A model generated the notes under the pieces. It saw only the letters and a program-made list of their open reading frames with translations. It made no database searches and was not told where the DNA came from. 35,006 bases of DNA from a virus. Both the position numbers and the translations under genes were made by a program. The DNA is taken from positions 1 to 35,006 of the IMG/VR virus record IMGVR_UViG_3300008451_000413. One strand, given 5' to 3'. Below are positions 1 through 35,006 of this stretch, one piece after another. Each line of letters begins with the position of its first letter. Position 1 is the first letter of the stretch.

Positions 1-83
1 GCCGACCAACCTAGATAGCCTACTGTGTACATCAGTGCAGCTATCAAAAACGTGCGGTAGGCTAAAACTACAAATAGTTTCAT
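1..83 (-). CDS. Small membrane protein, 5' part (continues at 35006)
   Basis: This is the 5' part of a short minus-strand gene starting at ATG 83 and still open at base 1. It encodes a hydrophobic segment beginning MKLFVVLAYRTFLIAALMY. Its ATG overlaps the TGA stop of the upstream gene (ATGA, 80-83). Joined to the right end of the window the frame stays open (bases 35006-34952) and gives a 45-residue protein with two hydrophobic segments. That protein stops in an ATGA overlap with the gene starting at 34955. Function is unknown; it is probably an inner-membrane peptide of the leftward early operon. Confidence 0.7.
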   Translation of the reverse strand, partial: MKLFVVLAYRTFLIAALMYTVGYLGWS

Positions 84-193
84 TTGCCAGGCTCCTTTGT
101 GCTGGGTGCTGCGGCCAGCATTGCTTTGTAGATGCAGACTGCGACAGTTCCCTTTGGCGGGGTGTGGTCTACGTCTGGTACTTCCTTGGTCAA
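80..193 (-). CDS. Small hypothetical protein, start uncertain (TTG)
   Basis: The 37-codon reading frame is drawn from TTG at 193. Its stop TGA overlaps the next ATG in the ATGA pattern seen throughout this operon, which argues that it is translated. No clear Shine-Dalgarno precedes the TTG. Upstream the frame runs without interruption into the TAG stop (212-214) of the preceding membrane-protein gene, so the segment may be a separate gene translated by reinitiation or the tail of a protein interrupted by an amber codon. The peptide is soluble, with a DVDHTPPKG stretch then an alanine-rich helix. Function is unknown. Confidence 0.45.
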   Translation of the reverse strand: MTKEVPDVDHTPPKGTVAVCIYKAMLAAAPSTKEPGK

Positions 194-211
194 CCAATCA
201 GTTATCTGGCA

Positions 212-361
212 CTACAAGTTGCCAAACTTTTCAGCCCACCACCATCCGGTCTTTAGCGCAATCCATATAGCACCGGCAAGCAGCCCGATCAGCAGAAATG
301 GTGACGCGAAGAAGCCAAAAAGCACGATGTAAATGATTTTCGAGTAAATGTTTGGTTTCAT
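212..361 (-). CDS. Small membrane protein (49 aa)
   Basis: ATG at 361 is preceded by GGAGAGAAACC, a good ribosome-binding site, and overlaps the TGA stop of the Ea22-like gene (ATGA, 358-361). The product has a basic N-terminus (MKPNIYSK), a long hydrophobic segment at about residues 9-36 containing a proline, then a tryptophan-rich amphipathic end (KTGWWWAEKFGNL). It looks like a one- or two-span inner-membrane peptide. It ends in TAG, and the same frame stays open after the TAG into the next small gene. No family is recognised. Confidence 0.7.
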   Translation of the reverse strand: MKPNIYSKIIYIVLFGFFASPFLLIGLLAGAIWIALKTGWWWAEKFGNL

Positions 362-1188
362 GGTTTCTCTCCAGTTTGTTCACCAGCCCGATAACCGGGC
401 GTTCGACTCTGCGTTACACCCTGGCCCCATGGTGTATTCCTTTCATACGGCAGACTTGATTGAAAGGGAATTACTACTCGCTCAACTTTCACCGATTGGC
501 TTGGCTGCGCCTGTTGGCATTCGTAGCAAACCGCGTATTTGCGCTCAGGTACATTTTTCGGGGAATCCGTGTCCCCCATGTGCCCACCGCACTTCGCGCA
601 GTAATAGGGCGTCTGATAGCCGCTTGACACAGAGTTGTCGTGCCCATAGTCGGTCTTTTCGTTTGGACGGTCTACGTTGTGCGGGTTGTCGTTTTCCGGC
701 TGGAATGGCTCCACCGGGGATGCGCCTGATGCTGCGAACAACGGCATCTCGCCGGTAACATTCGATCGGCTAATATTTAACTGCCAGTAGCCACCCTCAC
801 CTTTGGCTTTGACGTAATACCGCCACGCCACCGGCTCCTGCTTCTCCAACTCAGCCAGCCGCGCAAGTGCTTGGTCACGCTCCGCAGCGACAACATTGCA
901 GTGGTCGGAGTAGTATTTGCGTATGCGCTTTGCATCTTCCTTGAACCGCAAAAGCTCAGCCTGCAAAGCTTCCAGCTTGTCCAGCAGCGCAATAACCGTA
1001 GCAGGTTGGGCGGCTGCAATGTAGTTGCGGTTGTCTTCTTCTGGTTCGTACTTTCCTAGCGTGGCTTCAACACGGGCAATACGGTGTTCGCCCACAAATA
1101 CGCCATGGTGCTTAGATTTCCATTCACCCGGCGTAGCAGCCTCAGCCAGCGCCCGCAAGTGCGAAAAGTCTTGTGTGTCTGTGGTCAT
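358..1188 (-). CDS. Ea22-like phage early protein
   Basis: A 276-residue protein opening with LRALAEAATPGEWKS, the usual N-terminal signature of Ead/Ea22-like accessory proteins of lambdoid phages. A predicted coiled coil follows at about residues 65-118. Next is an EPVAWRYY module (118-150) that recurs in many phage early proteins. A putative zinc ribbon has CxxC pairs at 197/200 and 221/224. The modular make-up (N-terminal box, coiled coil, EPVAW box, zinc ribbon) is typical of this mosaic family, whose function is not established. ATG 1188 has AAGGAA upstream. It lies late in the leftward operon and is coupled to the next small membrane protein by an ATGA overlap. Confidence 0.7.
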   Translation of the reverse strand: MTTDTQDFSHLRALAEAATPGEWKSKHHGVFVGEHRIARVEATLGKYEPEEDNRNYIAAAQPATVIALLDKLEALQAELLRFKEDAKRIRKYYSDHCNVVAAERDQALARLAELEKQEPVAWRYYVKAKGEGGYWQLNISRSNVTGEMPLFAASGASPVEPFQPENDNPHNVDRPNEKTDYGHDNSVSSGYQTPYYCAKCGGHMGDTDSPKNVPERKYAVCYECQQAQPSQSVKVERVVIPFQSSLPYERNTPWGQGVTQSRTPGYRAGEQTGEKP

Positions 1189-1203
1189 GGTGTCAGTTCC
1201 TTG

Positions 1204-1317
1204 TTATCTAAATCGCGGGATGCACTCACCGAGCTTTATCACCACCCAGAGGGCCAGAGGAAGAAAGACGATGAAGCCACATACAAAGCCAACGGCAAAA
1301 TAAATCCACTCGGTCAT
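1204..1317 (-). CDS. Small membrane protein (37 aa)
   Basis: The start is ATG 1317 rather than the upstream in-frame ATG, because AAAGGAAACACC precedes it and it overlaps the previous stop (ATGA, 1314-1317). The peptide MTEWIYFAVGF... is almost wholly one transmembrane helix (about residues 4-28) with a short basic C-terminus ending PRFR. No family is recognised. It is one of several such peptides in the leftward operon. Confidence 0.65.
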   Translation of the reverse strand: MTEWIYFAVGFVCGFIVFLPLALWVVIKLGECIPRFR

Positions 1318-1532
1318 GGTGTTTCCTTTTGGATTGCGGCGCTGGGGTAAGTTTTCTGCTCTATAGCAGCCTTGTGAATCCTGCACACTCGTGAATGCCC
1401 GGTGTTTTGCTCTGGCTGCCAGTTGTCAAAATCGCAGTTGCAGCGCATGCCGCTGTTCTTCAGTTCTCGCGCAATATCGCGTAGTGTTGTTGCTGAGTCC
1501 ATCGCAGCGCCTGCGGTTTGTAGGGTGTTCAT
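1314..1532 (-). CDS. Hypothetical early protein (72 aa)
   Basis: The start is taken at ATG 1532, which overlaps the preceding TGA (ATGA, 1529-1532) and follows AAGGGACGCACC; the longer in-frame extension to 1676 overlaps a well-supported gene and is rejected. The protein has an N-terminal helix (SATTLRDIARELKNSG) and a Cys/His-containing middle (CNCDFDNWQPEQ, then HSRVCRIHKAAI) that could bind a metal. The helix-then-CxC...HxxxC layout recurs in phage early proteins but I cannot name a family. Confidence 0.6.
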   Translation of the reverse strand: MNTLQTAGAAMDSATTLRDIARELKNSGMRCNCDFDNWQPEQNTGHSRVCRIHKAAIEQKTYPSAAIQKETP

Positions 1533-1777
1533 GGTGCGTCCCTTGTTGATTTTGGCTTCTCGCAAAGGCCGCGCCATTTGTCGCATTGGTAAGAATAGCT
1601 GGCGTAATCGCCTTTTTTGCAACGTGCTGCTTGATCGGCTGTGAGACACCACCAACTCCATGCAATGCCGTCCCACTTTTGGTAGCCTACTGATGCACCA
1701 GACATAAGCATGTAAACGCCTTTCCGAACTGGCTTTATCGTGCCGTCAAACCACGGTGTTAGTTCTTTTTCGTTCAT
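1529..1777 (-). CDS. Hypothetical phage protein (82 aa)
   Basis: An 82-residue protein starting MNEKELTPWFDGTIKPVRKG. The pattern 'W(F)-DG-KPVRKGVY...YQKWDGIAWSWW' is a small beta-rich module common in proteobacterial phage early regions, with unknown function. Two cysteines in its second half (WWCLTADQAARC) and another pair near the end could bind metal. RBS AAGGAGTTGAG precedes ATG 1777. The gene is coupled to the downstream one by ATGA at 1529-1532. Confidence 0.65.
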   Translation of the reverse strand: MNEKELTPWFDGTIKPVRKGVYMLMSGASVGYQKWDGIAWSWWCLTADQAARCKKGDYASYSYQCDKWRGLCEKPKSTRDAP

Positions 1778-1786
1778 CTCAACTCC

Positions 1787-1909
1787 TTAAATATCGTCAG
1801 TCATCCACCACTTACCAGTAACCACCCTGCACACGCACATAAACACCAGACCCCACAGGGCGATGATTACTGCGCCGACTAGGGCGGCTAGTAGGTGGTG
1901 TGGTTTCAT
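1787..1909 (-). CDS. Small membrane protein (40 aa)
   Basis: A short gene read from ATG 1909, overlapping the upstream zinc-ribbon gene's TGA by four bases (1906-1909) and ending TAA at 1787, nine bases before the next ATG. The product begins MKPHHLLAALVGAVIIALWG, has one strong transmembrane helix at about residues 6-30, and ends in a soluble tail (TGKWWMTDDI). Spacing and overlap fit the tightly packed operon. No family is recognised. Confidence 0.65.
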   Translation of the reverse strand: MKPHHLLAALVGAVIIALWGLVFMCVCRVVTGKWWMTDDI

Positions 1910-2112
1910 AAACTCTGCCAATCCGGCCTGCTATCAGCACACAAATTCATCCAGCCGGTGTACTGCTTTGGCGTCTTGACCTGTTCACGCCTAGCCTTGT
2001 CTTTAATGCTCCGGCAAAGGTTGCACATTGATCTAGGGCGGTTGTTCCCGTCCTGAGTTGCAAAGTGAACGACAGGCTCAGACTTTCCGCAGCATTTGCA
2101 TGTGTGGGGCAT
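1906..2112 (-). CDS. Zinc-ribbon protein (68 aa)
   Basis: Small protein with CKCCGK at residues 5-10 and CNLC near residues 30-33, a four-cysteine zinc ribbon, followed by a basic helix (RSIKDKARREQVK). This is the usual N-terminal ribbon of HNH-type and other phage nucleic-acid-binding proteins, but no HNH motif follows. AAGGTGAAGCC precedes ATG 2112. It lies directly downstream of recT with a 12-bp gap. A DNA-binding accessory role is inferred only. Confidence 0.65.
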   Translation of the reverse strand: MPHTCKCCGKSEPVVHFATQDGNNRPRSMCNLCRSIKDKARREQVKTPKQYTGWMNLCADSRPDWQSL

Positions 2113-2124
2113 GGCTTCACCTTG

Positions 2125-3123
2125 TTAATCTGTTTGCAATTCGTGTAGCGCTTTGTCCTGTGCTTCCATCGCAACGCGGTGTTTATTTAGTGCTGTGCGC
2201 AACTTGGATGGCAACTTGCCCCACAGGAATAAACGTTCTTCCTGATCTTCAACGCCGATGTACTCGCCATACGCGCCAACAATGTCTTCTGTGTTGAATC
2301 GCTCAATGACGGCACTCGCTACGGCTTCCAAAATCTGCTTACGATCAACCGAAAGATCGTCACCGATGCCGCCTAACGCTGGCTGCTTCACTGCGATGAT
2401 TTCGCCCATTGCCTTGACCGGCGCGGCAAGCTCTGCGAGTCCTTCGCCTGAATCGGTGTTCAGATGGTGAATAGCAGCGGCCAAGCGATCAGACTTCGGC
2501 CAATACTTGTATGCCTGTTTCACACAGGTCTTCTTAATCATCTCGCCTTCGTCAGATGCCCACGGACCTTTTTTACCGTTCTTCCAGGCGCTTGACCGAT
2601 CACGGATTGAGTACACATCCCCGATTGACATTGTGTGTGTTAGATATTCACCGTCCGAAGTCTTGACAACAACGTACACGCCGACCAGCACACCACGCTC
2701 AGTAGAGAACGGGTTGAACGAGTGCACGGGCGGCTTGTCGTACCCAATGAGTGCAAATGCATCGCTAGAGTAAACAAGCGCGGCCTGCGCCCATTTAACG
2801 GCACCGGCAGACATTGCCAAGTCCATTAAGCCCATGTAGCTAATGTCTAGGCATATCTTGCGATCACGTGGGACTAGATACGCCTGCTTTTTGGCAGGGT
2901 TCAAACTAATGCCAATGGCTGCAATGTTGGTTACTGCATCAATGACCGACTGTCGGTTATTCATTGCCGTAGTCATTGCAAAATCATTTGCCGACAGTAG
3001 CTGCATGGCAAACCCGGCTTCACGTTCAAAGCTGATCGACTTGTCAGCTAGTACGGTGTCAAACTGTTCTCGGACGCTGTAAATGTCGCCTGAGATTGTT
3101 GTTAGTGCTTGTGCTGAGTTCAT
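2125..3123 (-). CDS. recT: RecT-family single-strand annealing protein
   Basis: The 332-residue product has the RecT family core: AIGISLNPAKKQAYLVPR (about 69-86), the CLDISYMGLMDLAMSAG strand/helix (91-107) and the later WASDEGEMIKKTCVKQAYKYWP block. RecT proteins anneal complementary single strands and promote strand invasion in phage recombination and concatemer formation. ATG 3123 has GAGGTGAAGGC upstream and overlaps the preceding TGA (ATGA). No RecE- or exonuclease-like partner is seen beside it. The C-terminal region after about residue 240 is family-variable. Confidence 0.92.
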   Translation of the reverse strand: MNSAQALTTISGDIYSVREQFDTVLADKSISFEREAGFAMQLLSANDFAMTTAMNNRQSVIDAVTNIAAIGISLNPAKKQAYLVPRDRKICLDISYMGLMDLAMSAGAVKWAQAALVYSSDAFALIGYDKPPVHSFNPFSTERGVLVGVYVVVKTSDGEYLTHTMSIGDVYSIRDRSSAWKNGKKGPWASDEGEMIKKTCVKQAYKYWPKSDRLAAAIHHLNTDSGEGLAELAAPVKAMGEIIAVKQPALGGIGDDLSVDRKQILEAVASAVIERFNTEDIVGAYGEYIGVEDQEERLFLWGKLPSKLRTALNKHRVAMEAQDKALHELQTD

Positions 3124-3302
3124 GCCTTCACCTCTACTAGTGTTCCAAAATCATCCACAACCGCACGGCCATCTTTAGAGAACTGCGAGTGACCGCAGAC
3201 CCACCATTTGCCCCATGCTTCGTTTAATGGCCTCCACCAGCTAAACGCGCCGGAAAATCCGCGTGCGTCTTCTACATATCCTTTTTTCATTTCATACCCC
3301 AT
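3120..3302 (-). CDS. Hypothetical protein upstream of recT (60 aa)
   Basis: Short protein rich in tryptophan and glycine (FSGAFSWWRPLNEAWGKWW, then VCGHSQFSKDGR), possibly a small beta-fold. Two starts are possible: ATG 3302 (GGAG eight bases upstream) and ATG 3290 (GGGG upstream). The longer form is drawn. It overlaps the previous gene by 16 bp and recT by ATGA, so it is probably translated in step with recT. No recognised family. Confidence 0.6.
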   Translation of the reverse strand: MGYEMKKGYVEDARGFSGAFSWWRPLNEAWGKWWVCGHSQFSKDGRAVVDDFGTLVEVKA

Positions 3303-3493
3303 TGGTTAGCTCCAGCCCGTACCCGTGGCCGGTTGTTGTTGTCTTCGTTCGTGCGCTTAAGCATTTCCTCTACATCGCGCTTTGCCTGTTGTTCTTCCTG
3401 CTCTGCGCTTGGCAACTGGCTATCAAGCCACCAGATAGCGCCAACGATGAACACGAACAGTAGGGCGAGTGGAATTAGTCCGGCGTAAGTCAT
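3287..3493 (-). CDS. Single-span membrane protein with charged tail (68 aa)
   Basis: ATG 3493 is chosen because it overlaps the previous stop (ATGA, 3490-3493) and follows GGGGGGAT. Residues 3-24 form a transmembrane helix (YAGLIPLALLFVFIVGAIWW). Residues 27-55 are a highly charged helix (SAEQEEQQAKRDVEEMLK) ending in a basic, asparagine-rich tail. The layout (N-terminal anchor, cytoplasmic helix) is common for small phage membrane proteins but gives no function. Confidence 0.6.
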   Translation of the reverse strand: MTYAGLIPLALLFVFIVGAIWWLDSQLPSAEQEEQQAKRDVEEMLKRTNEDNNNRPRVRAGANQWGMK

Positions 3494-3588
3494 ACATCCC
3501 CCCACACAAAAACACAGTGATAAAGAGTGACCATCGCTGCAAGATAGGTGCAGCACAGAACGCGCTCGTAAGCGGTTAGCTTTTTCAT
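3490..3588 (-). CDS. Very small hydrophobic protein (32 aa)
   Basis: ATG 3588 (upstream GGAGAGCAGGA) overlaps the preceding stop (ATGA, 3585-3588), and the TGA at 3490 overlaps the next ATG in the same way. The peptide begins MKKLTAYERVLCCTYLAAM and continues with a hydrophobic stretch (VTLYHCVFVW). It is probably membrane-associated. The double ATGA linkage and good RBS support real translation despite the size. Confidence 0.6.
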   Translation of the reverse strand: MKKLTAYERVLCCTYLAAMVTLYHCVFVWGDV

Positions 3589-4001
3589 TCCTGCTCTCCA
3601 ATCGGGTCTGCGTCATCAGAACGCTCGTCTTGCAATTGCTCAATTGCATCAGCCCAAGAATCGGCGTAAGCCGTCGCAAGTGCTTCGCGGTACGCTGCAA
3701 CCAATGGGCAGTCAGAGCGCTCCAGAAGGGTCATCAGTGCAGCCTCTGGGCCTGTATTGCTGCTGTAGTCCCGCACTACTTCAACCAGCGGATACTGGTC
3801 AATGAATCCACCGACAGCAGCACCGCGAAACTTGACGAACGGCACCGACAAGCTAGATGCGCTGACCTTGCGAATTGATTCGGTCAAAGTCTCTGTAATC
3901 TCGTCACGCACTCGGGTCGATTTGTCTTTGCCGTAGAAGCGGTTTAGCTCTGCGTCAGTGGGTGCTCTGTCCCATGCTGTGGTTGGCATACGTGCATTCA
4001 T
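3585..4001 (-). CDS. Hypothetical early protein (138 aa)
   Basis: The start is placed at ATG 4001 (MNARMPTTAWDRAPTD), preceded by GAGGGCGGAATC; an upstream in-frame ATG at 4037 would overlap the previous gene and lacks such a site. The protein is mixed alpha/beta and acidic at its C-terminus (QLQDERSDDADPIGEQE). A cluster of Arg/Asp/Glu around residues 25-45 (KDKSTRVRDEITETLTESIRK) suggests a helix. No family is recognised. It is the second gene of the leftward operon. Confidence 0.6.
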   Translation of the reverse strand: MNARMPTTAWDRAPTDAELNRFYGKDKSTRVRDEITETLTESIRKVSASSLSVPFVKFRGAAVGGFIDQYPLVEVVRDYSSNTGPEAALMTLLERSDCPLVAAYREALATAYADSWADAIEQLQDERSDDADPIGEQE

Positions 4002-4011
4002 GATTCCGCCC

Positions 4012-4260
4012 TCAATACTTGACGTTGTGAGAATCAAAAAAGGCGCGAGCCGACTCAGTCACAAAGTCACTGTCAGCAAGAATTGATTGAACCGAGCCAA
4101 ACCAGTGATTAATAAACTCGTCAGTAAATTGGCCTTGTACAAAGCTGCCGCCAAGAGTTGCAGCAGCGTTATCGCAAGCCAGTCCATCTACATCCATAAC
4201 GCCAAGGCACCGAGTCCGCTGGCACATTTCAAATAATTCACGCTTTGTTGGGTTGGTCAT
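4012..4260 (-). CDS. First gene of leftward operon, hypothetical (82 aa)
   Basis: ATG 4260 has AGGAG nine bases upstream and lies about 28 bp downstream of the transcription start inferred from the leftward promoter. The upstream in-frame ATG at 4323 lies inside the promoter itself and is rejected. The product is acidic with four cysteines in its first half. It has no membrane span and no recognised motif. As the first gene of the operon it could be regulatory, but nothing in the sequence shows this. Confidence 0.6.
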   Translation of the reverse strand: MTNPTKRELFEMCQRTRCLGVMDVDGLACDNAAATLGGSFVQGQFTDEFINHWFGSVQSILADSDFVTESARAFFDSHNVKY

Positions 4261-4294
4261 TTCGCTACTCCTGGTTGTTTGCTGCGATGTAGAG

Positions 4295-4323
4295 ACTGTA
4301 ATACGCAAATAAGCGCAACGCAA
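4295..4323 (-). promoter_or_regulatory. Leftward early promoter (PL-like)
   Basis: Reading the minus strand, TTGCGT (4323-4318), a 17-bp spacer and TACAGT (4300-4295) form a reasonable sigma70-type promoter. The inferred start near 4288 precedes the first leftward gene. The element GCGTATTAC overlaps the first half of the -10, at the same register as in the divergent rightward promoter. Confidence 0.6.
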
Positions 4324-4382
4324 TAGGTTTTTGCAAATAAATTAAAAATAAATCGCTTGCGATGTTGCAAAAAGCGTATTAC
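4298..4382. promoter_or_regulatory. Paired 9-bp operator candidates GTAATACGC / GCGTATTAC
   Basis: GTAATACGC at 4298-4306 and its exact reverse complement GCGTATTAC at 4374-4382 flank a 67-bp, AT-rich centre. Each copy overlaps three bases of its promoter's -10 box. The symmetric placement is what a repressor acting on both divergent promoters would need. The small ribbon-helix-helix-like protein encoded immediately to the right is the natural candidate ligand (inference). Confidence 0.55.
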
Positions 4383-4385
4383 TAT
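4357..4385 (+). promoter_or_regulatory. Rightward early promoter (leaderless start)
   Basis: TTGCGA (4357-4362), a 17-bp spacer and TACTAT (4380-4385) form a good sigma70-type promoter. The expected start is 6-8 bases after the -10, at 4391-4393, which coincides with the ATG of the first gene at 4393. The mRNA would then be leaderless or nearly so, as for lambda cI from PRM. Confidence 0.65.
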
Positions 4386-4392
4386 CTACCGC

Positions 4393-4545
4393 ATGAAAAC
4401 AAATCAACCAACTGTAAACAACAGCATACGCCTTCCGGTATCCTACTGGGCCAAGCTGCGTGCTGTGTGGCAAAAATCAGGCGGCGGATGGTTATTAAAA
4501 GCCATTGACCGGGAACATAAACGCATTTTTGGGGCGACCAAATGA
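4393..4545 (+). CDS. Ribbon-helix-helix-like regulator (50 aa)
   Basis: A 50-residue basic protein, close to Arc repressor in size. NSIRLP at about residues 10-15 looks like the DNA-contacting beta strand. Two helices follow: VSYWAKLRAVWQKSG, then GGWLLKAIDREHKRIFG. No RBS precedes ATG 4393 and the promoter -10 ends only 7 bases upstream, so translation is probably leaderless; an in-frame ATG at 4357 lies in the -35 and is rejected. Position between mirror-image promoters suggests that it represses one or both. The fold assignment rests on pattern only. It overlaps the lipoprotein gene by ATGA. Confidence 0.6.
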   Translation: MKTNQPTVNNSIRLPVSYWAKLRAVWQKSGGGWLLKAIDREHKRIFGATK

Positions 4546-5399
4546 AACACGCCCTAGCCCTTGCCGTATCTATCCTAGTCGCTGGCTGTGGCGCTCAGTC
4601 AAAGCCGCTGAATATCTGCATGCAACCAAGTGACCGCGTGATTGCAATGGCGAACTGTGACGCAGTTATCCAGCCACTCGGCGAGACGGACCCCATTAAG
4701 TCAGCAGCAGCACAAGCCGCACTAGGCCCAAACGTGATCGGCTGGACCCTTGGCGAAGTGCCAAACGAAAAAGCACGCGCTCAAGGTGCGATCACTGATG
4801 ACATGGTTGCACGCGCTCCGGCTCTATTGGCTGAAATGGCGAAGTACCCAAACATCAAGTGGGTTTTTGTAGCTGATGAACTGGGATGGTGCGACACAAA
4901 GACATGCCTGTATGACTACCTTCCGCAACTGGTCTACAAGGCACGTCTAGCACGTGCAGCGGGTAAGAAGGTTCTTATCTCCATGCAGCCCGGCATCTTG
5001 ACGCAGTACCCCGATGCAGTAGTGGACGGCATCAATGAAGTGGACGGGATTGTTTTTGACATTTACCCATCCATTCCTTACCCCGCCGACTTCGGCAATT
5101 GCAAGCTGAACGACAACCCCTATTCGACTGCGCTGCATTGCTCTGTTGAACGAGTCCGGCGCATGGGCTTCAAGGGCGCGATTGTCTATGCCGCTCAGGG
5201 CTTCAAGCTGACCACAGACGACGACACATGGCTCAAGAAACAACTGCTTCTACAGCAGGAAACCCTGCACAACGCCACAGCTTACGGCGCTGATGCGGTA
5301 GTCGTTTTCGGATGCCACAAAGACGCCTATTTAGAGCGCGTTGAACCCAATTTGGTGCCTCTATGCGGCACTCAATACGAAGCGTTAGTAACACCATAA
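4542..5399 (+). CDS. Lipoprotein with barrel-like (glycosidase-like) domain
   Basis: A 285-residue protein with an N-terminal signal (MKHALALAVSI) and lipobox LVAG|C, lipidated Cys16, and Gly at +2, which permits outer-membrane sorting. Eight other cysteines (26, 39, 117, 122, 187, 200, 258, 275) suggest periplasmic disulfides. Repeated strand/helix units such as VIGWTLGE, IKWVFVADE (D112/E113), KVLISMQPG, GIVFDIYPS (D173), GAIVYAAQG and AVVVFGC suggest a TIM-barrel fold with acidic strand-end residues, as in glycoside hydrolases. It is co-transcribed with the regulator (ATGA overlap) from the early promoter. Surface modification or superinfection exclusion is plausible but unproven. The family is not identified. 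Confidence 0.6.
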   Translation: MKHALALAVSILVAGCGAQSKPLNICMQPSDRVIAMANCDAVIQPLGETDPIKSAAAQAALGPNVIGWTLGEVPNEKARAQGAITDDMVARAPALLAEMAKYPNIKWVFVADELGWCDTKTCLYDYLPQLVYKARLARAAGKKVLISMQPGILTQYPDAVVDGINEVDGIVFDIYPSIPYPADFGNCKLNDNPYSTALHCSVERVRRMGFKGAIVYAAQGFKLTTDDDTWLKKQLLLQQETLHNATAYGADAVVVFGCHKDAYLERVEPNLVPLCGTQYEALVTP

Positions 5400-5412
5400 A
5401 AGGAGTAGAGAT

Positions 5413-5676
5413 ATGAATTGCAAAGAAGGTGATTTGGCGATTGTTGTTACCAGCTACCACAACAACCACGGAAAGATTGTTAGATGCTTGAAATGCGTGA
5501 CCTATCAATTTTTCTATACAGGAAAACAGGCGGCATGGATTACTGAGCCTATGTTGTCAAACGCTGCTGGAAATGAAATCCCGACAGCGGACCATCAACT
5601 TCGCCCAATCCGCAACGAACCCGGCGCAGACGAAACCCTTAGCTGGAAAGACGTCCCGCAAGAGGTGGCAGCATGA
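5413..5676 (+). CDS. Hypothetical phage protein, small beta-barrel type (87 aa)
   Basis: MNCKEGDLAIVVTSYHNNHGKIV resembles a small beta-barrel (KOW/SH3-like) opening. A CLKC pair comes at about residues 25-28 and a conserved-looking tail (GNEIPTADHQLRPI, then DETLSWKDVP) follows. Proteins of this pattern are common in proteobacterial phage early regions and have unknown function. AAAGGAGTAGAGAT precedes ATG 5413. It is coupled to the next gene by ATGA. Confidence 0.7.
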   Translation: MNCKEGDLAIVVTSYHNNHGKIVRCLKCVTYQFFYTGKQAAWITEPMLSNAAGNEIPTADHQLRPIRNEPGADETLSWKDVPQEVAA

Positions 5677-5942
5677 ACTTCGCCAAACCTCTCGGCCCTT
5701 TTGCGATCTTGTACGAAACACGCAAGACACCAGCACCCGCGCCACGCAAGAAAAAATACAAGACCAAGCAAGAGCGTGCAGTCATTGCTCTGGAAACACC
5801 AGCAGAACGCCGCACACGCCATGCAGCAGAGCGACAAGCAGCGATGGCTGCGATTCTGCGCAAGAACCCCTATTCCGAGATCGCCATATCAACCCCTGGC
5901 GCAGCAGACCGCGCTAACGCACTACGGAGAGCAGCTATATGA
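5673..5942 (+). CDS. Basic hypothetical protein (89 aa)
   Basis: Lysine/arginine-rich protein: PAPAPRKKKYKTKQERAV (about 20-37) is followed by alanine/arginine-rich helices (PAERRTRHAAERQAAMAAI). It starts and ends in 4-bp overlaps with its neighbours. The charge suggests nucleic-acid binding, but no motif proves it. A larger frame on the same strand (5573-5917) is taken as its shadow. Confidence 0.6.
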   Translation: MNFAKPLGPFAILYETRKTPAPAPRKKKYKTKQERAVIALETPAERRTRHAAERQAAMAAILRKNPYSEIAISTPGAADRANALRRAAI

Positions 5943-6151
5943 CTCAGCATGAACAACTAGCAAAAGTCCTGCGCATATGGACTTCGCCCATTGATGCATT
6001 GAAGAAGGTAGGAACTATGAAGCTGGCAACACGCATTGGAGAAATGCGCCGCGCTGGATATGAGATTCAAGACCGTTGGGTTGAAGCCAATGGGAAACGT
6101 TTCAAGGCATATCGCCTGAAAGCAAAAGCCGCTACCTGCGCCAACAAGTAA
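5939..6151 (+). CDS. Helix-turn-helix domain protein (70 aa)
   Basis: The sequence ISPxDAL-like (TSPIDALKKVGTMKLATRIG) followed by EMRRAGYEIQDRW and KAYRL matches the small phage winged-helix domain (HTH_39 type) in which LA.RI..LRR.GY is the recognition region. It is probably a DNA-binding accessory or transcription factor of the early region. ATG 5939 overlaps the previous stop. Confidence 0.65.
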   Translation: MTQHEQLAKVLRIWTSPIDALKKVGTMKLATRIGEMRRAGYEIQDRWVEANGKRFKAYRLKAKAATCANK

Positions 6152-6181
6152 CGGCCTTCTATCACTACCAACAAAGGAAAA

Positions 6182-6871
6182 ATGGCAATGAATGAGCGTA
6201 TTTTATTAGACCCGGTAGATGAATGCAAATCTGCACTTTTTGACATTTCACAAATGTCTATTGTGGAAAAAGTAGATGCAATCAATAGGTTGCGTGAGTT
6301 AATTCACCAGATAAGTCCATTCTCATCTGAGCCTGTTGATTACGTTAAGTGGGTTCGCAATCCACTGGTTTATGCAAACGACTACAACCCCAATAGCGTT
6401 GCGCCTCCAGAAATGGAGCTTTTACGTCTATCCATTTCTTCTGATGGCTACACACAGCCTATTGTCTCCATGCCAGATGGTGAAGGCTATGAAGTAATCG
6501 ACGGGTTCCATCGTCACCGTGTCGGCAAAGAGTGTGCAGACATTCAATCCAGAGTTCACGGGTATTTGCCCCTGGTGCAAATTCGCTCAAGCCAAAAAGA
6601 CAAAAGCGACCGTATGGCCGCAACTATTCGCCACAACCGCGCACGTGGTGAGCATCGCGTTGACTCAATGGCTGAGATTGTTGTTGAACTGAAGCGCCGC
6701 TTTTGGAACGACGAAAAGATCGCCAAGGAATTAGGCATGGAACCAGATGAAGTATTGCGCCTAACGCAAGTTACTGGCCTTGCTGGTCTTTTCCAAGACC
6801 GCGAGTTTTCAGAAGCATGGGAAGCCGACACGTTGCGAGAAGTGGAGGGCGAGGATGCTCAAGATCAATGA
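6182..6871 (+). CDS. ParB-domain protein, IbrB-like
   Basis: A 229-residue protein with a ParB/sulfiredoxin-like nuclease-fold domain. Features are ANDYNPN (65-71), YEVIDGFHRHRVG (103-115, the ParB/DGxHR box) and HNRARG (151-156), followed by a helix-turn-helix-like stretch (WNDEKIAKELGMEPDEVLRL, 176-195). Standalone ParB-domain proteins next to a DUF3440 PAPS-reductase-family gene are annotated IbrB/IbrA after the E. coli ECOR-9 pair that activates eib genes; the same pairing is seen here. AAAGGAAAA precedes ATG 6182; ATG 6188 is an alternative start. A plasmid-partition role is unlikely as there is no ParA. Confidence 0.75.
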   Translation: MAMNERILLDPVDECKSALFDISQMSIVEKVDAINRLRELIHQISPFSSEPVDYVKWVRNPLVYANDYNPNSVAPPEMELLRLSISSDGYTQPIVSMPDGEGYEVIDGFHRHRVGKECADIQSRVHGYLPLVQIRSSQKDKSDRMAATIRHNRARGEHRVDSMAEIVVELKRRFWNDEKIAKELGMEPDEVLRLTQVTGLAGLFQDREFSEAWEADTLREVEGEDAQDQ

Positions 6872-7241
6872 GTCTCAGCCTTCTGCTGGTGAAGTTTGGC
6901 ATCCATTCTTTGAACTTGAGGAAGCTGAGTCACGCATGTGGAGCAACGTTTCCAAGCGTGCTACTTGGCTAAAGCTGGCGGAGACATTCACTGGAGATGC
7001 AGAGCTTTACGGTGAGTGGATGCTCCGTGTCATTGAAGCATGGCCTAAGTCATGTGAACACAACCTGACTAAAGGTGGCGACAAGCGGCCTTGGATTGGT
7101 CATGCGGCTGTTGCGCTGGCAATTGGATGCCCGGAAGACATTGTCAGAGCGGCATGGGGCAATTTAAGCCAGGAACAACAAGACGCCGCAAACAAAAAAG
7201 CAGAAGAAGCAATAGAAATCTGGAGATCAAAAAATGCCTAA
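6855..7241 (+). CDS. Small protein between IbrB- and IbrA-like genes (128 aa)
   Basis: ATG 6855 follows GTGGAGGGCGAGG and overlaps the end of the ParB-domain gene by 17 bp; its end overlaps the PAPS-reductase-family gene by 8 bp. The protein is helical, with GEVWHPFFELEEAESRMW at its start, a cluster of tryptophans, and a DKRPWIGHAAVALAIGCPED stretch in the middle. The layout ties its expression to both partners. Function is unknown; an adaptor or specificity role is speculation. Confidence 0.65.
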   Translation: MLKINESQPSAGEVWHPFFELEEAESRMWSNVSKRATWLKLAETFTGDAELYGEWMLRVIEAWPKSCEHNLTKGGDKRPWIGHAAVALAIGCPEDIVRAAWGNLSQEQQDAANKKAEEAIEIWRSKNA

Positions 7242-8463
7242 AAGAAACCTAGGAGTGAATGTATTAACCGCTGCACAGCAACGTATTGAATGGACGTTTG
7301 ACAACTTTCCTCGCATCTATTGCAGTTTCAGTGCTGGCAAGGACAGCGGAGTTATGGCGCATCTTGTGTGCCAGGAGGCGCGTAAACGTGGCCGCAAGAT
7401 TGGCCTGTTCTTCCTTGATTGGGAAGCGCAGTTCACCGCAACCATTGATTTTGCGCGTGAGATTTTCACTGAGTACGCAGACTGCACAGAAGCGTACTGG
7501 TGTGCGGTTCCTATCAAGACATGGAATGCCGTTTCCATGTATCAGCCCGAATGGACTGCTTGGGACGAAACCAAGCGAAACCTTTGGGTGCGAGAGAAAG
7601 AGCCAATCAGCATCAAAGACACAGACAGCTTTCCGTTCTGGTACGAGGGAATAATGTTTGAGGAGTTTGTGCCTACCTTTGGGCAGTGGTACGCACAAGG
7701 TGAACTGTGTGCTGCATTTGTCGGCATCCGAACGCAAGAGAGCTTAAACCGCTGGAGAACGATCGCGCGTGAAAAGCCAATGTATCAGGGTAAGCACTAC
7801 ACAACAAACGTAGTTGAAAACGTGTGGAACGTATACCCGATTTACGACTGGCAGACAGAGGACATTTGGACTTACCACGGCAAGACAGGAAAGAGCCACA
7901 ACGCCCTGTATGACCGTATGCATCAAGCTGGTTTGACTCTGCACCAGATGCGGATTTGTGAGCCTTTTGGAGATGAATCACGCAAGGGCTTGTGGCTGTA
8001 TCAGGTGATCGAACCTGCAATCTGGGCGCGTCTTGTGTTGCGTGTGAATGGCGCAAATACTGGGAAGATGTACTCAAACGAGCGCGGCAACGTGATGGGG
8101 AATCACTCCATTACTTTGCCCAAAGGTCACACATGGGAGAGCTTCGCCCTGTCTTTGCTGAATAGCACGCCACCAACAACTGCACAGCACTACAAAAACA
8201 AGATAGCCGTTTACATCAAGTGGTGGACATCGCGTGGATACCCAGACGGAATACCTGACGAAGTTGAACTCAAGATTGAAAACGCAGGTAAGGCACCAAG
8301 CTGGCGAAGGGTCTGCAAAACATTGCTGAGAAATGACTATTGGTGCAAGTACCTTGGATTCAGTCCAACCAAGACAAGCGCTTACCAAAAGTACACAGAT
8401 TTAATGGCAAGACGCCGAAAGTCTTGGAACATTTTTAACGAAGATTTGCAAAGCGCCAATTGA
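7234..8463 (+). CDS. PAPS-reductase-family PP-loop protein, IbrA-like (DUF3440)
   Basis: A 409-residue protein with the PP-loop SFSAGKDSG (31-39) that binds the ATP/PAPS phosphates. Next come IGLFFLDWEAQF and an AFVGIRTQES...RW segment typical of the adenine-nucleotide alpha-hydrolase fold. The C-terminal region matches the extended DUF3440/IbrA form and not a metabolic CysH, which is shorter. Together with the upstream ParB-domain gene it forms an IbrAB-like pair. The reaction is unknown; members may adenylate or thiolate nucleic-acid substrates (inference). The next gene follows after a 117-bp gap. Confidence 0.8.
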   Translation: MPKRNLGVNVLTAAQQRIEWTFDNFPRIYCSFSAGKDSGVMAHLVCQEARKRGRKIGLFFLDWEAQFTATIDFAREIFTEYADCTEAYWCAVPIKTWNAVSMYQPEWTAWDETKRNLWVREKEPISIKDTDSFPFWYEGIMFEEFVPTFGQWYAQGELCAAFVGIRTQESLNRWRTIAREKPMYQGKHYTTNVVENVWNVYPIYDWQTEDIWTYHGKTGKSHNALYDRMHQAGLTLHQMRICEPFGDESRKGLWLYQVIEPAIWARLVLRVNGANTGKMYSNERGNVMGNHSITLPKGHTWESFALSLLNSTPPTTAQHYKNKIAVYIKWWTSRGYPDGIPDEVELKIENAGKAPSWRRVCKTLLRNDYWCKYLGFSPTKTSAYQKYTDLMARRRKSWNIFNEDLQSAN

Positions 8464-8487
8464 CATTTACATATCAAGTGGCAAAAT
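8460..8487 (+). promoter_or_regulatory. Possible promoter before replication genes
   Basis: A perfect -35 TTGACA (8460-8465) lies at the end of the IbrA-like gene, with a 16-bp spacer to CAAAAT (8482-8487), a four-of-six match to the -10. It would start transcription near 8494, before the replication gene. The weak -10 keeps confidence low. Confidence 0.4.
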
Positions 8488-8504
8488 GTTAACCGAACCC
8501 AGGC

Positions 8505-8526
8505 ACTGCGGATTGATCCCCGCAGT
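8505..8526 (+). other. Stem-loop in leader of replication gene
   Basis: ACTGCGG (8505-8511) and CCGCAGT (8520-8526) are perfect inverted arms around the 8-base loop ATTGATCC. No T-run follows, so it is not a typical terminator. It sits in the 5' leader 55 bases before the replication gene's ATG. The rest of the 117-bp gap has nothing else recognisable. Confidence 0.5.
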
Positions 8527-8580
8527 TGTGGCGAACCTTCCGCGCCCGCCTGGTGATTCTTTTCGGAAGTACGGAACGGC

Positions 8581-9354
8581 ATGAACTTTTACCCACATCA
8601 TATCGGCGACTACAAGGCCGCTACTGCCCACCTCTCAAACGAGGAGGATTTGGCATATCGTCGCTTGCTTGAAATGTACTATGACACAGAGAAAAATATC
8701 CCACTGGATACCCAGTGGGTTAGCCGTCGGTTACGCATTGGTTCTGATGTTGTGCAAAATGTGCTGAATGACTTTTTTGTGTTGTGCGATGACGGCTACA
8801 AGCATGTCAGATGCGATGCCGAAATACTCGAATACAACCAAAAAGCAGAGATTGCTAGGCAGAATGGAAAGAAGGGTGGCCGTCGTAAGTCCGCGCCAGC
8901 AAAGGAAAAGAACCCAGCGGGTTCCAATCCGGTTAGCGACGGGTTAGCAAAACAAACCCAGGCCCTAGCTAACCATGAACCATTAACCAGTAACCATAAA
9001 CCAGTATTAAAGAATACAAGCGCACCGCCTGACGGCGTTTCGCCAAAAGTTTGGGCCGATTTCCTCAAGACCCGAAAAACCAAAATAACAGACACAGCGA
9101 TTTCCGGAATACGCCGCCAAGCTGAAAAGGCTGGAATCTCTTTGGAGGCAGCTTTGGAGACAAGTTGCGCCAGAGGATGGCAATCGTTCCGGGCCGAATG
9201 GATTAAAGAGGCTCGGCAAGGCACCGCAATGCCCGCATGGCGCGTCGAACAACGCAACAGAACCCTGGAGGCAGTCCCGAGCATTTCGGAGGCTCCTGCA
9301 CAACAATTTTTTGAAGTAGAGGCACGCGATGTCACTCCCGCAAGACTGGGTTAA
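8581..9354 (+). CDS. DUF1376 (YdaU-family) phage replication initiator
   Basis: The N-terminal domain MNFYPHHIGDYKAATAHLSNEEDLAYRRLLEMYYD is the DUF1376/YdaU signature of phage replication proteins that occupy the lambda O position. A basic linker follows (NGKKGGRRKSAPAKEK), then a low-complexity segment (LANHEPLTSNHKPV) encoded by an iteron-like array, then a helical C-terminal domain (VSPKVWADFLKTRKTKITD). Like lambda O it probably binds an origin within its own gene and recruits the next gene product. The 257-residue length fits the family. Its end overlaps the P-like gene by 26 bp. Confidence 0.8.
   Translation: MNFYPHHIGDYKAATAHLSNEEDLAYRRLLEMYYDTEKNIPLDTQWVSRRLRIGSDVVQNVLNDFFVLCDDGYKHVRCDAEILEYNQKAEIARQNGKKGGRRKSAPAKEKNPAGSNPVSDGLAKQTQALANHEPLTSNHKPVLKNTSAPPDGVSPKVWADFLKTRKTKITDTAISGIRRQAEKAGISLEAALETSCARGWQSFRAEWIKEARQGTAMPAWRVEQRNRTLEAVPSISEAPAQQFFEVEARDVTPARLG
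8931..9005. repeat. Iteron-like array, candidate replication origin
   Basis: Five copies of AACCA lie at exact 7-bp intervals: 8971, 8978, 8985, 8992 and 8999, each followed by two variable bases (T/G rich). Just upstream are two direct GGTTAGC copies (8931-8937, 8942-8948) and an inverted GCTAACC (8968-8974) overlapping the first repeat. A 7-bp period is not a codon multiple, so DNA-level constraint is likely. Location inside the O-like gene parallels the lambda origin. Confidence 0.55.
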
Positions 9355-9793
9355 CCGCATTTTTGACAAGCTGACGCTGACCTATGGCCAATCGTTTTTG
9401 GACCGTTGGCGAGACATTGACCTGAAAGCTGTAAAGGCTGATTGGGGTTTTGAACTGGCGACATTTGAAAAAGTACCGCACTGCATTGCTTTTGCTTTGG
9501 CAAACCTTCCTGCAACTTCGCGGGGTCCTAGTGTTGTGGAGTTCAAAGCACTTTGCCGACAAGCGCCAGAGTTGGAAAAGCCACGGTTGCCAGAGCCGAA
9601 GGCAGACCCAGAGCGGGTTGCGGCTGAACTTGCAAAGCTGGCACCAATCATTGCGCAAACAAAAGCAGCGGACCCCATGAAATACGACAGCCGAGCATGG
9701 GCTAAAAAAATCTTAATGGAACACAAAGGCGGCTTGCGCAGGACCCCGACTGTTGTAGCGATGGCGCGTCGTGCGATGGGGGAAGAGGCATGA
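9329..9793 (+). CDS. Putative replication protein P-like / helicase loader
   Basis: The 154-residue product begins MSLPQDWVNRIFDKLTLTYG, has FLDRWRDIDLKAVKADWG and a PSVVEFKALCRQAP segment, and is rich in basic residues at its end. Short proteins with this WV.RIF..L...YG...W opening follow DUF1376-type initiators in many phages and are annotated as replication protein P or helicase loader. No ATPase motif is visible. The assignment rests mainly on position and the N-terminal pattern. Confidence 0.55.
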   Translation: MSLPQDWVNRIFDKLTLTYGQSFLDRWRDIDLKAVKADWGFELATFEKVPHCIAFALANLPATSRGPSVVEFKALCRQAPELEKPRLPEPKADPERVAAELAKLAPIIAQTKAADPMKYDSRAWAKKILMEHKGGLRRTPTVVAMARRAMGEEA

Positions 9794-9903
9794 GCTACGA
9801 ACAAGCAAACCAAATCCTAGATGCAATACGCGCAGGTCTAGGCGGTCATTACACGATCGGGCAAATCAGATTTGCTCTGCGCCTTACTGGAGATATTGAA
9901 TGA
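9790..9903 (+). CDS. Small hypothetical protein (37 aa)
   Basis: A 37-codon gene starting ATG 9790 in an ATGA overlap with the P-like gene, and ending TGA 9901-9903 directly abutting the next starts (ATG 9900 and ATG 9904). The product begins MSYEQANQILDAIRAGLG and is helical and soluble; the GGHYTIGQIRFALRLTGD half resembles a small DNA-binding helix pair but is too short to assign. Confidence 0.6.
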   Translation: MSYEQANQILDAIRAGLGGHYTIGQIRFALRLTGDIE

Positions 9904-10214
9904 ATGAACGCGAGACAGCAGCGATTCTTAGAACACCTGATCGACGTAGCAACCGGACGGGGCAGGAACATACCGCCACAGAAACAAACAGCTTGGGAGA
10001 TGGCGAAGGCATACGCATCAACCCCGCATTCCGAACTGGTGGAACTACCGCGCCTGCTGACCGAGGCGATGAACTCCGCGAAATCGCAACCAACCTTGAA
10101 CGGCTCTGCATCGAGTACGCCTGCCACTCGCGGATAAACGGTGTAGGCAGCGAAACACGCGCAGCATGGAGCGCGTTTAAGGCGCAAATTGAGCGATTGA
10201 AGGGGGCAGCGTGA
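9900..10214 (+). CDS. Overlapping hypothetical protein in alternative frame (104 aa)
   Basis: ATG 9900 overlaps the previous TGA, and the frame fully contains the gene at 9904-10137 in another frame. The N-terminal half is hydrophilic and low in predicted structure. The unique C-terminal half (DELREIATNLERLCIEYACH, then RINGVGSETRAAWSAFKAQI) looks like a genuine helical phage protein. There is no ATG, GTG or TTG in this frame between 9903 and the C-terminal segment. The segment is therefore expressed from ATG 9900, or reached from the 9904 frame by frameshifting, or split by a sequencing or real indel. Confidence 0.5.
   Translation: MNERETAAILRTPDRRSNRTGQEHTATETNSLGDGEGIRINPAFRTGGTTAPADRGDELREIATNLERLCIEYACHSRINGVGSETRAAWSAFKAQIERLKGAA
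9904..10137 (+). CDS. Hypothetical phage protein (77 aa)
   Basis: ATG 9904 is one base after the preceding TGA. The product begins MNARQQRFLEHLIDVATGRG and continues PPQKQTAWEMAKAYASTPHSEL, then a leucine-rich helix (VELPRLLTEAMNSA). It looks like a compact helical protein up to about residue 58; the last 19 residues are low-complexity (Ser/Thr/Ala). The whole gene overlaps the 9900 frame. Of the two it has the more protein-like N-terminal half. Confidence 0.55.
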   Translation: MNARQQRFLEHLIDVATGRGRNIPPQKQTAWEMAKAYASTPHSELVELPRLLTEAMNSAKSQPTLNGSASSTPATRG

Positions 10215-10453
10215 TGGAAAACATGCGGCTTGGTGGCGAGTCAATAGTGCCTAGATATGCAAGCGAAGCAAAAAAGCTGATTGGTAAACGTGTTGAGTAT
10301 TTGCGCCAGTCTGACATTGACAAAAGCGGCAGGGGCTACTACTTCCCGCGTGTCGGACGTGTTGAAAGCGCAACCGGCAGAAATATTGAGATTGACGGCG
10401 ACTGGGTGTCTTTGTCTGAGTTAGTCGAAATGCGGGAGGTTGCTAAATGCTGA
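10214..10453 (+). CDS. Hypothetical protein (79 aa)
   Basis: ATG 10214 overlaps the previous TGA by one base, with AGGGGG 12 bases upstream; a GTG at 10211 would add one residue. The protein has a helical start and a beta-rich middle (GYYFPRVGRVESATGRNIEI) reminiscent of a small OB/SH3-like barrel. It ends seven bases inside ninG. Function is unknown. Confidence 0.6.
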   Translation: MENMRLGGESIVPRYASEAKKLIGKRVEYLRQSDIDKSGRGYYFPRVGRVESATGRNIEIDGDWVSLSELVEMREVAKC

Positions 10454-11031
10454 CCACCAAAACCCGCAAGTGCCGTGCCTGCGGCAATCCTTTTGCCCAG
10501 TACCAATCATTTGTAACTTGGTGCAGCCCTGAATGCGGCGCAGAGATAGCCGCTAAGAAAATTGCCAAGATCAAGCGCGAGGAAGCAGTGATCGTGCGCA
10601 GGGCTGACAAGGTGAAGAAAGAAAGCCTCAAGCGCCGCGCTGATTGGCTGGCAGAAGCGCAAACCGCCTTTAACGCATGGGTAAGGCTGCGGGACGCCGG
10701 TAAGCCGTGCATCTGCTGCGGCAAGCCAACGCTGCAAGACCGCCCAGGTGGCGCGGTGGATGCCGGGCACTACCTATCGCGTGGTTCATCGCCGCATCTT
10801 CGCTATGACGAGCGCAACGTACACGCACAGCGGAAAAGCTGCAACCGACCAGGAGGCACAACGCGGGATTCGTTTCGCGCCGGAATGATCGCACGCATTG
10901 GACTGGAAGCAGTTGAAGCACTGGAAGCCGACCAGACCCCGCGCAAGTACACCGTGGACGAACTGAAGGCCATCAAGGCGAAATACACCGCACTAACGCG
11001 GGAACTAAAGGAGAAATCATGGACATCGTAA
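10447..11031 (+). CDS. ninG: NinG / Rap-type recombination nuclease
   Basis: A 194-residue protein with an N-terminal zinc site (CRACG at 9-13, CSPEC at 26-30), a long basic helix (about 35-70) and the NinG core: CICCGK (88-93), DAGHYLSRGSSPHLRYDERNV (105-125) and KSCNRPGG. Lambda NinG (Rap) is a structure-specific endonuclease that resolves recombination intermediates in the Red/Orf pathway, which fits recT and ninB in this genome. ATG 10447 overlaps the preceding gene. Confidence 0.92.
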   Translation: MLTTKTRKCRACGNPFAQYQSFVTWCSPECGAEIAAKKIAKIKREEAVIVRRADKVKKESLKRRADWLAEAQTAFNAWVRLRDAGKPCICCGKPTLQDRPGGAVDAGHYLSRGSSPHLRYDERNVHAQRKSCNRPGGTTRDSFRAGMIARIGLEAVEALEADQTPRKYTVDELKAIKAKYTALTRELKEKSWTS

Positions 11032-11150
11032 GGATGCTGTTTGCGCTTGCATGTGGAACTGCTGCGGCTGGGGTGCTTTTATTTGGCGCGTACCTTTCCG
11101 CGTGTGCTGGCGCTGGGCGCTGGTTGACTTTCAGCGAATGGTGGGGGTAA
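11019..11150 (+). CDS. Small membrane protein (43 aa)
   Basis: AAAGGAGAAATC precedes ATG 11019, which lies inside the end of ninG. The peptide starts MDIVRMLFALACG and is a single transmembrane helix over about residues 4-30 (to AYLSACAGA), ending with a tryptophan-rich soluble tail (WLTFSEWWG). No family is recognised. Confidence 0.6.
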   Translation: MDIVRMLFALACGTAAAGVLLFGAYLSACAGAGRWLTFSEWWG

Positions 11151-11154
11151 GGAA

Positions 11155-11328
11155 ATGACCACATGGCTAAAAAAGCTACGCCTGTACCTGCTGCGTCGGC
11201 AGTTGAAGGCTGTTAACCGCAGGCTAGGCGCGTTTGGCGTGACTCCATACACACATCAGGTGCTAGCCCTTTGCGACTTTCGCGCCGACCTTATTAACCG
11301 CATAGCAGAAATCGAGAAGACGCTATGA
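11155..11328 (+). CDS. Small basic protein (57 aa)
   Basis: The gene runs from ATG 11155 (GGGGGTAAGG upstream) to TGA 11326-11328 in an ATGA overlap with the next gene. The product begins MTTWLKKLRLYLLRRQLKAV, a strongly basic amphipathic helix, followed by a short hydrophobic segment and an acidic helix (NRIAEIEKTL). Probably a DNA- or membrane-surface-binding peptide; unknown. Confidence 0.6.
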   Translation: MTTWLKKLRLYLLRRQLKAVNRRLGAFGVTPYTHQVLALCDFRADLINRIAEIEKTL

Positions 11329-11552
11329 ACCGCCAAGAAATCATCGCAATGGCCGAGGAATGCGACCTAACGGACAAAGACCTAGGCCAAGGAATGACGG
11401 ACTACGGCAATGCGACTGAGGCGATATTGAAATTCGCCGCCCTAGTAGCCGCAAAGGAGCGGGAGGAATGCGCTCTCTTGTTCAACCAGCCACATTGGGA
11501 ATACGCGGGGGATGAAATTCAATCAGCCATCCGCGCAAGAGGCCAGCAATGA
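11325..11552 (+). CDS. Hypothetical phage protein (75 aa)
   Basis: MNRQEIIAMAEECDLTDK is followed by EAILKFAALVAAKEREECA, the typical 'KFAxLVAAKEREACA' helix of a widespread, uncharacterised group of small proteobacterial phage proteins. It is linked at both ends by ATGA overlaps (to 11155-11328 and to ninB). Function unknown. Confidence 0.65.
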   Translation: MNRQEIIAMAEECDLTDKDLGQGMTDYGNATEAILKFAALVAAKEREECALLFNQPHWEYAGDEIQSAIRARGQQ

Positions 11553-11968
11553 GCGCCAACAAGCTAACCATGCCCATGTTCAACGAACAGCAGGGCTATC
11601 AAGTAGTTCAAACCCTATGGAAGCAAGCCAAGGCCCATCTGAGCGCCGGTAGACGCATGGTGATGACGCTGGCACCAGAAACACGCAGCACAGCGCAGAA
11701 CGCTCGACTGTGGGCAATGCTGACCGAGATAAGCGCTCAAGTTGATTGGTATGGCCGCAAGTTGTCGCCAGAAGAATGGAAGCACGTATTTAGCGCGAGC
11801 CTCAAGAAGCAGGACGTAGTGCCAGGACTGGACGGCGGCTTTGTAGTGCTGGGCCTATCCACTTCAAATATGACTAAGGGCGAAATGGCTGACTTGCAGA
11901 CCTTAATGGAAGCCTTTGGAGCGCAAAAAGGCGTGAGATTTACGGCAACTGAGTTTGATAGCTACTAA
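11549..11968 (+). CDS. ninB: NinB / Orf-type recombination mediator
   Basis: A 139-residue protein with the NinB signature: QNARLWAMLTEISAQVDWYG (about 50-69), LSPEEWKHVFSASLKKQ, then GLSTSNMTKGEMADLQTLM. Lambda Orf (NinB) is a RecFOR-like single-strand-DNA-binding mediator that loads annealing protein onto ssDNA. It fits a Red-like pathway with recT and ninG. ATG 11549 overlaps the previous stop. Confidence 0.92.
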   Translation: MSANKLTMPMFNEQQGYQVVQTLWKQAKAHLSAGRRMVMTLAPETRSTAQNARLWAMLTEISAQVDWYGRKLSPEEWKHVFSASLKKQDVVPGLDGGFVVLGLSTSNMTKGEMADLQTLMEAFGAQKGVRFTATEFDSY

Positions 11969-11977
11969 TTGTGAATC

Positions 11978-12148
11978 ATGCCAAGACCTAAACCACCACA
12001 CCCACTAAAGCCGCGAGAAGTTCGCATGTCGGACGAGGAATGGCAAGAGTTTCGCGCAATGGGCGGCGCTGCTTGGTTGCGAAAGATGATGCAGACCAGA
12101 CCAAGACGCTATTACGAAGTATTTCAACGACCACAGGGGACCGCATGA
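11978..12148 (+). CDS. Small RHH-like protein (56 aa)
   Basis: ATG 11978 lies 9 bp after ninB; TGA 12146-12148 overlaps the next ATG. The product has a proline-rich start and then REVRMSDEEWQEFRAMGGAAWL, a strand followed by two helices like ribbon-helix-helix proteins. This pattern resembles the 4393-4545 protein (R-hydrophobic...W..(L/F)RA...WL.K). It is probably a small DNA-binding protein; its target is unknown. Confidence 0.55.
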   Translation: MPRPKPPHPLKPREVRMSDEEWQEFRAMGGAAWLRKMMQTRPRRYYEVFQRPQGTA

Positions 12149-12390
12149 ACCAGTACGGATGCCACAACCGCAAACCCATCGTCACCTTTGGCGCTACATC
12201 GTGCCAATACACCAAGACACCACTAGGGCAAGCTGATAAGAAGTGTGAAGGCTGCAATGAATCTGGGGCTAGGCCAGCTACCCAAGAGCAATGGGCGGCA
12301 TTTGGCAAGCAATGCAGGGATAACGCCAAGGCTATAGGAGACGCAATAGCTCGGCATTTTGATTGCAACAAATGGAGCGACTGCGCATGA
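12145..12390 (+). CDS. Cysteine-rich hypothetical protein (81 aa)
   Basis: ATG 12145 (MNQYGCHNRKP) overlaps the preceding TGA; a longer in-frame start at 12040 covers the previous gene and is rejected. Cysteines fall in pairs (CEGC in the middle, others at the ends), which could bind metal. The C-terminal half is a helix (QCRDNAKAIGDAIARHFD). It ends in an ATGA overlap. Unknown family. Confidence 0.6.
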   Translation: MNQYGCHNRKPIVTFGATSCQYTKTPLGQADKKCEGCNESGARPATQEQWAAFGKQCRDNAKAIGDAIARHFDCNKWSDCA

Positions 12391-12764
12391 AAGACGACAC
12401 AAACGAAATATTGTCAGCACTTTTGTGCGACTGGCACCGTTGGGCATGCGGTTACAAGCATGTGGGGGGCATAAACACCTCTCCAATGTTCCGCGAGGTA
12501 AAGACCGGACGGCAATGGGACACGCTTGATGAAATAGTAGACAGCGACATAGAACACAGCCGCATGGACGCCTTAGACCACATCATCATGCAACTTTGCG
12601 ATGTGTATAGGACCGCGCTACAGATACAGGCAAGGAACCTGCACACCGGACGCAGTGTTTGGAGTAGCGCTAGACTGCCAGCAGATGAAAAGGCCAGGGC
12701 TATTGTTCTGGTAGACGCTAGATCGGCTTTGTTGGGCAAATTACGTGATGCGGGGATAATGTGA
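12387..12764 (+). CDS. Candidate Q-type late regulator (125 aa)
   Basis: ATG 12387 (MKDDTNEILSALLCDWHRWA) overlaps the previous stop; an upstream TTG at 12363 is rejected. The protein is helical, with a conserved-looking core (DALDHIIMQLCDVYRTALQI, then RNLHTGRSVWSSARLP). It occupies the slot just before a promoter-terminator unit and the terminase genes, where lambdoid phages encode antiterminator Q. No zinc motif or other proof is visible; the role is inferred from position. Confidence 0.45.
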   Translation: MKDDTNEILSALLCDWHRWACGYKHVGGINTSPMFREVKTGRQWDTLDEIVDSDIEHSRMDALDHIIMQLCDVYRTALQIQARNLHTGRSVWSSARLPADEKARAIVLVDARSALLGKLRDAGIM

Positions 12765-12940
12765 TGTTGATTGATATAGGCAGGCAAGAGGCAGAAGCGC
12801 TGGTGGATTTGCTGGAGCAACAGGATAGGCCGTGGCCCTTGGATACTCTAGCGGCCCATTTGCGCGAGAAATTCGGCATGGTCACAAAGGAGCGGGAAGC
12901 TGAGTACAGGGCGCAACAGGCGGCGAAGAAGTTAGGGTAA
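12764..12940 (+). CDS. Small hypothetical protein (58 aa)
   Basis: A 58-codon gene from ATG 12764 (one base overlap with the preceding TGA; GTG 12761 is an alternative) to TAA 12938-12940. The product begins MLIDIGRQEAEALVDLLEQQ and is entirely helical and charged (REKFGMVTKEREAEYRAQQ). It is the last gene before the non-coding late-control region. Unknown function. Confidence 0.6.
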   Translation: MLIDIGRQEAEALVDLLEQQDRPWPLDTLAAHLREKFGMVTKEREAEYRAQQAAKKLG

Positions 12941-12948
12941 ACACTTAG

Positions 12949-12978
12949 TTGACACATAGAAATAATGTGTGGTAGAGT
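12949..12978 (+). promoter_or_regulatory. Late-type promoter (pR'-like) with dyad in spacer
   Basis: Perfect -35 TTGACA (12949-12954), an 18-bp spacer and TAGAGT (12973-12978) give a good promoter, with an expected start near 12985. A perfect dyad ACACAT-N7-ATGTGT (12952-12970) overlaps the -35 and fills the spacer, a likely operator or Q-binding site. Confidence 0.65.
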
Positions 12979-12984
12979 CCGCAC

Positions 12985-13106
12985 CAGTAGGACAAGTGCC
13001 TTCAAAATTTAGCCCCTTCAATGGGGCTTAGGCAATGAATAGTGTCGCAACCTTTCATGGCCTAGTGCCCCTAAAGCCGCTTTGTAGCAATACAGGCGGC
13101 TTTTTG
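12985..13106 (+). ncRNA. Predicted short leader RNA between late promoter and terminator
   Basis: A transcript from the promoter above would run about 120 nt to the terminator ending near 13106, with no ORF of note. It contains a first stem-loop, AGCCCC/GGGGCT (13011-13016 with 13023-13028). Size and position resemble the lambda 6S leader RNA made between pR' and tR'. Both ends are predictions. Confidence 0.45.
13073..13106 (+). terminator. GNRA-capped intrinsic terminator (tR'-like)
   Basis: Arms AAAGCCGC (13073-13080) and GCGGCTTT (13096-13103), with an inner TGTA/TACA stem capped by GCAA, a GNRA tetraloop. The 3' arm runs straight into TTTTT. This is a strong rho-independent terminator about 120 nt downstream of the late promoter; antitermination would be needed to reach the terminase genes. 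Confidence 0.75.
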
Positions 13107-13108
13107 CA

Positions 13109-13167
13109 TTCTGGCGGCGATCTTCACACCTCATGCGCTCTTATGCCTAAGTGATCGACCGCCAGAA
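13109..13167. other. Long inverted repeat in late leader
   Basis: TTCTGGCGGCGATC (13109-13122) pairs with GATCGACCGCCAGAA (13153-13167) across a 30-base loop, with one extra A in the 3' arm. No T-run follows. It may be an RNA stem in a read-through transcript or a protein-binding or packaging site. Smaller arms occur downstream: GGGTG/CACCC (13217-13221, 13235-13239) and GGTTGG/CCAACC (13251-13256, 13270-13275). Confidence 0.5.
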
Positions 13168-13276
13168 CCTAGCAGACCCAGGCGCGTAGTAAAGCCCGTG
13201 AAAAACCGGTGACTCTGGGTGAAGAAGAACCGCGCACCCATTTACTCCTTGGTTGGTTTTTGAAAAGTTCCAACCC

Positions 13277-13310
13277 TTGCAACTCCGCAGCAATGCCGAG
13301 TTGCTTTTTT
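13277..13310 (+). terminator. Second intrinsic terminator before terminase
   Basis: GCAACTC (13279-13285) and GAGTTGC (13298-13304) form a 7-bp stem with a 12-base loop, followed by TTTTTT (13305-13310). It lies 28 bp before the small-terminase ATG. Two terminators in series upstream of the late genes fit antitermination control. The remaining sequence 12941-13338 has no gene that I can support. Confidence 0.7.
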
Positions 13311-13338
13311 ATTCCTTCGATACCCACACGGATTCGAT

Positions 13339-13635
13339 ATGACAGCAAACACAACACAGCCGAAAAATTCGGGTAAGTTCGGAAAAGGCAACCCCGGAAA
13401 GCCTAAAGGCGCAGTGCAAAAAAGCACAGCCGCAATCAAAGACATGATTAAAGCCGCTTTAGAGCAGGCTGGCGGCGTTGATTACTTGGTAGAGAGGGCT
13501 AACGACCCGCGCACAGCTTCGGCGTTCCTAGGCTTGGTTGGCAAAGTTATGCCCATGCAGGTGACGGGCGCTGACGGTGGCCCGGTAGAGGTTGGCGTCA
13601 CATTCCAGGTGGTAGGCGTTGCCCCGAAAACTTGA
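13339..13635 (+). CDS. Terminase small subunit
   Basis: A 98-residue protein with an N-terminal glycine/lysine-rich box (KFGKGNPGKPKGAVQK) and then a helical core (IKDMIKAALEQAGGVDYLVE, then TASAFLGLVGKVMPMQV). This GKGNPGKPKG opening is usual in phage proteins annotated as small terminase-type DNA-recognition subunits. It directly precedes and overlaps terL by 17 bp. It would recognise the packaging site and regulate the large subunit. Confidence 0.7.
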   Translation: MTANTTQPKNSGKFGKGNPGKPKGAVQKSTAAIKDMIKAALEQAGGVDYLVERANDPRTASAFLGLVGKVMPMQVTGADGGPVEVGVTFQVVGVAPKT

Positions 13636-14875
13636 AGTACCAATTGCCTTACTGCCACTATTGCAGCAACAGGCTCGGTACAAGATTGTCCACGGTGGCC
13701 GTGGATCTGGTAAGAGTTGGACGGTAGCTAGGCTATTGGTTCTGATGGCGGCTAGTAAGCCTATCCGGGTTCTATGTGCTCGGGAGACTCAAAAGAGTAT
13801 CCAAGAGTCAGTTCATAGGTTGCTCAAGGACCAGATCGAAACGCTAGGGCTTTCGGACAGGTTCGATATTCAAGAAACCCGCATTCTCGGGACTAACGGT
13901 GGCGACTTCGCTTTTGCAGGCATACGGCAGCAGGGCATTGCTAACCTAAAGTCTTTCGAGGGCACGGACGTTGTGTGGGTTGAAGAGGCTCAGGTAGTCT
14001 CCAAGCGTTCGTGGGATGTGCTTATCCCGACTATCCGCAAGCCGGGTAGCGAGATATGGATAACGTTTAACCCCGAACTGGACAGTGACGAAACCTATAC
14101 ACGGTTTGTCACGAACCCGCCAACGGGTGCATTAGTCATTGCTTGTAACTGGTCCGATAACCCTTGGTTTCCAGCAGAGCTAGAAGCCGAGCGCATTGAC
14201 TGGCTCAAGCGTGACCCGGTTGGATATGAAACCGTATGGAATGGACGGTGCAGGCCAGCGGTAGAGGGCGCTATCTACGCGCAAGAGATCGATGCGGTTT
14301 TCCGTGAGTCACGGATAAGGAATGTTCCTTACGACCCAATGCTCAAGGTCCACACCGTGTGGGACTTGGGATGGAATGACTCTATGTCGGTCATCTGCGT
14401 GCAGCGTAGTGCCTCAGAGATTCGGATTATTGACTATATAGAAGATAGTCACCGGACGCTAGACAGCTACGTGATGCAGCTAAAGGATAAGCGCTGGAAC
14501 TGGGGCACAGACTTCATTCCGCATGACGGACGCTCAAAAGACTTCAAGAGCGGCAAAAGCACTGAGGAAATTATGCAGGCACTAGGCCGCACGGTTCAGG
14601 TGCTAGGCCGCGACAACGTAGAAGAGGGAATCAGAGCCGCACGCATGCTCTTTCCTCGCACCTACTTTGACAAAGACAAAACACAGCCGCTGATTAATAG
14701 CCTGAAGCGCTACCGGCGACAGGTAAACCAGCAGACAAATGAACCCGGCGCTCCATTGCACGACGAACATTCACATGCAGCAGATGCATTTAGATATGTA
14801 GCGATGGCCGCAGAACTTATGTCCAACGACGATTACTCAGGGTCTATCAATTACCCGAAACTTTCATACGCCTAA
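13619..14875 (+). CDS. Terminase large subunit
   Basis: The ATPase domain has Walker A GGRGSGKS (26-33), Walker B VVWVEEA (118-124) and NPELDSDETY (151-160). The C-terminal RNase H-like nuclease has D249 in VWDLGWNDS, D303 in IPHDGRSKD and a late Asp in HSHAADAFRY. At 418 residues it fits the P22/Sf6/PBSX-type packaging motor, which generally uses headful cleavage. The start is TTG 13619, overlapping terS; no better ATG exists before the Walker A motif. Confidence 0.93.
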   Translation: MPRKLEVPIALLPLLQQQARYKIVHGGRGSGKSWTVARLLVLMAASKPIRVLCARETQKSIQESVHRLLKDQIETLGLSDRFDIQETRILGTNGGDFAFAGIRQQGIANLKSFEGTDVVWVEEAQVVSKRSWDVLIPTIRKPGSEIWITFNPELDSDETYTRFVTNPPTGALVIACNWSDNPWFPAELEAERIDWLKRDPVGYETVWNGRCRPAVEGAIYAQEIDAVFRESRIRNVPYDPMLKVHTVWDLGWNDSMSVICVQRSASEIRIIDYIEDSHRTLDSYVMQLKDKRWNWGTDFIPHDGRSKDFKSGKSTEEIMQALGRTVQVLGRDNVEEGIRAARMLFPRTYFDKDKTQPLINSLKRYRRQVNQQTNEPGAPLHDEHSHAADAFRYVAMAAELMSNDDYSGSINYPKLSYA

Positions 14876-17290
14876 ATGCCTAAATCTACACCACTAACTG
14901 ATGACGAACTGAGGGCGCTTACCGACCTCGAAATGCGTCAATCGGTAGGCTATTGGGCCGGTAAGCTGGCGAACCAGCGCCAGAAGGCAATGCAGTATTA
15001 CTTGGCCGAGCCTGTGGGTGATCTTGCCCCGCCTGAAGTGGACGGACGTTCTAGCATCGTTGTTCCATTGGTGCGCAATACCATCGAATCAATGCTGCCG
15101 CAATTGATGGTTAAGTTTGCAGGATCTGAGCGTGTAGTGGAGTTTGAGCCGAATAAACCCGGCGACGAGCAAGCAGCAGAGCAGGCAACAGACTACGTTT
15201 CCTTCATCTACAACACACGTAGCAATGGCGAGAGCATCACCTACACATGGATGAAAGATGCGCTGATTAGCAAGAACGGCATTATCAAAGTCTGGTGGGA
15301 CACACGCTCGGAAGAGAAGCGCGAAGAGTACAAGGCTCTTTCTGATGTTGAGTTAGCTCAATTGATGGACGACGACGAGATCGAAGTCACCGAGCAGAAC
15401 AGCTATCCAGACGAGGAAGACGCGAAGCAGCGGCAGAAGGCACTAGAGCAGATCAACGCTCAGATGGCCCAAGCAACACAAGCCGCAGCGCAGGGCAACC
15501 AGCAGGCAGCGCAAGCGGTTCAGCAGTTCCAGGCGCAGATAGAGCAGATCAACGCGCAGCCTCCAAAGGTTCTGTTTGATGTTGTGTGCAAGCGCGTTAA
15601 GGCTGGCGGTAAGGTCCAAATTGACAACGTACCGCCCGAAGAGTTCCTGATTAACCGCGATGCAAAGAGCATCGAAACGGCTAGGTTTGTAGCGCACCGG
15701 GTACAGCGCACCATCTCTGATTTAAAGAGCATGGGCTACACGGATGTGGACGGCATTAGTGGAGACGACCAATCCACCTCCACAAACATGGAGCGCATTA
15801 CTCGCCTGCAATACGACGATGAAATGGCCGCTAACGGTCAAGATGCAGCCTCTACCGTTGACGACTCGCAAAAGCGCGTATGGGTCACAGAGTGCTATAT
15901 CCGAGTGGATGCAGACGGCGACGGGATAAGCGAACTGCGAAAGATTACCCGCGCTGGCGCTAAGTTGCTGGACAACGAGATAGTCGATTGCGCACCGTTC
16001 GTGTCTATTACGCCCGTGCCAATGCCGCACAAGTTCTTTGGGCTATCTGTTGCTGATCTGGCAATGGAAGGCATGCGGATGGAAACATCCTTAGTTCGTG
16101 CGAACTTCGACAATACATATTTGTCGGTTAACGGGCGGTACTTCGCGGTTGAAGGACAGGTAAATCTGGACGACCTGCTTACTTCGCGTCCTGGCGGCAT
16201 TGTCCGCATCAAGCAACCCGGCGCGGCTGGCAGGCTTGACCAAGGCGCAGGCGATATGCAGTCGTCCATGGCTATGCTGGAGTACGTCAAGGGCTTCAAT
16301 GAAGACTCTACAGGCTGGAGCCGATACAACCAAGGCACGGATGGCGACTCGCTGAACAATACAGCAACAGGCGTGAACATCGTTACCAACCGCGCAGATA
16401 TGCGGCTTGACCTGATAGCGCGTAACTTTGCTACAGGGTTCCGCGACCTGTTCAACATGATTCTGAAGCTGGTAAGCCAAAACGCTACCAAAGGGGACGT
16501 TATCAATCTACGTGGTACGTGGGTTCCGATTGACCCACGCGAATGGCGCAACGGCTTCACAGCAACTATCAACGTTGGTCTTGGTAATGGCAACCGCGAC
16601 CAGCAGATCAAGCAACTGATGGCGCTGTTGAACGAGCAGAAGCAGGGCATGCAGTTTGGCATTGCCACCCCTCAGAACGTGTACGCAGCAGAGCAAGAGC
16701 TAGTTAAAGCGCTGGGATTCAAGAACGGTGACAAGTTTTGGACAGACCCATCCAAGCAACCACCACAGCCACAACAGCCTCCATTGCCCATTCAATTGGA
16801 GCAGATGAAGATTCAGGCCGACGCGCAAAAGCATCAAGCGCAGACCCAGCAGGAGCAAATGAAGTTCCAGGCTGAAATGCAGTCAAACATGCAGCTTGAG
16901 CAGTTGAAAGCAGACGCAAAGCTACAAGAGACACGTGCACAGCTTGAATTGCAGGCTGCGAACGATCAGCGCGACAGCGAGCGCGAAGTTATGAAGGCGC
17001 AACTAGACGCGCAGCTTGAACAGCAACGAATCGAGTTTGAAAAGTGGAAAGCCGAGCTAGATGCCCGGGTAAAACTGCGCGTTGCTCAGATCGGCAAAGA
17101 AGCATCAGGCGATGAACTAATGGAAGAAATGGGAGACGATTTGCAGCCAAAGGTTAGCCCGTTGACGCAACTGTCAGAAATGCACGCTCAGACCTTGCAA
17201 GCTGTTGCAGCACTGGCAGAAACATTAGCCAAGCCTAAGCAGATCATCCGTGACGCAAACGGTACTGCGGTGGGGGTGACAAGTGCCTGA
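14876..17290 (+). CDS. Portal protein (P22-type)
   Basis: The 804-residue product begins directly after the terL stop. The N-terminal 500 residues match the P22-family portal pattern: IVVPLVRNTIESMLPQL, SKNGIIKVWWDTR, and a late TGVNIVTNRADMRLDLIAR block. Residues 160-220 are a Gln/Ala-rich helical insertion. The C-terminus (about 600-760) is a long Gln-rich coiled coil (QLEQMKIQADAQKHQAQTQQ and onward) like the barrel of P22 portal. P22 portal is 725 residues, so this one is slightly longer. It forms the dodecameric DNA entry channel. Confidence 0.88.
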   Translation: MPKSTPLTDDELRALTDLEMRQSVGYWAGKLANQRQKAMQYYLAEPVGDLAPPEVDGRSSIVVPLVRNTIESMLPQLMVKFAGSERVVEFEPNKPGDEQAAEQATDYVSFIYNTRSNGESITYTWMKDALISKNGIIKVWWDTRSEEKREEYKALSDVELAQLMDDDEIEVTEQNSYPDEEDAKQRQKALEQINAQMAQATQAAAQGNQQAAQAVQQFQAQIEQINAQPPKVLFDVVCKRVKAGGKVQIDNVPPEEFLINRDAKSIETARFVAHRVQRTISDLKSMGYTDVDGISGDDQSTSTNMERITRLQYDDEMAANGQDAASTVDDSQKRVWVTECYIRVDADGDGISELRKITRAGAKLLDNEIVDCAPFVSITPVPMPHKFFGLSVADLAMEGMRMETSLVRANFDNTYLSVNGRYFAVEGQVNLDDLLTSRPGGIVRIKQPGAAGRLDQGAGDMQSSMAMLEYVKGFNEDSTGWSRYNQGTDGDSLNNTATGVNIVTNRADMRLDLIARNFATGFRDLFNMILKLVSQNATKGDVINLRGTWVPIDPREWRNGFTATINVGLGNGNRDQQIKQLMALLNEQKQGMQFGIATPQNVYAAEQELVKALGFKNGDKFWTDPSKQPPQPQQPPLPIQLEQMKIQADAQKHQAQTQQEQMKFQAEMQSNMQLEQLKADAKLQETRAQLELQAANDQRDSEREVMKAQLDAQLEQQRIEFEKWKAELDARVKLRVAQIGKEASGDELMEEMGDDLQPKVSPLTQLSEMHAQTLQAVAALAETLAKPKQIIRDANGTAVGVTSA

Positions 17291-18683
17291 TAACTTTGTA
17301 GCAAATCCCGGTTCTGGTGGGTCTACGTTCGCTGCTGATGATGTTGGCGGGGTTCTTTATCCAATTAGCAAGATTGACATAGGCGGCGATGGTGTTTCTA
17401 GCCCGGTAAATGCTGGTAATCCGTTGCCTGTTTCCGGCACGTTCTGGCCTGTTACGCAGCCTGTTAGCGCATCGTCTAACCTGCCAACGTCAAACAACGC
17501 CACAATATTCCAGTTCAGTTCTGGTAATACAAGCGTTACGCAACTCACAGCAGCAGCGACATTTCTCGGAGTTATTGAAACCGCGCTAGATCAACCGGCG
17601 ATATCACTTTTATTGACCAGCGATCAACCCATCACGTTGACCGTTAAGCAGTACATTGATCTTGCTGGAAGTCGTGCTGTGCCGGATATTGTGTTTTACG
17701 TGGCTGCAAACGCTGGTTTTGCCAGGTCATTCACGCTGAATGGCAACTATGTACGAGTGCAAGCCACCAACACGGGCGCATCCACCACCACCACGTTTAG
17801 TTTAAACACCGCGTATGGTGATCTGGGCGACTCAGACAGTAGCGGCATCATGCCGGTGACCGAGCTTCCCTTGGTGCTCACCGGCGCAGCGGCGCAGACT
17901 GCCACCGTAAACAACATTCTTGGCCCAACGGCTGGCACTGCTGGCTTGAATGTGTCGGGCTATCGCGCTGCATCGGTTCAAGTGACTTGCACAGCCACTG
18001 GCGGCACCTTCATCTTTGAGCAGAGCAATGACAATGTGAACTGGGTGGCATTGCCCGTGTTTAACAGCGCACTGGTTACTGGCGTTGCTATCACAGCGGC
18101 AATCACAGCGACCAATAGCTCCATCATCTACAGCTTCCCGTTGCGTTGCAACCTGGTACGCCTTCGTATAGCAACGACATTGACGGGCGGCAGTGCTCAG
18201 GCGTTCACACGAATCGGGACAGACCCTTGGACGCCAGCTGTCAACCTTGTTGCACAGCCTTCCGGCGCTAACTTTTCAGCGACTGCAACGCTTGCCAACA
18301 ATACCAATCTGGTTGGTGACGTAGGCCAGCAGTATCGGGGCAACGCGACAGGCGCGGCATCTGGTGCTCACATCGTAAGCGCGGCGAGCGTCAATGCAAC
18401 GATTGTTAAGGCAAGCGCTGGCCGTGTTCTCGGCTGGAACTTGCTCAACACAACGGCAACTATTCAGTACGTCAAGCTGCACAACCAGACAACAAGTCCA
18501 ACGGCTGGCGCTGGCGTGGTTAGAACTATCGGCATCCCTGCTAACGGCGTTAGAGAGATGGCTATTGAAGGCGGTATTGCTTTCGCTACTGGCATCGGCA
18601 TGACCATTGTCACCGGCTCACCAGACGCCGATGCAACCGCTACAACGCTTGGGGCAGTCGTTGGCGATCTGTTCTTTGCCTAA
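17283..18683 (+). CDS. Virion structural protein, beta-sandwich type
   Basis: GTG 17283 overlaps the portal end by 8 bp; it is the only sensible start. The 466-residue product is rich in Thr, Ala, Val and Gly with many beta strands. A central domain (YRAASVQVTCTATGGTFIFE, then SNDNVNWVAL) resembles the discoidin-like modules of phage head or fibre proteins. It is probably a decoration or surface protein. No catalytic motif is visible; the exact role is unknown. Confidence 0.6.
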   Translation: MPDNFVANPGSGGSTFAADDVGGVLYPISKIDIGGDGVSSPVNAGNPLPVSGTFWPVTQPVSASSNLPTSNNATIFQFSSGNTSVTQLTAAATFLGVIETALDQPAISLLLTSDQPITLTVKQYIDLAGSRAVPDIVFYVAANAGFARSFTLNGNYVRVQATNTGASTTTTFSLNTAYGDLGDSDSSGIMPVTELPLVLTGAAAQTATVNNILGPTAGTAGLNVSGYRAASVQVTCTATGGTFIFEQSNDNVNWVALPVFNSALVTGVAITAAITATNSSIIYSFPLRCNLVRLRIATTLTGGSAQAFTRIGTDPWTPAVNLVAQPSGANFSATATLANNTNLVGDVGQQYRGNATGAASGAHIVSAASVNATIVKASAGRVLGWNLLNTTATIQYVKLHNQTTSPTAGAGVVRTIGIPANGVREMAIEGGIAFATGIGMTIVTGSPDADATATTLGAVVGDLFFA

Positions 18684-18706
18684 AGAATTATCAACAGGGA
18701 GAAAAA

Positions 18707-18976
18707 ATGGGAAAACCAGTCACTATCACTATGAAGCTGCGCGATGAGGAAAACAACATTATCGGCAACGTGCAGAACTCAGGAACCACGGAAGATGAAG
18801 GCTTGACCGTTGTGCTTGGCCTTGGCTACCTGCCAAACGTTGCAGCGGCTGCGGCATTGGGCGATGTAATCGTTGAGGTTGCAACAACTACGACAGCCAC
18901 GTTTGAGCCTGTTGCGGCTGAGGCTGTTCCAGACGTTGAAAACAACATGCAGACGATCACGTTCACCCTGCCTTAA
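18707..18976 (+). CDS. Hypothetical structural protein (89 aa)
   Basis: AGGGAGAAAAA precedes ATG 18707. The product starts MGKPVTITMKLRDEENNIIG, has alternating beta strands and a Thr/Ala/Val-rich C-terminus, and no cysteines. The setting among head genes suggests a minor capsid component. Family not recognised. Confidence 0.55.
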   Translation: MGKPVTITMKLRDEENNIIGNVQNSGTTEDEGLTVVLGLGYLPNVAAAAALGDVIVEVATTTTATFEPVAAEAVPDVENNMQTITFTLP

Positions 18977-18979
18977 ACG

Positions 18980-19402
18980 ATGTGGATTCACCTACTAGCG
19001 CTTGAGTTAATAGACGGCGCTGGTGGTGAAGTAACGCCTGAAACGCCAACTGTTGGCGGTGGTTACGACGACGAGAAGACAAAAAAACCTGCAAAGAAAA
19101 GGTTTGTAGTAGAGCGTGACGGTAAGTTGCTGGTGTTCAACACAGCACAGGCCGCATTGGACGCGCAGCCCAAAAAGAAAAAGATCCAACCTGTTGAGGT
19201 TGTTGCAGAGCCGGAAGTTAAGACGGTTGAATTGCCAAAAGTGCGCCAATACGCTGCGGTTCTTAACCGAATTGAGGAATACAACACGGCATACAACGGT
19301 AAGCATTACGAGGCATTGATTGCCATGTTTACGACAATGCAGGCGCAGGCATTGAAGCGCATCCAGGACGAAGAAGACATACAACTTCTGTTACTAGCAT
19401 GA
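18980..19402 (+). CDS. Hypothetical head-region protein (140 aa)
   Basis: The opening MWIHLLALELIDGAGG is followed by a lysine-rich linker (DDEKTKKPAKKRFVVERDGK), a short beta unit (LLVFNTAQAALDAQ), a second basic linker, and a helical C-terminus (YEALIAMFTTMQAQALKRIQ). It overlaps the next gene by ATGA. The same layout (short hydrophobic start, basic linker, helix) occurs in other podovirus head loci, but the role is unknown. Confidence 0.6.
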   Translation: MWIHLLALELIDGAGGEVTPETPTVGGGYDDEKTKKPAKKRFVVERDGKLLVFNTAQAALDAQPKKKKIQPVEVVAEPEVKTVELPKVRQYAAVLNRIEEYNTAYNGKHYEALIAMFTTMQAQALKRIQDEEDIQLLLLA

Positions 19403-19695
19403 CCATAGAACAACAATTGCACGATGGCTCACGAGCCAAAGAGATATTGGAGAACGAGCAGTTCAACGCATCGTTTGACGCCATAGAACAGGAGCTATTA
19501 ACAGCATGGAAAACATCGCCACAAAGGGACGCGGAAGGCCGCGAAAAGTTGTTCCAGTACCTAACGCTGTTGGGGAAGGTGAAGAGTCATCTAGTCTCAA
19601 CGCTGGAGAGTGGGAAGTTAGCGGAATTGGAACTGACTCACCGACAAACGATGTACGACCGGGCGAGGGATGGGATTCGTTCGTTGATCGCGTAA
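19399..19695 (+). CDS. Hypothetical helical protein (98 aa)
   Basis: Starts in ATGA overlap with the previous gene. Helical throughout: DGSRAKEILENEQFNASFDA, then EGREKLFQYLTLLGKVKSHL and LAELELTHRQTMYDRAR. Its last 190 bp overlap the next gene in another frame. Helical proteins of about 100 residues with this 'EGREKLF.....LGKVKSHL' pattern occur in podovirus head clusters; function unknown. Confidence 0.65.
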   Translation: MTIEQQLHDGSRAKEILENEQFNASFDAIEQELLTAWKTSPQRDAEGREKLFQYLTLLGKVKSHLVSTLESGKLAELELTHRQTMYDRARDGIRSLIA

Positions 19696-19847
19696 AAGAA
19701 CTTCACCGTACAACAGGTTGGCAAGTTCGCCAAGTGTGGCACCCAAAGCCATTGCTATCTGTCATTGAGCATCACAACGGTTCGATTGTTGTGACAAACG
19801 GAGAGCCAAAGGCATATTTAGCCTCAGGCGAGTACGTGGAAATCTAG
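19506..19847 (+). CDS. Overlapping hypothetical protein with AT-hook-like motif (113 aa)
   Basis: ATG 19506, the only start in this frame, has AGGAG 11 bases upstream. The first 63 residues are encoded inside the 19399 gene in a different frame and include KGRGRPRK (7-14), an AT-hook-like motif. The unique C-terminal part (SFVDRVKELHRTTGWQVRQV, then NGSIVVTNGEPKAYLASGEY) looks like a real small alpha/beta domain. The overlap of about 190 bp is unusual. 19848-19936 has a small GNRA-type hairpin (GGGCC-GGAA-GGCTCC, 19870-19884) and no gene. Confidence 0.55.
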   Translation: MENIATKGRGRPRKVVPVPNAVGEGEESSSLNAGEWEVSGIGTDSPTNDVRPGEGWDSFVDRVKELHRTTGWQVRQVWHPKPLLSVIEHHNGSIVVTNGEPKAYLASGEYVEI

Positions 19848-19936
19848 CGCAAGGTCAACGCGCATGGATGGGCCGGAAGGCTCCTTTAGTTGACTACTCA
19901 AGGGTATCGCAGTGATGCGCCCCCAAGGAGTTTATT

Positions 19937-20884
19937 TTGAGCGAAGAAACAAGTGGTGAACTAACCACCGATTCAGCAGTACCAGCGTTTGCAGCCTTGC
20001 TAGACCCGAACTATGTAGCTGAACCAGAAGAAAAGCGGGAAGAAACGCAAGAGGCAGAGGAATCGCAAGATACACCTGAGCCCGAGCAAGAAGCCGCACA
20101 AGAGGAAGCCGAAGAAGCCGACGATCTTGAATCTTTGAAAGTCCCCGTAAAAATCAACGGCAAGACTGTGGAAGTTTCAGTAGCCGAGCTAAAGGCTGAA
20201 TACGGCAAGGACAAAGCCTCGCAAGAACGCTTTGAACAAGCCGCAGAAATGCGCAAGAGTGCAGAAGCGGAAACGCAGAAAGCACAGGCCGAACGTGCCA
20301 CCTATGCGCAAAACCTTCAACGCATGGCAGTACAGCTTGAAGGCGCTCTACAAGAGCAACACAAGACAGATTGGAACGCGCTACTTGAAAGCGACCCCAT
20401 CGAGTACCTGAGACAGCAGAACCTCTTTCAACAGAGGCAGGCTGCTTATCAGCAAAACATGGCGGAACAGCAAAAGATGGCGGCGATGTTCCAGGCCGAG
20501 CAACAGCAGAACCATTTCCGACACCTACAGCAGCAGCAGGACGCACTCCTCGCCAAACTGCCAACGTGGAAGAGTGACCCCGCAAAAGCACAGGCCGAAA
20601 AAGCAGCGCTCAAGACTTACCTACTTGCAGAGGGGTACGCAGAGAGCGATGTGGATGGCATTGCAGATGCTAGGGCAGTTGTCCTTGCACGCAAAGCCAT
20701 GTTGTACGACCAGATGATCGACAAGGCACGAGCAGCTACCAAGAAGGTAAGCACCTTGCCACAGCGTGTTCAACCATCCGGCAACGGACAGCAAAACCTA
20801 GACAAGCGCAGCGCAGCGTTTGGACGACTTTCCAAGACGGGAAGCGTAGACGACGCAGCAGCAGTTTTGCGCCAATTTTTCTAA
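19937..20884 (+). CDS. Scaffolding protein
   Basis: TTG 19937 follows AAGGAGTTTATT. The 315-residue product is acidic at the start (EEKREETQEAEESQDTPEPE), then has VKINGKTVEVSVAELKAEYG, a long Gln/Ala-rich coiled coil (about 85-200) and a basic C-terminal end (RSAAFGRLSKTGSVDDAAAV). This acid/coiled-coil/basic-tail layout and the place immediately before the major capsid gene are those of scaffold proteins, whose C-terminus binds coat protein. Start codon TTG is inferred from the RBS. Confidence 0.78.
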   Translation: MSEETSGELTTDSAVPAFAALLDPNYVAEPEEKREETQEAEESQDTPEPEQEAAQEEAEEADDLESLKVPVKINGKTVEVSVAELKAEYGKDKASQERFEQAAEMRKSAEAETQKAQAERATYAQNLQRMAVQLEGALQEQHKTDWNALLESDPIEYLRQQNLFQQRQAAYQQNMAEQQKMAAMFQAEQQQNHFRHLQQQQDALLAKLPTWKSDPAKAQAEKAALKTYLLAEGYAESDVDGIADARAVVLARKAMLYDQMIDKARAATKKVSTLPQRVQPSGNGQQNLDKRSAAFGRLSKTGSVDDAAAVLRQFF

Positions 20885-20906
20885 ACAGTTTTAAGGATTA
20901 CCCAAA

Positions 20907-21827
20907 ATGGCAGCACCAACCAATACCCTGCTGACTACAGCAGCAATCGGCAACCGCGAAGATTTGACAGATGTTATATACCGCATCAGCCCAACACAAA
21001 CCCCCGTGTTGAACATGTCGGCCAAAGCCAAGGCGACCAACACATTGCACGAATGGCAAACCCAAGACCTCGCATCGGCTGCTGCCAATGCCCAGGCTGA
21101 AGGTGATGACCTGACAGCCGTAGCAGCTACCGTAACTGTTCGCCTGACAAACCGCACACAAATCTCTGCGAAGAAATTTGTTGTTTCTGGCACTCAGCGT
21201 GCTATGAACCCAGCAGGCCGCTCTGACGAATTGGCTTATCAGGCCAGCTTGAAGGCTCTGGAAATCAAGCGCGACATGGAGCTTGGCTTGACCCAGAATG
21301 ACGTTTTGGCAACCTCCCCGCGTTCCTCGCGTGGCTTGCGTGGCTGGGTTGTTGATAACGTCAACAACAACGGCGGTACTTTGGCAAGCTACACAGCCAA
21401 CACCGGCTACACCACAGGCACACAACGCGCATTCACTGAAGCGCAAGTCAAGGATGTGCTGCAAAAGGTGTTTACTGCTGGTGGAGAGCCAGACACCATC
21501 ATGTTGCCGCCTGCTGCTAAGCAAACGTTCTCCGGCTTTACCGGCAACGCAACACGCTTTGATAAGTCAGAAGACGCCAAGCTGTATAGCTCGGTTGATT
21601 TCTACGTGAGCGACTTCGGCACGCTGCAATGCGTACCTAATCGCTTCATGGCTACACGCGAAGCCTTCGTGTTGCAGTCTGACAAGCTGGCGATTGCGTA
21701 TCTGCGCCCGTTCCAGACAATCGAACTGGCAAAGACCGGCGACGCCGACCAGCGCGAGATTCTGGTGGAGTACACCTTGGAATGCCGCGCACCCAAGGCC
21801 CACGGCGCGATCTACGACATTCTGTAA
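20907..21827 (+). CDS. Major capsid protein (SU10-like / DUF5309)
   Basis: The 306-residue product starts MAAPTNTLLTTAAIGNREDL and has the family pattern: DVIYRISPTQTPVLNM, then EWQTQDLASAAANAQAEG, SGTQRAMNPAGRSDELAYQ, and a C-terminal ECRAPKAHGAIYDIL. These match the DUF5309/SU10 group of HK97-fold capsid proteins. AAGGATTACCCAAA precedes ATG 20907. It lies after scaffold as in P22-like head clusters. Confidence 0.85.
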   Translation: MAAPTNTLLTTAAIGNREDLTDVIYRISPTQTPVLNMSAKAKATNTLHEWQTQDLASAAANAQAEGDDLTAVAATVTVRLTNRTQISAKKFVVSGTQRAMNPAGRSDELAYQASLKALEIKRDMELGLTQNDVLATSPRSSRGLRGWVVDNVNNNGGTLASYTANTGYTTGTQRAFTEAQVKDVLQKVFTAGGEPDTIMLPPAAKQTFSGFTGNATRFDKSEDAKLYSSVDFYVSDFGTLQCVPNRFMATREAFVLQSDKLAIAYLRPFQTIELAKTGDADQREILVEYTLECRAPKAHGAIYDIL

Positions 21828-21832
21828 TCACT

Positions 21833-21856
21833 GACAGGGCCGGAGCCCTGTCTCTT
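21833..21856 (+). terminator. Stem-loop after major capsid gene
   Basis: GACAGGGC (21833-21840) and GCCCTGTC (21845-21852) form a perfect 8-bp stem with a CGGA loop, followed by TCTTT. It probably trims or attenuates mRNA downstream of the highly expressed capsid gene. The next gene has its own RBS (AGGAG at 21858). Confidence 0.65.
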
Positions 21857-21870
21857 TAGGAGATCAAAAA

Positions 21871-22311
21871 ATGTCCGTAGATATTTCGCAAAACGCAGAC
21901 AGCTCGCTTGATCTGGTTGGCCTGACAGCCGTTGCCAGCAATCCCGCTGGCCGTGGCTGGGTGCCTGTAACAATCAATTACGTTGCGTCCACAGTGGACA
22001 GCACGTTTTTTGTGGCTGACCGCGCTTATGTTGTCAAGGCCATTCGTGGCCGTGTTGACGTAGCTGGTACTGGCGGCGCTTGTACTGTGCAGATTCGCAA
22101 AACTGCCACAGCTACAGCCCCTGCATCTGGCACTGTTCTGCACTCTGGTACCTACAACATCGTAGGTACGGCCAACGCAAATCAAGCGTTGACACTATCC
22201 ACTACAGCAAGCGATTTGCTGTTAGCCCCTGGCGATGCCTTGTCGTATGACTTGACAGGTACAGCAACCTCCGCAGTAGGCTCTATTACTGTTCACCTCT
22301 CACCGGCTTAA
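21871..22311 (+). CDS. Head decoration-type protein (146 aa)
   Basis: Follows AGGAGATCAAAAA. The product is all-beta: VPVTINYVASTVDSTFFVAD, RGRVDVAGTGGACTVQIRK, and LLLAPGDALSYDLTGT. It is rich in Thr and Ala, with one cysteine. The APGDxLSYDLTG element resembles capsid-surface or head-tail-associated beta proteins. Position after the capsid gene suggests a decoration protein. Family not certain. Confidence 0.6.
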   Translation: MSVDISQNADSSLDLVGLTAVASNPAGRGWVPVTINYVASTVDSTFFVADRAYVVKAIRGRVDVAGTGGACTVQIRKTATATAPASGTVLHSGTYNIVGTANANQALTLSTTASDLLLAPGDALSYDLTGTATSAVGSITVHLSPA

Positions 22312-22320
22312 CCCGGCAAT

Positions 22321-22346
22321 CGGGGTGCAAAGCCCCGTTCTCTTTT
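22321..22346 (+). terminator. Stem-loop after decoration gene
   Basis: CGGGG (22321-22325) pairs with CCCCG (22333-22337) around a 7-base loop, then TTCTCTTTT. It is similar in form to the 21833 stem-loop: both have the T-rich tail TCTCTTT. Probably a weak terminator or mRNA-stability element. Confidence 0.6.
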
Positions 22347-22379
22347 ATCTCTCACCGTCGTGATGACCTCGGAGTACTT

Positions 22380-22691
22380 ATGTCTCAAACCTTCATTAGC
22401 AATCCCACGGTAACGGCTGTAGGATTTTCTGCTGCTACTGGCGCAGCGTCTGCACGCTCTCCAATTCCGCCAGATTCGTCGACGAATTTGCCGAGCTATG
22501 TCCGTGTGGCTGCTCGTAACGAATGCTACGTCAAGTTCGGTACGGTCACTGTTACTGCAACCGCTAATGACATTCTGATTCAGCCCGGCGACTCGCAGAT
22601 ATTCCAAGTACCAAAGGGCGTCACACACGTTGCATACATCCAAGGTACTGCGGCTGGTCAGGTAAACGTGGTACCGCTGGAAAACAGCTAA
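22380..22691 (+). CDS. Structural protein, beta-rich (103 aa)
   Basis: Begins MSQTFISNPTVTAVGFSAAT; strands include YVRVAARNECYVKFGTVTVT and DILIQPGDSQIFQVPKGVTH. The PGD turn in a beta context resembles the preceding 146-residue protein (APGDALSYDLTG), so the two may be related. It overlaps the next gene by one base (TAATG). Function not established; probably virion-associated. Confidence 0.6.
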   Translation: MSQTFISNPTVTAVGFSAATGAASARSPIPPDSSTNLPSYVRVAARNECYVKFGTVTVTATANDILIQPGDSQIFQVPKGVTHVAYIQGTAAGQVNVVPLENS

Positions 22692-22999
22692 TGAAATCCG
22701 TTATCAACAACGGGGACGGTACGACAACTACCGTAGCCCTAGAAGACGGCAAGCTCATTACAGGCACGACACAGGATTGCGACCCGTACATTGATCACGC
22801 TGCCCACATGCGGCGCGAAGGGCTGACAGGCTCCAAAGACATGAGGCTTGCTGCTTCGGTCCCGTATGTCGTAGTCGAAAAGTATTGCAACGAAAAAGGC
22901 ATTAGCTTTCGAGAGTTCTCCGGCTCAGAAGAGCACAAGATCGCTTTCTTGAACAACCCTGATTACCGCGCCTTGCGAGTGTGGGAAGGGCGGGTCTAA
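22691..22999 (+). CDS. Hypothetical head-region protein (102 aa)
   Basis: Contains DPYIDHAAHMRREGLTGSKD and MRLAASVPYVVVEKYCNEKG, then KIAFLNNPDYRALRVWEGRV. This 'DPI.EHA...GSKDMR.AA..P.V.VEKYC...GI....F' pattern is common in podovirus head-to-tail regions and is uncharacterised. Start ATG 22691 follows the previous TAA by a 1-base overlap. Next start overlaps by TAATG. Confidence 0.65.
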   Translation: MKSVINNGDGTTTTVALEDGKLITGTTQDCDPYIDHAAHMRREGLTGSKDMRLAASVPYVVVEKYCNEKGISFREFSGSEEHKIAFLNNPDYRALRVWEGRV

Positions 23000-23610
23000 T
23001 GGCGCTCGCTAATTACGCAGATCTACAGGCAAGCGTTGCAAGTTGGGCGCATAGAACAGACCTGACGGCTGTTATCCCTGATTTTGTTGCGATGGCAGAA
23101 GCACGCATAAGCCGTGATCTGCGGTTGCGTAAACAGATCACCTCCGGCACATTAACTTGCGTTGCTGGTACGCAATCAGTAACACTTCCAACCGATTGGT
23201 TGGAGTTTGAGAACTTGTCAGTTGAGGCAAGCCCAACCCGGCAGTTGGTTTATGTGCCCATTGAGCATTTGGACGCGAAATATCCAACATCGTACACGGG
23301 CATACCTGCTGTGTTCACCATCGAAGGTGACGCCATCTTGCTAGGCCCAACGCCTGAGTCTAACTATGTGTTGGACAACATTTACTACGCACGGTTTCCA
23401 TCAATCATTACCAACTCAACCAATTGGTTGATGACTAACCATCCAAATATTTACCTGTTCGCAACATTGATCGAGGCGTTTTTATACACGCAGAACTCAG
23501 AGCAAGCAGCAGTGTTCACACAGCGCTACATGCAAGGCGTTGACCAACTCCAGCAACAGGACGACAGGGCTACTCATAGCGGCTCTGCACTTCGCGTAAA
23601 GGTGATTTAA
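22999..23610 (+). CDS. Head-tail adaptor protein
   Basis: Start at ATG 22999 (TAATG overlap) rather than the upstream in-frame start at 22981. The 203-residue product begins MALANYADLQASVASWAHRT, has MAEARISRDLRLRKQITSGT and VTLPTDWLEFENLSV, and ends in a helix with YLFATLIEAFLYTQNSEQAA. This pattern belongs to phage adaptor proteins that sit below the portal (P22 gp4/T7 gp11-like role). Other roles are possible. Confidence 0.7.
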   Translation: MALANYADLQASVASWAHRTDLTAVIPDFVAMAEARISRDLRLRKQITSGTLTCVAGTQSVTLPTDWLEFENLSVEASPTRQLVYVPIEHLDAKYPTSYTGIPAVFTIEGDAILLGPTPESNYVLDNIYYARFPSIITNSTNWLMTNHPNIYLFATLIEAFLYTQNSEQAAVFTQRYMQGVDQLQQQDDRATHSGSALRVKVI

Positions 23611-23985
23611 GTGTCCATTGAAACCGCAACAGACGTTACCCAGCTAAATGCCTCTTATCCGGCAGTTGGCGACCCTATCGGCCAAGGCGATGACCATATC
23701 AGGCTGATCAAAAGCACGATTCTCTACACCTTTGCAGGCGCTACATCTACCGGAGTAACCGGGTTCAACGTAGCAACCCAGGCGCTAGGCAATAACACCA
23801 CGCTCGCAGCATCTACGGCCTTTGTGAGTGCAGGAATCGCTGCTGCTGCGTTCTCAACTGTTCTTCCGAGTCAATCGGGAAATGCAGGGAAGTTTGTCAC
23901 CACAGACGGCAGCAATGCAAGCTGGCAATCAGTACCGGCAGCAGGGCAGGACATTTACTTACAAGTCAATTTCAAGGGGCTATAA
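23611..23985 (+). CDS. Tail-fibre N-terminal-like protein (124 aa)
   Basis: GTG 23611 follows the previous TAA directly. The product has TDVTQLNASYPAVGDPIGQG then DDHIRLIKSTILYTFAGAT, a pattern found at the N-terminus of podovirus tail fibres that anchor to the tail. Here it is short and ends after an Ala/Thr-rich linker and a beta segment (PAAGQDIYLQVNFKGL). It is probably one module of a fibre encoded by adjacent genes. Confidence 0.65.
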   Translation: MSIETATDVTQLNASYPAVGDPIGQGDDHIRLIKSTILYTFAGATSTGVTGFNVATQALGNNTTLAASTAFVSAGIAAAAFSTVLPSQSGNAGKFVTTDGSNASWQSVPAAGQDIYLQVNFKGL

Positions 23986-24387
23986 ATGGCAATGACAGCG
24001 ACTCCGGTGTTTGCTCAAACACCAAAAACATACATCGCAACTCTGACAAGCCCAACGGCTATTACAAGTAGAGCGAACATCACCGGCACAACTGGCCTAG
24101 TCAAGCTCACAGACACCACAACAAACGGTTTCCGGCTGGACAACATCACAGTAAAGGCCAAAGAGACAACCGTAGCCGGTACGGTGTGCGTTTGGATTTA
24201 CAACGGAACGACCTCTTTTCTCTGGAAAGAGATCGCAGTCTCAGCGGTAACAGCTTCTACAACTGTTGCATCGTTTGAGTCCTCTACAGACTTTGAGGCT
24301 ACCAACCTTGAGCCTACAGAGCAGTATTACATCAGCTCCACGATAGACCAAGACTTCAACGTCTTTGCAAATGGAGCGGCCTGGTAA
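23986..24387 (+). CDS. Tail-fibre-region structural protein (133 aa)
   Basis: Begins directly after the previous stop and overlaps the next ATG by one base. All-beta: VKLTDTTTNGFRLDNITVKA, then ETTVAGTVCVWIYNGTTSF and EATNLEPTEQYYISS. Its placement between fibre modules suggests a fibre shaft or tail protein. Alternatives are a minor virion protein; no family named. Confidence 0.55.
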   Translation: MAMTATPVFAQTPKTYIATLTSPTAITSRANITGTTGLVKLTDTTTNGFRLDNITVKAKETTVAGTVCVWIYNGTTSFLWKEIAVSAVTASTTVASFESSTDFEATNLEPTEQYYISSTIDQDFNVFANGAAW

Positions 24388-25073
24388 TGGCTGGCGCATT
24401 CGACTACGGTATAGCCGCACCGGGCGCAAAGCCGAAGCGGATTAGGGACTACACAACAGGTACTGGGACATACATCCCCACGGCAAACAACGCACGTTGC
24501 TATGTTGAGTTACAGGGTAGCGGCGGCGGCGGCTCCAACAGCGTGGTTGCTGCTGGCGGCGCTGGTGCCAAGATTGGGTTTTGGTGCCTTGTCCCAATCG
24601 CTGGATTGACCTACACCGTGCCAGCAGGCGGCGCAGTCAACACAGACGGCGGCAAAGCATCGTTTGGCACCATGTCCGCGCAAGGTGGCAAGGCTGGTAG
24701 CTCTGTTTCGAGCATTACTTCGGGTGCTGGTGGTTTGGTTGGTGCTATTGCTGGCGCTTCCAATGGCTCCACGGCAACACTCGCAACGGCTGGCATCCCA
24801 GACGCATACCCGGGTGGCGCTGGCGGCGATGACGTAAACGCTGGCAACTTGGTTGGGTTCCCTGCAAACAACAACGCAGTCGCAGCACCAGCACTTGGCT
24901 TTGGTGATTACGTGGCAAACAACGGCCAAGGTGTTGGTTCTGGTGGGGATTCTTTCTTCGGCAAGGGCAACCCATCCAATACAGCTCCCGTAGCAACTGC
25001 CTACGGAGCAGGCGGCGGCTACTTCCAAGCCGGCTCCCCTGGTCTTGTCCGAATTTACGACTACGGAGCATAA
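24387..25073 (+). CDS. Glycine-rich tail-fibre tip
   Basis: The 228-residue product starts RIRDYTTGTGTYIPTANNAR, has YVELQGSGGGGSNSVVAAGG, and ends GAGGGYFQAGSPGLVRIYDY. Glycine-rich tips of this kind, with GAGG blocks and a hydrophobic PGLVRIYDY end, form the receptor-binding knob of many phage fibres. Long runs of glycine blocks fit a polyglycine-helix sandwich fold. The start is close to the previous stop (TAATG). Confidence 0.7.
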   Translation: MAGAFDYGIAAPGAKPKRIRDYTTGTGTYIPTANNARCYVELQGSGGGGSNSVVAAGGAGAKIGFWCLVPIAGLTYTVPAGGAVNTDGGKASFGTMSAQGGKAGSSVSSITSGAGGLVGAIAGASNGSTATLATAGIPDAYPGGAGGDDVNAGNLVGFPANNNAVAAPALGFGDYVANNGQGVGSGGDSFFGKGNPSNTAPVATAYGAGGGYFQAGSPGLVRIYDYGA

Positions 25074-25076
25074 GCA

Positions 25077-25463
25077 ATGCGATACGGAAAACTGATTGAT
25101 GACGTCATTGATGTTGTAGTCGATTGCGCACATAAGCCCGGCCCCGAGTTGGGCGAGTGGGTTGAGTGTGGCGACGCTGGGCCAGGGTGGACACATAGCA
25201 ACGGAGTATTTACAGGGCCATCGCAACGCCAAGGGCGAAGGTTTGCAATCAATGCACGCTTGCAAGAAATTGACGCGCTGACAGATAGACCACGCACGCG
25301 CCGAGAACTGCAACTCAATAAAGCATCCACCGAGGAATGGCTTCAAACGCTTGATGAAGAAGCCGACGCATTGCGCGAAGAACTCAAAACATTGGCTCCA
25401 GAGCGTTCCAGAAACTCAGCCGCACGTTCTGGCGGTGGTGGCGGTCCACTTGAACCGGCTTAA
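25077..25463 (+). CDS. Tail-fibre assembly-type protein (128 aa)
   Basis: Begins MRYGKLIDDVIDVVVDCAHK, followed by ELGEWVECGDAGPGWTHSNG, a pattern recurring in fibre-associated and assembly proteins (WVECGDxGPGWxYxNGVF). The C-terminal half is helical (ARLQEIDALTDRPRTRRELQ, then EEADALREELKTL), ending in a glycine stretch. It probably helps fold or attach the fibre encoded just upstream. Confidence 0.6.
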   Translation: MRYGKLIDDVIDVVVDCAHKPGPELGEWVECGDAGPGWTHSNGVFTGPSQRQGRRFAINARLQEIDALTDRPRTRRELQLNKASTEEWLQTLDEEADALREELKTLAPERSRNSAARSGGGGGPLEPA

Positions 25464-25818
25464 CTTGGCTGCGGCTTTGCTCTTTATCGGGGCAAGCCGT
25501 AACTATGGATGGATGTTGGTAGACCCTGAGTTTCGAGGTGTTGCCAGCAAAGCACTTGGAGCGATGGCTGCACTCTGCCTAATCGCAATCATCGCTTATC
25601 ACTGTTCAAGCAAATGGGTTTTGCTGGTTTCTGCTGCCTACGGGTTTGAAGAGCTACAAACTGCGGCTTGCTCAGTCATGTATTTGGTTGAGCCTTGGCC
25701 CGTAGAGGTCGGCCAGTCAATTTGCAGCGCTCGCATCGGGTTTGATGTTGGCGCTGTTGGGATATTTGTCGTTGGATTACTTGCATACAAACTTGCAAAC
25801 GTACTCGGAGCTAAGTGA
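25450..25818 (+). CDS. Multi-span membrane protein in tail cluster
   Basis: Hydrophobic protein with about three spans: LNLAAALLFIGASRNYG, KALGAMAALCLIAIIAYHCS, and DVGAVGIFVVGLLAYKLAN. The start is uncertain: TTG 25450 is drawn; GTG 25435 or 25438 and TTG 25465 are alternatives, and an ATG at 25351 lies inside the previous gene. It overlaps that gene by 14 bp. Its presence between fibre and tail-hub genes is unusual. Possibly a holin-like or host-membrane protein. Confidence 0.5.
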   Translation: MNRLNLAAALLFIGASRNYGWMLVDPEFRGVASKALGAMAALCLIAIIAYHCSSKWVLLVSAAYGFEELQTAACSVMYLVEPWPVEVGQSICSARIGFDVGAVGIFVVGLLAYKLANVLGAK

Positions 25819-26151
25819 ATGTCAGAAGCACAAAAACCCATGTCGATTGAAGTGCTGGACACACATTTGGAGTACATGCGCAAGGACATACAAACAGTCT
25901 TGCGGGAAATGTCCAACATGGCGACGACTGACGACATAAAGAAGCTAAGCGACCGAATGGATAAATTTGTCACAACAGACAGATTTGATGCACTAGAGAA
26001 GAAAGTGGACGCTAGTTCGCTCGGTAGTTCGTTTGATCGTGGCTTGTCCATGATTACCAGAATCAGCGCTGCCATAGCCGCATTAATGGCAATGGTAGGC
26101 ATTGGCGTTGCAGTAGTCCGATTCTTTGACAGCATCAAGGCGGTAATTTAA
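25819..26151 (+). CDS. Coiled-coil protein with C-terminal membrane span (110 aa)
   Basis: Begins MSEAQKPMSIEVLDTHLEYM; a coiled coil spans about 12-70 (KKLSDRMDKFVTTDRFDALE) and a transmembrane helix lies at 78-102 (SMITRISAAIAALMAMVGIG). This soluble-helix/tail-anchor order is like XhlA-type or holin-associated phage proteins. It directly follows the multi-span membrane gene. Assignment is by shape only. Confidence 0.55.
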   Translation: MSEAQKPMSIEVLDTHLEYMRKDIQTVLREMSNMATTDDIKKLSDRMDKFVTTDRFDALEKKVDASSLGSSFDRGLSMITRISAAIAALMAMVGIGVAVVRFFDSIKAVI

Positions 26152-27698
26152 TGCTTGCAAACATTGACAACTGCGGAACCGGCTTGAATGCCGACTTGAC
26201 CCCGGAAGAAATGGGCAATGGTGTCTGGTCTGCTGCGTCAAATATGCGGTTTAACAATGGCTATGCCGAGCGCTTCAAGGGCACGGCGCAAGTGTTTAAC
26301 ACACCTTCCGTCACGCCTTACTTCATCGCGCCATACACGACAGCGGCTGCACGCTATTGGATTCACGCAGGGCTAAACGCTGTTTATGCAGACGACGGCA
26401 CCACACGTACAGAGATCACCGGGACGGCCCCCACAGGCACCGTAGACGACCGCTGGACGGGTGGAAGTATCAACGGCGTCTGGATTATGAACAACGGCGC
26501 AGACGTTCCTACATACTGGAATGGCGACACCGGCACAGACCTTGCAACTATTGGAGGTTGGGATTCCTCATGGCGTGCCAATGCCATGCGCCCATTCAAG
26601 AATTTCATTATTGCAATGGGCATCACCAAAGGGTCTACAAAGTACCCAAATATGCTCAAGTGGTCCCGAGCGTTGGACCCCGGCGCAATCACTGCTGCTG
26701 GCGATTGGGACGAGTCAGACCCCGCGATTGAAGCTGATGAACGCGACGTTGCAGAAACCCCTGATCTGCTGGTAGACGGTCTGCCAATGGGGGATAACTT
26801 CATTGTCTACAAAGAGCGCTCAATGTACGCCCTTACAGACATTGGCCCACCATTTACATTCCGGCTACAAAGGCTACCCGGAGAAACCGGAATGCTGGCC
26901 CGTGGATGTGGTGTTAACACTCCGCTGGGCCATGTCGTTTTGACTGCTGGTGATGTAGTCCTGAACACTGGTCAAAGCGTTAACTCCATAGCAAACGGCA
27001 TTGTTCGGGATTTCATATTCAAGAACATCAGCATAGACAATTACAAACGTTCTTTTGTCACCAGCAACCCACAAAAGAATGAAGTGTGGGTGTGCTTCCC
27101 ATACGGCACCACGACTACTTGCAATAAGGCATGCGTCTGGAATTGGATTGACAAATCTTGGTCTATCCGCGAACTGGCTAACGTCACATATGGCGCGTTT
27201 GGCCAGATCAACTACACATCATCTGCAACAACTTGGGCGTCGCTCGGGACCGCCGGAACAACATGGGCAACCATTGGCAGCACTTGGGACGAAAACGAAT
27301 ACTCGCCAGCCGAAGCGCGGCTATTGATGACGCATACAACGCCATACATCAGCCTTCAAGACTCTGGGACAAGTGATTTCGGAAGCCTGATAACTGCCAG
27401 CCTAGAGCGCACCGGCATGCACATGGGCGACCCGTACACGATCAAACTTGCCAAGTCGCTTTATCCACGTATTGACGGTGTATCGGGTGCAACGGTGTCT
27501 ATCCAGTTCGGTGCATCCATGTACGCAGATGAATCCCCAACTTGGGGACCAGTGCAGACCTTCACCATTGGGCAGTCTCAAAAAATTGACTCCATGATTT
27601 CCGGCAGGTTCCTAGCTGTGCGGCTCTCCAACTCTGACTTTTACCCGTGGCGTATCAAGTCGTTCGGGGTTGAGTACACAAACGGAGGGCTGTATTAA
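26151..27698 (+). CDS. Tail-hub / DNA-stabilisation protein
   Basis: 515 residues, overlapping the preceding gene by one base. The start (MLANIDNCGTGLNADLTPEE) is followed by beta-rich repeats with many Trp, Gly and Thr. The N-terminal LNADLTPEE...GVWSAASNMRF segment is typical of podovirus tail hub or stabilisation proteins, which often adopt beta-propellers (as in P22 gp10). Its place between adaptor/fibres and ejection proteins fits. Exact family is not proven. Confidence 0.65.
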   Translation: MLANIDNCGTGLNADLTPEEMGNGVWSAASNMRFNNGYAERFKGTAQVFNTPSVTPYFIAPYTTAAARYWIHAGLNAVYADDGTTRTEITGTAPTGTVDDRWTGGSINGVWIMNNGADVPTYWNGDTGTDLATIGGWDSSWRANAMRPFKNFIIAMGITKGSTKYPNMLKWSRALDPGAITAAGDWDESDPAIEADERDVAETPDLLVDGLPMGDNFIVYKERSMYALTDIGPPFTFRLQRLPGETGMLARGCGVNTPLGHVVLTAGDVVLNTGQSVNSIANGIVRDFIFKNISIDNYKRSFVTSNPQKNEVWVCFPYGTTTTCNKACVWNWIDKSWSIRELANVTYGAFGQINYTSSATTWASLGTAGTTWATIGSTWDENEYSPAEARLLMTHTTPYISLQDSGTSDFGSLITASLERTGMHMGDPYTIKLAKSLYPRIDGVSGATVSIQFGASMYADESPTWGPVQTFTIGQSQKIDSMISGRFLAVRLSNSDFYPWRIKSFGVEYTNGGLY

Positions 27699-27949
27699 TG
27701 GCTCGATATACCCCCGGCAATGTGCCAACAGACCCGGCAGCAATCCCCGAGTTTTTGCGCAACGAGTTTGCCAAGATTTCCCAGGCACTTGATACCCCAG
27801 ACGAGCGCATCACATTTCAAACCCTCTACGCAGCTCCTAAGAAGTTCGGAGAGGGAACAACAGTCAAGGCAGACGGAACAACATGGGACCCGGGCTCTGG
27901 GGCAGGAACTTACCAATATCGCGGCGGCGCGTGGCGGCTTTTAGGATAA
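27698..27949 (+). CDS. Small tail-associated protein (83 aa)
   Basis: MARYTPGNVPTDPAAIPEFL followed by RNEFAKISQALDTPDERITF and a C-terminal ADGTTWDPGSGAGTYQYRGG. This compact pattern is widespread in podovirus tail regions next to hub/ejection genes and has unknown function. Start overlaps the previous stop (TAATG). It is followed by GGATAAGGAGACAAC and the next gene. Confidence 0.65.
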   Translation: MARYTPGNVPTDPAAIPEFLRNEFAKISQALDTPDERITFQTLYAAPKKFGEGTTVKADGTTWDPGSGAGTYQYRGGAWRLLG

Positions 27950-27958
27950 GGAGACAAC

Positions 27959-29041
27959 ATGGCAGTAGATGCAAATAACCCTTGGGCTGGAGACATTCAG
28001 CTACAAGGCGGGGTACTCACACAGCAAGCGATCAAAGATTTCTTTGCTTCCAATCCCAACTCACAGCAAGTTTTGCAGCGTGCGTCCCAACTGGGCATGA
28101 CGCAGGACCAACTGCGCCAAGCTGTAAACAGTGCTGGGTTGCTTTTTGACAATGGCAACATGGCAAGCCCATCGATGAATGGCGCAGGCGGTAGGCAAGG
28201 TCTGTACAACCAGTACACCAACAGCTTATGGACCGGCGATGATGGCTACGGCCTTGATAGCTACGGAATGGCCGGAGGCAATGCGCGAATCGTTGCGGGT
28301 ACAGGTCACAACATGGCAGACATGGGCGGTGGCGCGGGGCAGTGGCAAGAGTACGGCACAGGCGCTGCTGGTGGCGGCGGTGGTGGCGGCTACAGCGGCG
28401 GTTCTAGTGGCGGCAATCTCGGCATGGGGGGTGGATCCGGCGGCGGTGCTCAAGGTCAATCTCAAGGCGGTCAAAACCCGTACTTGCAGGGCATGGGGCA
28501 GAACATCACCAACCAGATGACGGAGAACTTCACCCGCAATCAACTACCAGCCTTACGCGCTGGCGCAAGGGTTGCAGGCGCTGTAGGTTCTGCGCGTCAA
28601 GGTGTTGCAGAAGCTAACGGCCTGAACGACTTGAACCGTGGAATAGGTCAAAACCTGACAAACTTGTACGGCCAAGACTGGACAAACTCGCAGAATAGAA
28701 ACCTGCAACAACAGTCGATTAACAACAGCTACGACCTTGGGTTGCGTTCCAACGATCTTGGCTATGCCAACTTGGACAGCAATAACCAGCAGTTCGGCGC
28801 TAACTACGGTCTGAACGTGATGAACGCGCAAAACAATTGGGCGCAGCAAGGCGTTCAAGCTGCAAACGGCATTCAAAACGCACCAATTGATTACTCGCGC
28901 TACTTCAACGGCCAAACCTCGCAAATGGCAGGGCAGGGCGGCACACAAACCAACACGCAGAACAACCCCGGCAATCCTTGGCTGGGGGCTCTCGGCGGCG
29001 CTCAGTTGTTCAATAGCTGGCTCAATCCAACACGGGGTTAA
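27959..29041 (+). CDS. Ejection-type internal virion protein (360 aa)
   Basis: AAGGAGACAAC precedes ATG 27959. The N-terminal part (FFASNPNSQQVLQRASQLGM) is helical; a flexible glycine stretch lies at about 134-163; then QNITNQMTENFTRNQLPALR and a Gln/Asn-rich C-terminal domain (GQDWTNSQNRNLQQQSINNS). This layout fits podovirus ejection or tail-internal proteins made from adjacent genes. Role inferred from position and composition. Confidence 0.65.
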   Translation: MAVDANNPWAGDIQLQGGVLTQQAIKDFFASNPNSQQVLQRASQLGMTQDQLRQAVNSAGLLFDNGNMASPSMNGAGGRQGLYNQYTNSLWTGDDGYGLDSYGMAGGNARIVAGTGHNMADMGGGAGQWQEYGTGAAGGGGGGGYSGGSSGGNLGMGGGSGGGAQGQSQGGQNPYLQGMGQNITNQMTENFTRNQLPALRAGARVAGAVGSARQGVAEANGLNDLNRGIGQNLTNLYGQDWTNSQNRNLQQQSINNSYDLGLRSNDLGYANLDSNNQQFGANYGLNVMNAQNNWAQQGVQAANGIQNAPIDYSRYFNGQTSQMAGQGGTQTNTQNNPGNPWLGALGGAQLFNSWLNPTRG

Positions 29042-29044
29042 AAC

Positions 29045-30202
29045 ATGGCAACACGTCAAACATACGAAGAGTTTTTGCGCACCGTTCGCCCCGAGCAATT
29101 GGGCGCTGATGGCCGATTTCTTGGTCCACAGTCTGGAACCGCCTATTACGCAGAAGGGCTAACCCCGCAAGACTTCTATAACGCGCACTTCAATGACCAG
29201 CGCGATACAGGCCGATTTACCGGCTCTGGCGACAACATGCAGGCCGAAATGGAAAGCGCAGGCCCCGTGTCCGCTGACTGGACAGAAGGCCCGACAGGCA
29301 ATCGCGGGTTGTTCGGTGGTGTCTCGGACATGCTGACCAACAAAAAGACATTGATGGGCCTGCTGGCAATGGGCGGCATCGGAGCCTTGAGCGGTGCATT
29401 TAGCGGCGCTGGTGCTGCGGCTGGCGCTGGCGAAGCTGCTGGATTCTCCGGCATCGGCGGTACTGGCGGCGCTGCTGGCCTTGGCTCTGGTACGGCTCTG
29501 GGTGGCGCTGAGTTGGCAGGCGCGGCTGGCGCTGGTGATATTGCGGCTCTGACCGGAAACCAGATCGCGGCATTGTCCCCGGCGGCAACTGGTAGCGGCT
29601 TTTCGTTCGCTGTACCCGAGGCAATGAACAGCGCGGTAGGTCTTGACCTTGGCGGCATTGCTACTACAGCGGCTCCAGAAGCTGCGTTTGCTGGCATAGG
29701 CGGAACAGGTGGCGCGGCTGGTGTTGGTTCCGGCACTGCCTTGGGTGGTGCTGGTACTGCCGGTGGAGCTAGTGGCGGCGGTTTGCTTGGAAGGGCGGCT
29801 AATTACCTTTCAAACCCAAGCAACCTTTTGCAACTTGGCGGTACAGCATTGGGCGCATTAGGCGGCGCAGCAGCAAGCCGCGACAGCACAACAGGCAACA
29901 GCAGCAGCCGCGATCCTTGGGGGCCTGCACAGCCTTATCTGCGCGACCAACTAGCCACCAATGCGGCAATGGCCGAACACTATCGCGCCAACCCGTTTAG
30001 CGAACTGCAACAACAGCAGTATCAGGGCTTGTTTAACACCTTGGCAAACAACCAAGCCAACGCACCGGGATTGCTTGCCAATGCTTCTAGCTTCGGACAG
30101 AGCAGCCGTGGACGCATGCCAGCAATGCAGGGCCTGTTATCTGGCACGCAGGCGGCTCCTATCAACTGGTCGGCATATCAAAACATCGGACGCAGGGGAT
30201 AA
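29045..30202 (+). CDS. Ejection-type protein with internal repeat (385 aa)
   Basis: Begins MATRQTYEEFLRTVRPEQLG, with a hydrophobic Gly/Ala-rich middle (about 100-260) containing two copies of a 20-residue repeat (136-155 and 217-236), then a helical C-terminus (YLRDQLATNAAMAEHYRANP). The glycine/alanine-rich hydrophobic middle is compatible with membrane insertion during DNA delivery. Sits between two other ejection-type genes. Confidence 0.6.
   Translation: MATRQTYEEFLRTVRPEQLGADGRFLGPQSGTAYYAEGLTPQDFYNAHFNDQRDTGRFTGSGDNMQAEMESAGPVSADWTEGPTGNRGLFGGVSDMLTNKKTLMGLLAMGGIGALSGAFSGAGAAAGAGEAAGFSGIGGTGGAAGLGSGTALGGAELAGAAGAGDIAALTGNQIAALSPAATGSGFSFAVPEAMNSAVGLDLGGIATTAAPEAAFAGIGGTGGAAGVGSGTALGGAGTAGGASGGGLLGRAANYLSNPSNLLQLGGTALGALGGAAASRDSTTGNSSSRDPWGPAQPYLRDQLATNAAMAEHYRANPFSELQQQQYQGLFNTLANNQANAPGLLANASSFGQSSRGRMPAMQGLLSGTQAAPINWSAYQNIGRRG
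29450..29752 (+). repeat. Two protein-level repeats (GIGGTGGAAG...)
   Basis: Codons 136-155 (29450-29509) and 217-236 (29693-29752) encode GIGGTGGAAG(L/V)GSGTALGGA. Thirteen of 20 codons differ silently and only one (L/V) changes the amino acid. The protein unit is therefore conserved while the DNA copies have diverged. Confidence 0.85.
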
Positions 30203-30204
30203 GC

Positions 30205-31365
30205 ATGGCAGGACTTTTGGACTTCCTAAACACAGCAGAGGCTCAAGCCGGTCTAGGTCTTCTGGCTGCTGCTGGCCCACGCTCAGACGGCGCAGGCTTC
30301 GGGCAACGCATGATCGAAGGGTTAGGCCAAGCTGACCGCTGGAAAGCGCAACAGGCAGCGGCCAAGCGTGCAGAAATGCAAGACCAAATGGCGCAGATGC
30401 AGATGGCACAGCAGCAGCAACGTCTTGCAATGGAGCAGGACGCAATGAAGCGACAGGCTACCGACGAATCTGCTGTGCGTGGCGCTGTAGCTTCTGGACA
30501 GTTTGACCCACGCATGTTCCTGCAAGGCAACCCACAAGCAAGCCTAGGCGCTCTTAAGCAGGCAATGGAGTACAACTCCATGCTGAACCCAGAGCCGAAG
30601 GAGCGAACCCTTAGCCCAGGCCAAGTGGTCTACAAGGGCGATAAGCAGATTCTTGCGGTTCCAAAAGAATCTGAGTTGCCGACCTCTGTTCGTGAGTTCC
30701 AGTATGGCATGGCTAATCCTGACTTTAATAATTGGCAGCTTGCGCAGAAAAAGGCAGGCGCTACAAACGTCACCACCAAGATAGAGAACAAGATGGGCGA
30801 GGGTCTTGCGGCTCAAGTTGGCCCAATGGTGAAAGACACCTACCAAGCGGCACAAGGCGCAGTTCAGCAAATCGACGCAGCCAAGCGAATTGTGCAGGCC
30901 GTAGACAGCGGCAAGATCATCGCTGGGCCACTAGCTGGTGGGCGTTTGAAAGTTGCCCAGGTAGGCCAGATGCTTGGGGTTAGCGGCAAAGATGACGCGG
31001 AAACCATCGCCAACACACGGCAAGTCATTCGCGGCCTTTCAGAAATGACGCTGCAAGGTCGCAAGCAAATGACAGGGCAGGGCGCGATTACAGAGAGCGA
31101 AGGCAAGCTAGCAGAAAAAGCCAATTCTGGCGACATTGCAGATTTAACACCGGCAGAAATTCGGCAATTGGCAAACGCATCGGCTCGGGCTTCCAAGTTC
31201 ATTTATGGGCAACACCAGCAGAATTTGCAGGAACTGCAAAGCAACCCAGGCACAGCGGGTCTTTCTAAGTTCTACCGCGTTGCACCAATGCCAGACTTCA
31301 ATTTTGAACAGCCTGCACCAGTGCAATCGCCGGGCTGGAGCATCAAACCAGTAGGCGGTAAATAA
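30205..31365 (+). CDS. Ejection-type protein (386 aa)
   Basis: Begins MAGLLDFLNTAEAQAGLGLL; a Gln/Met-rich helix runs at about 46-84 (QAAAKRAEMQDQMAQMQMAQ), and the C-terminal half is helical with a glycine-rich loop (AGPLAGGRLKVAQVGQMLGV). A mixture of Ala/Gln-rich helices and no catalytic motif is typical of podovirus internal virion proteins. It overlaps the next gene by one base (TAATG). Confidence 0.6.
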   Translation: MAGLLDFLNTAEAQAGLGLLAAAGPRSDGAGFGQRMIEGLGQADRWKAQQAAAKRAEMQDQMAQMQMAQQQQRLAMEQDAMKRQATDESAVRGAVASGQFDPRMFLQGNPQASLGALKQAMEYNSMLNPEPKERTLSPGQVVYKGDKQILAVPKESELPTSVREFQYGMANPDFNNWQLAQKKAGATNVTTKIENKMGEGLAAQVGPMVKDTYQAAQGAVQQIDAAKRIVQAVDSGKIIAGPLAGGRLKVAQVGQMLGVSGKDDAETIANTRQVIRGLSEMTLQGRKQMTGQGAITESEGKLAEKANSGDIADLTPAEIRQLANASARASKFIYGQHQQNLQELQSNPGTAGLSKFYRVAPMPDFNFEQPAPVQSPGWSIKPVGGK

Positions 31366-33464
31366 TGCCAACATTTGAAATTACCTCTCCTGATGGCCGC
31401 AAGTTTCAGGTAACGGCACCAGATGGCGCTTCTCAAGAAGAGATATTGAAGTATGCGCAGTCAAACATGCCTGACCCTGCTGTTGCGGCTGGCAAAACAA
31501 TAAACAGCATCCCTAGGCAAATTGGCCTAACGGCGCGATATGGACTAGAGGGTGCTGGAGAGGCTGCGCAAATCCTTTCCGAGCCAATCCGAGCAATTAC
31601 GGACCGTCTATCCGGCTTCACCGGCAGAACTAAACCTGCTGGAGAGTTGGCAGGCCAATTTGCTGATTACATCGGTTTGCCAAAGCCAGAAACACCGACA
31701 GAGCGCACAGTGGCTAACGCTACAAAGCTAGTAGCTGGCACGGGTGCAACTATGGGCGTTGGGGGCATTGCGCAAAAAGGCTCCGGCATGCTTGGTAAAG
31801 TTGGAGAGTTTCTGACCCAGGCACCAATTAGCCAATTGTCGGCGGCTGGTGGCGCTGGTTTGGCAGGCGGGGCATCTAAAGAAGCTGGCGGTTCTACTGG
31901 TCAGCAGGTTGTAGCGTCTGCGCTTGGTGGTCTTGGTGGTGCTGGATTGGCTTCGCTTGGCGGCGCTGCAATCAACTCAGCCAAATCGCTGAAAAATGCC
32001 ATGATGACTCCGCAGCAGATGGATTTGCGGATTGCTGGTGTTCTGGAGAAGTCGGGCGTCGATTTCTCTCAGGTTCCCGAGCGCGTAAAGCAATCACTTC
32101 GCGCAGAACTATCAGGCGCATTGAAAGCAGAGCAGGAACTAGATCCGGCTGCTGTTAGCCGATTGCTGGCCTTCAAAGAATCCGGATTGACGCCTACACG
32201 GGGCATGGTGTCGCAGAACCCGGTTCAGATCACGCGAGAAATGAACCTAGCCAAGATGGGCGCTAACTCTGGCGATGAGGCATTGCAAGGGTTGGCGCTT
32301 ATCCAGAACCAGAACAACGCCAAGCTGATTAGCAACCTGAACGGCATGGGCGCTGCAAATGGCAACCTGAGCAATGCAGGCAATACGCTCACATCCTCAA
32401 TTGTGGGACGTCAATCTGGCTTGCGCGATGCAGAGCAAGCTGCATGGGACGCAGCAAAAGGATCGGCAGGCTACAAACAACCTATCGCATCCGGCGTATT
32501 GAGCGACATTAACAAGGCGCTGGATTCAGAAGGAATGATGCCCTTTATGAACCCACAAATTAGCAGGTACATGGAGGCATTCCAAACAGGCCAGCCATTC
32601 ACCCCGCAGGCTTATCGGAATCTGCAATCCATGCTATCCCGTGAAACCATGAAGGGCGGGAACGAGGGCGCAGCGGCAAGCATGGCGGCACGCATCTTGC
32701 GCGATGGCGAACTGAAACCGGCAGGATTTCAAAACCCGCAAAACTTGCCAGTATCGCAAGGCATGGCGGCTGGCATGCGTGCGGCTGATGGCGCATCAAC
32801 AGAGGCCATAGACGCTGTAAACAGGGCCAGAGGCGCGACACGTCAGGCATACGCCTACGAGGATTCGTCGCCACTGGTTAGGAGCGTCTTAGGTGATGGC
32901 AGGGCAAGCGACCCGGACCGTATCGCCAAGAGCTACATCATCGGCGGCACAACCAGAGAGGCGGCAGAAGTTGTGCAACAGGTTGGACCTAGCAACATTG
33001 GGCCGATCAAGGACGCAATTCTTTCGCACTTGAAAAAGCAGGCGGTGAATGGCGCAGATGATGAGGTTGCAAAGTTCTCGCAATCTGCCTTCAATAAGGC
33101 GCTGCGTGATATGGGACAGGAAAAATTGTCTCTGTTCTTTTCGCCAGAAGAACTAAAAGCCTTGACCACAAATGGCAGGGTGGCGGCATTGATGCAGTCT
33201 CAGCCTGTTGGCTCTGCTGTGAATAACTCTAACTCCGGCGCTTTGTTGCTTGGGCGTGGGTTGGACGCAATAAACAAAATGCCAGTACTTGGCCCAATGT
33301 TCGGACCAGCTTTGAAAAACATTGATGCAAGCGTGCAAACGCGCAGGGCGCAAAACGTATTGCCTGGACTACTGGCAGAGCAACCACGTCCACCGTGGCT
33401 TGGTGGCTTTGTCGGTCCAGGCGTTGCGATGGGTGGCTTACTTGCCGCGCCAAGCTCGAATTAA
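31365..33464 (+). CDS. Large ejection-type internal virion protein (699 aa)
   Basis: An N-terminal beta domain (FEITSPDGRKFQVTAPDGAS then QEEILKYAQ) recurs at the start of many internal or tail-fibre-associated phage proteins. A Gly/Ala-rich membrane-like region (about 115-200) and a long helical body follow, with AAWDAAKGSAGYK and TREAAEVVQQV segments. Size and order (last and largest of four) parallel P22 gp16/gp20-type DNA-transfer proteins. 33465-33554 is a 90-bp gap with RBS AGAGGAATAAGC. Confidence 0.65.
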   Translation: MPTFEITSPDGRKFQVTAPDGASQEEILKYAQSNMPDPAVAAGKTINSIPRQIGLTARYGLEGAGEAAQILSEPIRAITDRLSGFTGRTKPAGELAGQFADYIGLPKPETPTERTVANATKLVAGTGATMGVGGIAQKGSGMLGKVGEFLTQAPISQLSAAGGAGLAGGASKEAGGSTGQQVVASALGGLGGAGLASLGGAAINSAKSLKNAMMTPQQMDLRIAGVLEKSGVDFSQVPERVKQSLRAELSGALKAEQELDPAAVSRLLAFKESGLTPTRGMVSQNPVQITREMNLAKMGANSGDEALQGLALIQNQNNAKLISNLNGMGAANGNLSNAGNTLTSSIVGRQSGLRDAEQAAWDAAKGSAGYKQPIASGVLSDINKALDSEGMMPFMNPQISRYMEAFQTGQPFTPQAYRNLQSMLSRETMKGGNEGAAASMAARILRDGELKPAGFQNPQNLPVSQGMAAGMRAADGASTEAIDAVNRARGATRQAYAYEDSSPLVRSVLGDGRASDPDRIAKSYIIGGTTREAAEVVQQVGPSNIGPIKDAILSHLKKQAVNGADDEVAKFSQSAFNKALRDMGQEKLSLFFSPEELKALTTNGRVAALMQSQPVGSAVNNSNSGALLLGRGLDAINKMPVLGPMFGPALKNIDASVQTRRAQNVLPGLLAEQPRPPWLGGFVGPGVAMGGLLAAPSSN

Positions 33465-33554
33465 AGCCAGTATGCACAAAGCGATGACTAGCCCGAGAGC
33501 ACTTGGGTTCATGGATTCCATCCCCGCATTCTAGTAACTCTAGAGGAATAAGCA

Positions 33555-34025
33555 ATGAACTGGTTTGACCAATGTTTTGACAAGCTAATTGCCCACGAAG
33601 GCGGCTACAGCAACGACGCAAAAGACCCCGGAGGAGAAACAAACTTCGGCATATCGAAACGCGCCTACCCGCAGGTGGACATTAAAAACCTGACCCGCGA
33701 TGCAGCCAAGCAAATCTACAAGCGAGATTACTGGGACCGAGCGCAGTGCGACAAGCTACCGCCAACGCTTGCTTACCTGCTATTTGACGCAGCGGTAAAC
33801 AGCGGCATTGGGCAGGCCATACGCTTCCTACAACGCGCCCTAGGCGTGGCAGATGATGGCGTATTAGGGCCGCTAACTCTGTCAATGGTTTCTCGCGCAG
33901 ATGCGGAGTCGATATGCGCACGGTTTATCGGGCAGCGGCTGGACTTTATGACGCGCCTGTCAACCTTTGATTACTTCGGCAAAGGCTGGTCCCGCAGGCT
34001 GGCAGATCAACTCAAGGGGCTGTAA
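33555..34025 (+). CDS. GH108 endolysin (muramidase)
   Basis: A 156-residue glycoside hydrolase family 108 lysozyme. The catalytic Glu is E15 in LIAHEGGYSN, followed by DPGGETNFGISKRAYP (24-39); the C-terminal part (LGVADDGVLGPLTLSMVSRA) is the peptidoglycan-binding domain. No signal peptide is evident, so release needs the holin encoded next. ATG 33555 follows AGAGGAATAAGC. Overlap TAATG with the holin gene. Confidence 0.9.
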   Translation: MNWFDQCFDKLIAHEGGYSNDAKDPGGETNFGISKRAYPQVDIKNLTRDAAKQIYKRDYWDRAQCDKLPPTLAYLLFDAAVNSGIGQAIRFLQRALGVADDGVLGPLTLSMVSRADAESICARFIGQRLDFMTRLSTFDYFGKGWSRRLADQLKGL

Positions 34026-34528
34026 TGAACTGGCTAGACACACTAAAAGCACTTGCGCCCACCGTCGCCACGGCGCTGGGTGGCCCCCTGGCTGGCGCGG
34101 CGGTGTCTGCGCTGGGGTCTATCCTTGGCGTTGAGCAACCCACGCAGGACAGCATCGCCAGGTTGTTCAAGGATGGGCAACTGAGCCAAGAGCACTTGGC
34201 CGAAATCCGCAAGCTGGAACTGGACTACCAGAACCAGGAAAAGGAGCGCGGGTTCAAGTTCGCGGAATTGGAGTTTAAGAACCAGGACAGCGCACGGCAA
34301 ATGCAGATAAGCACCCACAGCAAAATGCCAGCGGTGCTTACCGTGCTTGTGACGCTGGGATTCTTTGGCATTCTGAGCCTGCTGTTCCTGCACCCCGAAC
34401 TCAAGGGCAACGAGATTGTGATGGTGATGGTCGGCCAGCTATCGGCAGTATGGGCTGGGTGCGTTAGCTTCTACACTGGCACGACTTTTGGAAGTGCCAA
34501 TAAAAACGCGCTGCTGGCTGGGAAGTAA
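34025..34528 (+). CDS. Holin (3-TM, gene-transfer-release type)
   Basis: 167 residues. The hydrophobic N-terminal region (ALAPTVATALGGPLAGAAVS), a long charged coiled-coil middle (LELDYQNQEKERGFKFAELE) and two C-terminal membrane spans (PAVLTVLVTLGFFGILSLLF, then VMVMVGQLSAVWAGCVSFYT) match the 'holin of 3TMs' family. It is the last rightward gene; its TAA ends one base before the stop of a convergent gene. Works with the endolysin just upstream. Confidence 0.85.
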   Translation: MNWLDTLKALAPTVATALGGPLAGAAVSALGSILGVEQPTQDSIARLFKDGQLSQEHLAEIRKLELDYQNQEKERGFKFAELEFKNQDSARQMQISTHSKMPAVLTVLVTLGFFGILSLLFLHPELKGNEIVMVMVGQLSAVWAGCVSFYTGTTFGSANKNALLAGK

Positions 34529-34529
34529 G

Positions 34530-34955
34530 TCACGCCTTCTCCCCTTGTGCTGCAATGGCGGAGTCACTAGTGTTTAGTGCTGTGATGATCTCTTGGTATG
34601 CGTCAGACGACTCCATCCCCATGCTTAAAAGCAAAGCCTCTGCGGTTTCCAGCGCACCCTTAACCCGCTCCAGCTCTTCGCGCAACCCTTCGGTGTCGGG
34701 CGGGGCAAGATACAGCGGCTCTACAGTCTTCCCGTCCATATCACCTAGCTCGCTTTCCCAGTACAAATCTTGAGACTGAGCAGCAGGGTCATACACGGTG
34801 TATGCGAACGGCTCCACAGGCGCATCGAGCGCGGCGCGTAGTTCTGCGATGGCGTCTGTGTGCGAGCATTCGACAGCGAACTTGTTGTGATGCACTATTT
34901 GTCGCTTGACTTTCTCCAGCGCATCAAGTGCCTTCTTCATTGCTTGCTTGCTCAT
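34530..34955 (-). CDS. Hypothetical early protein with EPVAW-like module (141 aa)
   Basis: RBS GGAG lies 7 bases before ATG 34955 (MSKQAMKKALDALEKVKRQI). A helix is followed by EPFAYTVYDPA and EPLYLAPPDTEGLREELERV, a module related to the EPVAW segment of the Ea22-like protein. A C-terminal helix follows (KGALETAEALLLSMGMESSD). It is the last gene of the leftward operon; its stop is 1 bp from that of the holin gene. Function unknown. Confidence 0.65.
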   Translation of the reverse strand: MSKQAMKKALDALEKVKRQIVHHNKFAVECSHTDAIAELRAALDAPVEPFAYTVYDPAAQSQDLYWESELGDMDGKTVEPLYLAPPDTEGLREELERVKGALETAEALLLSMGMESSDAYQEIITALNTSDSAIAAQGEKA

Positions 34956-35006
34956 TTAATATCTCCGTCATAAGTCACCATCGTTAGCAACAACAATAGC
35001 CACGTC
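34952..35006 (-). CDS. Small membrane protein, 3' part (begins at base 83)
   Basis: Read from 35006 downward this continues the frame of the 1-83 gene: after the junction codon GCG come ATWLLLLLTMVTYDGDIK and TGA at 34954-34952. The stop overlaps the next ATG (34955) in an ATGA overlap, the same signature as elsewhere in the operon. This fit supports contiguity of the window's ends. Confidence 0.7.
   Translation of the reverse strand, partial: TWLLLLLTMVTYDGDIK

Follow-up and report, generated by a model that had tools for sequence, protein, structure and literature searches.

The intergenic region between two divergent genes in a viral contig (IMG/VR record IMGVR_UViG_3300008451_000413; its 35,006 nucleotides are called the window here) is probably a compact control unit, in which the product of the small gene at 4393 would act as a leaderless RHH autorepressor that shuts down both promoters via the word GCGTATTAC. 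The architecture, the leaderless geometry, the protein family and the way in which words pair with strand classes come from sequence comparison; the RHH fold, the binding, repression rather than activation, and the timing are what we infer.

Two divergent promoters and an inverted word

In the sequence-only reading, the region was described as a leftward TTGCGT-N17-TACAGT and a rightward TTGCGA-N17-TACTAT promoter, each with GCGTATTAC running three bases into the -10. We found both sets of hexamers with their 17-bp spacers at these positions (Table 1), and exact matching confirmed both copies of the word and their overlap with the -10. The search for GCGTATTAC elsewhere in the 35,006-base record, which had also been proposed, returned only these two inverted copies, and the word read backwards had 0 matches in the contig. 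The ungapped arms have TTGCG of the -35 in common and are identical at 12 of 14 positions around the word. The region contains a second 9-nt inverted repeat, TTTTTGCAA/TTGCAAAAA. The identical register on both strands, to which the earlier reading attached importance, holds for the GC flank; otherwise it is less meaningful than it appears, because GTATTAC is itself a near-palindrome (GTA-T-TAC).

Table 1. Features of the divergent control region and its flanking genes
Feature	Position	Strand	Basis or remark
Intergenic control region between divergent genes	4261..4392	.	Sequence and family upstream DNA profile; 132 bp
First leftward gene, 82 aa	4012..4260	-	ATG at 4260; other genes behind the same leader in L003 and L004
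Shine-Dalgarno AGGAG of leftward gene	4268..4272	-	Sequence
Leftward -10 TACAGT	4295..4300	-	Position matches family CACAAT/TTCAAT
Leftward candidate operator word GCGTATTAC	4298..4306	-	Exact match; overlaps leftward -10
Leftward -35 TTGCGT, 17-bp spacer	4318..4323	-	TTG kept across family
TTTTTGCAA	4328..4336	+	Aligned to family TTTTTG preceding right-hand word; inverted copy 4365-4373
Rightward -35 TTGCGA	4357..4362	+	PWM scan
Rightward candidate operator word GCGTATTAC	4374..4382	+	Exact match; overlaps rightward -10
Rightward -10 TACTAT	4380..4385	+	7 nt upstream of ATG; predicted leaderless mRNA
50-aa RHH-like regulator gene, proposed autorepressor	4393..4545, stop included	+	Family profile

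Taken from the window sequence alone, the inverted word pair is suggestive, being modestly beyond chance and not decisive. When the 132-bp region was shuffled, 3.5% of the shuffles contained a 9-nt inverted repeat. The 40-nt arms (4293-4332 and 4348-4387) were equalled in 8 of 1000 shuffles (0.8%) with a lenient mismatch penalty, and a strict penalty kept only a 14-nt core, with 73 of 1000 (7.3%). An exact-repeat test applied to each member of the family described below gave p<=0.05 in only 9 of 39 and p = 0.06 for the window; this per-member test is too strict. Both promoters are weak as sigma-70 sites. Neither was listed in a sigma-70 consensus scan of the window, and a PWM scan of ~350,000 placements ranked the rightward promoter 47 and the leftward one 219, preferring another leftward placement (TTGCAA-N18-TTTAAT at 4370-4341) over TTGCGT-N17-TACAGT.

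Close relatives and a distant protein family

The 4393 protein was also present in two viral contigs, L003 and L004 (96 and 98% identical), in which the control block (about 4256-4620) was 94-95% identical. The leftward gene behind this block is different in all three phages, so the control module seems to travel as one unit. Few intergenic columns vary among the three, and conservation between such close phages therefore cannot separate operator from spacer. In an IMG/VR scan, GTAATACGC-N55..80-GCGTATTAC matched only L003, L004 and the unrelated phages L090 and L092; the latter two matches were judged to be due to chance. The gene at the leftward position of L004, at 4056-4931(-), carries many short glycine-rich GTATAG-type repeats. 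On the other side, the 4393 gene heads a rightward run, with its stop codon overlapping the ATG at 4542, and the regulator may therefore also limit the rightward operon. The ORF that starts there (4542-5399(+)) is lipoprotein-like; L003 and L004 retain its signal-peptide part together with the control module, while its body differs or is shortened there.

A tblastn search of the 50-aa protein against phages and plasmids gave nothing useful, a first search of genome contigs gave nothing, and no diverged control region was found by DNA similarity among RecT and terminase relatives. The set of RecT relatives contained L030 and L070, and it was in these two that local tblastn of the 4393 protein against the retrieved loci produced its two matches, both weak yet plausible. 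Their genes have a -10-like hexamer just upstream of the ATG and no Shine-Dalgarno sequence. Extension through L030 and L070 brought the family to 29 viral loci, 6 genome loci (Paraburkholderia, Hydrogenophaga and Pseudorhodoferax), Burkholderia plasmids and a few further genomes. Judged by sequence, this is an undescribed family of 50-75-aa proteins, most of them from Burkholderiales phages and prophages, with the 4393 product as a putative remote member. A family profile built without the window placed the 4393 ORF first among 834 ORFs (E=6.5e-4). The window and L003 proteins lack the N-terminal GRP motif before the strand and have a shorter N-terminus than the family; the first helix of the window protein is longer, and this, together with the missing GRP stretch, makes it a remote member at best, as the L003 protein is.

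The runner-up for the profile (E=0.002) was a second small RHH-like ORF, MPRPKPPHPLKPREVRMSDEEWQEFRAMGGAAWLRKMMQTRPRRYYEVFQRPQGTA, at 11979-12145(+) within the rightward gene run. Neither the family nor the 4393 protein had a match in Pfam, PHROGs or NCBIfam. In the Burkholderia plasmid loci L175 and L176 (at 1459) the family gene is present, but the plasmid gene tables omit it. As such genes are unannotated there and match none of the protein-family libraries searched, similar control regions have probably been overlooked.

Homology of the control DNA and leaderless geometry

A DNA profile was built from the 135-nt upstream regions of 37 relatives, with the window left out. Searched against the contig with nhmmer, it gave a sole significant match at 4249-4336 (E=7e-5; next 9.4), compared with 0.38 for the reversed window and E=0.05 for the best of 20 mononucleotide shuffles. 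At the leftward promoter, TTG was found at the -35 in 30 of 35 homologues, against about 4% by shuffling, with 16-18 bases (17 in most) between it and the -10; these positions come from a search seeded with -10 words that we listed, four members without such a word being set aside. TTGCGT-N17 is identical in L183, L190, L192, L196 and L199. The leftward word was aligned by eye, ungapped, to the family left word TGTGATTCACAAA, the window version being TGTAATACGCAAA, and family members have their own class word in the equivalent spacer/-10 region of the rightward promoter. The profile alignment pairs TTTTTG at 4328-4333 with the family TTTTTG immediately upstream of the right-hand word. The window then has about 45 extra bases, followed by the inverted arrangement, and in the relatives the copies of the word are direct or palindromic; from this comparison, we infer that the mirror-image arrangement looks lineage-specific.

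When the -10 was sought at 3-24 nt from the ATG, the best hexamer ended 6-7 nt before it in 36/36 nonredundant members, including the window (gap 7). A Shine-Dalgarno core, sought at -18 to -4, was found in 0 of 36 distinct members, and the window ATG at 4393 likewise has none. A -10 at this distance without a Shine-Dalgarno sequence implies a leaderless mRNA, and the 4393 gene is thus very likely read from one, with a predicted start at or beside the AUG. On the leftward side, a Shine-Dalgarno sequence plus ATG was found in 25 of 35 members. Among phage regulators, leaderless mRNAs of PY54 cI and cro were measured (PMC4488713), and that of lambda cI is cited in the same paper. The window resembles lambda cI/PRM-PR and PY54 cI/cro in its divergent regulator promoters and its predicted leaderless regulator mRNA, but those systems use helix-turn-helix proteins, whereas here two early promoters stand back to back and a separate immunity region is absent.

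Candidate operator words follow the strand class of the small protein

The earlier reading expected the element to be conserved in relatives. What is kept is the layout; the word differs, each strand class having its own word at both promoters. Members were grouped by the six-residue strand, and the sequences had been inspected before the class words were defined, so the following counts are a description and not a blind test. In the QRSIRL/M members, the left site had TGATTC/GAATCA/GCATCAC in 27/27 cases and the right site in 26/27. In the RRA(M/V)(Y/F)L members (RRAMYL: GTGGCAC), GTGGCA/GTGCCA was found at both sites in 6/6 and the QRSIRL-class word in 0/6. TAACGAAA/GTGTAG was common to three of the four GRSIRL members, and the single KTLRY member (L226) had GTACACG three times. 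Upstream of the KTLRY gene there are three direct copies of TTGTACACG, followed by TACAAT close to the ATG, an arrangement that is apparently another operator class. The window strand is NNSIRL and its word is GTATTAC, within GCGTATTAC. This class consists of three near-identical phages, and GCGTATTAC is assigned to the 4393 protein by analogy with the other strand classes; the protein very probably binds the word at both promoters.

Two pairs of loci separate the strand from the helices. L209 and L205 are identical at 26/26 helix residues, and L181 and L198 have 25/26 in common; within each pair, the strand and the word differ, in L209 and L205 at both sites. The DNA of these pairs is 92-96% identical in the downstream part and only 56-63% upstream, so they look like recombinants. 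The covariation of strand class and word would fit a strand-based reading of the operator; since strand and words are physically linked, recombination alone could also have carried both together.

Fold and known systems

An AF2 model from 32 sequences consisted of an extended segment (1-15), a helix (16-29), GG and a second helix (32-46), with low confidence (mean pLDDT 68); with three sequences, a single, uninformative helix was obtained. Foldseek found no PDB fold match to the model, VIA gave nothing, and a PDB sequence search gave no match for the 4393 protein or the family. An hhalign comparison with one omega-repressor sequence (an approximate query) was not significant (0.2%). Outside the family, the profile matched genome proteins weakly, among them several BrnA antitoxins (PF14384) and a NikA-like protein, which we take to be RHH proteins. 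Two of the BrnA-type matches were confirmed in Pfam (6e-20 and 3.5e-25), and the BrnA-type alignments extend from the strand into the beginning of the first helix. An RHH fold of the 4393 family is therefore likely, not established. The family members themselves gave no match to PF14384. In the few loci whose neighbours were checked, no gene resembling a BrnT toxin was seen next to the small gene, and Pfam BrnT had no match in the adjoining window gene, 4542-5399.

P22 Arc/Mnt and related phage repressors are small RHH proteins that sit at divergent promoters and act through the beta-strand. The 4393 product would resemble Arc and Mnt as a small phage protein of predicted RHH type at divergent promoters, but it differs in having no PDB, Pfam or PHROGs sequence match, a gene predicted to be leaderless and a 7-9 bp candidate operator word present once per promoter at two promoters. 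In RHH proteins the base contacts are made by the strand (PMC2812701). The omega repressor/ParB of pSM19035 is an RHH protein that reads 7-bp repeats (PMC9499535); it shares with the window the pairing of an RHH protein (here predicted) with a short repeated word, whereas the omega partition function requires heptad arrays.

Proposed mechanism and alternatives

In the proposed model, both promoters would fire early in infection, the rightward transcript beginning at or next to the AUG and the leftward one having an ordinary ribosome-binding site. The 4393 protein would accumulate and then dimerise, its N-terminal strand NNSIRL would read GCGTATTAC, and the bound protein would cover both -10 regions and repress the leftward operon as well as its own. 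Repression is favoured because the word sits in the spacer/-10. The sequence-only reading had proposed that one DNA-binding protein, the 4393 product, controls all early transcription of the genome. The pairing of strand class and word supports such a role at both promoters; control of all early transcription would go beyond this. Besides region 4261-4392, no divergent start can be seen in the contig, but its ends are open, other promoters may exist, and in relatives such as L183 the small gene seems to have its side to itself.

The repeated word could merely reflect that one sigma factor reads both promoters, with no operator at all. The three-base overlap of the word with the -10 and the few-percent chance of the 9-nt repeat alone agree with this, yet among relatives the word found at these positions changes with protein class while the -35/-10 geometry is kept. 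Promoter function thus does not need the word, and we consider this explanation improbable. Similarly improbable is that the words are operators of another protein, a host factor or other phage regulator, with the 4393 product doing something else. The contig does encode candidates, namely the 5939-6151 product, which matches a winged-HTH family, and the second RHH-like ORF at about 11979. However, the words track the strand of the adjoining small protein across classes, and the small gene adjoins the promoter directly in every family member.

A switch, with activation of one promoter and repression of the other by the 4393 protein, is also unlikely, if slightly less so. Activators often serve weak promoters, and both hexamer sets are weak against the sigma-70 consensus. 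Against this, polymerase is usually blocked by a protein bound in the spacer/-10, the location of both words, and repression of both promoters by the 4393 product remains our preferred reading.

There is perhaps an even chance that the broader claim holds: an undescribed family of leaderless 50-75-aa phage autorepressors, among which phages swap operator word and DNA-reading strand as a pair, so that one scaffold carries a minimum of 4-5 distinct repressor-operator specificities. If so, the exchange of strand and word would be, in effect, a minimal immunity-like system. The comparison has in any case made a testable family out of what started as a two-copy sequence curiosity. Its members are regulators of very small size, a strand of six residues may suffice to predict their operator, and L205/L209 and L181/L198 are natural near-isogenic pairs differing in strand and word.

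Two further observations concern gene organisation. In the window, 12764-13339 has little assigned coding and contains a hairpin followed by T at about 13070-13105, upstream of the terminase gene; it is a possible late promoter or terminator region. In L183, the regulator gene, apparently without further genes on its own side, faces a leftward run that includes a Lar-like antirestriction gene.
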